Shown one piece after another: positions 1 to 64,000 of a DNA stretch of 64,000 nt (the stretch's first letter is position 1; every line of letters starts with the position of its first letter). The stretch is from contig NW_008705564.1 of assembly GCF_000186865.1 (NCBI RefSeq), forward strand, positions 1,285,315 through 1,349,314, read 5' to 3'. The DNA is from Aureococcus anophagefferens. Lineage: Eukaryota; Sar; Pelagophyceae; Pelagomonadales; Pelagomonadaceae. Position numbers and translations under genes: made by a program. The notes beneath the pieces were generated by a model. The model saw only the letters and a list, made by a program, of their open reading frames with translations. It was not told the DNA's origin and ran no database searches.

Positions 1-3000
1 CCGACCGGCTCCGCGACCGCCGTGCCGGCCGTCGGCTCCGGCGCGGCGACCTCCGGCTCGACGGCGACGGGCGGCGCCATCGTCGGCGCGGGCGCGACGT
101 CCGCGGCCGGCTCCTCGACGGCGGCGGCGACGGGCGGCGCCATGGTCGGCGGCGGCGCGACCTCGACCCGCGGCGGCTCGACGGCCGCCGCGGGCGCGAT
201 GCCGTCCGCGACCTTGCCGAAGGCGAGGCCCGCGAGCGCGTTCGCCTGGTCCGGCGAGAGGCTCCCGTCCTGCGCGGCCTTGGCGAGGGCCGCGCCGTCG
301 GCGCCGAGCGACTCCGGGGGCACGGTGACGCTCACGGACCGGGCCGAGTTGAGGCTCGTCGCGTCGACCTCGACGGAGTCGTCGTCGTTGACGTAGACGT
401 TGCAGAGGAGGAACGTGTCGTTGACCTTGGCGCCCATGGTCTTGACGCGCGTGCGGTCCGGCGACGGCGCGCCGGCCGCCGGCGCCGGGGCCGCCGCCGC
501 CGCCGGGGCCGCCGCCGGCGCCGGGGCCGCCGCCGCCGCCGGGGCCGCCGCCGGCGCCGGGGCCTTGGGCACGTCGATGAACGCGATGTCGGCGCCCCCG
601 GGTTGCTCGCCGCCGCCGTCGAACTGTAATTCGTCGCCGCGGATGCTGAGGCCGCCGACGACGGCGTCGGCGAGCTCGCGGTCGCTCTCGGACCGCAACG
701 CGTCGACGGCGTCCTTCGTCAGGTCCGTCTCGAGGAGCGTCGCGCCGTGGCTCGACGACGGGCGCACGACCTCGACGTGCGCGGAGCCGTCGTCGTTGCG
801 AGAGACGGTGGCGCAGACGGCCTCGCCGGACACGAAGGCGCCGTGGGGCGTGTCGACGACTTCGCGGCCGCTCGCCGTCTTCGCCGGGGACGTCGGCCGC
901 GACTTGGGCCTGCCGAAGTCGAGGAAGAGCGCGTCCGTGGCCGGGTCGCGCTTGAGCGCGGCGACGACGGCCGTCGCGAGCGCGACGCGGTCCTCGGCGT
1001 TCGCCAGCGAGCCCAGGGCGCCGTAGGCGACGTGGCCCGCCCAGGCCGCGGGGTCGACCTCCAAATCGTCGTGGCCGTCGCTGCCCATGCAGAAGACGCG
1101 GATCGCGAGGCCGTCGCCTCTCGCGAAGACCTTGGCCAGCGACCGCAGCGGCAGCTTGACGCTCAGCGTCACGAGGGGCTTGCCCGGCGACGGCGGGTCC
1201 AAAGCGTCGCCGAGCGCCGACCCGCCGGGCGCGGCCGCGGGCGCCTCCGCCGTCGCCGGGCGCGACGACGCGGCCGTCGGAGGGCGCGACCCGTCCGCGG
1301 ACGACTCGGGCTCGACGAACGCCTCGGGCCCGGGCTCCGGGAGGACGCAGGTCAGTCTGGGCTTGGCGCCGTCCTCGACGACGTCGAGGTGGGTGATGAT
1401 GAACTCGCCGAAGACGGCCTTATCCTCGGACGTCGAGTCGCCGTGGAGCGTCGGCGCGCGCGCGGCCTCGAGGTCGTCGACGCTCACCGTCGTCTTGAGC
1501 AGCCGCCCCTTGCGGATGACCTCGACGTCGTAGGCGTGGTGCCGCGCGGAGAGCACGGAGCACATGGCGTTGGCGCCGCCGACGATCGCGTGGCGCCGCG
1601 CGATGGCGACGACGTTGCCGCCGCGGCGCCGCGACCCGTGCGGGCAGCCCACGGGCCGCGCCTGGAGCGACGCGCGGAGCGCGTCCCGCGACTCCTTGTC
1701 GCGGCTCGGCGGCCGCGGGCCGTCCGGCGAGCCGGGCCGGCTCGGCGCGGCGCCCGGCGGGCCGAACGACGACCCGCGCCGCATCGACCGCGCGCGCGCG
1801 GGGCTCTCGACGTCGCGGATCTCGCGGTGGAACATCTCGCCGGTCATCTCGCCGACGTCCAGGTTGCACAGGATCATGCGCGTCAGCGCGAGCTTCTCCG
1901 CGTGGTCCTTGCCGTCGAGGCCGCTGAAACCCAAAGCGTTGAGGTCCTTCGTCTCGAGCCGCATGTCCGTGTCGAGGACGCGGCCGCTCGCGATGGTCAC
2001 GCGGAGCGCGTTGCCGTCGACCTCGTAGGCCGTCGCGAGGCAGCGCCGCCCGTGGACCTTGATGGGCACGACGCTGAGCTTGCGCACGGCGGACTCCGTC
2101 AGCGACTTTTGCAGCGCGGGCTTCGCCGCGGGCGCCGCGGCCGGCGCCGCGGCGGGCGCGTCCGCGGGTTCGGCGGCCTCGGCGGCCTCGGTAGCGGGCT
2201 CCGCGGCGGGCGCCGGGGGCGCGACGGGCTCCGCGACCGCGGTGCCGGCCGTCGGCTCCGCGGCCGCGGGCGCCGGCGGCTCCGCGGTCGGCGCCTCGGC
2301 GACCGGCGCCGCGGCGGCCCCCTCGGCGGCGGGCTCGACGGCGGCGGGCTCCTCGGCGGCCGGCTCCGCGGCGACCGCCGCCGCCGGATCCTCGGCGGCC
2401 GGCTCCTCGGCGGCCGGCTCCTCGGCGGCCGGCTCCGCGGCGGCCGGCTCCGCGACGGCGGGGAGGGGCTCCGTCTCCGGGAGCGCCTCGGGCAGCGGCG
2501 CCGTCGGCGTCTCCGGGGGCACCTCGGGCGCCGTCGCCGCCGTCCCGACGGACGCGTCGTCGTCGGCCGGCGGCGCGACCTCGAGGGGCGCCGGCGGCGC
2601 GGCCGCGGGCATCTGCGAGAGGCGGCGAAGCGCCTGCTGCGCCGGGCTCTCCTCGACGGCCGCCGGCGGGACGGCCGCGGCGGGCGGCGGCCCGACCTGC
2701 GAGAGGCGGCGCAGCGCGAGCTGCTCGGGCCGCTCCTCCGCGCCCGTCGGATCCGCGGGCTTGGGCGCCGCGAGCGCCGGCGGCGGCGCCGCGACGAGCG
2801 AGAGCTTGCGGACGCGGTACTGGGCCGGCGTCTCCGCGACGAAGCCCGGCGCCTGGCTCAGCCGCCGCAGCGCCTTCTGGGGCGCGCTCTCCTCGGCGTC
2901 GAAGAGGAGGAAGTCCGACGGGTCGAGGGGCTCCGTCGCGTCCGTCGCCTGGCTCTCGGCGTAGGATTTGCGCGTCTCCGCCGTGTCTGGCCGGCTCGAG

Positions 3001-6000
3001 TCGCCGAGGGGCGTCTCCGTCGCCGACGCGCGCGTGTCGGGCCTCGAGGGGTCGCCCGCGGACCGCGCCGTCGACGGCGCGCTCGACTCGGTGACGCCGG
3101 CCGTCGTCGGCCGCGACGCGCCGTCGCCCGCGGCCGGCGCCGGCACCGGCGCCAGCGACATGAGGCTGTCGTCGTCGAGGATGTGGCTCAGCGAATCCTC
3201 GATGGACTTCTCGATCATGTGGTCGATGCCGCTCTGTCCCGACGCGAAGCTCGCGTCGTCCGCGGCGCCCGGGGCCGGCGCGGGCGCCGCCCCGAGGTCC
3301 AGCGGGTCGCCGACGGCCGTGCCCGCCGCGACGTCCGCGGGCGCCGGCGGGGGCGCCTCCGCGGGCTCCGCGGCGGGCTCCTCCGCGGCGGCCGCGGGCT
3401 CCTCCGCGGGCTCCTCCGCGGCGGCCGCGGGCTCCGCGGCGGCGGGCGCGGGCTCCGGCTCGGCAGCGATCGCGTCCTCGACGGGCTCGGCGGGCGCGGG
3501 CGCGGGCTCCGGCTCGGCGACGATCGCGTCCTCGACGGGCTCGGCGGGCGCGGGCGCGGCCTCGGGCTCGGCGACGACGACGTCCTCGACGGGCTCCTCC
3601 GCCGGCGCGGGCTCCGGCGCGGCGGCGGCGACGACGTCCTCGACGGGCTCCTCGGCGCGCGCGGGCGCGGGCTCCGGCTCGGCGGCGACCGCGTCCTCGA
3701 CGGCGGCCGCGGCCGCCGGCGGCTCGACGAGCTCCGCGATGCCGAGCTCCGCGAGCGTGACGCCGTCGTCGGCAAGGCTCGCCTCCGTGGCGTCCGTCGC
3801 TCCCGTCGTCGGCCGCGACATGTCCACGGGCAGCTCCGCGGGCGGCTCCTCCGCGGGCGCCGCGGGCTCCGGCGCGGCCGCCGCGGCGTCCTCCGCCGGG
3901 ACCTCGGCGGCCGCGGGCTCCGGCGCCGGCGCGGCGACCTCCGGCGCGGCGGCGACGTCCTCCGCGGGGACCTCGGCCGCGGGCTCCGGCTCCGCGGCCG
4001 CCGCCGCGGCGTCCTCGGCGGGGACCTCGGCGGGCTCCGCCGGCGCGGGCTCCGCGGGCTCCGCGGGCGCGGGCTCCGCGGGCGCGGGCTCGGCCGGTGC
4101 CACGGCCGGCTCCGCCGCCGCGGGCTCCGGCGACGGCGCCGCGGGCTTCTCCGGCGAGCGCTTCGGCGACGGCACGGGCACGAACTCCGGCTCCGACGGC
4201 AGGCGCGCGACCTTGGCCTTGGGCGGCGGCGGCTTGAGCAGGGAGCTCTTGATCTTCGCGTGGCGGCCCGGCCCCGACAGCGACAGCGAGTCGATGATGA
4301 TGTTCGCGATGGCGAGGTCGTCGTGCTCCCACGAGAGCCCCGCGATGTCGCCGTGGTTCCAGTCCAGGTCCTCCTCCGCGAACGTCTTGTTCAGCGTCTT
4401 GTGGATGTCGCTCAGCAGCAGTTCGAGGACGTAGCCGCCCTCGGGCGACCGCGACACGACGCAGAGGCAGTTGCGCTTCGAGACGACGAGGCCCTTGGCG
4501 ACGACGCGGTCGAGCTTCCGGTCGACCACCTTGGTCGCGTCGCGGTCGTCGCGCTTGTTCCGCACCTTGCGGATCTCGACGGCGTCGGGCGTGAGCGTGG
4601 AGAAGAAGGCGGCGACGGCGCGCTCGAGCTTGCGCTGCTCCTCGGGCTCGAGGGAAGAGCCGGCCATGTAGTCCTTCTTCGGCAGCGCGTGCTGCGGCGT
4701 CCAGTCGTTGTCCGTCTTGTGCTTGACGTCGACCTCGAAGGTCGCGTCGCCCTCGCGGACGCGGCAGAGGCAGCGCCGCCCGTGGAACTTGGCCGCCATG
4801 TAGAAGGACGTCGCCGGGTCCACGGAGACGTCGATGGACACGAATGAGGCCTCGTCCTCGACGACGTCGTACGACTCCTCCTCGTCCTCCTCCTCCGCGC
4901 CGGCCATGTCGTAGCCCGGGACCTCGCCGCCGTCGCCGGGGCTCCGGTGCGGCGACCCGGGGCTCCCCGGCGCGGGGCCCTCGCGCAGCGGGCTCCCCGG
5001 CGCGGGCGCGGGCGCGAGCGCGGCCGGCGCGGGCGCCTCCGCGAGCGCCCGCAGCCGCGCCGCCTCCGCCTCCGCCCGCAGCCGCGCCTCCTCGGCGGCG
5101 CGCGCCTCCTCGGCGACGCGCGCCTCCTCGGCGAGCCGCGCGAGGAGGACCTCCGCGTCCAGGAAGGCCAGGCGCGCCGCCGCGGAGTCCGCGGCGTGGT
5201 CCGCCTCGCGGCGCAGCTTGTCGAGCGCGAGCTTCTCCTTTGCCTTTTGCGCGGCCCGCTCCTGGCGCTCCGCCTCCATGTCGTTCTTCAGCCACGTCGT
5301 GATGTCCATGAGGAAGCTCTTCTCGCGCTTCTTCTTCTCGCGGTCCTCCTTCTCCGCGGCGAGACGCGCGGCCTCGGCGGCGTCCGCCTCGGCCTTGAGC
5401 CGCGCCTCCTCCTCCTTGGCCTCGTTCTGCGCCTTGAGCTTCTCCACCATGGACAGGCGCTTCGGCGCGCGGCCGCCGATCATCGTCGGCCCGCGCTTGC
5501 GGCCGAGGCTGAAGCCCGCGGCGGACAACGCGTCCTCGCCCGCGCCGCCCGCGCCGTACATGTTCGACGTCCGCTCCAGGCGGTTCGACGCCAGGACCGT
5601 CTCCCGCGTGCGCCGGAAGGCCGACGTGCGCGACGCGGAGAGCCGCGCGCGCGCCGCCCGCTCCTCGAGCCACTCGACCTGGCGCTTCGCCGCGCCCTTG
5701 GCCAGGCGCATGCGCGCGCGGACCTGCAGCCGCAGCGCGGCCGCGTTCGTCTCGACCTCCACGAGCCGCTTCAGCTCCTCGGCCAGGCCCTGGATGTCGT
5801 ATTGTTCGAGTATCAGCTCCCGCTCGCTCTTGGCCGTGGACACGGAGCCCTGGCCCGTGACGACCGTGCCGCCGCGCGACGCCGCGGAGCCGGCCTTCTT
5901 GCCCGGCCGCCGGCCCAGGGGCGGCCTCTTGCGCACGGGGCTCGTCGCCATGCGCTGGGGCTCGCCCGTGACCCAGGCGCTGCGCATGGGCGGCGACGCG

Positions 6001-6512
6001 CTGTGGAAGCTGTGGACGTCGCTCGACGCCGACTGCTCGATGGCCAGCTTCACCTTCCGCATCGCGCGCTCGCGGCCGCCCCGGGGCAGCGCGCCGCGCA
6101 TGGTCTTGGGCCGGATCACGACCGTCGGGCCAAAGTCGGCCACGCGCCGGTAGGCCTCGCGCTGGGACCGCACGGGCCCGCCGCCCGCGATCGACAGGAA
6201 GACGTAGCGAGGCGGCAGCAGCTGGACGTCGATGTGGCTGTAGATCATGGTCCTTAAGTCCGCGAGCGTCGCGTCGCTCGGCACGGGCAGCGCGCCCAGC
6301 GCGCGCTCGACGCCCTCGAGGAAGATCTCGACGACGCCCAGAGCCGACGCGGCCAGGGGCGCGAGGCGCGGCGTGCCGCTCCGGCTGCCCATGGCCGAGC
6401 GCAGCGCGTCGACGTCGGCCGGGGCACCCGCCGGCGCCGCGGGCCAGGCCGACCGCGGCGACACCTCGCCGTCGCCGGGGTACGCGCCGGGCGCGCTCTC
6501 CACGGCCGCCAT
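1..6512 (-). CDS. Very long coiled-coil / Ala-Pro-rich protein, 3' end beyond window
   Basis: One frame stays open from the ATG at 6512 to the window edge (about 2,170 codons, no stop), so the gene is incomplete here. The N-terminal ~150 residues look globular. Residues ~230-260 contain an IQ-like stretch (LRLQVRARMRLAKGAAKR). Residues ~320-430 are charged, Lys/Glu/Ala-rich and probably coiled coil. A short module with the signature HGRRCL occurs near residue 568 and again near 1485. Between lie long Ala/Pro/Glu tracts, and four copies of an RRLSQ-type motif fall at ~1210-1480. No enzyme motif was recognised. It could be a cytoskeletal or flagellar scaffold, but that is a guess. Divergent from the uS5m gene (183 bp between start codons). 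In-frame stop triplets were checked by eye and none were found. Confidence 0.8.
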   Translation of the reverse strand, partial: MAAVESAPGAYPGDGEVSPRSAWPAAPAGAPADVDALRSAMGSRSGTPRLAPLAASALGVVEIFLEGVERALGALPVPSDATLADLRTMIYSHIDVQLLPPRYVFLSIAGGGPVRSQREAYRRVADFGPTVVIRPKTMRGALPRGGRERAMRKVKLAIEQSASSDVHSFHSASPPMRSAWVTGEPQRMATSPVRKRPPLGRRPGKKAGSAASRGGTVVTGQGSVSTAKSERELILEQYDIQGLAEELKRLVEVETNAAALRLQVRARMRLAKGAAKRQVEWLEERAARARLSASRTSAFRRTRETVLASNRLERTSNMYGAGGAGEDALSAAGFSLGRKRGPTMIGGRAPKRLSMVEKLKAQNEAKEEEARLKAEADAAEAARLAAEKEDREKKKREKSFLMDITTWLKNDMEAERQERAAQKAKEKLALDKLRREADHAADSAAARLAFLDAEVLLARLAEEARVAEEARAAEEARLRAEAEAARLRALAEAPAPAALAPAPAPGSPLREGPAPGSPGSPHRSPGDGGEVPGYDMAGAEEEDEEESYDVVEDEASFVSIDVSVDPATSFYMAAKFHGRRCLCRVREGDATFEVDVKHKTDNDWTPQHALPKKDYMAGSSLEPEEQRKLERAVAAFFSTLTPDAVEIRKVRNKRDDRDATKVVDRKLDRVVAKGLVVSKRNCLCVVSRSPEGGYVLELLLSDIHKTLNKTFAEEDLDWNHGDIAGLSWEHDDLAIANIIIDSLSLSGPGRHAKIKSSLLKPPPPKAKVARLPSEPEFVPVPSPKRSPEKPAAPSPEPAAAEPAVAPAEPAPAEPAPAEPAEPAPAEPAEVPAEDAAAAAAEPEPAAEVPAEDVAAAPEVAAPAPEPAAAEVPAEDAAAAAPEPAAPAEEPPAELPVDMSRPTTGATDATEASLADDGVTLAELGIAELVEPPAAAAAVEDAVAAEPEPAPARAEEPVEDVVAAAAPEPAPAEEPVEDVVVAEPEAAPAPAEPVEDAIVAEPEPAPAPAEPVEDAIAAEPEPAPAAAEPAAAAEEPAEEPAAAAEEPAAEPAEAPPPAPADVAAGTAVGDPLDLGAAPAPAPGAADDASFASGQSGIDHMIEKSIEDSLSHILDDDSLMSLAPVPAPAAGDGASRPTTAGVTESSAPSTARSAGDPSRPDTRASATETPLGDSSRPDTAETRKSYAESQATDATEPLDPSDFLLFDAEESAPQKALRRLSQAPGFVAETPAQYRVRKLSLVAAPPPALAAPKPADPTGAEERPEQLALRRLSQVGPPPAAAVPPAAVEESPAQQALRRLSQMPAAAPPAPLEVAPPADDDASVGTAATAPEVPPETPTAPLPEALPETEPLPAVAEPAAAEPAAEEPAAEEPAAEDPAAAVAAEPAAEEPAAVEPAAEGAAAAPVAEAPTAEPPAPAAAEPTAGTAVAEPVAPPAPAAEPATEAAEAAEPADAPAAAPAAAPAAKPALQKSLTESAVRKLSVVPIKVHGRRCLATAYEVDGNALRVTIASGRVLDTDMRLETKDLNALGFSGLDGKDHAEKLALTRMILCNLDVGEMTGEMFHREIRDVESPARARSMRRGSSFGPPGAAPSRPGSPDGPRPPSRDKESRDALRASLQARPVGCPHGSRRRGGNVVAIARRHAIVGGANAMCSVLSARHHAYDVEVIRKGRLLKTTVSVDDLEAARAPTLHGDSTSEDKAVFGEFIITHLDVVEDGAKPRLTCVLPEPGPEAFVEPESSADGSRPPTAASSRPATAEAPAAAPGGSALGDALDPPSPGKPLVTLSVKLPLRSLAKVFARGDGLAIRVFCMGSDGHDDLEVDPAAWAGHVAYGALGSLANAEDRVALATAVVAALKRDPATDALFLDFGRPKSRPTSPAKTASGREVVDTPHGAFVSGEAVCATVSRNDDGSAHVEVVRPSSSHGATLLETDLTKDAVDALRSESDRELADAVVGGLSIRGDELQFDGGGEQPGGADIAFIDVPKAPAPAAAPAAAAAPAPAAAPAAAAAPAPAAGAPSPDRTRVKTMGAKVNDTFLLCNVYVNDDDSVEVDATSLNSARSVSVTVPPESLGADGAALAKAAQDGSLSPDQANALAGLAFGKVADGIAPAAAVEPPRVEVAPPPTMAPPVAAAVEEPAADVAPAPTMAPPVAVEPEVAAPEPTAGTAVAEPV
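468..564. repeat. GC-only Ala/Pro-coding tandem repeat
   Basis: Imperfect direct repeats of about 36 bp built from gccgccgccggcgccgggg blocks. On the minus strand they encode an alternating Ala/Pro tract inside the long protein. A likely length-variable microsatellite in coding sequence. Confidence 0.7.
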
Positions 6513-6694
6513 GCGATCACAGCGGGGCTGCCGCCATCGAGAGGCGCAGTCTGGCCGCGTTGTCAAAGGCACCGTGCCAGGCGTATCAAGCGCCGGTGGT
6601 CAAACATCAGCTCGGCGCACAAAGCACTTCGGAGGTGCACTCACTCACTCAGCGAGCTGCTCGGCGCCACCAGCAGCCACCGCGCGCCGACGTT

Positions 6695-7771
6695 ATGCTC
6701 GCCGCGCGGCGCTTCGCGCTCGCCGCGCGCCCCGGCGCCGCGCACACAAGTCAACGCTGGCGCTCGTCCGTCGTGCTGCTCAAGGACCTGCCGTTCGCGC
6801 TCAACACCGAGGACCTGCTGCGCGGCGCCCTCGAGGAGACCCTGGCCGGCGCCCCGGCCCCGGCGTCCCTCGCCCTCAAGAGCCGGAGCTCGGGCCGCTT
6901 CAACGGCCGCGCGCAGCTCGTCTTCGCCGACGAGGCGGCCGCGGCGGCCGCGTTCGCGGTCCTCCGGAGCGCCGGCGCGCAGATCGGCGACCGCGCGGTT
7001 TCGTGCGCGTGGGGCGTCGCGCCCTACGCGCCGCTCCCGCCGCTCAGCGACGAGGAGAAGCGCGAGGACCCCCTGGCGGAGATCCTGCGCGTCGTCGAGG
7101 AGCGGCAGCTGCCGTCGCTCGAGACGATCCGCCGGGACCTCATGGAGAACGACCAGTACGGCATCCTCCGGTCCAAGAAGCTGCCGGGCCTCACCTGGCC
7201 CGAGGACCTCGAGGGGGGCCCGGCGCCGCGCGCGCCGGAGCCCAAGCCCGAGCCCGCGGGGCCCGAGGGCCGCTGGGCGGAGACGATCGTGAAGATCGAC
7301 CGCGTGCAGAAGGTCGTCCGCGGGGGCACGATCATGCGCTACCGCGCGCTCGTCGCCGTCGGCAACCTCATGGGCGCCGGCGGCTTCGCCTTCGGCAAGG
7401 GCCACAGCCCCCAGGACGCCGTCGCGCGCGCGAGCCGCCGCGCGAAGACCGATCTCCGCTTCGTCGACCGGCACCGCGACGTCGCGCTGGCCCACGACGT
7501 CCGGGGCAAGCACAACAACTGCACCGTCGACATCTACGCCGTGCCCCCGGGCAAGGGCATGGTCGGCGGCGCGCTGGGGCGGGCCATCATGACGCAGCTC
7601 GGGTTCTCCTCCTTCACGATCAAGGCGCGCGGCCGCCGGTCGCCCTACTCCTACGTCGCCGCGACCTTCGACGCTTTGGCGAACCTCGCGTCCGTCGAGG
7701 ACATCGCGCGGAAGCGCGGCCGGCGCATCCTCGAGATCGAGCACGCGCTCGACCGCGGGCGGCGCTACTGA
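6695..7771 (+). CDS. Mitochondrial small-subunit ribosomal protein uS5m with N-terminal RRM-like domain
   Basis: 358 residues. The start at 6695 gives MLAARRFALAARPGAAHTS, an Arg/Ala-rich presequence typical of mitochondrial import; the frame is open further upstream but that part looks non-coding. Residues ~26-108 resemble an RRM (VVLLKDLPF as RNP2-like strand, then GRAQLVFAD). Residues ~192-350 are the uS5 double-stranded RNA-binding and C-terminal domains (VVRGGTIMRYRALVAVGN, GKGHSPQDAVARA, KARGRRSPYSYVAATFDAL). uS5 sits at the mRNA entry side of the small subunit. The RRM-like extension is unusual for the family. The stop is 16 bp from the convergent stop of the next gene. Family call is confident; the RRM is less certain. 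Confidence 0.9.
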   Translation: MLAARRFALAARPGAAHTSQRWRSSVVLLKDLPFALNTEDLLRGALEETLAGAPAPASLALKSRSSGRFNGRAQLVFADEAAAAAAFAVLRSAGAQIGDRAVSCAWGVAPYAPLPPLSDEEKREDPLAEILRVVEERQLPSLETIRRDLMENDQYGILRSKKLPGLTWPEDLEGGPAPRAPEPKPEPAGPEGRWAETIVKIDRVQKVVRGGTIMRYRALVAVGNLMGAGGFAFGKGHSPQDAVARASRRAKTDLRFVDRHRDVALAHDVRGKHNNCTVDIYAVPPGKGMVGGALGRAIMTQLGFSSFTIKARGRRSPYSYVAATFDALANLASVEDIARKRGRRILEIEHALDRGRRY

Positions 7772-7787
7772 GCCTTACTAGACCTAA

Positions 7788-9008
7788 CTATCGCCCGCGT
7801 TTCAGCTCGCAGCAGTCCGCGAGCGCGGGGTTGTGCGAACACCAGCGCGCGGCGGACCGGTTCGTGATGGGCGTCGCGGGGCACTTCTCGCACGGGTTGC
7901 GCGACGGCGGCGGGCAGTCCGCGGCGCGCGTGCCGTTCGGCGGCGACGCGTCCGCGCGCTGCGTCGACCTCCCGTGGGGGACGAGCTGGAAGCGCGGGTC
8001 GTCGAAGATGGCCCACCTGTGGGAGAAGTAGCGGTCGACCTCGGCGACGTCGTCGAAGTATTTCGTCGCGTGCCGCGCGAGCAGCGCCTTCCGCTTCGAC
8101 GGCGCGCGCCACGTCGCGTTCCGCGCCGCCGCGCAGGCGCCCCGCACGCCGTCGACCGTGTCGTAGGGCGGCACGACGGGCAGCCCCAGGAAGTCGACGA
8201 GCGCGACGCCCGCGGCCACGTAGCTCGCGAAGTCGTCGAGCGTCTCGTAGTGGAGCACGCGCCAGCTCGACGCGTTCAGTTGCGCCGCGTCGTGGGCCAT
8301 GGCCGCGGCGTGGGCCGCGAGCATGAGCGCGTGGCCCCGGCCCTTGCCGTCGAGGTGCGCGTGGGAGAAGGACGCGCGCGCGAAGTCGCGCCAGAGCACC
8401 AGCGTCTTCAGCCCCGAGATCGCCGACGCCAGGACGCGCGCGTCCAAACGGTCCGACGCGAGGAGGCGCGCGTAGAGGTCCTCGAGGGTCGCCTGCCAGG
8501 AGCCGCAGCGCCAGCAGCCGTCGGGCACCAGCGGGTTCGCGCCGTGCCAGCTCGGCGGCCACCCGCCGAAGACGTCGGGGAAGCACCGGGGACCCGCGTA
8601 GAGCGCCGCGAGGCGGTCCTTGACGAACAGGCGCCGGTCGCTCGGGTAGGACTCCCAGCCGACCATGGCGTACATGCGGCAGGGCCGCCGGAGGTGGTTC
8701 AGCGCGACGAAGTAGGGCATCTCGTTGCTCTCGACGCAGCTCTCGCGGTTCATCGGCGGCGGGTGGCGCACGCCGGCGACGGCCGTCGCGATGGGCACGA
8801 CGAAGCCGTTGACGGCGCCGTGGTGGCCCGCGCCCTCGATGCCGGAGACGAAGACGTCGAGGCGGTGCTTGTTGCGCTGCCTCGCGATGGCGTTCCACTT
8901 CGCCGCGGCGTCGTGGACGCCGCACTTGCCGCCGTGCGCGTCCGTGAACACGAGGCCGCCGCGCCGCGCCGCCGCGCCCGCGGCGAGGATCAGCGTCGTC
9001 GCGTGCAT
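7788..9008 (-). CDS. Secreted or Golgi sulfotransferase-like protein
   Basis: 406 residues. The N-terminus has a short Ala-rich signal or anchor (MHATTLILAAGAAARRG). Near residue 53 VFVSGIEGAGHHG matches the P-loop-like PAPS-binding (5'-PSB) pattern of sulfotransferases, but a canonical 3'-PSB Arg/Ser was not identified with confidence. Cys-rich segments (PDGCWRCGSW) suggest an oxidising compartment. The C-terminal ~60 residues, after HRWAIFDDPRF, are rich in Pro and Cys. It would sulfate glycans or other secreted substrates if active. A second, different sulfotransferase-like gene lies at 22424. Convergent with the uS5m gene. Confidence 0.65.
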   Translation of the reverse strand: MHATTLILAAGAAARRGGLVFTDAHGGKCGVHDAAAKWNAIARQRNKHRLDVFVSGIEGAGHHGAVNGFVVPIATAVAGVRHPPPMNRESCVESNEMPYFVALNHLRRPCRMYAMVGWESYPSDRRLFVKDRLAALYAGPRCFPDVFGGWPPSWHGANPLVPDGCWRCGSWQATLEDLYARLLASDRLDARVLASAISGLKTLVLWRDFARASFSHAHLDGKGRGHALMLAAHAAAMAHDAAQLNASSWRVLHYETLDDFASYVAAGVALVDFLGLPVVPPYDTVDGVRGACAAARNATWRAPSKRKALLARHATKYFDDVAEVDRYFSHRWAIFDDPRFQLVPHGRSTQRADASPPNGTRAADCPPPSRNPCEKCPATPITNRSAARWCSHNPALADCCELKRGR

Positions 9009-9232
9009 GCTATCGCATCACTCGAGAGGGACTGCTCTCTCGTTTACACGCCCATCGCGCCCTCATTGAAGCTTTTGTCACGCCGATGCTGCGGGCGTAT
9101 ATCTTCGAGCGCCGTTCGTTGTTGACGAGGTTGTTGAAGGGGGCGCGCGTTGTTGCACCCGGCTCTCCGCCGTGATGGCGCCGCCGTGACTCGAGCGTTG
9201 GCGGCCCGGCGCCCCTCCTCCCAAAAAAAGGC

Positions 9233-10279
9233 ATGCCCCCGAAGGTGCTGCCCCCCGTGGAGCTCGCGCTGCCCAAGGACTTTGACCATGAGCAGCCCTA
9301 CGAGCGGGACCGGAAGCGCATGGCCATGGTCACGCAGCGCGACAAGGTGTCGCAGCACATCTACGACGACGACCGCCAGCGCCTCGAGCGCCTCATCGGC
9401 TTCAACAGCAAGAACGAGAAGGAGCCGACGCTCGTCGAGCGCTACCCCAAGGAGTGGGCCGAGCTCCACACGCCGCAGGAGAAGCTCGACTACGAGGCGC
9501 GCATGCGCAAGTACAAGCCCATGGAGTTCTTCACGCCCTACGGCAAGGAGTGGCACCGCCTGCACAAGCCCGACCGCGGCGTCTGGCGCGCGCCGACGCC
9601 CCTCTACGACGAGATCACGAGCCGGAGCGCCGTCATCCCCGACGAGACGAAGCTGCGCTTCGACACGACGCTCGCGAAGAAGCGCCAGTCGTTGCGCCAG
9701 CTCGCGGCGCAGAAGTCGAAGCAGTTCTCCGCGGCGTCGAAGCTCTACATCGAGGACGCCAAGTACAAGGCGGGCGTGTTGCGCGCGACGCTGAGCACGC
9801 CGAAGCGGGACGACGGCCCGCGCGGCCGCGGCGCGATCCGCCTCCGGAGCCCCGCGAAGGCGCCCCCGGGCGCCGACGGCGCGGCGTCGCCCGACGCGAA
9901 GCGGCCCCACACGGCACCGGCCAAGCACGGGGCCCGCGGCGACAAAGCCCTGGCGCTCTGGGGCCAGGAGGCGACGGAGCAGGACGTCCGCGCGAAGACG
10001 CCGCAGTTCAAGAAGAGCTTCTTCAAGCTGCCGGGCTCCAACAAGACCCCGGTGAAGGACGAGGACAAGCCGAAGACGGGCGCGCGGACGACGGTCGCCA
10101 AGCGCCTCTTCATGAAGAAGACCATCGTCAAGCCGAGGCGCGAGGGCGCGGCCGTCGTCGGCATCGACGACGGCTCCGACTTCGCGGCCGGGTCCATGGC
10201 GACGCTCCTCCCCGACGAGAGCTCCTGGCACAGCAGCCTCGGCAGCCACGGGAGCCTCGGGAGTAAGAAGAAGACATAG
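9233..10279 (+). CDS. Uncharacterised basic protein
   Basis: 348 residues, no family recognised. The first ~160 residues are charged and rich in Tyr/Trp/Arg (YERDRKRM, WHRLHKPDRGVWRAPTPLY), and residues ~140-180 look helical. The C-terminal half is Lys/Pro/Ser-rich low complexity ending in a Ser/Gly/Leu repeat (SSLGSHGSLGSKKKT). Codon use matches its neighbours. The start at 9233 is the first ATG, with a leader containing a TTGAAG motif about 100 bp upstream. The composition is reminiscent of axonemal or cytoskeleton-associated algal proteins, but no motif proves this. Tail-to-tail with the next gene (12 bp between stops). Confidence 0.7.
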   Translation: MPPKVLPPVELALPKDFDHEQPYERDRKRMAMVTQRDKVSQHIYDDDRQRLERLIGFNSKNEKEPTLVERYPKEWAELHTPQEKLDYEARMRKYKPMEFFTPYGKEWHRLHKPDRGVWRAPTPLYDEITSRSAVIPDETKLRFDTTLAKKRQSLRQLAAQKSKQFSAASKLYIEDAKYKAGVLRATLSTPKRDDGPRGRGAIRLRSPAKAPPGADGAASPDAKRPHTAPAKHGARGDKALALWGQEATEQDVRAKTPQFKKSFFKLPGSNKTPVKDEDKPKTGARTTVAKRLFMKKTIVKPRREGAAVVGIDDGSDFAAGSMATLLPDESSWHSSLGSHGSLGSKKKT

Positions 10280-10291
10280 GAGGCGCCTCTA

Positions 10292-11159
10292 CTACTCGGA
10301 GGGGAGCCAGCCGATGACGCGGCCCGGCGGCGTCCGCGAAATCGCGCCGAGCTTCCGGGCCATCGCACGCGCGGTGCGCGCGCGTCGCGGCGAGCGCCGC
10401 GTCCTTGGCGTCGTCCCGCGGCGGCGGGCGCCGGTCGTACTGCCGCTCGTGGACCGTCTTGTAGGACGCCGTCGGTCGCACGCTCGCGGCGTCGGCGGCC
10501 TCGGGCCAGGAGAGCACGCGGCCGTCGGGCGTCCGGTCGTAGACGTCCATGCCCGGGTAGTGCTTCCGCCCCGCGGGCAGCTCCTCCCAGTACTCGGCCG
10601 TCGACTCGACGTTCTTCCGCCCGTTGTTGACGACGGGCTTGTCGTCCCAGGCGATGACGCGGCCCTGCGGCGTCCGCGTCATGGCGCCCAATTTCGTCGC
10701 CAGGCCCGCGCAGCCGTCGAAGCGCTCCTCGGCGTGCGCCGTCGGGCCCTGGGCGCGCCGCAACTCCTCGCGCTGGTGCCGCGCCTCCGCGGACCGCAGG
10801 TGCATGGCGTAGGTCGTCGTCCCCGCGGGCCCGTGCGGCGTCGCCGTTTTCTTCCGCTCGAGCGCGGCCCGCAGGCTCAGGGGCGTGCTGTCCGGCACGG
10901 CCTCCGCGAAGAAGGGCCTCGCGCTGTCGCCGGGCTGGACGGCCCGCGCGGCCTCGCTCGACTTCTTCAGGCCCAGCCAGCTCGACGCCGACGCCGAGCC
11001 GACGGAGCTCTGGGCGATGAGGTCGCTCACCGAGTCGTCGTTGGCCGCCTTGCCCTCGATCTGGTGCCGCAGCGGCCGCCGACCGACGACGGGCACGCGG
11101 ATCTCCTTCTTCGGCCGCCAGGGCGCCGACGACCAGCCGGGCTTGGCCTCGGCGGCCAT
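10292..11159 (-). CDS. Repeat protein with three TRTPxGRVxxW motifs; frameshift near 3' end
   Basis: The start at 11159 gives MAAEAKPGWSSAPWRPKK; the frame stays open upstream but composition becomes non-coding. A motif recurs: KLGAMTRTPQGRVIAWDD, DVYDRTPDGRVLSWPE and, in another frame, KLGAISRTPPGRVIGW followed by LPSE and TAG at 10292-10294. Passing from copy two to copy three needs a one-base shift within a GC-repetitive stretch at about 10365-10390; without it the frame runs on antisense into the neighbour. This is either a sequencing or assembly indel or a real frameshift. No known domain was recognised. Convergent with the 9233-10279 gene. Confidence 0.6.
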
Positions 11160-12715
11160 GCTGGAAACTGTGGGGCGTTGCGTTACGTTATTCGGCAGCT
11201 TCAGGTTCACGGACTTTTCAACGGCGTCCTCCGCACGTGCATACTGCCAGTGGCCGTATTCATACATGCGAGTAGGATTTAGATCCGCGCGATGGCCTCC
11301 GCCTCGACGGCGCCGGCCTCGACCGGGACGTCCCCCCCGCCGCCTTCCTTCGGGCTCCGCGGCGCGACCAGCCCCGACAGCGAGCGGCCGACCCGACGCC
11401 GCGAGTTCCGGGAGCAGGAGCGACACGCCTCGCTCGAGGAACCACAGGATGGTCATAAGCTTTTTCTCCGATTCGACCCTGTGGCTTTTTGGTGGTTTTC
11501 TACATTCGAGTGCCCCCCATCGGCCAACTAAATGAACTAACTAAATCCACAAATTTACTTAGCAATCGTGTATTCGAGTTAGCTCTCCCGAGTTAAGGAG
11601 AGCATGGACGGGCAGCCCCGTCCTCTGTGTCGATCTCCGCCCGTGCGCATGTCCATATCTTGCCAATGAACGTACTACCCCGCCGCGACCGCCGCTACGA
11701 GTGGTGCAAGTTTTACGCTGGGAGCGCACGAATCTGGCATGCACGACGCTCGCGAGCACGTCCCGAAGCTCCGCGGCAACTTCGCGCGCGACTTTCTCCG
11801 CCTAATCGTATCGACAGAACAAACTACGAGTTCTGGTATGCCATGCAGCAGCTGGCACCAACTTGTCACAAGCATCATCTATCGGCCACACAACTGCCAC
11901 ACCTAGCACGCAGTCGACAGGATACCAAGACGCGTCTGAGCAAAGCACGAACCCCCCTGGATAAGCCCCCCAAAGCACGACTTCTTTTAAGCCGGCGGTT
12001 AAAGCCCGCTGCCTGACATTCATGGAGCTCGTCGGGAATTTCTTGTCATCATCTCCCACAACAGAACACCACTGGGCTAGAAAAAACTCACCGGTGTGAC
12101 CATCCAGAGCAAACTTCTCGCGTTCGTCTTGAGGCAGCTGAGCGTGCTGCCGAACGTCGACAATGCGGGAGAGGAAAGACTTACCCTTCGCCTTGCCCGT
12201 GTAGACGAACTCGCCTGTGAGCAACAAACACTTGAGCTCTGCACTGCGAACTACCTTGCCATACGGGCTCGTGCCCGGCACTGGGTTCATGCGCAGCGAT
12301 GACAAACGTGATTCCCGGTACAATTTCAGGGCTGCGCTCGGCCAAGATATGCCAGGGCCGCTCGGATACCTAGCCAAGTTTTGTAAGGACTAGTTCGAAA
12401 AGGGCGCGCGAAAGTTGGTTTCGGCGTCGATGAAGCAGGGGCTTTCGACGTTCTGCAGAAGGACGGAGCGAAGCGTCCTTGAGCCCCCCCCGAGGAAACA
12501 GCGCGGGCCGGCGTGGAGGTTTCTCGACGAAGATCGATCAGACGAAATCCACGGCCGGTGATTGAGAGCTCTAGAGGCAGAAACACAGAGCCAAGCTTAT
12601 CGCTCGCAAGCCTCCTGCGCAGGTCCGCGCGCGTCTCGAACGGCGTCACCCGAATTTTTTTTTGACAAATTTATCACACTTTTAAACACCTCTGATGGCG
12701 AATGTACACAGGCGC
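11160..12715. other. AT-richer intergenic stretch
   Basis: About 1.5 kb with clearly lower GC than its surroundings and no gene that can be supported. It holds A/T runs, a short inverted repeat (ctctcc...ggagag near 11583-11602) and one long ORF of foreign composition, listed separately. The right edge, just after the FtsH-like stop, has a T-rich tract (12657-12690) that may serve the protease gene's polyadenylation. It may be a decayed mobile element, but no terminal repeats were found. Confidence 0.5.
11802..12377 (-). CDS. Doubtful 191-residue ORF in the AT-richer gap
   Basis: The ORF has mixed hydrophobic and charged composition (KCLLLTGEFVYTGKAKGKSF, WCSVVGDDDKKF, PVDCVLGVAVVWPIDDACD) unlike the Arg-rich shadow frames elsewhere, so it may be a remnant of a real protein. 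No conserved motif was recognised. Codon use and GC differ from neighbouring genes. It could be a fragment of a transposon-encoded protein or chance. Confidence 0.25.
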   Translation of the reverse strand: MARYPSGPGISWPSAALKLYRESRLSSLRMNPVPGTSPYGKVVRSAELKCLLLTGEFVYTGKAKGKSFLSRIVDVRQHAQLPQDEREKFALDGHTGEFFLAQWCSVVGDDDKKFPTSSMNVRQRALTAGLKEVVLWGAYPGGFVLCSDASWYPVDCVLGVAVVWPIDDACDKLVPAAAWHTRTRSLFCRYD

Positions 12716-15110
12716 TTACCCCGCCGCGGCGCTCGCGACCCTGTCCGGCGCGCGCGGCGCGCCGTCCTCGGCGAAGAGCGCGCCGAGGGCCGCGCCGTCG
12801 AGGGTCTCCCGCTTCACGAGGGCCCGCGCGACGCTTCGCAGCGTGCGGTCGTGGTCGCGGACCAGGTCCCGCGCGGCGTCCTCCGCGCGCCTGAGCTCCG
12901 CGCGGACCGCGTCGTCGGCGTCGCCGACGGCCGCGGCGGCGCCGAGGTCCGACATGCCAAAGTTGACGACGATGGCCTTGGCCAGCTCCGCCGTCTTCAT
13001 GAGGTCGTCGCTCGGGCCCGACGAGACGTCGCCCCGGAAGACGTGCGACTCCGCGGCGCGCCCCGCGAGGAGCAGCACGAGGCGGTCCCGGAGCCTGTGC
13101 CGAATTCAACCACTGGTTTGGGCGGTCCTGACAAATCGAATCAGTCGATCGTCGATTCGGCTGATTTTTGGACGAATCGATTGCTCTCGTCGAGTTCTCG
13201 AAGCACAGCCGAAGAGGCTGCGTCGAAACTGTCGCGTACGCTCACATTGAAGTCGAGTTGAAGATTTGAATTCGGCACAGCCCGGAGCTGCGCGCGCGTC
13301 ACGGATTTCGCGTCGTCCGCGCCGAGGAGCGTGACGCCGAGGCTGCCGCCGGCCCGCGGCCGCACGGACGCGCGGATCGCGTCGTCGACGCCCTCGAGCA
13401 CGAAGGACGCGAGCACGTGGCCCGCCTCGTGGACGGCGACGCGCCAGTCGGGCGACTCGCGCGCGCCGTCCAGATCGTCCTCGAGGGGCTTGCCGAGGAG
13501 CACGTCCTCGACGGCGCGCAGGTAGTCGGCCCGCGTCGCGACGTAGCGGCCGTCGGCCATGGCCCCCAGCGCCGCCTCGTTGACGACCGCGTGCACGTCC
13601 GCGCCGACCAGACCCGGCGACAGGCCCGCGAGGTCCGCGGGGAGCGCGGCGTCGTCGGCCTCCGGCGCGGCGCCGGCGTGGGCGACCGTGAAGGCGAGGC
13701 GCTTCGCGTCGGCGCCGTCGCGGAGCGGCGCGCGGCGGCAGCCGAGCGCCGCGGCCGTCGCGGCCGTCGTCGCGAGCGTGTCGTTATGAAGCGTCGCCCG
13801 GAAGCGGTGGCCCGCGGCGCACTTGGGCGCGACGGCCTTGCACGCCAGGGTGCCGTTCGCCGCCTCGACGACGCGCACGAGGGCCGTCGCGCCGCCGGCG
13901 TCGACGGAGAGCTCGCGCGCCGCGGCCGCTTTCAGCTGCTTCTCCACGTAGTGGTCGAAGAGCTTGCGCCGCCCCTCGAGGTCCGGCGCGCGCAGCTCGA
14001 CGATCTTGTCGAAGCGGCCCTTGCGGAGCAGGGCCGCGTCCAGGCTCGTCGCGCGGTTCGTCGCCGCGAGGACGACGACGAGCGGCGCGCCGTCGTCGCG
14101 CGCGCCGAACCTGGGCAGCAAAAGGGTGATTCAACGTCGCTTCAACGTGAGTGTGCCGCGCGCGCGCGTTCCGGAAAAAGCGTCCACGCTTCGAGACCGT
14201 GCCGAGAGATGATCGCTCGTCCAAAAATCAGCCGAAACGAGTGGACAACGGCCGAGATCGGAGCCTTTGAAGTTGGGAAGTTCGCTCTCTTTTGCTGCCC
14301 TGCCCCGAACCCGTCCAGCTCCACGAGCAGCTGGTTCAGCGTGTTGTCGTGGTCCGCGCCGACGGCGGAGCTGTCGCCGCCGCGCGCGCGGCCGCAGGAG
14401 TCGATCTCGTCGATGAAGACGAGCGCCGCGCGCCGCTTCGCCGCCGCGGCCGCGCGCCGCGCGGCCGAGAAGAGCTGGCGCACGCGCTCGACGCCGACGC
14501 CCGCGTACTTGCCCTTGACCATCTCCGAGCCGGAGACGACCAGTAAGGGCGCGTCCAGCGACTCCGCCGCGGCCCGCGCGAGCAGCGTCTTGCCCGTGCC
14601 CGGCGGCCCGACGAGCAGGATGTTCCGCGGCGCCGACGCGCCGCACCGCCGCGCGCGCGTCGCGGCCTCGCGGGACCCGACGACGTCGATGAGCCGCCGC
14701 AGCTCGCGCACGGCGCTCTCGGCGCCGACGACGTCGTCCCAGCCCACGCCGCCCTCGGCGCCCGGCGCGCGGTAGTCGATGAACGAATTCTCCTCGTCGC
14801 CCGCGCGCGCCGCGCCGTCGAAGAGCCGCGCGACGCCGGCGCCGCGGCCGCCGAGCACGGCGTTGAGGACCCGGCTGCAGGCCTGGGGCATGAAGATGCA
14901 GGCGTGGAAGAGGGCCAGCAGCGCCGATGCGCGCTTCGTGCTCGACGACAGGGCCAGGGCGCCGGTCGTCGCGTTCGCGGCCGTGGGCCCGGACGACGTG
15001 CGGTTCTTCGGGAGCTTCTTCAGGTTGACCGTGGCGGGCCGCTTCGGCGATGCCGCCTGGGCGACGACGGCGAGGACCGCGCAGGCGAAGGCGCGGCGAA
15101 GCTTCGTCAT
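12716..15110 (-). CDS. FtsH-like AAA+ zinc metalloprotease, interrupted by two introners
   Basis: Exons 15110-14311, 14110-13289 and 13094-12716 give 666 residues. The N-terminus (MTKLRRAFACAVLAVVAQA) is a signal peptide, which in such algae fits plastid import. AAA domain: Walker A GPPGTGKT (~168), Walker B VFIDEID (~232), and LDAALLRKGRFDK arginine-finger region. Protease domain: HEAGH (~492) and a candidate third Zn ligand in SGPSDDLMKTAEL. Both splice joins restore family-typical sequence (LDGFG|ARDDGAP; RAQ|LRDRLVLLLAGRAAE). An ~85-residue insertion splits the AAA lid before LSPGLVGADVHAVVNEAAL, which is unusual. FtsH proteases degrade membrane proteins in thylakoids or mitochondria. Divergent from the PhyH gene, with about 60 bp between candidate starts. 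Confidence 0.9.
13095..13288 (-). mobile_element. Introner family B copy, antisense, acting as GC-AG intron
   Basis: A 194-bp intron of the protease gene. Termini are CTGTGCCGAATTCAA and its exact inverse. The 8-bp target duplication is GCTCCGGG (13281-13288 and 13087-13094). On the minus strand the intron starts with GC of one duplication copy and ends CACAG. The internal sequence is inverted relative to the copies at 24774 and 60117, yet the frame is restored, so the element works as an intron in this orientation. Confidence 0.88.
14111..14310 (-). mobile_element. Introner family A copy acting as GT-AG intron
   Basis: A 200-bp intron of the protease gene. The element runs from CAGGGCAGCAAAAGAG to ...CTTTTGCTGCCCAG, flanked by GTTCGGGG and GTTCGGCG (7/8 match). 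The 5' GT is inside the left duplication and the 3' AG is the element end. Excision joins the codons for LDGFG and ARDDG. The core carries GGCTGATTTTTGGACGAGCG, shared with the other family A copies. Confidence 0.9.
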
Positions 15111-15169
15111 GTCACTGGCAGAGCGGCTTCGGCCGGTGTTGATCTGGTGTTGCCTGTCTTCGCGATGGC

Positions 15170-16282
15170 TTGTGGCAATTAATCGAAGCCGAGTCGTGCC
15201 GGACCGCGCATCGCGTCGCTGTGCGCGCATCGCAGTCCTATTCCTACACACACCGTGTGCATGCGCCGCGCGCTCGCGGCCGCGCTCGTCCCCTGGAGAA
15301 CGATGGCGACCTTTGCCGCGCCGCGCTACGTCGAGGTGCGCGCTTCGCGCCCGGCGACGCCGACGCGCTGGCCCACCTCGACGAGCACGGCTACGTCGTC
15401 TTCGACGCGCTCACGGCCGAGGAAGCCGACGCCGCCGTGGGCAAGTTCTGGGACCACGTCGAGGGCCTCGGCAGCGGCGTCGACCGCGGCGACGCGTCCA
15501 CGTGGACCGACGACCGGTGGCCGCCCGGCGTCGGCGCGACGGGCATCCTGCCCTGGTTCAACGTCGGCCACTCGGACCTGCAGTGGTTCGTGCGCACGCG
15601 GCCGCGCGTCGCCGCGGCGTTCCGCGCCGTGTGGCGCGCGGCGGAGGACGAGCCCATGGTCGCGTCCTTCGACGGCTGCTGCGCGTGGCGGCCGGGCGCG
15701 CGGACCGCCGACGGGTGGCTGCACGTGGACCAGGACGCGCGCCGCGGCGGCGGCTTCGAGATGGTCCAGGGCCTCGTGGCGCTCACGGACGTCGTCGAGG
15801 GCGGCGGCGGCAACGTGCTCGTCGCCGGGTCGCACCGCAGTGTCTTCCCGCGGCTCGCGGAGGCCTTCGGGCCGGAGCTCGAGGCGAACGGCGGCGACGA
15901 CTACTTCGAGCTGCCGCGGCCGGACCCGATCTGCGAGCGCGACGCCGTCTGCTGCCTGCTGAGGAAGGGCGACCTGCTCCTCTGGGACTCGCGGCTCGTG
16001 CACGCGTCGACGCCGTCGCGCTCCGCGGACCCGCCGCCGGCGGACGAGCTCGCGCGCTGCTGCTCGTTCCAGTGCATGGTCCCCGCGCGCCTCTGTCCGC
16101 CGGAGGTCCGGGCCGCGCGCCGCGCGGCCTTCGAGGACGGCGTCACGACGTCGCACTGGCCGACGAAGCTCGTCCGCACGGACGGCTACGACAGCTTCCG
16201 CGAGCTGCCCGCCGCCGTGCGATTGCGATTCGCCGAGCCGCCGAGCGTCCCCTGGACGCCCGACATCGGCGCGCTACTTTAG
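15170..16282 (+). CDS. PhyH-type 2-oxoglutarate/Fe(II) dioxygenase
   Basis: 370 residues from the only in-frame upstream ATG. Core: HLDEHGYVVFDALT (~65), iron ligands His and Asp in WLHVDQD (~182) and the distal His in LLLWDSRLVHAS (~272), as in phytanoyl-CoA-dioxygenase-like enzymes. The first ~50 residues look non-coding. A better N-terminus (MATFAAPRYVEV, ATG at 15303) lies in another frame, so a one-base indel near 15330-15345 or another start is likely. The substrate cannot be told. Its TAG overlaps the convergent BBE-like stop by 9 bp. Confidence 0.8.
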   Translation: MWQLIEAESCRTAHRVAVRASQSYSYTHRVHAPRARGRARPLENDGDLCRAALRRGARFAPGDADALAHLDEHGYVVFDALTAEEADAAVGKFWDHVEGLGSGVDRGDASTWTDDRWPPGVGATGILPWFNVGHSDLQWFVRTRPRVAAAFRAVWRAAEDEPMVASFDGCCAWRPGARTADGWLHVDQDARRGGGFEMVQGLVALTDVVEGGGGNVLVAGSHRSVFPRLAEAFGPELEANGGDDYFELPRPDPICERDAVCCLLRKGDLLLWDSRLVHASTPSRSADPPPADELARCCSFQCMVPARLCPPEVRAARRAAFEDGVTTSHWPTKLVRTDGYDSFRELPAAVRLRFAEPPSVPWTPDIGALL

Positions 16283-17824
16283 TCGGGGCTCGATGTTGTG
16301 GTTGATGCGGAAGAGGTTCGTCGGGTCATACTTGGCCTTGAGCTCGCGGAGCCTGCCGTAGTTCGCGCCCCAGGACGCCATGGCGAGCGGATCCTGGCCG
16401 CAGGCGTCGTTCCAGCCGTCGGCCGCGTCCTGCGAGAGCGCGCCGTAGCGGCCGATGGCGTAGGGCAACAGCGCGTCGCGGAGGCCCTTCGCCCAGGCGA
16501 CGGCCTTGTCGCGCTCGTCGGCCTCGGACGCGAAGAGCGACCCCTTCCAGCCCGCGTTGATGATGAGCCAGAACCCGGCGTCGCGGTGGTAGACCGCCGT
16601 CGCGTCCTTGGGCACCTCCGCGGCCTTGCCGCCGAGCTGGTTGCAGATGACGCCGCAGTCGGCGTTCGGCGCGCGCGCGACGCGGTCCGCGACGATCGCG
16701 CAGGCCTCGTCCGGGAACTTGGCCAGCAGCGCGGACGTCGGGTAGTAGTTGCCCGCGAGGTTCGCGTCGGACGAGGGGCCCAGGATGTCCCAGGAGATCT
16801 CGTGGACGTAGCAGCGCGTCGTGAGTTCGACGACGACGGGCATGCCCCAACCCGTGTACGTCTCCTGTTTCAGCGTCTCGACGGTGTCGTCCGGCGCGAT
16901 GGCGTAGGTCAGCTCGATGAGCGGCGTCGGCGTGACGATGAGCAGCGGCGACACGTTCCGCGGGGCGACCCCGCACATGTCGCGCCAGCCGCGGATGACG
17001 TCAAAGCGCGACGGGCAGAGCACGGGCACGGGCAGGTGCACGCGCTGGAGGCTCGGGAGGTACTGGTTGAACGGCATGAGCTCGAAGACGAACTCCGTCA
17101 CGACGCCGAAGTTCCCGCAGCCGCCGCGGAGCGCCCAGAAGAGGTCCGGGTGCTCCGTCGCCGACGCCGTCCGAGACGCGCCGTCGGCCGTGACGACGGT
17201 CGCCTCGACCCACGCGTCGATGGACAGACCGTACAGTTTCTCCAGGGGCCCGTGGCCGCCCTGCTGCACGAGACCTCCCAGGCCCGTGCCCGGGTGGTGG
17301 CCCAGGGTCATGCCGTAGCCGCTCTGGTCCAGCGCCTTGTGCGCGTCGCCGTTCAGCGCGCCGCCGCCGCAGCGCAGGAACGCTTGCCCGCCGTCGGTCT
17401 TCTCCAGCTTCGCGGAGCGCAGCTTCTGGAGGTCGACGACGAAGGCGTCCTGCGCCATGCACGTGTGGCTGTGGCGGCCGCCGGCGACGGCCAGGCGCTC
17501 GCCGCTCGCCGCGCAGTAGCGAACGCAAGCCTGGACGTCCGGAACGCCCGCGACGACGCAGATCGCCGCGGGGAACTCGCAGGAATCCAGGTTCCACGTC
17601 TCCGTCGGGTGCGTCTCGGGCGAGAACTTCTCGCGGCCGCCCTTCAGGCACTCCTCGTGCGCCCAGACCGTGCCGAGCCGCGCGGCGTCGTAGCCGGCGT
17701 CGCCGTACTGCAGCAGCGTGCCCGTCAATGTGTCCGTCAAGGTCGACAGGTGCTCGTCGGCAAAGAGCGCATGCGGCTCCACGTCGGCGACGGCGCCCTC
17801 CGGCGCGCAGAAACCGCAGGACAT
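16274..17824 (-). CDS. FAD-linked oxidoreductase, berberine-bridge-enzyme-like
   Basis: 516 residues from the ATG at 17824. PCMH-type FAD domain: AVAGGRHSHTCM (~113), whose His is the likely covalent FAD site; GHHPGTGLGGLVQQGGHG (~200); DLFWALRGGCGNFGVVTEFVFEL (~245). The C-terminal BBE motif is YDPTNLFRINHNI. The second covalent Cys of the bicovalent enzymes was not seen at the usual place, so flavin attachment is probably through His only. These enzymes oxidise carbohydrates or small molecules with O2. No signal peptide is evident at this start; the frame is open upstream but without coding character. Convergent and overlapping with the PhyH gene. Confidence 0.9.
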   Translation of the reverse strand: MSCGFCAPEGAVADVEPHALFADEHLSTLTDTLTGTLLQYGDAGYDAARLGTVWAHEECLKGGREKFSPETHPTETWNLDSCEFPAAICVVAGVPDVQACVRYCAASGERLAVAGGRHSHTCMAQDAFVVDLQKLRSAKLEKTDGGQAFLRCGGGALNGDAHKALDQSGYGMTLGHHPGTGLGGLVQQGGHGPLEKLYGLSIDAWVEATVVTADGASRTASATEHPDLFWALRGGCGNFGVVTEFVFELMPFNQYLPSLQRVHLPVPVLCPSRFDVIRGWRDMCGVAPRNVSPLLIVTPTPLIELTYAIAPDDTVETLKQETYTGWGMPVVVELTTRCYVHEISWDILGPSSDANLAGNYYPTSALLAKFPDEACAIVADRVARAPNADCGVICNQLGGKAAEVPKDATAVYHRDAGFWLIINAGWKGSLFASEADERDKAVAWAKGLRDALLPYAIGRYGALSQDAADGWNDACGQDPLAMASWGANYGRLRELKAKYDPTNLFRINHNIEPRLK

Positions 17825-17962
17825 GGTGCTCGACGGCGCGCTTAGATCGGTGGCCGCGAACAAGTCATACCACACGCCAAAAGGAAAAACAAGTTTGTTG
17901 AGCCAACTGTGTTGAGCTCGATGTCCAACCTCGCCACGATGGGCAGCCCCTAACGAGAGCCC

Positions 17963-19891
17963 ATGCGCCTGCTCTGGCTGTCGCTGGCGTGCGCGCATGC
18001 GCTCCACGAGCCGCTCAGCGACTACCTGGACCACCGCTGGGTCGCGGCGCAGGTCGGCGACGACGCCGTGCTCATCAAGGTCGGCCCGGCGGACACGGAG
18101 CCGCGGCTCGCGGCGGAGATCGTCTGCCGGGACGCGTCGCCCGAGGATGCCGACGTCTTCGCCGACTGCGCCGCGCACCTCCAGGCGTTGATCGACGCCG
18201 ACGTCGGCGCGTCGCCGTCGTTCAACGCCGCCTTCTTCGGCCGAGTCCACGAAGACGCACCGCAGGTCCACGTCGGCGTCGGCGGCGGCGAACGGGGCCC
18301 GCGGGTCCTATTGGAGCCGCCCGCGGCCGTGTCGCGGTCCGACGCCCTCGTGCTCCGCTGGCGGTTGGACGAACCGTTCGAGGTCGGCGCGGACGGCGTC
18401 GTCTGCGTCGTCGTCATGGCCGAGCGGGCCGGCGGCGCGGCGCCGGCGAAGATGGTCACGGCCGTCGCGCTCGCGCGCGCGGAGCCCCTCACGGTCTTCG
18501 GCCTGCGGCCCGCGGCCTACGTGGTCTACGCCCAGGTCCGCGACGCCGCCACGGGCGCCGCGCGCGGCCCGCTGACCGCGCTCCGGCACGCGCTCGTCGC
18601 GACCGCTGGCCCGATCGACCGCGCCGGCGAGGCCTGCGCGTCCGACGGGCGCAAGCACCGCCTCCTGGACATGCCCGACGCCTGCGCGGCGCCGGACGAC
18701 CCGACGCGGACGCCCTGGCTCCGCGTCGGCGTCGCGGGCGCGGACGGCCGCCAGGGCGCGCGCGTCGCCGCGGGCCGCCTCCTCGACGGCGACCTGGACC
18801 TCGTCTTCCGCTACGACCCGCGCGTCGCGGCGCGCGCGGCGCGGACGCTCGGCGTCGCCGTCGGCGACCTCGACGGCTGCGTCCACCTCGGCAGCCACGA
18901 GGAGAACGACGTCGGCGTCCTGCTGGGCTGCGTCGGCCTCTCCGCGGCGGCGCCGACGGCCCGGCTCCGCGTCGGCGCGCCCATCGTGCGACGGCGGCTC
19001 GAGGCGCTCGTCGACGCCGTCCGCGTCTTCACGACGCGCGCGGCGGGCGGCGACGGCGCGAACGACGCCGCGCCCGTGGTCCTGACGGCGCACGCGCAAG
19101 TCGGACAGGCCGGCGCGTCGGCGACGGCGCCGACGGCCTTCGCCGTGCCCCTCGGCTGGGACGAGGCGCCGGAGGCGACGTCGGGGTTCCCGGACCTCGA
19201 CGCGCTGCGCCGCGTCGTCGCGCCCTTCGAGACGCGCGTCGGCGGGTCGCTCGACAAGCCCCGGAAGCAGAAAGCCATCCGCGACGCCGTCGCCGCGGCG
19301 GCGGCGCGGATGGCCCCGGGCGACCGGCCGCTCCACTGCGAGACGGGCTTCAACGCGGGCTACTCGGCGTCCGCGGCTTTGAGCGCGGGCGCGGACGTCA
19401 TGGCCTTCGACGTCGGGCACCTGGCGGCCGTGCACGTGGGCCTCGACGTGTTGCGGCGGTCCTTCCCGGGCCAGAGCCTCGAGCTCCACGTCGGCGACAG
19501 CTGCAAGAGCCTCGCGGGGCTCCTCGAGTTCGGGAACCGGCTCCGGCGCCCGGGCTCGCTGCGGCCCCTGGAGTGCGACGTCGTCTTCGTCGACGGCGGC
19601 CACGACTTCGAGCCCGCGGACTGCGACGTGCGGCTGTTGAGCGCGCTCGCGCGCGAAAACGCGACGGTCATCGTCGACGACGTCAACGCCGACTGCGAGA
19701 CGGTGCACCGGCCGGGCCTCTGCGACGGGCCGCTGCTGGCGTGGCGGGCCGCGGCGGCGGACGGGCTCCTCGCCGACGGCGTCTGCGACGACGAGGGGTT
19801 CTGCGTGGCGACCTACGCGGCGCGGGACGCGTCGATGCTCGCGTCCATCGCGGAGCGGCGGGCCGTCCTCGACGAGCTCGGCTTCGAATAA
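17963..19891 (+). CDS. Secreted multi-domain protein with C-terminal SAM methyltransferase domain
   Basis: 642 residues. Signal peptide MRLLWLSLACAHALHE. Residues ~20-95 form a Cys-containing module (AEIVCRD...DCAAHLQALIDADVG). Residues ~110-210 look like a beta-sandwich (DALVLRWRLDEPFEV). The C-terminus (~440-600) is a class I Rossmann methyltransferase of the Methyltransf_24 type: LHCETGFNAGYSASAALSAG as SAM loop, then CDVVFVDGGHDFEPADCDVR and NATVIVDDVNADC. The protein probably acts in the secretory pathway on an unknown acceptor. The FkbM-type protein at 23806 has a similar N-terminal module. Nine bp separate its stop from the next, convergent gene. Confidence 0.75.
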   Translation: MRLLWLSLACAHALHEPLSDYLDHRWVAAQVGDDAVLIKVGPADTEPRLAAEIVCRDASPEDADVFADCAAHLQALIDADVGASPSFNAAFFGRVHEDAPQVHVGVGGGERGPRVLLEPPAAVSRSDALVLRWRLDEPFEVGADGVVCVVVMAERAGGAAPAKMVTAVALARAEPLTVFGLRPAAYVVYAQVRDAATGAARGPLTALRHALVATAGPIDRAGEACASDGRKHRLLDMPDACAAPDDPTRTPWLRVGVAGADGRQGARVAAGRLLDGDLDLVFRYDPRVAARAARTLGVAVGDLDGCVHLGSHEENDVGVLLGCVGLSAAAPTARLRVGAPIVRRRLEALVDAVRVFTTRAAGGDGANDAAPVVLTAHAQVGQAGASATAPTAFAVPLGWDEAPEATSGFPDLDALRRVVAPFETRVGGSLDKPRKQKAIRDAVAAAAARMAPGDRPLHCETGFNAGYSASAALSAGADVMAFDVGHLAAVHVGLDVLRRSFPGQSLELHVGDSCKSLAGLLEFGNRLRRPGSLRPLECDVVFVDGGHDFEPADCDVRLLSALARENATVIVDDVNADCETVHRPGLCDGPLLAWRAAAADGLLADGVCDDEGFCVATYAARDASMLASIAERRAVLDELGFE

Positions 19892-19900
19892 CGCCGGGGA

Positions 19901-20467
19901 TTAGGAGACCAGCCTACTTTGGTGCGCGCGGCGAGGGAGCCCCAGGGGCCCCACGGGCCCGCACCGCAGGAGCTCGCGCTCGCTTCGCGCGACGGCGGCC
20001 ATGCGCTCGGCTTCGCGCGCCAGGGCCTCCTTCTCGCGAATGACGCTCTCGAAGGCCCGCCGCCGCCGTCGTCGGCTCTGCGGCGTCTCCTCCCGCCCGC
20101 GCTTCGGCGGCCGCGGGACGTAGCCCTCCGCGGCCGCGGCGCGAGCGTGCGCCTCGGCCTGCCTCCGGAAATTCGTCGAGTATTTCGAGCGCGCCCTGGC
20201 GACGTTCACCTTCTCCGCCTGCTTGTGGACGTCTCGGTGCCGGCTCCCCGGGCGACTCATCCCCATCGAAGGAAATCCCACGTCTCGCCGCGTGTGGTAG
20301 AAGTAGGGGGCCGGTGCCCCCGGACGGGTGGGATTCAAGGCCGAGCGCGGCGACGTGTCGAGCGGATGGATCGGCGGGAGTTTCGGCACACCGCCGTCGA
20401 GGACCGGCGCGGGGCCGAGGCTCCCTCGGTGCCTCCGAAGGAACGCCGACGGCTCAGAGCTAACCAT
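19901..20467 (-). CDS. Small basic protein of unknown function
   Basis: 188 residues. It has Pro-rich N-terminal text with aromatic patches (PYFYHTRRDVGFPSMGMSRPG), a basic central part with a run of six Arg (~135), and a helical, Ala/Glu/Arg-rich segment (REKEALAREAERMAAVARSE) that could form a coiled coil. No family was recognised. The frame is preferred over the opposite-strand ORF because its composition is less biased. It could be a microtubule- or nucleic-acid-associated protein. Confidence 0.5.
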   Translation of the reverse strand: MVSSEPSAFLRRHRGSLGPAPVLDGGVPKLPPIHPLDTSPRSALNPTRPGAPAPYFYHTRRDVGFPSMGMSRPGSRHRDVHKQAEKVNVARARSKYSTNFRRQAEAHARAAAAEGYVPRPPKRGREETPQSRRRRRRAFESVIREKEALAREAERMAAVARSERELLRCGPVGPLGLPRRAHQSRLVS

Positions 20468-20711
20468 ACTCGCCGCGCCCGTCCGAAACGCGAAACGGAC
20501 ATGGACGTCACCTCGAACACACTAGAGCTCGAGGCTGGCCTCCGCGCCGTGCATGAAGAGCGCCGGACGCGGTCGCTCCTCGGGTCGGGGAGGAGGACGA
20601 GGGCTGGCTGCCAGACTGCGCGGGGCAGCCCGAACTAAAGAAATGCAAAGTGCATCATTGAACCTCAACTCGCATTTTCAAAGGGCAGCCTCGCGCGCAA
20701 GCAAGCGAGCC

Positions 20712-22354
20712 ATGGTGTTCCTCACGATGCACTCGTCGCAGGAGAACGCGCGCTTCCGGCTGAAGCCGGGCATGAAGCTGGGCCTGCTCGTGCTCGAGCG
20801 GCGCCAGGAGCGGTGCCTCGACTTTGCCTGGGCCCAGGAGATGCGCGCGCGCTGCCACGCCTTCGTCAAGGCGCTCTGCCGCGACGAGGGCCACGCCATG
20901 ATCGCGCTCAACGGCCCCGACGAGCGCGTCGCCGACGACCGGACGCTCCGGGCGTCGCTGGAGCGCGCGCGCGCGTCCTGCGACGTCGTCGTCGCGACGC
21001 AGCCGACGTCGGCCGACGGCGCGCTCGCGGCCGTGCTGGCCCAGCACTGCGCGCTGCCCGTCGTGTTCTGGGCGACGCCGGAGAATTTCGAGGTCGTCGG
21101 GTCGCCCTTCGGGGGCATCTCGTCCAAGTCCCTCGTCGGCGCGCAGGACTTCGCGGCCGCGTTCCGCCCAGGGCAGGAAAAGAGAGCGAAATTCCCAACT
21201 TCAAAGGCTCCGATCTCGGCCGTTTTCCACTCGTTCCGGCTGATTTTGGGACGAGCGATCATCTCTCGGAACGGTCTCGGAGCGTGAATGCTTTTTCCGG
21301 AACGCGCAAGCGCGGAACACTCACTTTGAAGCGACGTTGAATCACTCTTGTGCTGCCCAGGTTCCGCCGGTCCGGCCGCTCGGACCTCGAGCTCGTCTAC
21401 GGCGGCCAGGACTGGGCCCGCGCCGTGGCCCAGCTGAAAGCGGCGCTGGGCCGCGCCTATTGCCGCCAGGTCCTGCGGCGCGCCAAGGTCGGCGTCATCG
21501 GCGACGCGCCGCCGGGAGAAACGCCGTACGACGGCGCGGCGGTCGCGAAGACGTTCGCCGCGGTCGTCGAAACCGTCAGCCTGAGCGAGCTCCTGGGCCG
21601 CGCCGCGGGCGCCGACGAGGCGACCATCGTCGAGGACCGCACCATGGAGCACCCCTTCGCGAACCTCGCGTCGGAGCCGGACGCCGATAACCGGAGCAAC
21701 CGGCTCTACGTCGCGCTGAAGTCGATCATCGAGACGGAGAACCTCGACGCGCTCGCCGTGCGCTGCGGGCCGGAGATCGCGCGCGACTACGGCACGTGGC
21801 CCTACGTCGCCTTGACGCGCCTCGCCGACGAGGGGTTCCCCGTGGCGCGCGACGCGGACGTCGACGCCGCGGTGACGATGCTCGTCTGCAAGCTCCTGGG
21901 CTGCGGCGCGCCGCTCCTGGCCGACTGGCTCGAGCACGACGCGGGCTCCTTCATGGCCTGGAACGCGGGCGTCGCGCCCGCGTGCCTCTGCGTCGCCGAG
22001 GGCGGCGTCGGAGCGCCCGCGCCCGCGCGACACTTCGAGGACAAGGTCCACGGCTGCGTCGACGCGACGCTCGAGCCGGGCATGGACGTCACGGTGGCGC
22101 GCTTCTGGCTCCTCGACGGCGTGTACCGTGTCATGGTCTGCGAGGGCAAGAGCCGCCCGCCGCGGCGCCAGCTCGCGGGCTTCAGCGGCGCCGTGGACCT
22201 CGACGTCCTCGACCGCGGCGGCGACGTCTTCGACGCCTTCGAGGCCTGGGTCGTCGACGCCGCCATGCCCAACAAGGTCGTCCTCACCCGGGGCCACCAC
22301 AAGCAGACGCTCCTCAAGTTCGCCCGCGCCCACAAGATCGTCGTCGTCGCCTGA
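20712..22354 (+). CDS. FucI/AraA-fold sugar isomerase-like protein, split by an introner
   Basis: Exons 20712-21160 and 21361-22354 give 480 residues. Excision of the introner joins AAAF to RRSGRSDLELVYGG. The C-terminal half resembles the L-fucose/L-arabinose isomerase fold: RCGPEIARDYGTWPYVALTR, then DADVDAAVTMLVCKLLG, ADWLEHDAGSFMAWNAG, and a final GHHKQTLLKFAR. Such enzymes interconvert aldoses and ketoses using a divalent metal; Glu, Asp and His candidates lie in these segments. No targeting peptide is evident. The fold assignment is moderately sure, the substrate unknown. A TTGAAC motif lies 54 bp upstream of the ATG. Confidence 0.7.
21161..21360 (+). mobile_element. Introner family A copy with perfect 8-bp target duplication
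   Basis: A 200-bp intron. Left duplication GTTCCGCC at 21161-21168, element CAGGGCAGGAAAAGAG ... GTGCTGCCCAG, right duplication GTTCCGCC at 21361-21368. The donor GT belongs to the duplication, the acceptor AG to the element. Confidence 0.93.
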
Positions 22355-22423
22355 GCACGCTAAAACTTCAAAGTGCCTCTCCTTGAACCTTCAAAAGGCT
22401 GCCCGATGTCTTGACTGCCCGAT

Positions 22424-23320
22424 GTGGGGCTGATGATCTTCCAGCTCTGGCTGGGCATCGCCTGCGCGCGCTGCGGCTCGAGCTTCTTCGACGAGACGAT
22501 CCGCGCCCAGCCCTGCGTCGTGTCGCGCCACGAGAAGCTGCTGGGCCACCTCGGAGAGCCGCTCGACTTTGGGAACCTGTCGCGTCCCGCGGCGCAGTAC
22601 GCGGCCTTTGAGAGCGCGCGTGCAGAAGCAAAAAGTCGTCGAGATGCCTTCGACGGCTGCGCCACGGTGCGCCTCGGCGGCAAGCTCCTCGCGCCGCGAT
22701 TGCTGCGCATGAACGTGCGGCCGCGCTGGGCGAGCGACGGGTCGCGCAACGAGGCCGGCCGGCGCGCGCGCCTCAAGGGCGCGCTGCGGACGCTCGCGCG
22801 GGCCCTCGCGGCGCGCACGGCCGAGGGCCCCGCGCGGACCATCCTGTTCCTGCGCAAGAATCCGCTCGACCTCTGGCTCGCGCGCCGCGCGTCGGCGCTC
22901 TTCGGCGCGAAGCACGCGTGCGCGCCGGGCGAGGCCTGCCAGCGCGTCGGCGCCGCGGCCGTCGACGTCGGCGCCGCCGTCGCCGGCGTCCGGGCCGCGG
23001 CGGAGGAGCTCGCGTGGCTGCGGGCGGAGGTGCCCGTCGTCGCGCGGAACAACCGGCTGCCGCTCCTCGTGGTCTACTACGAGGACCTGCTCCGGCGCCC
23101 GGACCTCTGGCGGGGCCGCGTCTTCCCCTTCCTCGGCCTCGGCGGCGCGCGGGAGGCGCCGCAGGCCAAGTACGCGAAGCGCGCGGGCAACGCGACGCAG
23201 CGCGAGCGGCTCACGAACTACGACGACGTCGCCGCGGCGCTGCGAAGCGCGGGCCTCGGCGCCGCGCTCCGCGACGAGCTCCGCGTCGACGTCGACCCCG
23301 ACGTCCTCGAACTCACTTAA
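22424..23320 (+). CDS. Sulfotransferase-like protein
   Basis: 298 residues. MGLMIFQLWLGIACARCGSS begins with a hydrophobic stretch running into a P-loop-like CARCGSSFF. A conserved sulfotransferase-type stretch, RTILFLRKNPLDLWLAR (~140), resembles the 3'-PSB region in which Arg contacts PAPS, and LPLLVVYYEDLLRRPDLW (~205) is typical downstream. Length suits a soluble or lumenal sulfotransferase. AATAAA at 23319-23324 overlaps the TAA and may be the poly(A) signal. It shares little sequence with the 7788-9008 protein. Confidence 0.72.
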   Translation: MGLMIFQLWLGIACARCGSSFFDETIRAQPCVVSRHEKLLGHLGEPLDFGNLSRPAAQYAAFESARAEAKSRRDAFDGCATVRLGGKLLAPRLLRMNVRPRWASDGSRNEAGRRARLKGALRTLARALAARTAEGPARTILFLRKNPLDLWLARRASALFGAKHACAPGEACQRVGAAAVDVGAAVAGVRAAAEELAWLRAEVPVVARNNRLPLLVVYYEDLLRRPDLWRGRVFPFLGLGGAREAPQAKYAKRAGNATQRERLTNYDDVAAALRSAGLGAALRDELRVDVDPDVLELT

Positions 23321-23346
23321 TAAAAGTCCGCGCCGGCGGTCCTTCC

Positions 23347-23706
23347 TCACTCCGGGTCCGCGAGCTTGTCGAAGCCGAGCTGGTAGAGCTCGCCCGCGCC
23401 CTCGTCGAGGGGCACGACGTCGTCGCAGCCCATGCCCCGGAGGAGCTCGTTCGCCGGGTGCACGCGGATGCCCGCCGCGCAGTGGAGGTAGAGCCGCTTC
23501 GTCGCGTCCAAAACCTCCGGCGGGCACCGGCCGCTCTGGAGGCCGCTGAGGGGCACGTGGATCGCCGACGCGAGGTGGGCGCTCGCCCACTCGCCGGGCT
23601 CGCGCACGTCGCAGAGCAGCGCCGCGCCCGCGTCGATCTCCTCGCGCGCGGCCTCGAGGTGCGGCGGGAGGACGTGGAGCGTCATGCGGCGGCGCGTCGA
23701 CGGCAT
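23347..23706 (-). CDS. Single-domain rhodanese-like sulfurtransferase
   Basis: 119 residues, the normal size of a single rhodanese domain. LLCDVREPGEWASAHLASAIHVPL is the CH2A-type region (quoted in part), and the active-site loop is LHCAAGIRV with the catalytic Cys near residue 74. It would carry persulfide sulfur or act in redox signalling. A second possible start (MTLHVLPP) lies seven codons in. Divergent from the 23806 gene: only 99 bp separate the two ATGs, which must contain both promoters. Confidence 0.88.
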   Translation of the reverse strand: MPSTRRRMTLHVLPPHLEAAREEIDAGAALLCDVREPGEWASAHLASAIHVPLSGLQSGRCPPEVLDATKRLYLHCAAGIRVHPANELLRGMGCDDVVPLDEGAGELYQLGFDKLADPE

Positions 23707-23805
23707 GGCCGACCGGAAGGCGCCGCTCGTCGTGAAGCCGACGGCGACGCTGGCTCTCGAGCTTTTTGCACCGATTGTTGAACTGGTGTTGTTCTAATAG
23801 ACCCG

Positions 23806-26172
23806 ATGGTGCGGCTGCCCCTCGCGCTGCTCGCCGTCACGAGCGCGGACGTCTTCGAGGTGTCGCTGCCCATCGGCGGCGAGGCGGAGCTGCGCTGCAG
23901 CGTCGACGACGCGTCGGACGCGCCGCTGCAGGCCTGCGCGGCCAGCGCCGTCGCCGGCCTCGGCGACGGCGCCGCGGTCTTCCCGGACTGCGGCGGCGAC
24001 GCGGCCTGCGCGAGCCGGTCGCTGCTGCGGGAGGGGCTGGAGACCTTGATCGCTCGCGCCGCCGGGCGGGACGTCGGCGCCGTCGCCTGCGGCCGCGACG
24101 CGTGCGCGGCGCCCGCCGCCGCGGCGGTCCTCGCCGCCGCGGACGCCGTCGGCGGCTTCGCCTGCGGCGGCGCGGCGCTGCCCCTCGTCGCGACGGGCGA
24201 CGTCGCGCCGCTCCTGGCGGCGCTCGCCGAGGGCGGCGACGTCGCCCGCGCGGGCTGCGGCGGCGTCGAGCGCGGCCCGCACCGCGTCGTCCTCGTCGAC
24301 GGCCGCGGCCTCGACTGCAGCGCGGTCGTCGCCGCCGAGGCCGGGCTCCGGGCCCTCGCCCCGGGCGGGACGCTGGTCATCCGCGGCGCGGCGCCCTGCG
24401 CCGACGGGACCTACGGCGACGCGTGGCGCGCGGCGCTCCTTTTGAAGGCGCGCGCGTGGCTCGACGTCGCCGTGGGCGCGCTCGACGGCGGCGTCGCCCT
24501 CGTGCGCCGGCGACGGGCGCGCCACTTCGTGGAAGACTATGGCGTCGCCCCCCGTGTCTGCGCCTTCGGCGACTTCCTGGCGCGCCGGCACCTGCTCTGG
24601 GGCCGGCCGCGCGTGCCCGGCGCGAACGGGCCCGAGCCCCTCGACGGCAACGGGCTCCTCGCCTGGGCGTCGGACGTGCGGGGCGACGCCCCGGCGCGCG
24701 ACGCCGCCTGCGACGCGCGCGAGGCCGCGGCGCTCGGCGCGCGGTTCGCGGCGTCGCGGACGCTCGTGCAGGGGCCCGGGGCTGTGTGGAATTCAACCAC
24801 CGGATTGGGTGGTCCTGACCAAACTTCAGAATTCTCTAGCTCGGTCAAATCGAAGTCGATTCGGCTGATTTTTGGACGAATCGATTGCTCTCGTCGAGTT
24901 CTCGAAGCACAGCCGAAGATCTTGCGTCAAAACTGTCGCATACGCTCACATTGAAGTCGGGTTGAAGATTTGAATTCCACACAGGCCCGGCGACGGCTGG
25001 AACTACGCGTCGGCGCTGGGCTGCCCGGACCAGGACTGGCTCGCGCCGCTCCTGCGGGCGGAGGCGGCGGGCACGCGCGACTTTGCGCGGCGGCCCGGGA
25101 CGCCCTTTCTGGCCGTCAACGTCGGCGCGAACAAGGGCTTTGGCGTCGCGAAGTTGCTCAAGGAGCTCGCGCCGAGCCTCGGCGTCACGCCGGCGACCTG
25201 GGGCGCCTTCGTCCGCGCCGCCGGCGCGAAGGTCGCCTGCGGCTGGTGCCGCGACTGCCTCGAGGACGACGGCGACGTCGACGCGCGCGTCGGCCGGTTC
25301 CCGACGTGCGCGTCTCCCGGCGGCTTCGCGGCGCGCGAGCTCCCGCTTCGAATCGTCGTCCACGCCGTCGAGCCCCTGGCGGCGAACGTGGAACTGTTGC
25401 GCGGCGCCCTGCGCGGCCTCGGCTTCGCGGCACACGGCGACGCCTGGACCAAGGCGTCGCGCGAGGCCGAGGCGACCGTCGCGCGCCACGGGGTGCGACA
25501 TTCCCAACTTCTATCCCGGTCGTTGTCCACTCGTCTCGGCTGTTTTTTGGACGAGCGATCGTCCCTCGCAGCGTGGACGCTTTTCCCGGAACGCGCGCGC
25601 GCGGCACACTCACGTTGAAGCGACGTTGAATCACCCTGTTCCAGGTGCTCCACCGGCTCGCGCTCGCGGAGAAGCGGTCCGTCGCGTCGTTCCCGTCCCT
25701 CGCCGCGGGCGAGGAGGTCGGCGCCGTCTGCCCCGCCGGCGAGGCCTGCGAGGCCGCGGCCTTCGAGGGCCGCTTCGGCGGCGACGCGCCCGCGTTCGAG
25801 AGCGTCACCGTCGAGACGCTCGACGCGCTGGTCCCCGGCGCGACGGTCGACTTCTTGCTCCTCGACGTCGAGGGCTACGACCCCCTCGTCCTCGCCGGCG
25901 GACGCGAGACCGTGGCGCGCGCGCGCTTCCTCGAGTTCGAGTACCACTTCCGCGGCGCGTGGGCGGAGGACGTCACGCTCGAGCGGACCGCCGCGGACCT
26001 CGACGCGGCGGGCTTCGACTGCTACCTCCAGGGCGCCCACAGCGCGCTCTGGCGCCTGTCGCGGGGCTGCTTCCACGCCGCCTTCGAGCTCCGGGCATGG
26101 TCCAACGTCGCGTGCGTCCGCCGCGACGAGCCCGCGTGGGCCGCGATCCTCGACGAACGGGCCGTGTATTAG
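23806..26172 (+). CDS. Secreted FkbM-type methyltransferase with two introners
   Basis: Exons 23806-24773, 24985-25492 and 25645-26172 give 667 residues. Signal peptide MVRLPLALLAVTSA. The N-terminal part resembles a Methyltransf_24 tail without a clear SAM loop (VVLVDGRGLDCSAVV ... LAPGGTLVIRGAAPC ... GVALVRRR). The C-terminal FkbM methyltransferase domain has VNVGANKGFGVAKLL (~368) and DFLLLDVEGYDPLVLAGG (~560), with HAVEPLAANVELL between. Splicing joins VQGP to GDGWNYAS and ARHG to VLHRLALAEK. FkbM enzymes methylate hydroxyls, often on sugars. Both introner families occur in this one gene. Confidence 0.85.
24774..24984 (+). mobile_element. Introner family B copy acting as GC-AG intron
   Basis: A 211-bp intron. 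Target duplication GCCCGGGG / GCCCGGCG (7/8). Terminal inverted repeats CTGTGTGGAATTCAA and its exact inverse. The donor GC comes from the duplication and the acceptor CACAG from the element end. Confidence 0.9.
25493..25644 (+). mobile_element. Shortened introner family A copy
   Basis: A 152-bp intron. The left terminal repeat and flank are lost: GTGC is followed directly by internal family A sequence (ATTCCCAACTTC). The right part is intact up to GTTGAATCACCC, then degenerates to TGTTCCAG before GTGCTCCA. It still provides GT and AG, and joining restores an open frame, so splicing probably survived the deletion. Confidence 0.8.
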
Positions 26173-26283
26173 CTTACGTGGTCGTGTATGAACTTAGGTG
26201 CTCACGAGTCGATCGACGCGCGGCGAGAGGCGTCGGGCGCGGGAGGGTGCGTCGGCGCCGGTCGTTCTTCCGTAGGCATGGGT

Positions 26284-26299
26284 GGTGTTCGAAAACACC
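26284..26299 (-). terminator. Histone-type 3' stem-loop of the H2B gene
   Basis: On the minus strand GGTGTT-TTCG-AACACC forms a perfect 6-bp stem with a 4-nt loop, followed by ACCC. It lies 108 nt beyond the H2B stop. Replication-dependent histone mRNAs end in such a stem-loop instead of poly(A). Confidence 0.75.
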
Positions 26300-26407
26300 G
26301 GGTTTTTGTGGGGTCGACGTCCGCGCCCGCGCGACTGAGTCGCCGTCGGCCGAGGGCCGGCGGCTTGCGCGCGAGCACGCGCGCGCGCACGGAATCGTGC
26401 GCGGCGC

Positions 26408-26889
26408 TTAGGACGACGAGAACTTGGTGACGGCCTTGGTGCCCTCGGAGACGGCGTGCTTCGAGAGCTCGCCGGGGAGCATGAGGCGGACCGCGGTCTG
26501 GATCTCGCGGGACGAGAGCGTCGCCTTCTTGGAGAAGCGGCAGAGCTTGGAGGCCTCGAGGGCGATGCGCTCGAAGATGTCGTTGATGAACGAGTTCATG
26601 ATCGACATGCCTGCGCGCGGTACCCGTGAACGTGTGAACGTGGCGTGCGCGTGCAGCGCGGGTGCGCGTGTCGGGAGCGCGCGCGCGGCGCGGGTGCGCG
26701 TCGCGGAGCGCGCGTCGCGTCGTCGGGACGCGGGTGCGCGCCCTTCTTGGAGATGCCCGTGTCGGGGTGCACCTGCTTGAGCACGCGGTAGATGTACGTG
26801 GAGTACGACTCGACGCGCGTCTTCTTCTTCTTGCCGCCGGCGGCCTTCTTGGGCGCCTTGGCGGATTTCTTGGAGGGAGTCTTGGCCAT
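26408..26889 (-). CDS. Histone H2B with one GC-AG intron
   Basis: Exons 26889-26742 and 26610-26408 give 116 residues. Basic tail [20 protein letters not shown], then the histone fold [36 protein letters not shown], and [19 protein letters not shown] ending TKFSSS. The 131-bp intron starts GCGCGC and ends GCGCAG after SKKG; the usual Ala at that point is Gly here. The intron lies between alpha1 and alpha2. The non-canonical GC donor is required, as no GT fits. Divergent from H2A with a 206-bp shared promoter. The 3' stem-loop marks it as a replication-type histone gene. Confidence 0.95.
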
Positions 26890-27095
26890 GGTGATTGCGA
26901 GTGTGTTTGGTTTTGCTGAGGACGTCCAACCGCGGCGCCGAGCTCTTGTTTTTCCGGGGCGCGAGCGAGCCAGCCCGCGTTTCTGATTGGTCGGACGCCG
27001 TAACCCGGCGCGCTTCCGCCCCGGAAGCCCAGTCCGTCTCGGCGTCGAGCGCTCTCCTCAGCACATCCCAAACACACACACTCACACATCACATC
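26890..27095. promoter_or_regulatory. Shared H2B/H2A promoter
   Basis: 206 bp between divergent histone ATGs. It contains ATTGG (inverted CCAAT) at 26986-26990 and a CA-rich leader before H2A (27062-27095). No clear TATA box was seen. The arrangement would coordinate both histones in S phase. Confidence 0.55.
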
Positions 27096-27494
27096 ATGTC
27101 TGGCAAAGGAAAGGGCGGCCGCGGCAAGGGCAAGACCGGTGCCGGTGGCAAGGGCACCTCCAAGGCGGCCAAGGCCGGGCTCCAGTTCCCGGTCGCGCGC
27201 CTGAACCGCTTCCTCAAGAAGGGCAAGTACGCGACGCGCGTCGGCGTCGGCGCCGGCGTCTACATGGGCGCCGTCCTCGAGTACCTCTGCGCCGAGATCC
27301 TCGAGCTCGCGGGCAACGCCGCGCGCGACAACAAGAAGGCGCGCATCATCCCGCGCCACATCCAGCTCGCGGTCCGCAACGACGAGGAGCTCAACAAGCT
27401 CCTCGGCACGGTCACGATCGCGTCCGGCGGCGTGCTCCCGAACATCCACGCCGTGCTCCTCCCCAAGAAGAGCAAGTCCAAGGCCTCGGCCTAA
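27096..27494 (+). CDS. Histone H2A, canonical type
   Basis: 132 residues without an intron. Tail [20 protein letters not shown], then [20 protein letters not shown], the acidic-patch helix [20 protein letters not shown], and the docking part [18 protein letters not shown] ... [16 protein letters not shown]. The C-terminus KSKSKASA lacks the SQ(E/D)-hydrophobic motif, so it is not H2A.X, and the sequence does not look like H2A.Z. A 3' stem-loop follows 108 nt after the stop. Confidence 0.97.
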
Positions 27495-27602
27495 ACGCGC
27501 CCCGCGCGCGCCCTTCAGAACTCCCGACCAAGGGGAGACCGCGGCCCCGGACGTCGCTTCCGTTGGACGGAGGCGACCGACCCGGCGCCGCACCACCACA
27601 CC

Positions 27603-27618
27603 GGTGTTTTCGAACACC
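27603..27618 (+). terminator. Histone-type 3' stem-loop of the H2A gene
   Basis: GGTGTT-TTCG-AACACC followed by ACCC, identical to the H2B stem-loop and at the same distance from its stop codon. A purine-rich stretch (CGAAGAAG, 27628-27635) just downstream could be a U7-type downstream element. Confidence 0.75.
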
Positions 27619-28094
27619 ACCCTTTCTTCGAAGAAGCCTCTCTGGTGCTCGACGCGTTTGCATCCGGCGCGCGAGCGACGTCCGGCTCGAAACCGCCGCG
27701 TGTCCCCCGGCGCGGCCCGCGCGCACCCTCCGACGCCTTCCACCCCTGACCTGAGTAGACCACGCCCCTCCCCTGCGCTGACCTGAGTAGACCGCGCCCC
27801 TCCCCTGCGGAGAGTCTCCTGTCCCTCGCCTGGGTGAAGTTATGACCTGAGGCCGGGGGTAAGGGAGCGGCATGGTCTACTGACCACCCCCACCACAGAC
27901 ACACTTCGCGAGCTAAATACGGCGCTGTTAGGTGGCGACTTCTCCCGGGCGGGAGCGCGCCGCGGGCGCGCGCGCGCGCCTCGGGGCGAGGGCGCGCGGC
28001 GCTCCGTTCTTGGTGGACTTGGTGTTTTTGTTCGCCTCGCGGCTCAGCGGCCGTCCGGGTCGCCCCGGCGGCGCTTCCGCCGCGCCGGCGGGCC
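27619..28094. other. Intergenic region between H2A and the RING gene
   Basis: About 475 bp with no supported gene. It includes the purine-rich site after the H2A stem-loop, a 2 x 32-bp tandem repeat (listed separately), and a GC-rich stretch holding the RING gene's 3' UTR. Confidence 0.5.
27746..27809. repeat. Two-copy 32-bp tandem repeat
   Basis: Unit begins ctgacctgagtagacc and ends cccctcccctgcg; copies at 27746-27777 and 27778-27809 differ at one base. A fragment (tgacctgag, 27843) and an inverted ggtctac (27874) follow, so the block may have been longer. Function unknown. Confidence 0.85.
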
Positions 28095-29057
28095 TCAGAG
28101 GTCGAGGAGGGCGTCGATGTCGTCGGTGTCGGCCGCGGTGATCGCGTGCGACTCCTCGGCGGTCTCGGCGCCCGCGCGGGGCGCGACGTCCTTCTGGCAG
28201 AGGGGGCAGGAGCGGTTGATCAAAAGCCACTGGTCGAGGCACTCGGCGTGCTCCGCGTGGCCGCAGGGGAGCACGCGCATGACGTCGTCGGGCTCGAACT
28301 CCATGCGGCAGATCGCGCACTGGTCGCCGACGATCGCGCCGTGGTCCGCCGCGTCGCAGTACTTGCACGTCGGCAGCGCGTCGACGGCGCTCGACGCCGC
28401 GCCCTTGGAGACCTTGCCGATGTTGTCGCCGAGCTCCATGAGCTGGTCGTACGTCATCTGCGACGGCGACACGTTCCGCGCGGTGACGCCCGCGGGCGGC
28501 TCCCGGCCGCCGTTGAGCGCCATGAGCAGGGCGCGGTCGTCGTCCTCCTGCTGGAGCCGCCATGCCAGGGCCAGCGACTCGTCGATCTCCTCGTCGTCCT
28601 CGTCCTCGGACCGCGCGTCGTCCTCGTCGTCGTCGTCGTCGTCGTCGTCCTCGACGTCCTCGTCGCCCGCGGACTCGCCGCCGGGCGTGCCCAGGTTCGG
28701 GTCCGCGGGCGTCGTCCGCTCCGCGGCGCGCTGCGCCTCCAGGCGGGCGAGGCGCTGCGCGCCCTCGCGCTGCGACGCCATGTACCGCTCCTCCTCCTCC
28801 TGCATCTGGAGCGCGAGCCGCAGCGACTCCTCCTCCTCGTCCGCCGGGGCGCCCGCGCCCGCGCCGGGCGTCCGCACGGGCGTCGGGGCCTCGCTCGCGT
28901 TCCCCGAGGGGTCGCGGTAGGGGGACAGCGGCGGCTGGTGGATCGGAGTGGAGACCGTCGCGTTCGGCGTGCTGAAGTCGTCCGGAACGTGCGAGGGCGA
29001 CTTATTCGGGGCCTGCTCGCTCCCGGGGGTGCCGGCGTAGCCCTGGAAGCTCGACAT
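28095..29057 (-). CDS. RING-H2 E3 ubiquitin ligase with UIM-like helices
   Basis: 320 residues. The C-terminal RING-H2 finger spans ~244-286: CAICRMEF ... LPCGHAEHAECLDQW ... CPLC, with the C3H2C3 ligand order. Two acidic UIM-like helices precede it (EEESLRLALQMQEEE ~75 and DESLALAWRLQQEDD ~160). A long Asp run (~135-145, GTC repeat at 28618-28655) and Ser/Pro/Thr-rich N-terminus look disordered. A short Cys pair just before the RING (CKYCDAADHG) may bind additional Zn. RING-H2 proteins transfer ubiquitin from E2 to substrate; the layout resembles BIG BROTHER-like plant E3s. Divergent from the next gene, with 197 bp between. Confidence 0.9.
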   Translation of the reverse strand: MSSFQGYAGTPGSEQAPNKSPSHVPDDFSTPNATVSTPIHQPPLSPYRDPSGNASEAPTPVRTPGAGAGAPADEEEESLRLALQMQEEEERYMASQREGAQRLARLEAQRAAERTTPADPNLGTPGGESAGDEDVEDDDDDDDDEDDARSEDEDDEEIDESLALAWRLQQEDDDRALLMALNGGREPPAGVTARNVSPSQMTYDQLMELGDNIGKVSKGAASSAVDALPTCKYCDAADHGAIVGDQCAICRMEFEPDDVMRVLPCGHAEHAECLDQWLLINRSCPLCQKDVAPRAGAETAEESHAITAADTDDIDALLDL

Positions 29058-29254
29058 GACGGCTGGTGGGGCGCTGGGGCCGAGCGCGGGGCTCCCGAAT
29101 CAGCTCCAGGCGGACGCAATAGCCCGTTGCAGACCGGCTCAACAAAGCGGGCATCGTCGACGGCATCGTCGACTCGCCGCCAGGCCCGGCCTCGCCGCCA
29201 AGCAGTGCGGGTCGTCCAAGCGCGAGCCGAAGCGCGGGCGCCGCCAAAACAGCC

Positions 29255-30592
29255 ATGGCCGAGGTCGCCGAGGCCGCGCCCATGGACGCGGAGGAGGCGC
29301 CGAAATCGGCCGTCGTCCCCGACGAGGCGACCATCGCGAAGACGACGGTGGAGATGCTCACGGGCGACGCCGAGGTCGTCGCGGCCTACGGCGCGGGCAC
29401 GCTCACGGTGCGCGTGCTCATGACGGCCGTCGCGGGCAAGCTCGGCGTCACGGACGCGGCGCAGGCGAAGGCGTTCGTCAAGCCCACGGTCAAGGCGACG
29501 CTCATGGACTACATGGCGGCGCACGACCCGGCGCCCGCGGAGGACGCGGCGCCCGCGGCGCCGCCGCGGAAGAAGCCCAGCGGCGGGGGCAAGCGGTCGG
29601 GGAAGATCACGGACCAGGCGGCCCTCAAGGCGAAGATGGACGACGACGGCTGGACGACCATCGAGAAGCCGCGGCCCGAGGCGCAGCAGGCCGCCAAGGG
29701 CGGCCGCCACGTCGACAAGTACTACCGCAAGCCCGGCGAGAGCAAGCAGTACCGCAGCCTCCTCGACATCGCCCGGACCCACTACCCGGAGCTCGTCGGC
29801 GCCACGGGCGCCGCTTCGCCGCCCAAGGCGCCGAAGGCGCCGAAGGCGCCCAAGCCCGCGCCGGCGCCCAAGCCGCCCAAGGAGGCCAAGCCGCCCAAGG
29901 AGAAGAAGGCCGACCCGGCCGTGTCGAAGAAGCGCGAGGCCGCGCCCGCGCCCGCGCCGCCGCCGGCGAAGAAGCGCAAGCCCACCGACGCCGCGCTCTC
30001 CGCGTGGGCGTCGACGGGCGACCGAGTGAAGGCGCTCGAGGCGCACCTCCTCGACGACAGCGCCAAGGCCGACTGGGACAAGGTCGGCGACTGGCTCAAG
30101 GAGCTCGGCCGCATGACCATCGGCATCGACGACCTCACGGGGAGCAGCATCGGCCGCACGGTGTCGAGCCTCAAGAAGGTCGACAACGAGCTCGTCGCGA
30201 AGCTCGCCAAGCACCTCGTCAAGAAGTGGAAGACGCTCGTCAAGGAGGAGGAGGCCTCCGGCGGCGCCGCGCCCGCCGGGGCCGCCGCGCCCGAGGCCCC
30301 GGCGGCGCCCGCGGACGACGCCGGCGACGCCGCGCCCGCGGACGACGCCGCGGCGCCCGCGGAGCCGGAGGCCGACGCGGAGGAGGCCGCGGCGGAGCCC
30401 GCGGAGGAGGCCGCGGAGGAGCCCGCGGAGCCCGCGGCCGCGGAGGCGCCCGCGGAGTCGGAGGCGCCCGCGGAGTCCGCGGAACCCATGGACGAGGAGC
30501 CCGACGCGGCGGAGGAGCCCGCCGCGGCGGAGGAGCCCGCGCGCGCGCCGAAGGAGGAGGTGCCCGACGACCTGTTCGACGAGGAAGAGTGA
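29255..30592 (+). CDS. Nuclear protein with MBD-like and TFIIS-N (LW) domains
   Basis: 445 residues. The N-terminal ~75 residues form a helical bundle resembling DEK-C type domains. Residues ~125-180 resemble a methyl-CpG-binding (MBD/TAM) domain: DDGWTTIEKPR ... GGRHVDKYYRKPGES, then KQYRSLLDIARTHYPEL. A Lys/Pro/Ala linker follows. Residues ~262-335 match the TFIIS N-terminal LW domain (WDKVGDWLKELGRMTI ... IGRTVSSLKKVDNELV ... AKHLVKKWKTLV), a module that binds transcription elongation factors. The tail is Ala/Glu/Pro-rich and acidic, ending PDDLFDEEE. A chromatin-linked transcription factor is the likely role; the MBD call is moderate. Confidence 0.78.
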   Translation: MAEVAEAAPMDAEEAPKSAVVPDEATIAKTTVEMLTGDAEVVAAYGAGTLTVRVLMTAVAGKLGVTDAAQAKAFVKPTVKATLMDYMAAHDPAPAEDAAPAAPPRKKPSGGGKRSGKITDQAALKAKMDDDGWTTIEKPRPEAQQAAKGGRHVDKYYRKPGESKQYRSLLDIARTHYPELVGATGAASPPKAPKAPKAPKPAPAPKPPKEAKPPKEKKADPAVSKKREAAPAPAPPPAKKRKPTDAALSAWASTGDRVKALEAHLLDDSAKADWDKVGDWLKELGRMTIGIDDLTGSSIGRTVSSLKKVDNELVAKLAKHLVKKWKTLVKEEEASGGAAPAGAAAPEAPAAPADDAGDAAPADDAAAPAEPEADAEEAAAEPAEEAAEEPAEPAAAEAPAESEAPAESAEPMDEEPDAAEEPAAAEEPARAPKEEVPDDLFDEEE

Positions 30593-30682
30593 CGTGCCCT
30601 CGCGTCCCCGGGCGCCCCGCTAACGACGCGCGAAGCACGGAGGGCCGGCCGTCTTCCTTAGGCGCGGGGCCGCGCGCGGCCC

Positions 30683-32172
30683 TCACTCCGCGGGCGACGC
30701 GTCCTCGACGTCGCGCGCGAGCATGGGCCTCGAGATGCCCCAGGCCTCGCCGATGTCCTTGCAGTCCTGCATGGAGACGAGCGATCATCTCTCGGAACGG
30801 TCTCGAAGCGTGGATGCTTTTTCCGGAACGCGTGCGCGCGGAACACTCACGTTGAAGCGATGTTGAATCACCCTCGTCCCGCCCTGGCCGGCACGTCGGC
30901 AGGCCCGTCGCGTCGTCGATGGCGATCGTCGCCTTCGAGTCCTTGACGAGGAAGGAGAGGTCGAACATGTTCTCCACGGTCTCGCAGAAGGAGTCCGGGT
31001 TGACGACGAGGGACATGAGGTCCAGGCCCGGGGCGTTTTTCGCGCCGTCCGTCGCCGGGTCGACGCCCGCGGACCGCATCTTCGACATCATGACGTCGTT
31101 GAGCTTCTGGAGCCGCAGGTTCGTCGCCTCCTCTTGCTGCGATGGGGGTGTGCCGTCGCTATGACTCGGTGCCGCTCGGAGGATGCGAGAGCGGTGGCCT
31201 TAAGGGCGTCGGTCCGCGGGCCCGCGCGCCCGGACGGATAACCCGCCGCGAGGAGGGCGCGCGCGCGCCGCGCGCGAGATATAGACTCTCGCGTTGGTGT
31301 TCCCCGGGTGTCTGGACGAAAGAAGCGTAGAAGAGGTGATCTGGTGTGTCGCGCCTCGATCGCAATTTGCCCGGGGGCGCCCTCGATGAAGAAAAAAACG
31401 GCGGACGCGGAAAAAACGCGCCTGCGCGGCGCCCTCCTTGAAGCCGCTCGTCGTCTCGTACTGGGTCTCCTCCTCGCCGTCGTCGACGACCTTCTTGCGC
31501 CGCTGCGCCGCCTTCTTCTCCTTCTCCGGCTTCTGGAGCGGCCCGCAGAGGAACGACGCCTCCGGGACGGCGCGGAAGAGGCCCGCGCACTGCGCGCCGA
31601 GGGCGACCCAGTCCATGTCGCCGCCGGCCTTGGTGAAGTCCTGCGACAGCGCCTTGCCGATGTCCGCCGCGCTGTACTGCGACACGTTCTTCGCGAGCTT
31701 GCCCGCGCGCTTCATCTGCGGGGGCGGGGCGGGCGGCGACGCTCGGGCGGCGCGCGCGCGCGGCCGCGGGTAGGGGCGCCGGCGCGCGCCGCCGCCTCGG
31801 AGAGCTGCACGAGGATGTCGCCGTCGTTGACCATCTGCGGGGGGGGTCCGGGTCGCGGCGCGGAACCGCGGGAACCTTCCGGCGCGCCGGCGGCCGGCGG
31901 CCCGCGCGCGCGCGCGGCGGCCCCGCGGGTCGCGCGGCCCGGCGACGCACCTCGCGGTTGAAGCGGACCTTCTTGAAGAGGTTGTTGTTGTTGTTCCGCT
32001 CCTCGTCGAAGGCGTCGTGGTCCAGGTCCTGCAGGTCGACATTGCGGTCGCCGATGCGGTCGTAGAGCGTGCGCTGCTCCTGGCGCAGGATGCGCCGCTC
32101 CTCCTCGGTCTGGCCCTCCATCACCGGGGTCTTGTCCTTGACCTTCCGCTTCGTCGTCTGGGAGGCGGCCAT
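30683..32172 (-). CDS. Nse4-like kleisin subunit of SMC5/6, 3' splice region damaged
   Basis: Inferred exons: 32172-31951, 31834-31784, 31715-31431, 31136-30895 and about 30778-30683. Exon 1 holds EEERRILRQEQRTLYDRI ... NNNNLFKKVRFNRE, exon 3 the conserved middle (MKRAGKLAKNVSQYSAADIG ... GGDMDWVALGAQ), and exon 4 the Nse4 C-terminal signature NPDSFCETVENMFDLSFLVKDS (quoted in part). The last part reads VSMQDCKDIGEAWGISRPML. Nse4 bridges the SMC5/6 heads in DNA repair. Intron 1 is GT-AG, introns 2 and 3 need GC donors. The last intron is a truncated antisense introner joined directly to coding sequence with no usable AG in frame, so the gene is either disrupted or misassembled here. Confidence 0.72.
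30779..30894 (+). mobile_element. Truncated introner family A copy, antisense to its host gene
   Basis: The plus strand carries the right half of family A (GAGCGATCATCTCTCGG ... TTGAAGCGATGTTGAATCACCC) ending TCGTCCCGCCCTG, next to GCCGGCAC (a candidate target duplication, GTGCCGGC on the host strand). The other half and its flank are missing; coding sequence for VSMQDC starts directly at 30778. Confidence 0.8.
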
Positions 32173-32492
32173 CGTGAGGGTCGCGGTGCGGCCGCGGCGG
32201 CTTCCCGCGGCGCGTTCAAAGGGTGGGTCGAGGCGACGCCGATTTGGCCGGACGGCGGCGCCGCTGAGGCGCCCGCCGCGGCCGGCGCCGTACGCCGTCG
32301 ACGCCCGCGCCCGAAGGGAAGTAAGGGAGCAGCCGCGGCCCCGCGCTGCCCCATAAGGACTCAAAGGCCGAGCCACGGTGTCTCACGCGGTTAAAATGTC
32401 AGCGGGGCGGGGCGGGTGGTGCGGCGCGGCGGGCGGCGGGGTGCCGCGGGGTCTCGTGGTCGTGGGCGGGGGTTTTGGCCTTTGGTGTCCGC

Positions 32493-34012
32493 TCAGGAGC
32501 AGTCGAGGCCCGCGGCCTTGAGACGCGCCTCGAGGAGGGCGATCCTCTTGTCCTTCTCGTCGATCTCCTTCTGGAGCGCCGCGGGCGTCTTCATGGGCAC
32601 GAAGGCCTTGGTCGCGCCGCCCGTCGGCTTCGCGCCGGCGCTGTCCGGGTTGAGCGACATCATGAGGGGCGTCTTCGTGACGCCGGAGAGCCACTCGTCG
32701 GCCGTGCAGGACGGGTGGCCGGAGAAGGTGTCCGGGAAGATGTCGTCCTGGAACGCGTCGGACTTGCGGGGCACGATGAAGCTCAGCGGCTCGACGATGC
32801 CGTTGCCGTTCTGCGACGTGAGCTTGAGGCACCGCGCGGTCTCGCAGGCCATGACGTTGAGGCCGCGCTTCGGCAGGAAGCAGGAGCCCTTGGCCGCCTG
32901 CGTCGAGCGGTACTCCGACAGCGCGAAGGCGAAGGGCTTGTCCTTGGACATCTCGTAGTAGCGGATGTTGCCGTCGCCCTTGCCGCACAGGTAGAGCACC
33001 TTCGTGTCGCAGTCGTAGTAGGGCACGATGACGCCCGCCGCCTGGTCGAGGTCGACCTTGTGCACCATCTTCGACAGGTCGCGCACGTCCCAGACCTTGA
33101 TCTGGCGCTGGGACTGCTTCGTGAAGCCCACGGTCGCGAAGCGGCCTACCAAGTGCGACGGGTCGGATTTCTTCACATCTGCAGGCGAAATTCACGCGAA
33201 AAACACTCCTGTCGCTCGACGCTGGAAGCGGCCCGTGTCGCCGAGGAACGTCATCTTCACGGATTTCGCGCCCGCGTGCGCCTCCGGCAGCTCCATGGCC
33301 ACGGCGCCGGCCCGCGGGTCGCCGAGGCGCACCTTCTTGTCCTTGCACGTCGTCGCCCACATCTTGCCCTCGTAGTCCCAGACGAGGTCCTGGATCAATT
33401 GCTCGTGCGCGGGCATGCCGCTGACCTCGCAGCCCTTCTCGATGTCCCAGACCTTGACGGAGAAGTCGCCGGACACGGACCCGAGCACGTTGTTCGCCGT
33501 CGGGTGGAACCGCAGCAGCGTCACCTTGCGCCCGTGGCCGTGCAGGTCCACGAGCGGCTCCGTGATCGTCTCCGTGAGGCCGTCCGGCGGGATGCCCCAG
33601 ACCTGCGGGACGCGCGGGTTCGAGGCGAGACGTCGGACCAACGTGCGACACACCTTGATGGTCGAGTCCTCGGAGGCCGACGCGATGATGTGCTCGTGGA
33701 AGGGGTTGAAGTCGAAGTCGAGGACCGCGGACTTGTGGCCCGCGACGACGGGCGTGCCGGGCGCGAACTGGCCCTTCTTGCCGTAGGGCACGACCGCGAA
33801 CGGGCCGCCGCCGCCCTACGAATGGTTTGTCGCGCGCGCCGCGCTGCGAACGGCGTTACCTGGAGCGCGACGGCGAAGAACTTGGTGTTCCCCTTGATGT
33901 ACTGCTGCTCGCCGGTGACCGTCGCGAGTCGGAAGCCCTTGTAGGTGTTCTCGACCTTGGGCGGGTCGACGAAGACGTGGCGGTAGTGGCTGCTGCGCAC
34001 GAAGCCGGACAT
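32493..34012 (-). CDS. Coronin, WD40 actin-binding protein, four exons
   Basis: Exons 34012-33860, 33815-33654, 33602-33233 and 33145-32493 give 445 residues, the usual size of short coronins. Start MSGFVRSSHYRHVFVDPPK, then beta-propeller repeats (AGHKSAVLDFDFNPF, DFSVKVWDIEKG, QIKVWDVRDLSKMV) and the coronin-specific C-terminal blade (SEYRSTQAAKGSCFLPKRGL, DDIFPDTFSGHPSCTADEWL). A short coiled coil (LQKEIDEKDKRIALLEARL) ends the protein and should trimerise it. Coronins regulate actin filaments and Arp2/3. Introns are 44, 51 and 87 bp; the 51-bp one is read-through in frame, and the 87-bp one is flanked by an 8-bp repeat. The small introns are typical of compact algal genomes. Confidence 0.93.
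33146..33232 (-). other. 87-bp GC-AG intron flanked by perfect 8-bp repeat
   Basis: GCCGCTTC occurs at both ends (33225-33232 and 33138-33145). Taking donor GC from the first copy and AG just before the second restores DTGRF|ATVGFTK of the coronin propeller. The inner 79 bp (CAGCGTCGAG...CACTTGGTAG) match neither family A nor B. Confidence 0.75.
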
Positions 34013-34227
34013 GGTACCGGCGGACCGCTCGGAGAGCCGCGCGCAGTTCCTCGCTGCCGTGACGAGCTCTCAGGCCGACGAGAGCCAGCCGCGCCGCGCG
34101 CTCAAACTCGATCGTCAACGTTGTGGTAATTTTGGCAATCGGCGACAACATCTCCGTCTTGATGCCGTCGAGTATGGGAAATGATCTTGCTTGACATTGC
34201 GCTAAGGACGCTGAGGCAGCCATAGCC

Positions 34228-35088
34228 ATGCGCAGGTGGCACCGCTGGATCGCGCTGCTCTGCATCAGCGCAAAAACCTTCCCAACACGCGCCGACGACG
34301 ACGACGACGTGGCGCACTTCATAGCACAACTGCGCGCCGAGGCAAACGCGGCCTACGACGGCGACGCCGACGTATCCGCCGCCGTCGGCCGCGCGGCCTT
34401 CGTCGAGAGCTTCGTGGCCAACGGCCTCGAGGCGGCGGCGCGCGAGCTCCGGGAGCGCGGCGCGTGCCGCGCGGCCGTCGATGAATTGGACACCGCGACG
34501 AGCCGCGCGTGGCCGCTGCCCTGCGACGGCTGCGGCCGCGCGCTCGCGGCCGACGTCGCGACGGCGGAGGACGCCGCGGCGCTCGTCGCGGCGGCGACGG
34601 CGGCCATGGCGGCGCTCTTCCACCAGGGCGGCCGGACGGCGGTCGTGCCGGACGCGGCGCGCCTCGGCGGGGCCGCGGCCGCGGTCGTCGACGCGCTGCG
34701 CGACCGCGCCGCGGCCGTGATCACGGAGCACCTCGGCGCGCGGGGCCTCGTCGCCGCGGGCGCGCTGCTGACGCGGCTCTCGGCGGCGCCGGCGGACGAC
34801 GCGCTCGAGCTCGACGCGGGCCACGCGTACTGGGAGCCCCACGTCGACCGGGACAACGTCGCCGCCTACGCCTACTCGGCCCTCGTCTACCTCGGCGACC
34901 AGGGCGCCGACTTTGCGGGCGGCACGCTCGAGTTCCTCGACGGCGACGGCGCGCGCGCGGTGCGGCCGCGCCGCGGGCTCCTCGTCGCCTTCTCCTCGGG
35001 CGCCGAGAACGCGCACCGCGTCTCCCGCGTCACGGCCGGCGACCGCTTCTCCCTCGCGTTCTGGTTCGCGGCCGACGGCGTAACATGA
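34228..35088 (+). CDS. Secretory 2OG-Fe(II) oxygenase, prolyl-4-hydroxylase-like
   Basis: 286 residues. Signal peptide MRRWHRWIALLCISAKTFP. A helical N-terminal domain with paired Cys (CDGCGRALAAD) precedes the oxygenase core. Iron ligands: His and Asp in YWEPHVDRDNV (~205) and the distal His in SGAENAHRVSRVTAGDRF (~260); Arg in the same strand would bind 2-oxoglutarate. The strand pattern YSALVYLGDQGADFAGGTLE is typical of P4H-type oxygenases. It probably hydroxylates a protein or peptide in the ER. Exact substrate unknown. Divergent from coronin (215 bp). Confidence 0.83.
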   Translation: MRRWHRWIALLCISAKTFPTRADDDDDVAHFIAQLRAEANAAYDGDADVSAAVGRAAFVESFVANGLEAAARELRERGACRAAVDELDTATSRAWPLPCDGCGRALAADVATAEDAAALVAAATAAMAALFHQGGRTAVVPDAARLGGAAAAVVDALRDRAAAVITEHLGARGLVAAGALLTRLSAAPADDALELDAGHAYWEPHVDRDNVAAYAYSALVYLGDQGADFAGGTLEFLDGDGARAVRPRRGLLVAFSSGAENAHRVSRVTAGDRFSLAFWFAADGVT

Positions 35089-35168
35089 GCGACTGCTCCT
35101 TGACGGCAAGGCCGGCGGCAACCATTTTGGTGAACCACGTCTGGGCGCCAAGTTCTCCGTACGACGCC

Positions 35169-35792
35169 ATGGCCGTCACCGCCGCGCAGCAGCGCGCGCT
35201 CGCCGTCGGCCTCTGCGCCGCGTCCGCCCTGCTCCTCGCCGTCTTCGGGCTGCGCTACCAGGGCGCCGTCTACGACGTCGACGCCGCGACGACCTTCGCA
35301 ACAACCTCGCCGAGCGCCTGCGACTTCCTCACCTGCGAGGCGAGCGGCTGCGACAAGGCTTTGAACCCCCACTACTGCGTCGACAACGGCGGCTGCTCCC
35401 CGACGCCCTGGCGCCCGGAGGACTGCGCGGAATCGTGCTCGCTGGCGGACTGCGCGGCGCGGGATCCGGACGGCGCGGACTCGTGCGCCGGCGTCGACTG
35501 CCCGAACGCGCGCTGCGAGGCGGCCCTGGGGCTCTGCGGCGACGACGCGCCCTTCCAGTGCCTCGAGGGGTCCGCGCGCTTCGGCTGCTCCGGCGACGCC
35601 TACGGCTGGGCGTCCGTCGCGGACACGCTCTGCTCGTCCTGCTGCGACGCGCGCACCTGCGCCCCGCCCCGGCCCCACGTCGTCGGCGGCGACCGCGACG
35701 GCCACGGCTGCATCGCGAGCGCGGGCTACTCCTGGTGCAAGCCCCTCGACAAGTGCGTCCGCTCCTGGAAGACGCCGTGCCCGGACGCGTGA
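35169..35792 (+). CDS. Type II membrane or secreted Cys-rich protein
   Basis: 207 residues. One transmembrane segment near the N-terminus (LAVGLCAASALLLAVFGL, ~10-28), then an ectodomain with more than 20 Cys in close pairs (CDFLTCEASGCD, CAESCSLADCAA, CSSCCDARTC). The end carries GCIASAGYSWC ... KCVRSWKTPC, a short disulfide motif I associate with many algal secreted proteins. No catalytic signature. Role unknown; cell-surface or extracellular. Tail-to-tail with the following minus-strand gene, 12 bp between stops. Confidence 0.7.
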   Translation: MAVTAAQQRALAVGLCAASALLLAVFGLRYQGAVYDVDAATTFATTSPSACDFLTCEASGCDKALNPHYCVDNGGCSPTPWRPEDCAESCSLADCAARDPDGADSCAGVDCPNARCEAALGLCGDDAPFQCLEGSARFGCSGDAYGWASVADTLCSSCCDARTCAPPRPHVVGGDRDGHGCIASAGYSWCKPLDKCVRSWKTPCPDA

Positions 35793-35804
35793 TGCTCTTA
35801 GAGC

Positions 35805-37226
35805 CTACATAAGCATGTCGAGGTAGGCGAGGGCCGTCTCCTCGGTGACGGTCTCGTAGTCGCCATCAAGCGCGCTCCGTTTGATGAGCGTGATGGAGAG
35901 CGCGTAGGGCCGGAAGGGGGGCAGCGGATCATCGAGATCGAGATCCGCGGTCCAAGCCTGGTGCGAATTGCGCGGAAAGCATGGCTTGAAGTAAATGTGT
36001 ACGCAGAACATGAAGATGTCCGAGAACGGACCGGGTGGAGGTTCCACCAGAAGATCGTAGTAGATTCCTGAGTGATTGAGCATCGTGCCCTCGTCGTCCG
36101 AATCTGCGTCGTCGCCGGGGATATAACGAGAGTATGGAGCCTCATGAAAGTTGCAGATGAGAGGGCATTGTCTACGGAGCCCGGCACCGAAGCCGCCCTC
36201 GTAGACCATCTCGGCTCCGGTTCCCGCACTGACGCCTTCGATCGGGTCGTAGTGCGAGACCGGACATGATACGAGCGTCTTCGAACGCCATTCAGAAGGA
36301 TCTGGCGAGGAGCGATGGCTCGACCATGCAGCGCTGAGCTTTGTGCCAGTTATCTGAACTGACGAATCCAGCATCAGACGGATGATCTCATCCGTATTCT
36401 TCGGATAGCAGCTAGCAACCGTCAGGCTGTGGGCACCGCGCCAAGAATCGCGCAGGTTCCGCGCCTGCGCCAGCGTCTCATCATCAATTTCCTCGCTAGG
36501 ATCGTAGCGCAGAGCACGAAACGTAAAACGCGAAGAGTCGGCGCACGCGCCGTGGAGAGCAGCAATACGGTGCTGACGGTCCCAGCGCACCGCGACACTC
36601 TGGAAGCCGTCGTCTTCTTCGCGGGACAGGAATTCTCCCCATGTCGGCGGATCTGACGTGACCCGACTCGCGGAACGGCTACACGACGCCTTCACAGTCA
36701 CACTGAACTCGACGGGAGCAGCCACTGGAACGAGCGGTCCGAAGAATAGCAGATGACCGTCGACGTATGGATCGTCTTTGTGCTGTGGCATCAAGCCGCT
36801 CACCGGGGCGAGCGAGAGCCCGAACGCAGTCTTGTCCCGCTCAGAGTAATTGCCGTAGCGCAGGCGTTGGCCGCCTAACGTGATCTCCCCGAAGATTTTG
36901 AACTCGCCGTCGCGCAGGCCGCGGTTCCGGGGCGCGTGGTTCCGCCGCGGCGCGGTGACCGGCGCGGTTCGGAAACAGTGCGCGAGCGGCAGGTAACAGG
37001 CACGCGCCGCCGCACCGATCACATCGAAGCCCACCAGTCGCGTCCACGAGGTCGTCCCCTTGCTCACGAGCTGCAGCGGCATCAACTGCTCGGCCTGTGC
37101 TTCATCAGCAAAGAATTGCAGGATCTCCTTCGAGACGACCCCGGGCATCATCAGGAGATGCGGTGCGATGTGAGAGGATTGGCTCGCCGCGCGCGTGCGC
37201 CCGACGGCGACCTCGTGCGTCGCCAT
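35805..37226 (-). CDS. Uncharacterised protein, atypical base composition
   Basis: 473 residues from MATHEVAVGRTRAASQ; the frame is open further upstream but less plausible. Residues ~15-70 (MMPGVVSKEILQFFADEAQ ... LMPLQLVSKGTTSW) resemble an F-box-like helical start, which is a weak suggestion. The rest is mixed alpha/beta with many aromatic residues (GTMLNHSGIYYDLLVEPP, MFCVHIYFKPCFPR) and no recognised motif. Codons end in A/T more often than in neighbours, and the stretch is visibly less GC-rich, so it may be recently acquired or belong to an expanding lineage-specific family. Confidence 0.65.
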   Translation of the reverse strand: MATHEVAVGRTRAASQSSHIAPHLLMMPGVVSKEILQFFADEAQAEQLMPLQLVSKGTTSWTRLVGFDVIGAAARACYLPLAHCFRTAPVTAPRRNHAPRNRGLRDGEFKIFGEITLGGQRLRYGNYSERDKTAFGLSLAPVSGLMPQHKDDPYVDGHLLFFGPLVPVAAPVEFSVTVKASCSRSASRVTSDPPTWGEFLSREEDDGFQSVAVRWDRQHRIAALHGACADSSRFTFRALRYDPSEEIDDETLAQARNLRDSWRGAHSLTVASCYPKNTDEIIRLMLDSSVQITGTKLSAAWSSHRSSPDPSEWRSKTLVSCPVSHYDPIEGVSAGTGAEMVYEGGFGAGLRRQCPLICNFHEAPYSRYIPGDDADSDDEGTMLNHSGIYYDLLVEPPPGPFSDIFMFCVHIYFKPCFPRNSHQAWTADLDLDDPLPPFRPYALSITLIKRSALDGDYETVTEETALAYLDMLM

Positions 37227-37415
37227 GGATGCCGCGCTTACGATCAATCGCGGCTTGCTCAAAGTCCGCTTGCGGCAAAAATTTGCTCCGCTCGCCGAAC
37301 CGAGATGGAGTTGCCCGTGCAACGACCGGTGTCGGCCCCGTTTCAGTGGCGGCGGCGGTATCCCGGGCGATCCCTCGGCCGCCCCCCAAGCCGCCACCAA
37401 GCGCGTCGGACAAAC

Positions 37416-38411
37416 TTACGCCTCGGTGAGGCCTGCGGCCTGCATCTCCTGGATCCACTCGTCCATGCAGGACTCCGGCCAGGTGAGCTTGCACGTCGCG
37501 TCGGGCCTGCCGCCGAAGCCGTCGGAGTAGTTCGTGTTGGAATCGGTGAATACGACGATAAATTCCATGTAGCGGCCCGCGACCTTGTCCATCCGATCGT
37601 AACATTCCTTGACCTTGTTGTACGTGGCGGCCATGACCGTCGACTGTCCCGCCGGGAGTCCCGCGAACGCGCCGTCCTTGGTCTGCCGCCGCGCCTCCTT
37701 GGCCGCGAATCGTAGGCCCGGCAGGTCCGCGAACCACAACACGGATGCCTTCTGCGAGGTGAGGCCGCGCACGCGGAACTCGTCGAGGTCGCAGAAGACG
37801 ACGAGCTGCCGCTCGAGATTGAAACCTTTCTCGACGCGACCCGGCTTGTCGGCGATGGACCCCTCGTCCATGCGCCGATCGAACATGAACCTGCCGATGA
37901 GCTCGCGCGTGCGCGGGTCGTTGACGACCGGGTTCAGGCGCTCCTTGATCCATTTCTGCTGCGCCGCCGCGCCCGTGGCGGACACGGAGCTCGGCTTCGG
38001 GTGGGGCACGCACAAAATCTTGTGCCCCGCCTTCCAGTGCTTTCGCTGGCACGAAACGCCGCAGTACCACGCGTTGCAGCAGCGGTTGCACACGAAGACG
38101 CCGAGCTCGCCGCAGCCCGCGTCGCAGAGAGTCTTGCCTCGCTCGACCGGGTCGGCGGCGTCGTTCGATGCTCCTGCGTCCTTCGCCGGCCCCGCGGCCT
38201 TCGCCGGCCCCGTCGCCACGCAGACGGCATCAGAGGCAACGCACTCCTTGCAGCGCCGCTTCGCCGCCTTCGCCGTCCACTGCTTGCCGCTGAACGCATC
38301 TTTCGACAAATTTGCACAACATGCTGCACACCGTCGTTGCTCGACAGCCGTCTCCTCCGACTCGACTCCCTCCGGCTCGACTGCGTTTGAGCTGGGCTCG
38401 CGATCAACCAT
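37416..38411 (-). CDS. MYND zinc-finger protein with Stc1-like N-terminal zinc motif
   Basis: 331 residues. Residues ~27-60 have CAACCANLSKDAFSGKQW ... RRCKECV, an Stc1-type zinc pattern. Residues ~95-135 are a MYND finger: CDAGCGELGVFVCNRCCNAW, then YCGVSCQRKHWKAGHKILC. The C-terminal ~180 residues are an unrecognised domain (QLVVFCDLDEFRVRG, MEFIVVFTDSNTNYSDGFGG). MYND fingers mediate protein-protein contacts, often in transcription or chromatin. The same Stc1-like motif ends the hydrolase at 45988-47487. Composition is somewhat less GC-rich than the window average. Confidence 0.85.
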   Translation of the reverse strand: MVDREPSSNAVEPEGVESEETAVEQRRCAACCANLSKDAFSGKQWTAKAAKRRCKECVASDAVCVATGPAKAAGPAKDAGASNDAADPVERGKTLCDAGCGELGVFVCNRCCNAWYCGVSCQRKHWKAGHKILCVPHPKPSSVSATGAAAQQKWIKERLNPVVNDPRTRELIGRFMFDRRMDEGSIADKPGRVEKGFNLERQLVVFCDLDEFRVRGLTSQKASVLWFADLPGLRFAAKEARRQTKDGAFAGLPAGQSTVMAATYNKVKECYDRMDKVAGRYMEFIVVFTDSNTNYSDGFGGRPDATCKLTWPESCMDEWIQEMQAAGLTEA

Positions 38412-38477
38412 GGGCTGCCGTCTGGCAAAAAAGGTAAACTTGCAACTTGAACGCTCAATTTAACAATCCGAAGCGAG

Positions 38478-38936
38478 ATGGGGCTGCCCAAGCTCCCGTT
38501 CCTCCTCCTCGGGGTCGCGGCCGCGACCAAGGGCCCCTGCGACGACTATTTCGGCAAGGGCACGGACGACAATTCCACCCTCATTACCGTCATCGACCCG
38601 GACATCCCCGCCCAGTACTGCAACGCCTCCAACATCACCTGGCCCTGCGCGTTCCAGCACCACACGGGCCCCTACTCGTCGTGTATCTCGCCGGGCCCGC
38701 CCGACGCGTGCCACCGCTACATGAAGGCCACCTACTCCTCGGACTGCGACCTGCTCAACGACGGCGCGGGCGGCGAGCACGCGGCGTGGGCGGGCGCCGT
38801 CGACGCGGCGCGGCGCTTCGACCTCGCGTCCGGCGCGCTGCGCGAGTGCGAGCACCACCTCATGAACGTCGAGATCACGTGCTGGGCGCCGCCGGCCGAC
38901 GACCCCGTGGCGTGCGAGTGCCCCGAGCCCGCGTGA
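38478..38936 (+). CDS. Small secreted Cys-rich protein
   Basis: 152 residues. Signal peptide MGLPKLPFLLLGVAAA. It has at least ten Cys (CDDYFGKG, QYCNASNITWPCAF, SSCISPGPPDACHRY, TCWAPPADDPVACECPEP) and potential N-glycosylation sites (NST, NAS, NIT). Probably extracellular, family unknown. TTGAAC lies 31 bp before the ATG. Convergent with the M16-like gene, 35 bp apart. Confidence 0.7.
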   Translation: MGLPKLPFLLLGVAAATKGPCDDYFGKGTDDNSTLITVIDPDIPAQYCNASNITWPCAFQHHTGPYSSCISPGPPDACHRYMKATYSSDCDLLNDGAGGEHAAWAGAVDAARRFDLASGALRECEHHLMNVEITCWAPPADDPVACECPEPA

Positions 38937-38971
38937 CGGCCGCGCGCGCGCGCGGGGGCGGCGACGCACTA

Positions 38972-41506
38972 TTATCGCACGTTGCAGTTGGCGAGGAGGC
39001 CGGGCACGCCCGACGCGACGCACGCGTTCGCGGCGACGGGGTGGTCCCAGGAGTTGCGCGACGCGAGGAGCCGGCTCGGCCGGTCCGCGGGCGGCGCCGC
39101 GGGCGCGCGGGCCGTCGCGAGGGGCACGTAGGCGGGGAGCAGCTCCCGGTAGACGGCGGCGACGAGCTTCTTCGCCGACGCCTCGTCGGCGTCCTCCGCG
39201 GCGACGAGCGCCTCGCCGAAGGCCGGCGCGGCCCGGGCCGCGGAGTTCCAGAGCGCCGCGGCCTCGGCGCGGACGTCCGCCTCCGTCGCGTCCGCGAGCG
39301 CCCGCTTCTCGTTTTCGCCGAGGCCCGGCTCGAGGAGCGCGAAGGCCTTGGCGCGCGCGAGGTCCGCCGCCGGGATCGGCGACGCCGCGAGCTCGCCGAG
39401 CCGCCGCGCGTAGTCGAGCGCGAACCGCGGGAGCACGTCCGCGTAGGCCGCGAGCGCGACGCGCGCGCCCGCCGCCGGGCCCGGCGCGTTCGGCGCCGCC
39501 CGCAAGAAGGCGAACTCGTACTTGCAGCCCGCGAGCGCCGCGTCGTAGAGGGGCTCGGCGAGCGCGACGTCGACGCGGAGCTGCCAGAGCCGGCCCGCGG
39601 CGCGCGACGCGGCCGTCGCCGCGGCGACGCGGGCCGCGGGGAGCCAGAGGACGAGCTTGGCCCGGGGCGCCGCGCCGGGCTTCGTCGGCGCGCGGTCGAT
39701 CCAGACCGCCGCCGGCCCCGCGCCCGCGCCCGCGACGCGCTCGACGGCGGCGCCGGCCTGCGGCTGGCGCTTCGCGGCCATCTCCAGCAGGAAGTCGATG
39801 CTCACGGGCGACGCCGCGGCGGAGTCGACGGCGAAGGGCGACGGCGCGGGGTCGACCTGGCCCGCGGCGAGGCGCGACACGTACGGCGACGGCCGCGGGA
39901 ACCGCCACCACGGCGCGGGCCCGACGGCCGCGACGTCGACGTCGACGTCGAAGTAGCGCACGCGCCGCGCCCGCGTCAGCGCCGACCGCCGCACCTTCGT
40001 CCGCACGGTCCGCGCGTCGAGCTCCGAGAGGCACGCGGCGACGCGGCACCGCTCGGGCGTCAGCAGGTCCGCGAACCGCGACGCCGCCAAGGCCGCGTCG
40101 CGCGGCGCCGCCGCGTAGCGCCGCGCGCCCAGCACGTCAAAGTCGGCGCAGCGCATGTCGTTGGCGAGCTCCGACGCCGTCGGCGGCCGCGGCGGGAAGC
40201 GCCACTGGAGATCCGCGAGGCGCGCGCACTCGTCCGCCGCGTCCTTCCACAGCGGCAGCGGCGTGAGCCGCAGCGCGGCGACGGCGCCGAGGGCGTGCGT
40301 CAGGGCCTCCTCCCACTGGGCGCTCCGCTGGAGGAAGACGCGGACGTGGAAGAGCGCGAAGCCCGACGCGTCGTCGTTCTCGAGGAACGCGCCCGCGGAG
40401 AGCGCGGGCTGGCCCGGCCGCGAGCCGCTCGTCGGCGCCATGGCCCGCAGCTTCGCCTGGAGGCTGCCCGGCCCGCCGTGGCCGAGCACGTGGCTCACGG
40501 TCGCGCAGGGCTTCGCGCGCCGGTACGCGTCCGCGCCGCCGAGGCTCTCGTAGGGCACGCTCCACGTCAGACTCAACACGTCGCGGCCGGAGGCGACGAC
40601 GACGTTGGACCCGCGCTCCAGCGCCGGGAGCGGGTCCCGGGGCTTCCGCGGCGGCCGCGGCGGCGGGCCGTCGCGGAGCGGGCTGCCGAGGTTCCGCGCG
40701 GCGCGTTCCAGCAGGTCGAGCGGGATCGGCGCGACGACGGCGACCGTCGCGTCCTCGGCGACGTAGCGCGCGCGGTAGAGGGACGCGGCCGCGGAAGCCA
40801 ACGCGTCGCCGTCGCGCGCCTGGTCGCCGCGCGGCAGCAGCGTCGTCTTCGTGCCCGGGCCGAAGCGCGACAGCGGGCCGACCGCGCGGTGCCGCAGCAG
40901 CTCGAGCTCGAGCGCCGCGCCGCGCGGCGGGCCCTTGAGCTCGGCGTCGACGCGCTTCACCTCGCGGCGCGCCGTCGCGCCGTCGAACCTGTCCGCCGTC
41001 CGCGGCGACAGCGCGTCGCCGTACGCCGCGAGGAGGCGGCCGACGCGGCTCGGGAAGCACGACGCGACGTACGTCGTGCAGTCGAAGGCCGTGTAGGCGT
41101 TGGCGTTGCCGTCGAAGCTCGCCGCGACGGCCTCGAGGTCGCCCGCGCGCATGACGAGGTGCTCCGTGAGGTGGCTCAGGCCCTCGACGGGCTCGCGGAG
41201 CTGGCCCGCGCCGACCGTCGCCGCGACCGTCGCGTCGCGCGCGGACGCGTCGCTCGCGAGCAGCACGCGCAGGCCCGACGCGAAGCGCAGCAGCCGGTAG
41301 GCGCGCAGGTCCCCGGGGCTGCCGGCGACGTCCTCGCGCACGTAGGACGGCGGCGGCGGCGGTGAAGGTTTGGGCGCGAGCGCGGCGGCCTGGCTCGCCG
41401 GCAGGAGCGCGCTGGTGGCGAGGAGCCGGCGCCGCTGGATGGGCTTCAGGGCGCAGGCCGCCGCGCAGAGCAGCAGCAGCAGCAGGCGCCTAGGAGCGCC
41501 GCGCAT
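38972..41506 (-). CDS. M16-family zinc peptidase-like protein, predicted plastid-targeted
   Basis: 844 residues from the ATG at 41506. The presequence has a signal peptide (MRGAPRRLLLLLLCAAACA) and then an RRR-containing hydrophobic segment (IQRRRLLATSALLPASQAAA), like a thylakoid TAT signal after plastid import. The inverted zinc motif HLTEH (~110, LSHLTEHLVMRA) defines M16 (insulinase/pitrilysin) peptidases. Further conserved text includes FDGNANAYTAFDCTTYVASC, the usual M16 strand after the active site. The downstream Glu ligand is likely in the EVKRVDAEL region. Two or more M16 repeats seem present, the later ones inactive. The role is oligopeptide degradation or processing in the plastid, inferred. 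Confidence 0.82.
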   Translation of the reverse strand: MRGAPRRLLLLLLCAAACALKPIQRRRLLATSALLPASQAAALAPKPSPPPPPSYVREDVAGSPGDLRAYRLLRFASGLRVLLASDASARDATVAATVGAGQLREPVEGLSHLTEHLVMRAGDLEAVAASFDGNANAYTAFDCTTYVASCFPSRVGRLLAAYGDALSPRTADRFDGATARREVKRVDAELKGPPRGAALELELLRHRAVGPLSRFGPGTKTTLLPRGDQARDGDALASAAASLYRARYVAEDATVAVVAPIPLDLLERAARNLGSPLRDGPPPRPPRKPRDPLPALERGSNVVVASGRDVLSLTWSVPYESLGGADAYRRAKPCATVSHVLGHGGPGSLQAKLRAMAPTSGSRPGQPALSAGAFLENDDASGFALFHVRVFLQRSAQWEEALTHALGAVAALRLTPLPLWKDAADECARLADLQWRFPPRPPTASELANDMRCADFDVLGARRYAAAPRDAALAASRFADLLTPERCRVAACLSELDARTVRTKVRRSALTRARRVRYFDVDVDVAAVGPAPWWRFPRPSPYVSRLAAGQVDPAPSPFAVDSAAASPVSIDFLLEMAAKRQPQAGAAVERVAGAGAGPAAVWIDRAPTKPGAAPRAKLVLWLPAARVAAATAASRAAGRLWQLRVDVALAEPLYDAALAGCKYEFAFLRAAPNAPGPAAGARVALAAYADVLPRFALDYARRLGELAASPIPAADLARAKAFALLEPGLGENEKRALADATEADVRAEAAALWNSAARAAPAFGEALVAAEDADEASAKKLVAAVYRELLPAYVPLATARAPAAPPADRPSRLLASRNSWDHPVAANACVASGVPGLLANCNVR

Positions 41507-41770
41507 CGTCGCGCTGACGAGTTTGCAAGGCGTGCGCGGTCGTGACGCTCCAGTCGCACGTTCGCGAGCTTCCAGGCGACGGTGATGCTCAACTCGATGA
41601 GACTCAGTCGAGTTCAGCCGCCCATCGCGCGCCGCCGATGGCGCACGTGTGCTCTTGCGGCCGCGCCGGCTTGTGGAGGTTTTCCAGGTCGGCCGACGCC
41701 CGAGTTTGGAGGCGACCGCCGCGACCGCCGCGTCGACAGGGCGAGGGATCCCACCGGCGCGCCGCCGCGC

Positions 41771-42706
41771 ATGGAGGATAATCCTTTCGCCGACGCGTCC
41801 GTGAGCGAGAGCGCCCTGTCGTCGAGCGCCATGCCGAGCGACGAGCCGCTCCCGTCGTGGCTCGAGGAGCCGGCGCCGCCGCCGCCCGCGCCGACCTACG
41901 CGCCCGCGCCGCCCGCCGGCTACGCCGCGCCGCCGGCGACGAACCAGTGGGCGCCGCCGAGCGAGGCCGCCGCCTGGGGCCCGCCGCCGCCGGGCGGGCC
42001 GCCGCCCGGCGGGCCGAACCCGTACGCGCCGGCGCCGACGAACGGCGACGCCGCGCGGTCGCCGAAGCCGGAGCCGACGAAGGACGGCCTGATCACGACC
42101 ATGCGCCTGCTGAACATGGGCGTGTCCGTGCTCATGTCCGCCGCCGCCTGCATCAAGCTCCTGTCGCTGCCCGCGTTCAACACGGGCATTTTGGCCATCT
42201 ACATCTGGTTCTTCGCCGTGCTCCTCTGCTGCTTCGAGACGCACCTGAAGCAGGTGTCGAAGATCATCGGCAACAACTTCGGCTTCCTCTACCACGTCAA
42301 GGGCCGCTGCGTCTTCTTCGTGCTCTGCTCCATGCTCTGCTTCAGCCTCGGCCTCATCGGCCTCATCTCGGGCGTCGGCCTCCTCGCCTGCGCGGGCTAC
42401 AACGCCTACGTCATCTACAAGCACCCGGAGTACGAGGCGGAGATGCTCCACGCCGACGTCGAGCAGCTCGGCCCCGGGTCCGCGACGGACCTCGCGGCGA
42501 CGGTCTACGCGCCCCCGGGCGCGGCGCGCGCGCACCAGCAGGGCGACTGGCTCTCGGGCGGCGCGGCCCTCGCGGCCCAGAACCCGGAGCTCGCCGCGTC
42601 GGCCGGCGCCGCGGCCTACTCCTGGGCCCAGCAGAACCCGGACCAGGCCGCGTCCCTCGCGTCGTCCGCGTCGAACGCCGCGTACCGCCCGCCGGGCGGC
42701 ATCTGA
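41771..42706 (+). CDS. COPI-associated-type membrane protein with four TM segments
   Basis: 311 residues. Start MEDNPFADASVSES carries an NPF motif (EH-domain ligand), followed by a Pro/Ala-rich cytosolic stretch. Residues ~110-220 contain four hydrophobic segments (MGVSVLMSAAACIKLLSLPA, LAIYIWFFAVLLCCFET, VFFVLCSMLCFSLGLIGLIS, GVGLLACAGYNAYVIY), the pattern of COPI-associated (TVP18-like) proteins. The C-terminal tail has Ala/Gln repeats (AAQNPELAAS / WAQQNPDQAAS). It likely cycles in Golgi or endosome membranes. Divergent from the M16-like gene, 264 bp. Confidence 0.8.
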   Translation: MEDNPFADASVSESALSSSAMPSDEPLPSWLEEPAPPPPAPTYAPAPPAGYAAPPATNQWAPPSEAAAWGPPPPGGPPPGGPNPYAPAPTNGDAARSPKPEPTKDGLITTMRLLNMGVSVLMSAAACIKLLSLPAFNTGILAIYIWFFAVLLCCFETHLKQVSKIIGNNFGFLYHVKGRCVFFVLCSMLCFSLGLIGLISGVGLLACAGYNAYVIYKHPEYEAEMLHADVEQLGPGSATDLAATVYAPPGAARAHQQGDWLSGGAALAAQNPELAASAGAAAYSWAQQNPDQAASLASSASNAAYRPPGGI

Positions 42707-42924
42707 GGCCCGTAAGCGCTCGGGGTCTCGCTTCTTTCTCCGCGGGTGGTCCGCTGCAGGCGGCGGCGCGCCGTCGCCTTCTCGGCTGGCTGGCCCTGGC
42801 GTCGTACGCGCCGTTCAACATCGCTCGTTGATCCCCTCGTTGCCGTAAACTCCAACCTTGAATGCACGCGCTCGAAACAGCTCGCATGAGCTCTCGATCC
42901 TCTTCACATAGCTGCTACTTGCAA

Positions 42925-43581
42925 ATGGGCCTGCTCAAAGTCGCACTGCTTGCTTGCACGGCTTCGGCCCTCGCGCCGCAGCAGCGCAAGAGCGGCGTCC
43001 GCGTGAAAGCGGCGCAAAAGGTCGCCGGCAACGTGCTCGCCGCCTCGAGCTTCCTGGGTTTGGTCATCGCCCAGCCGGCCTACGCGTCCATCGAGTCCGC
43101 GGCCGTGAACGTGGCCGACAGCGCGTACCCCATCATCGAAAAGCTGCAGAAGAAGGACGTGGCGCCCGTGGTGTCGAAGGCGCTGGGCGCCGCGCTCGGC
43201 GGCGACCCCGTGTCCGTGCTCAAGGTCGCCAAGGCCGCGGACGAGGCGCTGATCTCGACGGACCCGGCGAAGCTCGTCGCCGTGCTCAAGGCCGTCGACG
43301 TCGCGCTCGTCGACGCGCTGAAGACCAACGGCGTCGTGCCGCCGCTCAAGGACGTCGAGGACGTCGCCCGCGCCGCGGCCGCCGCGGCCGCGACGACGGA
43401 CAAGGCCAAGATCAAGGAGGCCTCCGGGGCCCTGGTGGCCGCGGGCAACACGGCGAACAAGCTCGAGGTCGTCGCCGTGCTCGCCGACGGCGCGAAGCTC
43501 GCGAAGACGATCAACCCGGCGGACGCGACGGCCGCGACGGGCGCGGTCCTCGAGCTCCTCAAGGAGGTCGGCGCCCAGTAG
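42925..43581 (+). CDS. Predicted thylakoid-lumen protein of unknown function
   Basis: 218 residues. A tripartite presequence is visible: signal peptide MGLLKVALLACTASALAPQQ with an ASA-LAP cleavage site like the stramenopile ASAFAP motif, a basic transit part (RKSGVRVKAAQKV), then a hydrophobic lumen signal ending QPAYAS. The mature protein (~165 residues) is all-helical, Ala/Val/Lys-rich and without Cys, with repeated heptad-like units (AADEALISTDPAKLVAVLKA). No family recognised. This is the clearest evidence in the window for a secondary red plastid. Confidence 0.85.
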   Translation: MGLLKVALLACTASALAPQQRKSGVRVKAAQKVAGNVLAASSFLGLVIAQPAYASIESAAVNVADSAYPIIEKLQKKDVAPVVSKALGAALGGDPVSVLKVAKAADEALISTDPAKLVAVLKAVDVALVDALKTNGVVPPLKDVEDVARAAAAAAATTDKAKIKEASGALVAAGNTANKLEVVAVLADGAKLAKTINPADATAATGAVLELLKEVGAQ

Positions 43582-43880
43582 ACACGCCATAAGGCGCGAT
43601 TAAGCGAGTTCGACTGGGAAACGTGGCGCGATAGCCGCCGCGCTCACCTCCGCGCCTGATTGCACGGAGGCAAGCCTGCAATTTGAAGGCATCCTTGATG
43701 GTGAACCAGTTCTGCAGTGGAGAACTCTCCGATGGGAGCTGCTTCAGCTTGAGGTTGTGCGACTTGTGCGAGGGCGCGAACGCTGTCTGCGCGCAGCGGG
43801 CGACGAGGAGCTGTTCGAGCGCACGAAGTGGGCCCGTGGTGTCCAGCGGTCAAGGTGCTCTTCGCTGACCCGGCAGCACG

Positions 43881-44636
43881 ATGGGTCCCACCATCCTCTT
43901 TGCGGCGCTGCTCCTCGCACAACCGCTGGAGTCGCTCCGCTTCGGCCGCGCGCGCGTCGCGGAGAGCATCCGGCGCCGCCACGGCGGCATCACCGTCGCC
44001 GTCGAGGACGTGCGCAAGGAGAACGTGGCGCTCATCGCGCGGACCTGCGAGGCGCTCGGCCTCGCGTCGATCCACCTCATCTACACGCCGGAGATGGTCC
44101 CGCAGACGCGCGCCTTCGCGCGGCTCTCGGACAAGCTGAAGCGCGTGACGCTGAGCCGCATCAGCCGCTCCGCGACGGACTGGATCCGCGTCGAGACGCA
44201 CGCCTCCGCGGCGTCGTTCGTGGCCGCCGCGCGCGCGGACGGCTTGCGCGTCGTCGCGACGACGCCGCCGGACGCCGCGGGCCTCGCGCGCGACGTCTAC
44301 GACGACCGCGACGACTGGGTCGACGGCGGCGTCGCGCTCTGCTTCGGGAGCGAGGCCCACGGCCTCTCGGACGAGCTCCTCGCGGCCGCGGACCTGCGCG
44401 TCACCGTGCCGCAGGCGGGCCTCACGCAGTCGCTCAACGTGGCGTCGTGCGCGGCGCTCGTGCTCGGCGAGGTGCTCCGCCGGCGAACCTTCGCGCCGCT
44501 CGGCGACGGCGAGCGAGCGGTGCTCGAAGCCGCGGCCCTCGCGCCGCCCGTCCGCCTCCACAACAAGGCGAGCCTGAAGCGGGAGATGCGGGAAAACGCC
44601 CACGCGATGAAGACCGCGCGGGAGGTCTACGACTAA
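43881..44636 (+). CDS. SPOUT (TrmH/SpoU) RNA 2'-O-methyltransferase
   Basis: 251 residues. Motif 1: NVALIARTCEALGLASIHLI (Asn and Arg of the RNA site). Motif 2: CFGSEAHGLSDELL (~154). Motif 3: VTVPQAGLTQSLNVASCAALV (~178; quoted in part), the deep trefoil knot that binds SAM. These enzymes methylate ribose of tRNA or rRNA. The hydrophobic N-terminus (MGPTILFAALLLAQPLES) may be a signal for organelle import. The most similar group is probably tRNA Gm18 methyltransferase, not proven. Ends 34 bp from the convergent glycosyltransferase-like gene. Confidence 0.92.
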   Translation: MGPTILFAALLLAQPLESLRFGRARVAESIRRRHGGITVAVEDVRKENVALIARTCEALGLASIHLIYTPEMVPQTRAFARLSDKLKRVTLSRISRSATDWIRVETHASAASFVAAARADGLRVVATTPPDAAGLARDVYDDRDDWVDGGVALCFGSEAHGLSDELLAAADLRVTVPQAGLTQSLNVASCAALVLGEVLRRRTFAPLGDGERAVLEAAALAPPVRLHNKASLKREMRENAHAMKTAREVYD

Positions 44637-44670
44637 GCGCGGGCGCTCGCCACCTCGTGCGCAGCATGCA

Positions 44671-45826
44671 CTAGACGTGCTGTTTAGTATACGTGAAACC
44701 CGGACGTCCGGCCCGGGCCTCCTGCTCCGCGAGCGCGAGCACCGCGGCCGCGGGACACGGGGGGTTCGCGCTCCGCGCGTAGAGGCACGACGGTCGCGTG
44801 GGGTCCTCCGCCGCGAGCGCGAGCACCGCGCCCGCGTCTCTCCAGTGAGGCGCGGGGACGCCGTGGAAAAAGTGCGCGTGCGTCGCGTCCGCGGTCGAGG
44901 GCTGGTAGAGCACGACGCCGTCGCTCGCGAAGGCGGACACGTACGAAAAGCTGCTCTTCGCCGTCACGAGAACGTCGGCCGAGACCATGTCCGCGATCGC
45001 CTGGAGCGGGTCGCCGTCGAGGTGCATCGTGGCCAGCTCCGGGAGCCGGCCGAAATCTTCGGGACGGCCCTCCGAGTAGACGTGGAACTCGAGGCGCGAG
45101 CCCCGGAAATACGTCGGGAGCGCGCGCGCCATTCGCTCGTACCACGCGTTGTCGGTGACCCGGTATTTGTCCCGGCGCCTCGCGGGGCTCACGTCTCCTC
45201 GGCGGACGTGCATCGCGACGACGACGCGGTCCGAGGGCGCGATGGCGGAGGGCGGCAGCGCGTCCGACGAGTTCTGAGCCCTCTCAAAATTTCTGCGCGC
45301 GGACGGCGCGCGGTGCGAGGGTCGTCGAGTTCTGGACCCAGAGTCGGGAAGCGTACTCGGCGCAATAGACGCACCCCGCGCCGCCGAGGCTTCTCGCCGC
45401 GGCCGCGAGGCCCGCGCGCAGGCCCGCCTCGTTGCTAAATTTCGCGAGGTGGATGCAAGTCGCAAAGTCGGGCGGGCGGGTCACGATGCTTGGCAAGCCG
45501 AGGCCCTTCAGAAGCGCTTGGCAGCTATACCTGCGCACGCGGGGAGATTTCGCGAGCGCCGGCCGGCGCGACGCTCGTCGACTCGGCGCTCGCTCGCCCG
45601 TGAGATATAAATGCTTCTGGCCCGTGGGAGCTTGCAATGGGGCCGCCCGCCTCCATTCCAAATTCTTCCGCCATGAACAAGAGGTACCTGATGAAGGGCG
45701 TGGGGACGTGCGACGAGTCGTGACGCTGACGGGCGCGTGGCCAGAACGCCATTCGCACCGCACCCATCTCCGCGAGCGTGAGCATAAAACACGGTGCGCG
45801 AGGCGACCAGATGTGGAGCCGCGCAT
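44671..45826 (-). pseudogene. GT11-like fucosyltransferase gene broken by frameshift(s)
   Basis: The 3' part (44671 to ~45285) encodes the alpha-1,2-fucosyltransferase-like core: VVVAMHVRRGDVSP contains the HxRRxD motif for GDP-fucose, and DVLVTAKSSFSYVSAFASDG (quoted in part) is the typical donor-site region. The upstream part in a second frame reads CVYCAEYASRLWVQN ... VRAQKF then TGA. Removing one T from the AAATTTT run at about 45286-45292 would connect KF to ERAQNSSDALPPS. Farther 5' (45530-45860) coding signs switch frame again, with a possible signal peptide MTPAQLLVVLATCAAPHLVA. Either a decaying gene or uncorrected indels. Confidence 0.6.
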
Positions 45827-45987
45827 GTCGCGAGGACGACCAGCAGTTGCGCTGGGGTCATCGCAGATGTCGTGAGCCCACGCCGTGTGGCGAAGGATTT
45901 AGCGACTCAAACTCAAGTCTCCGCTTTGCCAGCGGAGCCCCCTTTCAGGCCTCTGACTAGCGGGCACCTTACGTCGCCTTCGGGCAC

Positions 45988-47487
45988 TCAGGCGTAGCCC
46001 TCGAGCTCGCTGTCCGAGTCCTCGTCCATGGGGACGGGGGCCTGGGGCGGCGGCTTGGCCGCCATGCCCGGCGGCTTCGGCTCGCCGGAGACGCAGGCCT
46101 TGCAGCGGCGCGTCGCGCCCTTGGAGAGCTGGGTCTTCGAGAAGAGGGCCGGGTCCGTCGCGCCGCAGGCGGCGCAGGGGAACTGGTGGAGGGCCTGCCA
46201 CCCGGCGGCCGGCGCGCCGAGGCCCGGCGGCGCGGGCGCGGCCTTCTTCGCGGGCGCGGGCGCGGGCGCGGGCGCGGCCCGGGGCAGCCCCGGCGGCGGC
46301 GGCGCCTTCGACAGGCCCGGCGGCGCGGCGGGCTTGGGCGCGGGCTTCTTCGGGGAGCCGGGCGGCGTCTTCTTCGCCGGCCGGGGCGACGCGGGCTTGG
46401 CCGCGGGCTTGAGGCCCGGCGGCGGCGCGGGCGCGCGCGCGTCCGCCGCGGGCGCGGGCGCGGGCTTCGGCGCGGCGGCCTTCTTGGGCGCCTCGACGAG
46501 CTCGGGCTTCGCCGGCGGCGGCGCCGCGGCGTGGGAGACGCGGCGGGGCTTGTCGCGGGAGACGAAGCCCCAGTTTTTCAGGGCTTTGGCGAGCGCGGAG
46601 CCCTCGGTCGCCGAATTCTCGCAGTGGCCGAGGCCGTCCTCGACGTGGAGCGTGAGCTTCTTGTAGCCGCGGTCCAACAGGCGGCTCAGGGACCGCAGGC
46701 AGAGCGACGGCGCGATGGTCGCGTCGCGGGACCCGTGCCAGACGACGACCTTGAGCTGCTTGTTGGACGACGACACGGGCGTCGCGGAATAGAGCTGCCC
46801 GAAGGAGCAGAAGACGCCGCCGACGCACTTGGCGTGGGTCGTCGCCGCGTCCAAGGCCGTGCAGCCGCCCTGGGACTCGCCGAAGAGGGCGACCCTGCCG
46901 TAGTCGCCGCCGTAGCGCGCGGCCTCGCCGTCCATCGCCGCGTGGACCAAACGCCGCGACTCCGCCAAATCGTGCAAATCGATGTCCTCCTCGATCTCCG
47001 GCCGGCCCTCGGCGCCCCCGTGGTCGCTGAAGTAGTCGTGCCAGGCCGCCTCCGTCGGCTTGTCGGGGCCGTAGCACGAGATCTTCCGCCGCGGCGCGTT
47101 CAAAAACACGAGCCGCACTTTGTCGCGCGCGTCGCCCATCTGCTCGAGCTGCGGCAGCCAGGACTCGGCGCAGGACCGCCCGCTGCAGGCGAAGCCGTGG
47201 AGGAGGAGCAGGGAGCAGGTGGCCTCGGCGCCGTGCGCCGGCTCGACGACGTAGGGCCGCGGCAGCTGCGGGGGCTTCGGCTCGCCGGCGACGTCCGCCC
47301 GCACCGTGTTCGGCGACCCGTTCTCGTCCGTCGCCGGCCGCGGGCGGTCGCCGGACCGGCGGTTCCGCCCGCCGCGGCGCTGGCGCCCGTTGGCGCTCAT
47401 GACAGACGCGAGCTTCGCGCGCTTCGCGGCGATCGCCGGCGTTTGCCCGCCGCTGCGCGAGCGAGCGCGCGCCGCCGCGGAGAGCAT
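45988..47487 (-). CDS. Alpha/beta hydrolase (acyl-protein-thioesterase-like) with C-terminal Stc1-like zinc motif
   Basis: 499 residues from ATG 47487 (alternative MSANGRQRR at 47400). Hydrolase domain: CSLLLLHGFACSG oxyanion region, nucleophile GESQGG (~199), Asp in WHGSRDATI (~251) and His in DGLGHCEN (~285), a full catalytic triad as in the phospholipase/carboxylesterase family. A long Pro/Ala/Lys linker follows. The end has CAACGATDPALFSKTQLSKG, then RRCKACV, an Stc1-type zinc pattern also found in the MYND protein at 37416-38411. Depalmitoylation or ester hydrolysis is plausible; the zinc module may recruit it to a partner. Confidence 0.85.
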   Translation of the reverse strand: MLSAAARARSRSGGQTPAIAAKRAKLASVMSANGRQRRGGRNRRSGDRPRPATDENGSPNTVRADVAGEPKPPQLPRPYVVEPAHGAEATCSLLLLHGFACSGRSCAESWLPQLEQMGDARDKVRLVFLNAPRRKISCYGPDKPTEAAWHDYFSDHGGAEGRPEIEEDIDLHDLAESRRLVHAAMDGEAARYGGDYGRVALFGESQGGCTALDAATTHAKCVGGVFCSFGQLYSATPVSSSNKQLKVVVWHGSRDATIAPSLCLRSLSRLLDRGYKKLTLHVEDGLGHCENSATEGSALAKALKNWGFVSRDKPRRVSHAAAPPPAKPELVEAPKKAAAPKPAPAPAADARAPAPPPGLKPAAKPASPRPAKKTPPGSPKKPAPKPAAPPGLSKAPPPPGLPRAAPAPAPAPAKKAAPAPPGLGAPAAGWQALHQFPCAACGATDPALFSKTQLSKGATRRCKACVSGEPKPPGMAAKPPPQAPVPMDEDSDSELEGYA

Positions 47488-47580
47488 GGCCCTCGGCCAA
47501 AAACCGTCGCGCGCGTCCGCATAAATCGGCCGACGCGGCCATCGACCGCATACATGCGCCGCATACATACGTGCGCATCG

Positions 47581-48633
47581 ATGCGACGCTGCGCGGCGCT
47601 GCTCCTCGCGACGACGACGGCTCTGAACCCGCTGCAGAGGTGGCAGTACGAGCAGAAGCAGAAGGCGCCCGTGCGCTACAGCGGCGCGCGGGACCTCGCG
47701 AGCCTGTCGCCCGTCTTCTGGCGCTGGGTCGCCGACGCCGACCAGCCGTCGGCGCTCGCCTGCCCGGAGCTCGAGCCGACGCGCGCGCGGCGCCTCGCGG
47801 ACGCCGCCAGAGACCTCTGCGGCGTCGACGTCGCCTGCGACGCCGTCGCCGGCGTGTCGACGCTGACCGTCGCCGACCGGCCGCCGGGCCGGCGCTTCGA
47901 CGCGCCGAGCGAGACGGACACGTCCGGCGACGCGGCGCGCGCCGCGGGCGCGGCGGCCGCGCGGCGAAAGACGGAGGCGTTCGTCGAGCGCGTGCTCGTG
48001 CAGATGCGGCAGTGCCCCTTCACGGGCTCCAAGTCCCGCGCGGCCGTGGGCCTCGAGGAGTTCGGCGTCGACGCGGCGCCGATCCTCTACGGCTACTCGG
48101 CCGCGGGCGACGTCGCCGGGCTGCTCGCGGACGTCTGGGCGGTCCTCGACGGCTTCCGGCGCGCGGGGCCCGACGGCTACTCGTCGATCCTCATCGCCTG
48201 CCCGGCCTTCGACGGCGACTTCGAGAAATGGACGCGGGAGATCTTCCCGGCGCTCGAGGCGACGCTGCTGGCCGCGGACGCGTCCCGCGAACTGGGCATC
48301 GTGTGCTTCCATCCCGACTACGCGACGCCGGACCCGCAATGGCTCGCGACGCACCGCTTCGGCCACATGTACGCGCCGCCGACGCTGCGGCGCTGGCTCG
48401 AAAACGCCGACGCGGACCTCGCGGGCGCGCTCGACGACGACGACCTCCAGTACCTCGGCTCCTACATGCGGCGGACGCCCGTCGCGACGATCAACGTCCT
48501 CTGGAGCGCGCAGCTCGAGGCCGCGGAGCGCAAGCGCGAGAGCAAGGCGCTCTACGCGCGGAACCTCCGGCGGCTCCACGGCGAGGGCCGGGACGCGCTC
48601 GAGGACGCCGCGCGGCGCGAACGGCGGGGCTAA
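47581..48633 (+). CDS. DUF1415 family protein
   Basis: 350 residues. Start MRRCAALLLATTTALNPLQR looks like a signal or plastid presequence; a second ATG at 47554 is in the same frame. The family core: FVERVLVQMRQCPFTGSKSR (~140), IVCFHPDYATPDPQW (~240) and SYMRRTPVATINVLWSAQLE (~300), the DUF1415 ends around conserved HP and RxP-T-hydrophobic motifs. Biochemical role unknown. Divergent from the hydrolase gene: 93 bp between ATGs. Confidence 0.8.
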   Translation: MRRCAALLLATTTALNPLQRWQYEQKQKAPVRYSGARDLASLSPVFWRWVADADQPSALACPELEPTRARRLADAARDLCGVDVACDAVAGVSTLTVADRPPGRRFDAPSETDTSGDAARAAGAAAARRKTEAFVERVLVQMRQCPFTGSKSRAAVGLEEFGVDAAPILYGYSAAGDVAGLLADVWAVLDGFRRAGPDGYSSILIACPAFDGDFEKWTREIFPALEATLLAADASRELGIVCFHPDYATPDPQWLATHRFGHMYAPPTLRRWLENADADLAGALDDDDLQYLGSYMRRTPVATINVLWSAQLEAAERKRESKALYARNLRRLHGEGRDALEDAARRERRG

Positions 48634-48723
48634 CGAGCTGGTCACGCCGGGGAGCCGCGAGGGGCGCTCGCCACGTATGTGGCGGCGCACACCGAGATGC
48701 CCCGAGGGCGCGCCCGACGGCCG

Positions 48724-50768
48724 TTAAAACAGCACCCGCGCCCACGCCCCGAGGACGGCGACGGCCTCCCGCTCCGCGAGCGCTTTGGCCGCGTCGAGGC
48801 CCGGCGTCCGCGGCTTTCGCTCCGTGTGGGCCCAGGCGCGCTCGTGGAGGTTCGTCACCCAGCACCGCGTGTTCCAGTGGGCCTGGACCTGGGGGTGGAG
48901 CACGTGCTCGACCCCGGCCCAGTCGATTCCCGGCCGCGCGTCGACGACGTCCGTGCCGACGTAGTACGCGGCGACGAGGGCGCTGATGGCGCCGTCGCAG
49001 GCGCGGAAGAGGTCGCGGAGCTCGTTGTTGTCGAGGCGCCGGCCGCTGCCGGCGCAGAGCTCGTCGCAGTAGGCGATGAAGAACTGGTCCTCGTGGCGGT
49101 CGTACGTCTCGTGCGGGATCCCCGAGAACGTGCCGCCGAGGAGCAGCGGCAGGGGCCCGAAGCCCGCGCCGCCCCAGTCGAAGGGCGCCACGAGCACCTC
49201 GTACTTGGCGTCGCCCATGGTGAATTTCGCGTTGTCCGGCTGGAGGTTCGCGTGCGCGAAGACGCGCAGCCGCGGGTCGAAGAGGATCCGCGCGAGGAAG
49301 AGCGGCAGGTAGGACGCGGCGTCGAGCGCGCTCGCTTCGAAGCCGTCGACGTCGAGGGCGCGGAAGAGCCCCGCGGTGCGCGCGAAGGCGAAGCCCTTGG
49401 CGCCGAGCCGCGCCGCGCACCGCCGCGCGAGCCATCGCCCGGGCTTCGTCGCGAGGCAGAGAAAGCAGCACCGGACCGCGGCGGCGAAGAGCCACGCGCC
49501 CAAGGTCGTCGGCCTTTCGTAGAGCGCGGCGTAGACGGGATGGGCGATGTTCGGGCCGCCCCAGACCTGCGTCGCGGCCGCGCCGAAGTCGCCGCGCTCC
49601 GCGGCCGCCGCGAGTTGGCCCTGGCAGCGCATGAGCGCGCCGTAGTAGTGCTCGAGGCGCAGGGGCCAGGGGCAGGGGTCGTAGCGGTCCCGGAACTTCT
49701 CCCGGTGCGGGAGCGTCGTCCCCGGGAGCGGCGCCGTCAGCTCCTTGCGGTTCGAGGGGTCGAGCATGACCTGGGCAGCACAAGGGTGATTCAACGTCGC
49801 TTCAACGTGAATGTTCCGCGCGCGCGCGTTCCGAAAAAAGCATCCATGCTTCGAGACCGTTCCGAGAGATGATCGCTCGTCCAAAAATCAGCCGAAACGT
49901 GTGGAAAACGGCCGAGATATGAGCCTTTGAAGTTGGGAATTTCGCTCTCTTCTGCTACCCTGAGCATGACCTCGAGGTCAGAAGGGGGAAAGGAGAAGCG
50001 CTCCGTGACGACGACGTAGTCCGTCGATTGACGGTCGAGGTCGGCGAAGTAGAGCTTGGGCACGTCGAAGGGCAGCACGCCGTGGCCGAGGAACTGGTAG
50101 ACGGACAGCTCCTTGCCGTCGGCGTCGGAGCCGCAGGAGATGCGCTCGCGCCAGCTCCGGTTGTTGTTCGCGCCCCAGGGCACCTTGGCGAAGAGCCGCG
50201 TGTGGAGGTGGGGCGCCGGCTTGGCGTACTCGACGGCGAAGAGCGCCTTCTCGCCCGCGCCGCCCGCGGCGTACTGCCCCTGCGGCGCCAAGACCTCGAA
50301 GTCGAACACGCGCGCGACGGCGTTGTCGTTGCCGAGCGTGCCGCAGGCGCGGAAGGCCCGCGTGAGCCAGGCGGCGTCGTCGAGGTCCGCGATGGCGCCG
50401 GGCAGGGGCACGCCGTGCCACGCGCCGGGCGGCCGCGTGCCCGTCCGCGCGGCGACGTCGGCCCAGGGCACCTTGACGAAGGGCGGCAGCGGGCCGACGA
50501 GGGCCCGCCCCGCCGGCGGCAGCGGCGCGCCGCCGAGGTCGCCGAGCCGCAGGCGCTCGCCGCCCGTCGTCACGACGCCGTCGCCGTCGGCGGCGGCGAC
50601 CGTGACGCGCGCGCCCTCGCGCGGGCCCTGGGCGACGTGGTAGTCGCAGCCCACCTTGGCGCGCGTCAGCAGGCCCGGCGTGCGGAAGAGCAGCTCCACG
50701 GGCCAGGACGAGACGACGCGCGCGCGCTGGGCGTCGCGCTGCGACGTCGGCGGAGATGGGGCTGCCAT
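48724..50768 (-). CDS. Aminoglycoside-phosphotransferase/ecdysteroid-kinase-like protein, split by an introner
   Basis: Exons 50768-49971 and 49770-48724 give 614 residues. Splicing joins SDLE to VMLDPSNRKEL. The C-terminal half carries a kinase-like catalytic loop, VFAHANLQPDNAKFTM (~438; HxNLxxDN in place of HGDLxxxN), and EVLVAPFDWGGAGFGPLP with the metal-binding Asp, as in EcKinase/APH proteins. The N-lobe includes YQFLGHGVLPFDVPKLYFAD. The first ~120 residues are an extra beta-rich region. The substrate is a small molecule, unknown. The Gly-to-Ala/Asn change in the loop may still allow activity. Confidence 0.8.
49771..49970 (-). mobile_element. Introner family A copy with perfect 8-bp target duplication
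   Basis: A 200-bp intron with duplication GTCATGCT at 49963-49970 and 49763-49770. The element starts CAGGGTAGCAGAAGAG and ends GTGCTGCCCAG on the minus strand. Same length and organisation as the copies at 14111 and 21161. Confidence 0.92.
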
Positions 50769-50862
50769 GCCGCCCGGCACTATCGGTGCAATCAGCCGAG
50801 TTGTTGAAGTGTCGTAACTGTCACGATGGGCCGAACGAGATAGCCCCCCGGCGGCACGTGTC

Positions 50863-52665
50863 ATGCGGGGCGACGCGGCGGCTCTCACGCGCGTCGGCAT
50901 GGAGGCGGAGCAGGCCGCGACGGAGACCGTCGCCCGCGTCGTCGACGGCGCGCTGGCGGCCATCTTCGCCCGGGCGCTGGACGTCGACTGCCGGTCCTTC
51001 GCGTCGACCTGGTTCATGCGCCAGCTGAAGACCGTGGTCAACTTCGTGCCCGTCGCGGACAAAGAACGGGCGGCGCCGGACGCGGGGGCCGAGCCCGAGG
51101 CGTTCCCCATCGACCGCACGGCCTACGGGGCCATGAAGATCCGGCCGTCGTCTCCGCCGCGCGGCGCGTTCGCGTCCCTCGACGCGCTCCGCAAGCACAA
51201 GCGGAAGCACTTCCAGCACAACGCGGCGCCGAAGCACGCGCTGGAGCACCACGAGATGCACGGCCACGAGCCCCACAGCCCGACCCACGGGTCGCCGGCG
51301 CACGGCGGCCACAACCCGCTGAAACCGCCCAAGCCCGTGGACCCCAAGGACTGCGTCATCGAGCTGCCCAAGCCCCGCGTCAACCTCAAGGACGTCCTCC
51401 AGGACACGCACACGCCCAGCGTCATCAAGCTCCTCAAGGAGATGGCCGACGCCGAGGAGCGCGCGAAGCGGCCGCCGGTCCCGGACGAGCCGCCGCCGCT
51501 GCCCGACTTCGACGCGCCCCCGAAGCCGAGCCCGCGCCGGGAGCCGGAGAAGCCCGCCGCCCCGCCGCCCAAGGTGACCTGGACCGTCAAGGCGGGCCAG
51601 TCCTACGCGAAGCAGCGCGCGAAGGGCCGCTGGGCGAAGCTCCAGTGGCGGGTCGCGCACGGCGACGAGCCGTCGGACGCGTCCGTGTCGTCGGCGTCCC
51701 GCGACGGCGGCGACGCGCCCAAGCCTCCCGGCCCGCGGGCCACCGTGCGCAAGAGCGCGCGCGCGACGCTCAAGGGCGCCAGGAGCCGCGCGTCGCTGAA
51801 GAGCCCGGGCCGCGCGTCGCTGAAGAGCCCGGGCCGCGCGTCCCTGCGGAAGGGCGGCAGCCCGTCGCCCGAGCGGCCCGCGGACGAGCCCGAGGACGCG
51901 GGCGGCGACCGCGTCGCCGAGATCGTCCGCGGCGCCGTCGTCCACGCGACCGCGAAGAAGCTCGCGCGCGGCCGCCTCATCGGCGGCGAGCTCCTGGAGG
52001 CCGAGGCCGCGCGCAAGGCCGCGGCCGAGGAGCGCAAGGTCCTCGCGAAGAAGCCCGCGGACGACACCCCCCGGTTCCGCGCGTCCGACGGCCCCGCGTT
52101 CCAGGCCGTCGCGCTCCCGGAGAAGGACGGCGTCGCGCCGGGCGTCACGATCCGCTCGGGCGCCAAGGAGCCCCTCTTCTCCAAGCCCTTCTCCGTGCCG
52201 GACCGCCTCAACCACATGACGCGCGCCAAGTACGAGGCGACGCCCCAGCTCCGGCCCGAGAGCGCGAGTCCGCGGCCCAAGTCCGCGGGGGCCTCGACGG
52301 CGCGGCCGCGGACCGAGGTCGCCTCGCGGCCCCGGTCCGCGCACCCGGGCCGCCGCGCCGTCGAGCGGCCGCCCGACGCCGGCGACCCGCGGCGGCCCCG
52401 GCCCAAGTCGTCGGGCCCCGCGCGGCCCGCGGCGCCGCCGCCGTCGGCGTCGCGGCCCCGGTCCGCGGCCGCGGGGCGCGTCGTGCGGCCGTCGACGGCG
52501 CCGGCGGCGTCGAGCCGGCCCAACGACGAGCGGCCCGCGTCCGGGCGCCTGCGCCGCTGGGGGCTCGACGGCCGCGTGCTCCCCGACGACGGCTCCGACG
52601 CCGGCGGCTTCGTCGAGATCGAGACCGAGGACCTCGGCCTGCTGCCCGTGTCGCTGGAAGTGTAA
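50863..52665 (+). CDS. Low-complexity basic protein with RASLKSPG and RPxSA repeats
   Basis: 600 residues. The N-terminal ~70 residues are helical with a hydrophobic patch (DGALAAIFARALDVDCRSF). The remainder is rich in Pro, Arg, Lys, Ser and His (His-rich 120-150). RASLKSPG is repeated around ~325-345, and RPKSAG/RPRSA-type motifs occur six or more times at ~470-560. An acidic, folded-looking end (GGFVEIETEDLGLLPVSLEV) closes the protein. No enzyme motif. Similar RPKSA-rich tails occur in axonemal proteins, so a flagellar or microtubule role is a possibility only. Its ATG is 94 bp from the divergent kinase-like gene. Confidence 0.7.
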   Translation: MRGDAAALTRVGMEAEQAATETVARVVDGALAAIFARALDVDCRSFASTWFMRQLKTVVNFVPVADKERAAPDAGAEPEAFPIDRTAYGAMKIRPSSPPRGAFASLDALRKHKRKHFQHNAAPKHALEHHEMHGHEPHSPTHGSPAHGGHNPLKPPKPVDPKDCVIELPKPRVNLKDVLQDTHTPSVIKLLKEMADAEERAKRPPVPDEPPPLPDFDAPPKPSPRREPEKPAAPPPKVTWTVKAGQSYAKQRAKGRWAKLQWRVAHGDEPSDASVSSASRDGGDAPKPPGPRATVRKSARATLKGARSRASLKSPGRASLKSPGRASLRKGGSPSPERPADEPEDAGGDRVAEIVRGAVVHATAKKLARGRLIGGELLEAEAARKAAAEERKVLAKKPADDTPRFRASDGPAFQAVALPEKDGVAPGVTIRSGAKEPLFSKPFSVPDRLNHMTRAKYEATPQLRPESASPRPKSAGASTARPRTEVASRPRSAHPGRRAVERPPDAGDPRRPRPKSSGPARPAAPPPSASRPRSAAAGRVVRPSTAPAASSRPNDERPASGRLRRWGLDGRVLPDDGSDAGGFVEIETEDLGLLPVSLEV

Positions 52666-52703
52666 CGTCGAGAAAAAAACAACTTAGTATGCGTATGAAC
52701 AGG

Positions 52704-55370
52704 CTACGAATGGCCCGGCGCGTCCGGGTTGTACATGAGGAGGCCCGAGGCGACGGCGTGCATCTCCACCGTCGGCGACAGGTCCGCGGGCGCCGGCGGC
52801 GCGCCGACGGCCGTCGTCCCGGCGACGGCGGGCCCCTCGACGCCGTCGTCGCCGTCGTCGTCGTCGTCGAGGGGCTCCGTGAGCGGGAGGCCCGGTACGT
52901 CGTCGTCGTCGGAGTGGTCGTCGACGGCGAGCTCGACCATGGCCGGCGGCACGCCGACGTCGTCCCAGAACGACCGGGGGATGCCGAGGCGCGCGAACGC
53001 GCGGCGCAGCGCGACGCGCCGCGGCCGCGCGATCTCCGGCAGGATGTGGTCCCAGGGCGGCCGGCCGAGGCGGCCGACGAGCTCCTCGGGCGGCGGCACG
53101 GCGCCCCGGCGCGCGCCGACGGCGAGGTCGGGCATGCCGATCTGCGCCAGGACGTCCGCGAATTCCGCGAGTTTCCGCGCCGCGTTCGGGTGGTCCGCGC
53201 CGAGGGCTTTGACGGCGACGTCGCAGCCCTTGCGCTCGTGGAGGATGCCCAGCGGGAGCTCGTGGAGCACGTGGAGGTAGGCCTCGCTGAGGTTCCCGAA
53301 GGTGTAGATCGACGGCTCCGACGTCTCGCCGACGGCGCCCCGGAGCTGGAACTCGGCCTCGTAGAATCTGGCGACGGCCTCGACGGCGACGTCGAGGTAG
53401 TGGCGGGCGTCGTCGCCGGGCGCCGGCGGCGGGCCCCGGTGCCGCGCGGAGAGCGCGTGCGCCTCGCACATCATCGTCACCGCGCCGACGAGCGACGCCT
53501 CCGCGGCGACGCGGCCGCCGGGCTCGCCCGCGAGCGCCTCGGGGACGCGGGCGAGGCTCGCGTGGGCGTCGCGGAAGTAGGCGAAGGCGCGGTCGCCCCG
53601 CGGGTCGCAGACGCAGCCGGCCTTGAAGCACCCGTTCGCCACGGAGACGCGCGCGCGCGCGAGGTCCCGCGGCCGCCGCGGCACGGCGTCCTCGAGGTAC
53701 AAAACCGCGAGCTGCGACGAGTCGAGCAAGAGCTGCAGGCTCTCGGGCGACCCCCAGTCGCGCTTGCTGTCCCAGTAGCGGATCTCGTTCCGCGCGACGG
53801 CCGACGCCGCGGCGCCTCGGACGCCGAGCGCGGCCGTCGGCCCGACCGCGCCGTCGCCGCCGTCGCCGTCGAGGCCCGCGACGGCGTCGTTGAGCACGGC
53901 GCGCGCGTCCTGGAAGCGGCCCGCGCGGCTGAGGAGCTCGCCGACGCGGACGCGGCGCTCGCAGCGCGCCGCGCCGCGGTCGCCGAATCGGTCGTCTCGG
54001 AGCCGCGCGGCGACGCCGTCGAGGCCCGCGCGCGTCCAGAGGGCCACGACGGCCTCGCCGCCGTCGCGCCGCGCCTCGTCGCTCTCGAGGAACCGCGGGT
54101 CCGTCGACAGCTCCACGAGGAGCGGCAGGCACGCGTCCGACGTCTCGCTCTGGCGCCGGAGCAGCTGGCAGCCCAGCCCGAGGTACGCCGCGGCCGACGC
54201 CCCGTCCTCGGCCGCGCGCCGCTGGACGAGGTTGACGATCGCGGTGCAGTCGCCGTGGGGCAGGGGCGCCGGCGCGCGCCGCTCCGCGGCGCGCGCGACG
54301 TCCCGGCCCGCGAAGCTCAGGAGCCCGCCGCCGGCGTGGAGCGCGGGGCCCAGCGCGTCGACGACGCGCACCACGGCGGCCTCGTCGACGCGCGCGACGC
54401 CCGCGACGTCCGCGACGGAGACGCCGCGCCGGCAGGCCGCGACGACGGCGACGACGCGCGAAAAGGCGGCCGCGTCGGACTCGCCGAGCTCCTCCGCCGC
54501 GGCCTCGAAGATCAGCGCCGCGGTCTGGAAGGCGAAGCGGTTCTCCTCCTTGACGGCGTCCGGCCGGCGCCGCGTCGCGTGGGCCCAGAGCCGGTCCGCG
54601 AGCGCCTCGCCTGAATCGAGGACGACGACCCTGCGATCCGCCGGCATGATATCGCTGAACGGGAGGCGGCGCCCGCCGCGCCGCTGGAGCGGGCCGTCGG
54701 TGACGGCGACGAGGCGCACGCCCCGGAGCATCACGTCGCCGGCCCAGCCGTCGGCGACGCAGCCCTGGGGCGACAAGGCCCGGAGCGTCGCTTGGCCGCT
54801 GGGCGTATCGGCGGCGTCGCCGAAGTCGTCGACGACGACGACGAGCCCCGCGCACCGCTCGCCGGAGCGCTTGAGGAGCGTCGACACGTTCGTCGACGCC
54901 TCCGCCGTCGTCTCCGGCAGCGCCGCGGGGCTCAGCGCGCGCCAGAGCGCCCAGGCGACCGACGCGCCCAGGTCCGGGTCGCCGTGGCGCCGTCGCCGCG
55001 AAAACGACACGCGCACGACGCGCAGCGCCGGCGCGGCCGCCGCGAGCACGCCCTCGAGGCGCGCGGCGACGGCGGACCGGCCGCTGCCCTCCTCGCCGAC
55101 GAGCGTGAGGAGGCGGACGCCGGGCTCCGCGAGAAAGCCCATGACGATGCGCTGGACGACGTCGACGGCGAAGCACCGGCCCGCGGCCGACGAGCCGTCG
55201 CGGCCCTTGCAGACTTGTGTGACGCCGTTCTCGAGGGAGAGAGAGAAGGAGGCGAGCTCGCGCACGGCGGCCGCTGGCCCCAGGAACTTGGGCCGGCGCG
55301 TCGGGTCGGCGCGCAGCGCCGCGATGCGCCGCGCCATGGCGTCCTTCTCGCCGCTTTCGCCTTGCCCCAT
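52704..55370 (-). CDS. STAND/NACHT-like ATPase with TPR-like helical C-terminus
   Basis: 888 residues. Residues ~80-260 are a P-loop NTPase: Walker A GEEGSGRSAVAARL (~92) and Walker B GLVVVVDDFGDAA (~177), with the order expected for STAND or NACHT ATPases. A winged-helix-like region follows (RRGVSVADVAGVARVDEAAV), then helical repeats (~440-760) reminiscent of TPRs (RVRVGELLSRAGRFQDARAV, TFGNLSEAYLHVLHELPLGI). The tail is acidic (EPLDDDDDGDDG). The architecture is like nephrocystin-3 or telomerase-associated-protein ATPases, which act as scaffolds or switches. Function in this alga is unknown. Confidence 0.75.
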   Translation of the reverse strand: MGQGESGEKDAMARRIAALRADPTRRPKFLGPAAAVRELASFSLSLENGVTQVCKGRDGSSAAGRCFAVDVVQRIVMGFLAEPGVRLLTLVGEEGSGRSAVAARLEGVLAAAAPALRVVRVSFSRRRRHGDPDLGASVAWALWRALSPAALPETTAEASTNVSTLLKRSGERCAGLVVVVDDFGDAADTPSGQATLRALSPQGCVADGWAGDVMLRGVRLVAVTDGPLQRRGGRRLPFSDIMPADRRVVVLDSGEALADRLWAHATRRRPDAVKEENRFAFQTAALIFEAAAEELGESDAAAFSRVVAVVAACRRGVSVADVAGVARVDEAAVVRVVDALGPALHAGGGLLSFAGRDVARAAERRAPAPLPHGDCTAIVNLVQRRAAEDGASAAAYLGLGCQLLRRQSETSDACLPLLVELSTDPRFLESDEARRDGGEAVVALWTRAGLDGVAARLRDDRFGDRGAARCERRVRVGELLSRAGRFQDARAVLNDAVAGLDGDGGDGAVGPTAALGVRGAAASAVARNEIRYWDSKRDWGSPESLQLLLDSSQLAVLYLEDAVPRRPRDLARARVSVANGCFKAGCVCDPRGDRAFAYFRDAHASLARVPEALAGEPGGRVAAEASLVGAVTMMCEAHALSARHRGPPPAPGDDARHYLDVAVEAVARFYEAEFQLRGAVGETSEPSIYTFGNLSEAYLHVLHELPLGILHERKGCDVAVKALGADHPNAARKLAEFADVLAQIGMPDLAVGARRGAVPPPEELVGRLGRPPWDHILPEIARPRRVALRRAFARLGIPRSFWDDVGVPPAMVELAVDDHSDDDDVPGLPLTEPLDDDDDGDDGVEGPAVAGTTAVGAPPAPADLSPTVEMHAVASGLLMYNPDAPGHS

Positions 55371-55521
55371 TGTTTGCGTTAGGGCATCTTGTTGGCTTCT
55401 TTAAACGCTGATGGCCATGCCGATTAGTGGCCGCCACCGCAGCCAAGAAGATTTTGCCGCAGCTTTGGTCGTTTATTCCTTGCACTGTGTGAGCGTCGGC
55501 CTCAGCCATCGAGTTTGCAAC

Positions 55522-55794
55522 ATGGACGTCGACGACGCGCTCTATGTGGCATCGATGCTCATGTTTGCATCCATCCCGATCGAGGCGCTGGCAAAACCCC
55601 CCGCGGCCTTCACGCCGTCGAGGGTCGCCGCCACGCTCGCGTTCTGTTTGCTCGAGCTGCTGCAGCTGCGCAAGGGCTACGCCTACGGCATCGTCCTCGT
55701 GACGCTGAACCTCGGCCTCCGGATCGCCGCGGACGCGCGGTCGCTCCTGAGGCCGCCGCGCCGCTCGCGCTCGCCGCCGCCGCCGCTCGTCTAA
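55522..55794 (+). CDS. Small two-TM membrane protein
   Basis: 90 residues from the ATG at 55522 (an in-frame ATG at 55411 would add 37 residues with little coding character). Two hydrophobic helices (DDALYVASMLMFASIPIEAL and YAYGIVLVTLNLGLRIAA) and a central Leu-rich helix, ending in RRSRSPPPPLV. No family recognised. Confidence 0.5.
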   Translation: MDVDDALYVASMLMFASIPIEALAKPPAAFTPSRVAATLAFCLLELLQLRKGYAYGIVLVTLNLGLRIAADARSLLRPPRRSRSPPPPLV

Positions 55795-55956
55795 CGCGAC
55801 GTGTCGTCACCTGCGATTGTCTCGGGCGCGACGTGCGGCTCCCGGAATACAACGGTCGGTGTGAGAGGAGATGGATCCCGATTGTTATGTGGAGGGACGC
55901 GGCGCGCGCGCGGGCTCGCCGGCCGACCGGCGTCCGCGCGCGAAAAAGCGGGGCGG

Positions 55957-57063
55957 TCAGCCGCCGGACTTGGGGTTCTCGATGCTCGGCGCGGAGCCCG
56001 GCGACTTGGGCGTCTGCGCCTTGGCGACGTCCGCGCGGAGCGGGGACTGCTTGTACTGGCTCGACGCGAGGATGCAGAAGACGAGCGCGGCGACGCCCGA
56101 GGGCGACGCGTGCTTGTCGAGGAAGGTGACGGCGAGGAGGACCGTGCCGAGCTTGTTGGCGACGCCGATGAGCGTGTAGGACGTCGCGGAGACCAGGCCG
56201 CGGCAGAGCCAGCCCGCGTAGCCGATGAGCGTCGCGATGACGCACGACAGGAAGAGGACGACGACGTCGGAGCCGGGCATGGCGCCCAAAACGTCGAAGA
56301 AGCCCGCCATGTCGCCGCGGACCCAGGCGAGCGCCCAGAGCATGGGCAGCGCGAGCATGTTCGTGAGCCACACGGACTCCCAGACGCCCAGCCGGAGCGA
56401 CGACACGAGGTGCTTCCCGAAGGTCATCTCGAAGCAGATGAGCGCAAAATAGAGGAGGCACCAGGAGTAGCCCGCGATGCCCTCGACGACGAACTGCGCG
56501 TCCGTCGCGACGTACGCCGTCGCGGACGCGGCCGTCAGGAGCAGGCTCCCCAGGCTCCACGTGCTCGGCGCGGACCGCCCGAGGAAGACGTAGTCCAAGA
56601 GCGCCACGGCCAGCGGCGTCGACGCCCGGAAGACGATGAACGTCTCGACGTTGCTGTGGCGGAGCGCCATCACGGACGCGTAGATGGACCCGACGAACGC
56701 GACCGCGTAGAGCCCGAAGCCCTCGACCTTCTTCCGCGTGAGCGCGCCGATGTTCGCCAGCTGGAGGACCGACAGCGCGTAGCAGGACGCCGTGGCGAAG
56801 GCGATCTGGACGACGACGACCGCGCCGGGCGCGAGCGTCGTCGTGCCTCCCACGGCCAATTTGTTGAGGAAGAGGAGCGTGGAGCTGCAGCCGCAGTAGA
56901 AGGCCACGGCCCCGACGACCTGCTGCCGCGTCGCCGGCGCGTCGACGCTCGCCGGCTCGCGGACGATGGACGACGCCGTGTCCTTGACGAGGCCCTCGCC
57001 GTCCTTGGACCCCCAGCGCTGGCGGCCCATGTACTCCTGGGACTTGGGAGACACCGTGGTCAT
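55957..57063 (-). CDS. Nucleotide-sugar / triose-phosphate-type transporter (DMT superfamily)
   Basis: 368 residues with about ten hydrophobic segments. N-terminal helix GCSSTLLFLNKLAVG has the conserved Asn-Lys of this family. VETFIVFRASTPLAVALLDY (~140) and SATSYTLIGVANKLGTVLLA (~295) are typical of GDP-mannose/GDP-fucose transporters of the Golgi. It exchanges a nucleotide sugar for the monophosphate. The tail is cytosolic with Lys near the end, without a clear retention signal. It fits the sugar-related enzymes elsewhere in the window but is not clustered with them. Confidence 0.85.
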   Translation of the reverse strand: MTTVSPKSQEYMGRQRWGSKDGEGLVKDTASSIVREPASVDAPATRQQVVGAVAFYCGCSSTLLFLNKLAVGGTTTLAPGAVVVVQIAFATASCYALSVLQLANIGALTRKKVEGFGLYAVAFVGSIYASVMALRHSNVETFIVFRASTPLAVALLDYVFLGRSAPSTWSLGSLLLTAASATAYVATDAQFVVEGIAGYSWCLLYFALICFEMTFGKHLVSSLRLGVWESVWLTNMLALPMLWALAWVRGDMAGFFDVLGAMPGSDVVVLFLSCVIATLIGYAGWLCRGLVSATSYTLIGVANKLGTVLLAVTFLDKHASPSGVAALVFCILASSQYKQSPLRADVAKAQTPKSPGSAPSIENPKSGG

Positions 57064-57360
57064 CGGGCGCCGCGGCGCCAGCGAGCTTTTCCGAGGCAGG
57101 GAGCGGGGTCGCGATCAAGGACCGGACCGCGCTCGGGGGTGCGCGCTGAACGCGCGGCGCTTGGCGGCTGTGGAGCTGCTGCGGCGCCCGGCCCCCGCCG
57201 CGACGAGGACTGCACTCACTTCAACTTTACCTCAAGGACATCGTTGTTCCCCACTTCAAGTCGACTTCTGGTTGGCTCCTCAGCTCCCGCTCGAGGACGC
57301 AGCCCCGACTGGGTTCGGCGTCTGGTTGGCTCCGGCGCGCCCCGACTGCGAGCGTCGACC

Positions 57361-60300
57361 ATGGCGCCGCGCGGCGAGCGGGCGCACATCGTCAACGACC
57401 CCCAGGCCGACGAGCTGGCGACCCTCCTCGAGCGGACGCTGGCGCTCGAGGAGTCCCTCCGCGGCGAGTGCCCGGCCTCGGCCATCGAGGAGGCGAAGCG
57501 CGGCGCGGACCTCGCGCGGGCGCGGGACTACGCGTCGCGGCTCCAGGAGCTCGCGCGCCAGCACGGCGTGCGGTCGCCGCGGCCCGGCGGGCGCGCGCCG
57601 CTCGCGCGCGCGGAGAGCCTCATCGCGTGGGAGCCGAGCTCCGGCGCCATCGAGGACCACCTCGAGCGCGTGCGGCGCTTCATCGCGTCGTCGGAGGCCG
57701 CGGCGGCGATGCGCGGCGGCCTCGCCGTCGCCTTTTCGGGCGTGTCGCTCGCCGCGACGGTCGACGCCTCGAGCCCGGCGATCAAGACCGTCGCGAACTC
57801 GAACCCCGTCGGCGGCGTCGTCGCCGCCGTGCTCGCCGGCCGCCGCGCGCGCAAGGGCGGCCGGCCCCTCCGGAAGACCTTCTACGTGCTCAAGGATTTG
57901 AAGGGGACGCTGGCCCCGTCGACGTCGACGCTCGTCCTCGGCCCGCCCGGCTCGTCGAAGACGTCGTTCCTCAAGCTCGTCGCGGGCCGCCTCCGGCCGT
58001 CCGGCGACGTCCGCCTCGCGGGGACCGTGACCTACAACGGCATCGACGTCTACGGCGCGGCCCGGCGTCCCGCGGCCGCGACGAACGTTCGAGAGATGCG
58101 GGGCGGGAAACCGATCGTCACCGTCGCGCTCGGTAGGCAAGGCCCGGCCCTTCATGCCCGCGAAGGTCGCGACGTTCGTGTCCCAGATCGACCAGCACGC
58201 GCCGTGCATCCCGGTGCGGGAGACGCTGCGCTTCGCCTTCGAGACGCAGGCGCCCGACGCCGCGCGGCCCCGCGGCGGCGTCCGCATGCCCTTCCAGAAG
58301 CTGCTCGCGAACAAGGTCGACGCGATCATGAAGGTCTTCGGCATCGACCACGTCGCGGACACGATCGTCGGCGACGCGCTGCGCCGCGGCGTCTCGGGCG
58401 GCCAGCGGCGGCGCGTCACCGTCGCCGAGATGGTCATGGGCGCGCACCGCCTCATCTGCGGCGACGAGATCACGACGGGCCTCGACTCGCAGACGGCCTA
58501 CGAGCTCGTCCACGCCATCGCGGCCGCGTCCAAGGTCTTCCGGAAGACGTCGGTGCTGAGCCTCCTCCAGCCGCCGCCGGAGGTCTTCGACTGCTTCGAC
58601 GCGCTCGTCCTCCTCGACTCCGGCCGCGTCATCTACCACGGCCCGCCCGAGGCGGCGACGGCCTACTTTGGCGCGCTGGGCTTCGTCGTGCCCCGCCGCA
58701 AGGACGCGGCGGATTTCCTCGTCGAGGTGCCGACGACGGTCGGCCGGTCCTACCTGGCCGCGGGCGCGGCGGCCGCGCCGCACACGGCGGACGAATTCCT
58801 CGCGACCTTCGAGGCGTCGTCGGCGCGCGCGGCGCTCGACGCGCTCGCGGGGGAGCCCGCGGACCTCGCGCCCGACGACTGGTCCCGCGGCGAGCGGTTG
58901 GCCTTCGAGCGGCCCCTGGCCTACTACGCCGGCCTCTGCGCGCGGAAGTACCGCGAAGTCCGGGGCGACCCGGCCATGTACGTCTCCAAGGTCGTGTCGA
59001 CGACGATCGTCGGCTTCGCGACGGGCACGGTCTTCCGGGGCGTCGCCTACGACGACTTCGCCACGAAGTACGGCCTCGCGTTCAGCGCCGTCGTCACGAT
59101 CGGCCTCGGCGGCATGTCGAGCATCGCGGGCCTCATCGACCGCCGCGCGACGTTCTACAAGCAGCGCGACGCCTTCTTCTTCCCGACGCTCGCCTACAAC
59201 CTCGCGGAGATCTGCGTCGACCTGCCGATCGTGTTGCTAGAAGCCCTCGTCTACGCGAACGCCGTCTACTGGTTCGTCGGCTTCACGGCGTCGGCGTTCC
59301 CCGCGTTCTTCCTCGTCGTCTTCCTCGTGTCGCTGTCCATGCGCCAGCTCTTCGCGACCTTCGCGGCCGTCATGCCCAGCGCGGCCGCGGCGCAGCCGGC
59401 CGCGGGGCTCACGGTCGTGCTCTGCGTCCTGTTCTCGGGCTTTGTGATCGCGCGCGACAACATCCCGGTCTACTGGCTCTTCTTCTACTGGTTCTCGCCC
59501 GTGGCCTGGGGGCTGCGGGCCGTGCTCGTCAACGAGTTCCGGTCGTCGACCTACGACAAGTCGACGCCGGACGTCCTCGTCAAGCTGGGCTGCGACCCGG
59601 AGGACACGGACGGCGTCTGCTTCCTCTCCCAGTTCGACTTCCAGCACAACCGCGCCTGGGTCACGCTCGGCGTCGGGGTGCTGGCCGGCTATTTCCTGGT
59701 CTTCGCCGTCGCGTCGACCGTCGCGCTCGACACGATCCGCCACGGGTCCGCGGGCGCGCCGTCGTCCGGCGACGACGACGACGTCGACTTCGCGGGCGAC
59801 GACGACGCGTCCGACGCGGGCGCCGCGGAGCCGCCGCCGCTGCTGTGCACGCTGCCGTCGCCGCGGCGGGGGTCCGCGGCGCATAAGGCCGCGGAGACGC
59901 GCGCGCGGAACTCCTCGACCGTCGTGCCCGAGACCGTGGACGCCGTCGCGTCGTCGCTGCCCTTCGAGCCGGCGACGCTGAGCTTCCACGACGTCCACTA
60001 CTTCGTGCCCGTGCCCAAGTCGAGCGACCGCGCCGCGCCGGACCGGCTCGAGCTGCTGGACGGCGTGTCCGCGTTCTGCAAGCCCGGCGACATGACGGCG
60101 CTCATGGGCTCGTCGGGCGCGGGCCTGTGTGGAAATCAACCAGTGAGCTGGGTTATCCCAACCAAACTTCAGAACTCTCTATCTCAGTCAAATCGAAGTC
60201 GATTCGGCTGATTTTTAGACGAATCGTGTGCTCTCATCGAGTTCTCGAAGCACAGCAGAAAGCCTTGCGTCGAAACCGTCGCATACGCGCACATTTAAGT

Positions 60301-62075
60301 CGGGTTGAAGATTTGATTTCCACACAGGCGCGGGCAAGACGACGCTGCTCGACGTGCTCGCGGGGCGGAAGACGGGCGGCTGGATCACGGGGAACATCTC
60401 CCTCAACGGCCGGCCGAAGGACCAAAAGCTCTGGGTCCGGGTCTCGGGCTACGTGGAGCAGCTCGACGTCCACAGCCCCGGCGCGACGGTCGCGGAGGCC
60501 GTCGACTTCTCCGCGCAGCTCCGGCTGCCGCAGTCGACGGCGCCCAAACAGCGGTCCGCCTACGTGCGGGACATTTTGGACCTCCTCGAGCTCGGGCCCG
60601 TGGCGCGGCGGCTCGTCGGGTCCATCGCCGAGGGCGGCCTGAGCTTCGAGCAGCGCAAGCGCCTCACGATGGCCGTCGAGATGGCCGCGAATCCCGCGGT
60701 GCTCTTCTTGGACGAGCCGACGTCCGGTCTGGACAGCCGCGCGGCGCTCGTCGTCATCCGCGCGGTCGCCAACGTCGCGAAGACGAACCGGTCCGTCATC
60801 TGCACGATCCACCAGCCGTCGGCGGCGCTCTTCCTCGCCTTCGACCGGCTCCTGCTGCTCAAGAAGGGCGGCAAGATGGTCTACTTCGGCGAGCTCGGCG
60901 AGGACTGCGCGGCGCTCGTGTCCTACCTCTCCGACGCCGCGACGTCGCTCGGCGCGGGCCTGCCGCCGCTCGCCGAGGGCCAGAACCCGGCGACGTGGAT
61001 GCTCACCGCCGCCGTCGACCCGGACGCGGACTTCGCCGATTTCTACAAGTTCTCGCCCCTGGCCAAGGCCAACGAGGCCGAGGTGCTCGCCGCGCTCGAG
61101 GGCTCGGCGCCGACGCGGAACCCGCTCCTGGGCGGCGGCCTCGAGGCGCCGCTCCTCGACGGCGACGCGCCGCCGCCGGACGCGGAGCCGGGCCCGTCGA
61201 TGGCGACGGAGTTCCTGATCCTGTCGAAGAAGATGGCCATCACGTACTGGCGGTCGCCGGCGTACAACGTCGCGCGCCTCATGGTTTCCGTCATCGTGAG
61301 CGTCTTCTTCGGCTCCTGCTACACGGCTAAGATCACGGACGTCAACGGCGCGCTCGGCCGCTCGGGCCTGCTCTTCGTGTCGACGTACTTCATGGGCGTC
61401 ATCTACATGGTCACGGGCATGCCGCTCGTCGCCGCGGAGCGCGCGGCGTTCTACCGGGAGCAGTCGTCGTCCATGTACCGGCCCCTGCCCTACGCCATGG
61501 CCTACGTGCTCGTGGAGATCCCCTACCTCGTCGTCTACTCGTTCATCTTCTGCGGGGTCCTCTTCGGCATCGTGGACATGTACGGCGGCTACGAAAAGTT
61601 TCTGTGGTACGTGGCCATCTACATGGGCTACGTGTCCTTCATGTGCTTCTTCGGCCAGTTTCTCGTGGTCGCGCTGCCGGACGAGGCCTCGGCGCAGGCC
61701 ATCGGGCCGTCGGTGTCGTCGCTGTTCTCCCTCTTCTCCGGCTTCGTCATCGCCCCCGCGAAGATGCCGAGCTTCTGGATGTTCATGTACTGGATCTCGC
61801 CCTGCCACTACTTCTTCGAGGGCCTCGTCGTGACGCAGTTCCACGGCGTCTCCAAGGAGGTCGTCGTCGGCGCGATCCCCACGCCGGCCGGCCCCGTGCC
61901 CGTCGAGGTGTCGCTGTCGACGCTCCTCACGGGCAAGGGGCCCTTCTCGAAATTCAACGGCGAGTTCCTCTGGGAGCACCGCTGGACGGACCTCATCTTC
62001 CTCTTCGCCATGGTCGCCGCGCTGCGGATCCTCTCCACGTTCTTCCTCGCCTTCGTCAAGTACAAGACCGTCTAG
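57361..62075 (+). CDS. Full-size ABCG/PDR-type transporter, two introns
   Basis: Exons 57361-58059, 58142-60116 and 60328-62075 give 1473 residues, normal for PDR proteins. Order is NBD-TMD-NBD-TMD. NBD1: Walker A GPPGSSKT (~194), signature VSGGQRRRV (~317), Walker B RLICGDEITTGLDS. TMD1 follows (FATGTVFRG ... WLFFYWFSPVAWGLRAVLVN). NBD2: Walker A GSSGAGKTT (~888), signature LSFEQRKRL, Walker B LFLDEPTSGLDS, H-loop TIHQPS. TMD2 ends near VKYKTV. Both NBDs have catalytic Glu, but NBD1 has Gln (LLQPPPE) at the H-loop, as usual in PDRs. Exports lipids or small molecules, substrate unknown. Intron 2 is an introner inside the Walker A codons. Confidence 0.95.
58060..58141 (+). other. 82-bp GC-AG intron flanked by near-perfect 8-bp repeat
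   Basis: GCCCGGCG at 58060 and GCCCGGCC at 58142 flank 74 bp of unique sequence ending GGTAGGCAAG. Donor GC and acceptor AG give VYGA|ARPFMPAKVATFVSQ, the expected PDR sequence. The insert matches neither introner family A nor B. Confidence 0.75.
60117..60327 (+). mobile_element. Introner family B copy in the Walker A motif of the ABC transporter
   Basis: A 211-bp intron. Perfect duplication GCGCGGGC at 60117-60124 and 60328-60335; termini CTGTGTGGAAATCAA with exact inverse at the other end. Removal as GC-AG restores GSSGAGKTT; without splicing the frame soon stops. Confidence 0.93.
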
Positions 62076-62078
62076 GCG

Positions 62079-63140
62079 CTACATCTTACCCTTGAGGAAC
62101 GTGTTGACGCGCCGCAGCAGGTCCGCGCCCTGGTGCGTGGACTCGTGGGGCCCGAAGTGGCCGACGCCGTGGGCCGCCCCGGGATAAAGAACGAGGTCCG
62201 CCTCCGCGCCGACGTCCGCCCACTTCTGCGCCATGAGGAGCGTGTCGTCGAGGAGCGCGTCGTGGGTCCCCACGGAGAAGAGCGCCGGCGGCAGGTCGCC
62301 GGGGAAGTCCGCGCGCAAGATGGAGCACGCCGGGTCCTTGTGGAGCATGACGTCGGGCTGGAGCTGCTTCGCGAACCAGGCCAGCTCCCGGCCGTTGAAG
62401 ACCAGGCGCCGGTCGAAGCGCCGGTTCGACGGCGTGCCCTCGAGGTCGTAGAAGCCGTAGACGAGGTTCAGCGCGCGGTACCGCGCGCGGACCGCCGGCG
62501 CCAAGCGCAGGAACGCCGCGAGGCAGAGGTGCGCGCCCGACGACTCGCCGCCGGCGACGAGCGTCGCCGCGCCAAACCGTTCGGCCGCGCGCCGCTCCAG
62601 CCACTCGAAGGCCGCGACGGCGTCGTCGACGGGCCGCGGGAACCGCGCCTCGGGCGCGAGGCGGTAGTCGACGGAGACGACGGCGACGCGCAGCGCGTCG
62701 GCCATGGCCTGCAGCCGCGCGTCGTTCTGCCCGAACGCCGAGCCCACGACCCAGCCGCCGCCGTGGAAGTGCAGGTAGACGCCCTCGATCGGCGCCGCGG
62801 GCTCGAAGACGGCGAGGCCGACGGGCGGGTCGCGCCTGCCGAGGCCCGGGATCGTCTCGTCCGACCGCCGCGCGCCGTGCTCGTAGCTCGCGGCGCGCGC
62901 GGCGCGCGCGCCCCGCGCGTCGTCCTTGAGGTCCAACGGGAGCACCTTGGCCGACGCGGCTTCGATCTCCGCGTTGAGCGTCGCGATGTCCGCCGGCACC
63001 TCCATGGCGTGCTTGTGGAAGTCCTTGAGCAGCTCGCGCCCGGCGGACGCGCCGGCGCCGTGCAGCGTGATGTGGACGACGCCGGTCTTCGTGGACAGGA
63101 TGCGGTGCTTGCCGGCGTAGCCGCTCTGGTAGGACGCCAT
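62079..63140 (-). CDS. HSL-type alpha/beta hydrolase (Abhydrolase_3)
   Basis: 353 residues from the ATG at 63140 (MASYQSGYAGKHR). The oxyanion motif is YLHFHGGGWVVGS (~127), the nucleophile VAGGESSGAHL (~196), Asp in VGTHDALLDDT (~292) and His in GAAHGVGHF (~322). DYRLAPEARFPRPVDDAVAA is the family signature after the HGGG loop. It is an esterase or lipase of the hormone-sensitive-lipase group acting on small acyl or aryl esters. No signal peptide at this start. Its stop is only 3 bp from that of the ABC transporter. A 2 x 50-bp tandem repeat lies directly upstream. Confidence 0.93.
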   Translation of the reverse strand: MASYQSGYAGKHRILSTKTGVVHITLHGAGASAGRELLKDFHKHAMEVPADIATLNAEIEAASAKVLPLDLKDDARGARAARAASYEHGARRSDETIPGLGRRDPPVGLAVFEPAAPIEGVYLHFHGGGWVVGSAFGQNDARLQAMADALRVAVVSVDYRLAPEARFPRPVDDAVAAFEWLERRAAERFGAATLVAGGESSGAHLCLAAFLRLAPAVRARYRALNLVYGFYDLEGTPSNRRFDRRLVFNGRELAWFAKQLQPDVMLHKDPACSILRADFPGDLPPALFSVGTHDALLDDTLLMAQKWADVGAEADLVLYPGAAHGVGHFGPHESTHQGADLLRRVNTFLKGKM

Positions 63141-63165
63141 GGCTACAGCAGCGCGCAGTCGCAGC

Positions 63166-63265
63166 ATATATCGATGCGGCGGCGTCGATGGAGCGCAGCG
63201 GTGGCTGCGCGGCGGATATATCGATGCGGCGGCGTCGATGGAGCGCAGCGGTGGCTGCACGTCGG
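63166..63265. repeat. Two-copy 50-bp tandem repeat upstream of the hydrolase
   Basis: Each unit begins atatatcgatgcggcggcg and continues tcgatggagcgcagcggtgg; the first ~43 bp are identical in both copies (63166 and 63216). The TATATCGAT core within the promoter could duplicate a control site or start-site element. Confidence 0.85.
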
Positions 63266-64000
63266 CGCCGACGACGGCGTCCGACAGGCTGTGGCCGGAG
63301 AGTGGCCGGAGGGCTCGATGAAGGTTTTCGCCTCAACGCGATCAACATTTTACCCTGCCCACGCCACTGGAAAATCGACGATTTTGGGCACCTCGACCGC
63401 GGACCCCCTGCTTGTCTCATCGTGATGGACGTTTATCTGGGGCTCCGGAACCGCAGCCGATCATGCTAGGTCATCGATTGGCACAAGTTATGGCCGAAAA
63501 TGTCGGTTTTTGGAGATTTCCGGCGTGCGCGAGCGCCACGTACGCGTGTCCACCCGACGGCGGCGGGTGCCACGCACGTCCACGCTAGCCCAGGGAGTCC
63601 GACCGGTCCCCAGGCGGTCGCGCGGGGCGCCGAAGCGAGTATATACGGCCGTATACGACGCGTTTGTACTGGTTTAGTACGGCTAGGGTGTACTGGCGAG
63701 GCACCAACGGCAGGAAAACAGGCGCGCAGAGCACCGTTTCGATGGCCGAGCGTCTTCTGGAGTCGAGACAAGATGTCTCGACGCAACGCCAGCGCCAGTC
63801 CGCGTTCGTGGGCGCGTCGTCGCTGTAGACCGTGTTGGTGTCGTTTTCGAGGCGCTGGCAGGAGGCGCCCAAGCTGTAGCTGTCGAGTGCCGCGTTCACC
63901 TGACGCGCGGGCCAGCGGAGCCCCAGTGATCGGTCGTGAGAGGGCATCGGAACCGCTCTGGACGTCCAGGGGCGTCGCGGCGCCGCACACTGGCTCGTTT
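63266..64000. other. Right-edge region without a confirmed gene
   Basis: Mixed composition, with AT-richer patches (63330-63360, 63470-63510, 63640-63690). A minus-strand ORF at 63585-63947 (120 residues) has Cys/Ser/Trp-containing text (YSLGASCQRLENDTNTVYSD, WRWRCVETSCLDS) that could be the end of a gene or an exon, but no motif supports it. Nothing else seen. Confidence 0.4.
63585..63947 (-). CDS. Doubtful 120-residue ORF near right edge
   Basis: Starts MPSHDRSLGLRWPARQ and ends RPPGDRSDSLG. The central part is less biased than shadow frames and holds four Cys, but length and context give no independent support. It might be the last exon of a gene lying mostly beyond the window. Confidence 0.25.
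   Translation of the reverse strand: MPSHDRSLGLRWPARQVNAALDSYSLGASCQRLENDTNTVYSDDAPTNADWRWRCVETSCLDSRRRSAIETVLCAPVFLPLVPRQYTLAVLNQYKRVVYGRIYSLRRPARPPGDRSDSLG

What the first reader, a model, noticed from the sequence alone, without database searches (positions are those of the whole stretch)
21161..21360. Introner family A: a 200-bp DNA-transposon-like element that is an intron, donor GT taken from the target duplication
Copies at 14111-14310, 21161-21360 and 49771-49970 are each exactly 200 bp (8-bp duplication plus 192-bp element) with CAGGG..CCCAG termini; 25493-25644 and 30779-30894 are shortened. All target duplications begin with GT (GTTCGGSG, GTTCCGCC, GTCATGCT, GTGC...). Excision restores the coding frame in each intact case. 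Introner elements of this logic are known from Aureococcus and Micromonas; these copies look young, as target duplications are intact or nearly so.
Basis: partly seen in the sequence, partly recalled or inferred. Interest (0 to 1): 0.8.

Follow-up and report, generated by a model that had tools for sequence, protein, structure and literature searches.

The report
Brown-tide alga's intron-making mini-transposon
A short mobile DNA piece, present in over a thousand copies in the brown-tide alga Aureococcus, gives each gene it lands in a new intron by using a duplicated bit of that gene as one splice site; this was already published for the alga, but most copies appear to use an unusual "GC" splice start that public gene models can misread.

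Summary

Family A is a 192-bp element with 8-bp duplications and at least 1,066 exact-pattern full-length copies. In 40 copies with flanks, removing the element plus one duplication keeps the reading frame in 39; shifts of 1-2 bases keep it in 0-1.

Of 812 left ends genome-wide, 432 have GC and 350 GT eight bases upstream: 96.3% GY against 19.8% background. A GC copy inside a Prp5/DDX46 helicase is absent from a read-through protein of unnamed source, while three of four named A. anophagefferens proteins translate part of it.

In the gene's sense all 40 flanked copies end CCCAG and 38 start CAGGG, whichever way the body lies. In the body's sense the second bases are A..A 730, T..T 329, T..A 7, A..T 0. 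I propose that one end keeps CAG for the transposase and the other supplies the AG acceptor. No transposase was found; no RNA-seq was available.

The parts
21161..21168 (+). Intronic copy of the 8-bp target duplication (GTTCCGCC); its first two bases are the proposed donor
   Evidence: Identical to 21361-21368
21169..21360 (+). Family A element, 192 bp, CAGGG..CCCAG; last two bases are the proposed acceptor
   Evidence: frame kept on removal, as L001; P0001 reads across the junction
21361..21368 (+). Exonic copy of the target duplication
   Evidence: 8 of 8 identical
14111..14310 (-). Family A intron (duplication 14303-14310 plus element 14111-14302) in an AAA+ ATPase gene; exonic duplication copy 14103-14110
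   Evidence: 7 of 8 identical duplication; frame kept; junction at LDG|F has no gap in the alignment to solved Cdc48 chains, though the query has four surplus residues a few positions downstream
49771..49970 (-). Family A intron (duplication 49963-49970 plus element 49771-49962); exonic duplication copy 49763-49770
   Evidence: 8 of 8 identical duplication; frame kept
25493..25644 (+). Shortened, diverged family A copy, 152 bp, proposed donor GTGC, acceptor CCAG
   Evidence: Profile match; exact removal keeps frame
30776..30894 (-). Family A fragment with the donor-side duplication candidate (GTGCCGGC); acceptor not established
   Evidence: Profile match 30776-30885; boundary test inconclusive
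60117..60335 (+). Family B copy with its two duplications (element 60125-60327, GCGCGGGC on both sides) inside the P-loop of an ABC transporter
   Evidence: removal with a GC donor restores GSSGAGKTT
24774..24992 (+). Family B copy with its duplications (element 24782-24984, GCCCGGGG/GCCCGGCG)
   Evidence: 7 of 8; frame kept
13087..13288 (-). Family B copy with its duplications (element 13095-13280, GCTCCGGG on both sides in the sense of the minus strand)
   Evidence: frame not tested, as the end-finder did not parse it

Best explanation
Family A is an introner of Aureococcus anophagefferens: a 192-bp nonautonomous DNA transposon with short terminal inverted repeats that duplicates 8 bp of target. 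Inserted in a gene with its CCCAG end downstream, it is a ready-made spliceosomal intron. The AG acceptor is the element's last two bases; the donor is the first two bases of the intronic copy of the duplication; the exonic copy restores the gene exactly. Shown by sequence: the element, the duplications, the copy number, frame restoration, GY at the donor position, and proteins without the element at two loci. Inferred: that removal is spliceosomal RNA splicing, and that copies that could not be spliced were lost. The donor seems to need little beyond G followed by C or T, so most donors are GC in this GC-rich genome. The unit that moves is the repeat-bounded DNA, not the spliced RNA, because the 8 intronic bases before the element are specific to each locus.
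For: 39 of 40 frames kept, against 0-1 of 40 with a shift of 1-2 bases. 29 of 40 duplications identical, 35 of 40 with at least 7 of 8. 782 of 812 left ends have GY eight bases upstream, against 19.8% GY in coding flanks. All 40 flanked copies lie with CCCAG downstream of coding sequence in the same sense. P0001 reads across the 21161-21360 junction with no residue added or lost. At L007 (duplication GCGGGCTA) the joined helicase aligns without a gap at the junction to a solved DDX46 chain, and P0125, of unnamed source, has the same junction.
Against: No RNA reads were available; P0001 and P0125 could be alleles without the element rather than spliced transcripts. The frame test is modulo 3, and the alternative GT inside the L007 copy also keeps frame (72 bases retained). 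Three of four named A. anophagefferens proteins do retain that stretch, and the fourth lacks 20 residues before the junction. L028 does not keep frame with the standard boundaries. 30 of 812 left ends lack GY. 31 of the 40 flanked copies lie in loci found by similarity to one copy. L013 has a near-tied downstream frame.
Confidence: 0.9

Rival explanations
1. Copies with GC at the duplication are not spliced there. They use a GT inside the element, so the first part of the introner is translated, as in public gene models.
For: Three of four named A. anophagefferens helicase proteins carry 24 residues encoded by the duplication and the first 64 bases of the element. For family B, the named protein P0006 has four extra residues in the P-loop, the same sum (4 bp of element + 8 bp of duplication) that PMC9860276 reports for an introner family of an Aureococcus sp..
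Against: If an inner GT were the donor, nothing would demand GY eight bases upstream, yet 96.3% have it. P0125 and the DDX46 chain lack the insert. Four extra residues would break the P-loop of the ABC transporter, which exact removal restores.
Confidence: 0.07
2. The GY at the start of the duplication is a target preference of the integrase, not a result of splicing.
For: Very few copies, at most about 4.6%, can sit at sites of random dinucleotide, although a quarter of sample windows are not coding-like; loss of unspliceable copies from genes alone does not explain the scarcity elsewhere.
Against: No mirrored RC at the far end of the duplication: 11 of 40 against 21% expected, p = 0.33. A two-fold symmetric integrase should show it. 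GT is favoured over GC about threefold relative to background, as donors would be.
Confidence: 0.12
3. The coupling of the two end bases is a founder effect of two master lineages, with no functional rule.
For: Few masters can seed most copies of such families (general knowledge). Family B has CTGTG-type ends on both sides and is found in both orientations, so a CAG end is not needed by every introner here.
Against: Each class holds several inner-repeat variants, yet the second bases stay coupled: 730, 0, 7, 329 (Fisher p about 1e-271, a test that ignores shared descent).
Confidence: 0.5
4. The copies spread as spliced RNA (reverse splicing).
For: Nearly all copies are in spliceable position, as an RNA route would give.
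Against: The spliced unit includes the 8 upstream bases, but these are locus-specific and match the downstream side; an RNA copy would carry them along. The shared sequence begins at an inverted repeat.
Confidence: 0.02

Closest known systems
Introner elements of Aureococcus anophagefferens (Huff, Zilberman and Roy 2016, Nature 538:533; not held by the library, abstract recalled)
   Same: Same species; short nonautonomous DNA transposons; one splice site carried, the other co-opted from the duplicated target (recalled). Direct and terminal inverted repeats of constant length (PMC7789003, passages), both orientations (PMC10228655, passages), characteristic length about 210 bp (PMC9481584, passages).
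   Different: PMC7789003 describes their splicing motifs as canonical, whereas here GC donors outnumber GT. I could not see whether the 2016 paper reports this, or the end-base rule.
Introner family 4 of an Aureococcus sp. metagenome genome (Gozashti et al. 2022, PMC9860276, passages)
   Same: 8-bp duplication in the same genus.
   Different: Reported to carry both splice sites and to add 12 bp to the transcript; the example spans about 77 bp. Family A adds nothing at the two loci with protein evidence.
hAT-type miniature inverted-repeat elements (recalled)
   Same: 8-bp duplication and a CAGGG-type end (recalled as typical of hAT).
   Different: No hAT dimerisation domain found, though that search had no positive control; duplications lack the symmetric nTnnnnAn pattern recalled for hAT.
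Exceptionally frequent GC-AG introns of A. anophagefferens (PMC3033335, passages)
   Same: 39.6% of annotated introns GC-AG there; 432 of 782 GY donors are GC here.
   Different: That paper calls the origin an enigma; here the donors can be traced to duplicated GC-rich exon sequence.

Membership tests
A. anophagefferens introner elements | Host species | tested here: met
Against: a RAG-like element end motif of this species gave 0 hits in the one form searched.
A. anophagefferens introner elements | Many near-identical copies that act as introns in coding sequence | tested here: met
   1,066 exact-pattern copies; 40 of 40 flanked copies in coding sequence, 39 keep frame
A. anophagefferens introner elements | One splice site in the element, the other in the target duplication | tested here: met
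   CCCAG end in 40 of 40 and GY start of the duplication; by sequence only
A. anophagefferens introner elements | Canonical splicing motifs (as worded in PMC7789003) | tested here: not met
   If canonical means GT-AG: 432 of 812 left ends have GC. PMC3033335 reports many GC-AG introns in the species, so this does not exclude membership.
A. anophagefferens introner elements | Insertion between nucleosomes | not tested
   No nucleosome map at hand
A. anophagefferens introner elements | Removal by RNA splicing seen in RNA reads | not testable with these tools
   No RNA-seq; indirect protein evidence only
hAT-superfamily MITE (features recalled) | 8-bp target duplication | tested here: met
   29 of 40 identical, 35 of 40 at least 7 of 8
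hAT-superfamily MITE (features recalled) | Partner hAT transposase in the genome | tested here: inconclusive
   PF05699 gave 0 matches here and 0 in the 14 control genomes
hAT-superfamily MITE (features recalled) | Target pattern nTnnnnAn | tested here: not met
   Exonic duplication: T at position 2 in 16 of 40, A at position 7 in 6 of 40
Introners spreading by reverse splicing | Copied unit equals spliced unit | tested here: not met
   The first 8 intronic bases are locus-specific

The most novel reading that the evidence does not exclude
The two ends of family A record a compromise between two machines. The transposase needs the CAG form at one end at least; the spliceosome needs the other end to have the CTG form, which read outward is CAG and supplies the AG acceptor. 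Elements with one end of each kind flourish in either body orientation (730 and 329 exact copies). Two CAG-form ends give no acceptor (0 copies); two CTG-form ends give an acceptor both ways but would move poorly (7 copies). The reversed class would have arisen through that rare form: the acceptor-type repeat was copied onto the other end, then one base changed. Alongside, the spliceosome here would accept a bare GY donor, GT being favoured over GC only about threefold after allowing for base composition.
Probability: 0.35. Interest if true: 0.62.

Novelty: already known. Interest (0 to 1): 0.42.

Why it matters
It gives the abundant GC-AG introns of this alga, called an enigma in 2011 (PMC3033335), a simple source: donors copied from GC-rich exons. 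It offers hundreds of natural donors that share an acceptor and an intron body but differ in donor sequence, a ready test of how little a 5' splice site needs. It also shows that public A. anophagefferens proteins can contain translated introner sequence where gene models missed a GC donor.

Tried and rejected
Transposase search: hAT dimerisation domain (PF05699) and KDZ (PF18758) gave no match, but neither found anything in the 14 control genomes, so absence is not shown. No other transposase family was searched.

RAG-like element ends reported for this species: 0 hits with up to 2 mismatches, in the 4-base-spacer form only.

Symmetric target motif GY..RC: rejected (11 of 40 against 21%, p = 0.33).

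Inversion of the body between the end repeats as origin of the reversed class: disfavoured, because the two full reversed copies keep the GTG-type inner repeat at the body's 3' side, where inversion predicts mostly AGAG. Only two copies.

Tree of the reversed class: not possible with two full copies and a fragment; the two are 91% alike and closer to forward copies.

30779-30894 as an intact intron: rejected.

Frame test on family B: nine copies were run. Two were not parsed; four with 7-8 of 8 duplications and both flanks kept frame; L031 (8 of 8) had too short an upstream flank to tell; L025 and the minus-strand L044 copy got wrong ends (2 of 8), the latter not keeping frame. And for family B an inner GT donor would also keep frame (12 bases), so I rest no claim on it.

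Paper searches: (7 of 10). Huff 2016 was asked for and is not held; statements about it are recalled or come from the passages named. PMC11237714: first part of the whole text. All other papers: passages only.

Full report
What was checked. A search of the window's own genome (49.05 Mb, 86 contigs) gave 1,857 first-look candidates, of which 40 were scored. In 264 kb taken without regard to the element (the window and twenty 10-kb stretches; about 27 kb of it N) a profile found 13 copies or fragments, roughly 2,700 for the genome if that sample is typical. Exact-pattern counts give 1,066 full-length copies (730 + 7 + 329), with reversed-pattern controls at 0.

Which organism. The ABC transporter gene of the window matches a protein named Aureococcus anophagefferens at 1,140 of 1,204 aligned positions, 59 of the rest being gaps. 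The helicase gene of locus L007 matches four proteins so named. Against this, a RAG-like element end motif reported for the species (PMC9435367, passages) gave 0 hits in the one spacer form searched; strains may differ.

Is it an intron? A codon model trained on long open frames of the sample (third-position GC 94%) was applied to 180 bp either side of 40 copies. 31 of these lie in loci found by similarity to the 21161 copy, which is itself among them, and nine come from the even sample, so well-preserved copies are over-represented. In all 40 the flanks score best as coding in the sense in which CCCAG is downstream. Removing the element and one duplication keeps the frame in 39 of 40; removing 1 or 2 bases more or fewer keeps it in 0 or 1 of 40. 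The exception, L028, has a poor duplication match (3 of 8). In that script the 3' end was chosen among CAG trinucleotides, so the CAG there is partly imposed; the CCC before it and the frame are not.

Direct protein evidence. P0001 (99% identical, source tag lgn, no name) reads across the 21161-21360 junction without added or lost residues. At L007 the duplication is GCGGGCTA, so the donor is GC unless a site inside the element is used. The joined protein aligns without a gap at the junction to a solved DDX46 chain, and P0125 (source tag ena, no name, 1,021 aa on a 3,984-base contig) has the same junction. Three of four named A. anophagefferens helicase proteins carry 24 residues there, encoded by the duplication and the first 64 bases of the element, up to a GT; the fourth lacks 20 residues before the junction. 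I read these as gene-model errors caused by the GC donor. P0001 and P0125 may be spliced transcripts or alleles without the element; at L007 the insertion is shared by at least three named records, which favours a transcript. In the AAA+ gene of the 14111 copy the junction falls at LDG|F with no gap in the alignment to Cdc48 chains, but four surplus residues follow a few positions downstream.

The donor. Of 812 exact left ends genome-wide, 432 have GC and 350 GT eight bases upstream: 782, or 96.3%. In coding flanks GC and GT together make 19.8% of dinucleotides, in the ratio 3.8 to 1. So GY is nearly obligatory, and GT is favoured about threefold over GC after allowing for composition. Positions 3-8 show no GTRAGT-like consensus, only some excess of T at position 3 (11 of 40). 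No mirrored RC appears at the far end of the duplication (11 of 40 against 21%), so the requirement is one-sided, as splicing would make it. At most about 4.6% of copies can lie at sites of random dinucleotide, although a quarter of sample windows are not coding-like (969 of 3,875). Loss of unspliceable copies from genes does not by itself explain so few copies elsewhere; a bias towards inserting in genes is likely and unexplained here.

Which unit moves. The shared sequence starts at the inverted repeat, and the 8 intronic bases before it differ from locus to locus while matching the downstream side. Spliced RNA would have carried them along. So the moving unit is DNA between the repeats.

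Two polarities. In the body's orientation the second base of the two ends is A..A in 730 copies, A..T in 0, T..A in 7 and T..T in 329. In the sense of the gene all 40 flanked copies, two of them with reversed body, end CCCAG; 38 start CAGGG, one CCGGG, one CGGGG. Left ends with CTGGG mostly have an inner repeat of GTG type (92 of 100 listed of 485, counted by eye), which forward copies mostly have at their 3' end (30 of 38) and seldom at their 5' end (53 of the 58 printed are AGAG, by eye; 36 of 38). This suggests that the acceptor-type repeat was copied onto the other end. The two full reversed copies keep the GTG type at the body's 3' side too, and one of them has AGAG at its body-5' end, so simple inversion of the body does not fit well. 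A model that fits is that the transposase requires one CAG end while the spliceosome requires the other end to provide AG. Two master lineages would fit about as well.

Family B. A second family shares part of its core with family A but has other ends (CTGTGTGG..CCACACAG), so an AG exists at both ends; copies lie in both orientations relative to their genes (15 hits). At 60125-60327 one splits the P-loop of the ABC transporter: removal with a GC donor restores GSSGAGKTT, while the named proteins P0006 and P0009 read GSSGAGLC. That is the outcome of a GT four bases inside the element, the arithmetic that PMC9860276 reports for an Aureococcus sp. family, so for family B the donor is open; the broken P-loop speaks for GC at this locus.

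What is known. Introners of this species were published in 2016 (recalled; not held). From passages read: direct and terminal inverted repeats of constant length and canonical motifs (PMC7789003), both orientations and insertion between nucleosomes (PMC10228655), about 210 bp as characteristic length (PMC9481584). GC-AG introns are 39.6% in A. anophagefferens, their origin called an enigma (PMC3033335). A search for introner with GC-AG and donor found three papers, two of which I saw in passages. In what I read I did not meet the link between GC donors and target duplications, nor the end-base rule, but the primary paper was out of reach. I therefore file the finding as already known, with details that may be new.

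Noticed in passing
L007 around 1493-1700; proteins P0126, P0127, P0130: Three of four named A. anophagefferens helicase proteins contain 24 residues translated from an introner and its duplication; public proteomes may hold more such insertions.
   Followed up: partly
window 60117-60335; proteins P0006, P0009: A family B introner sits inside the P-loop of an ABC transporter gene; named proteins read GSSGAGLC there instead of GSSGAGKTT.
   Followed up: yes
window 13087-13288, 24774-24992, 60117-60335: Second introner family with symmetric CTGTG..CACAG ends, 8-bp duplications and a core related to family A, found in both orientations relative to genes.
   Followed up: partly
G000:C8, C9, C13, C16, C19, C21: Seven rare family A copies with two CTGGG-type ends, possible intermediates between the two polarity classes.
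   Followed up: no
G000 (whole genome): A RAG-like element end motif reported for A. anophagefferens gave no hit with up to 2 mismatches in the 4-base-spacer form.
   Followed up: no
window 3324-3808: Direct repeats of about 54 bp spacing within a long open frame.
   Followed up: no
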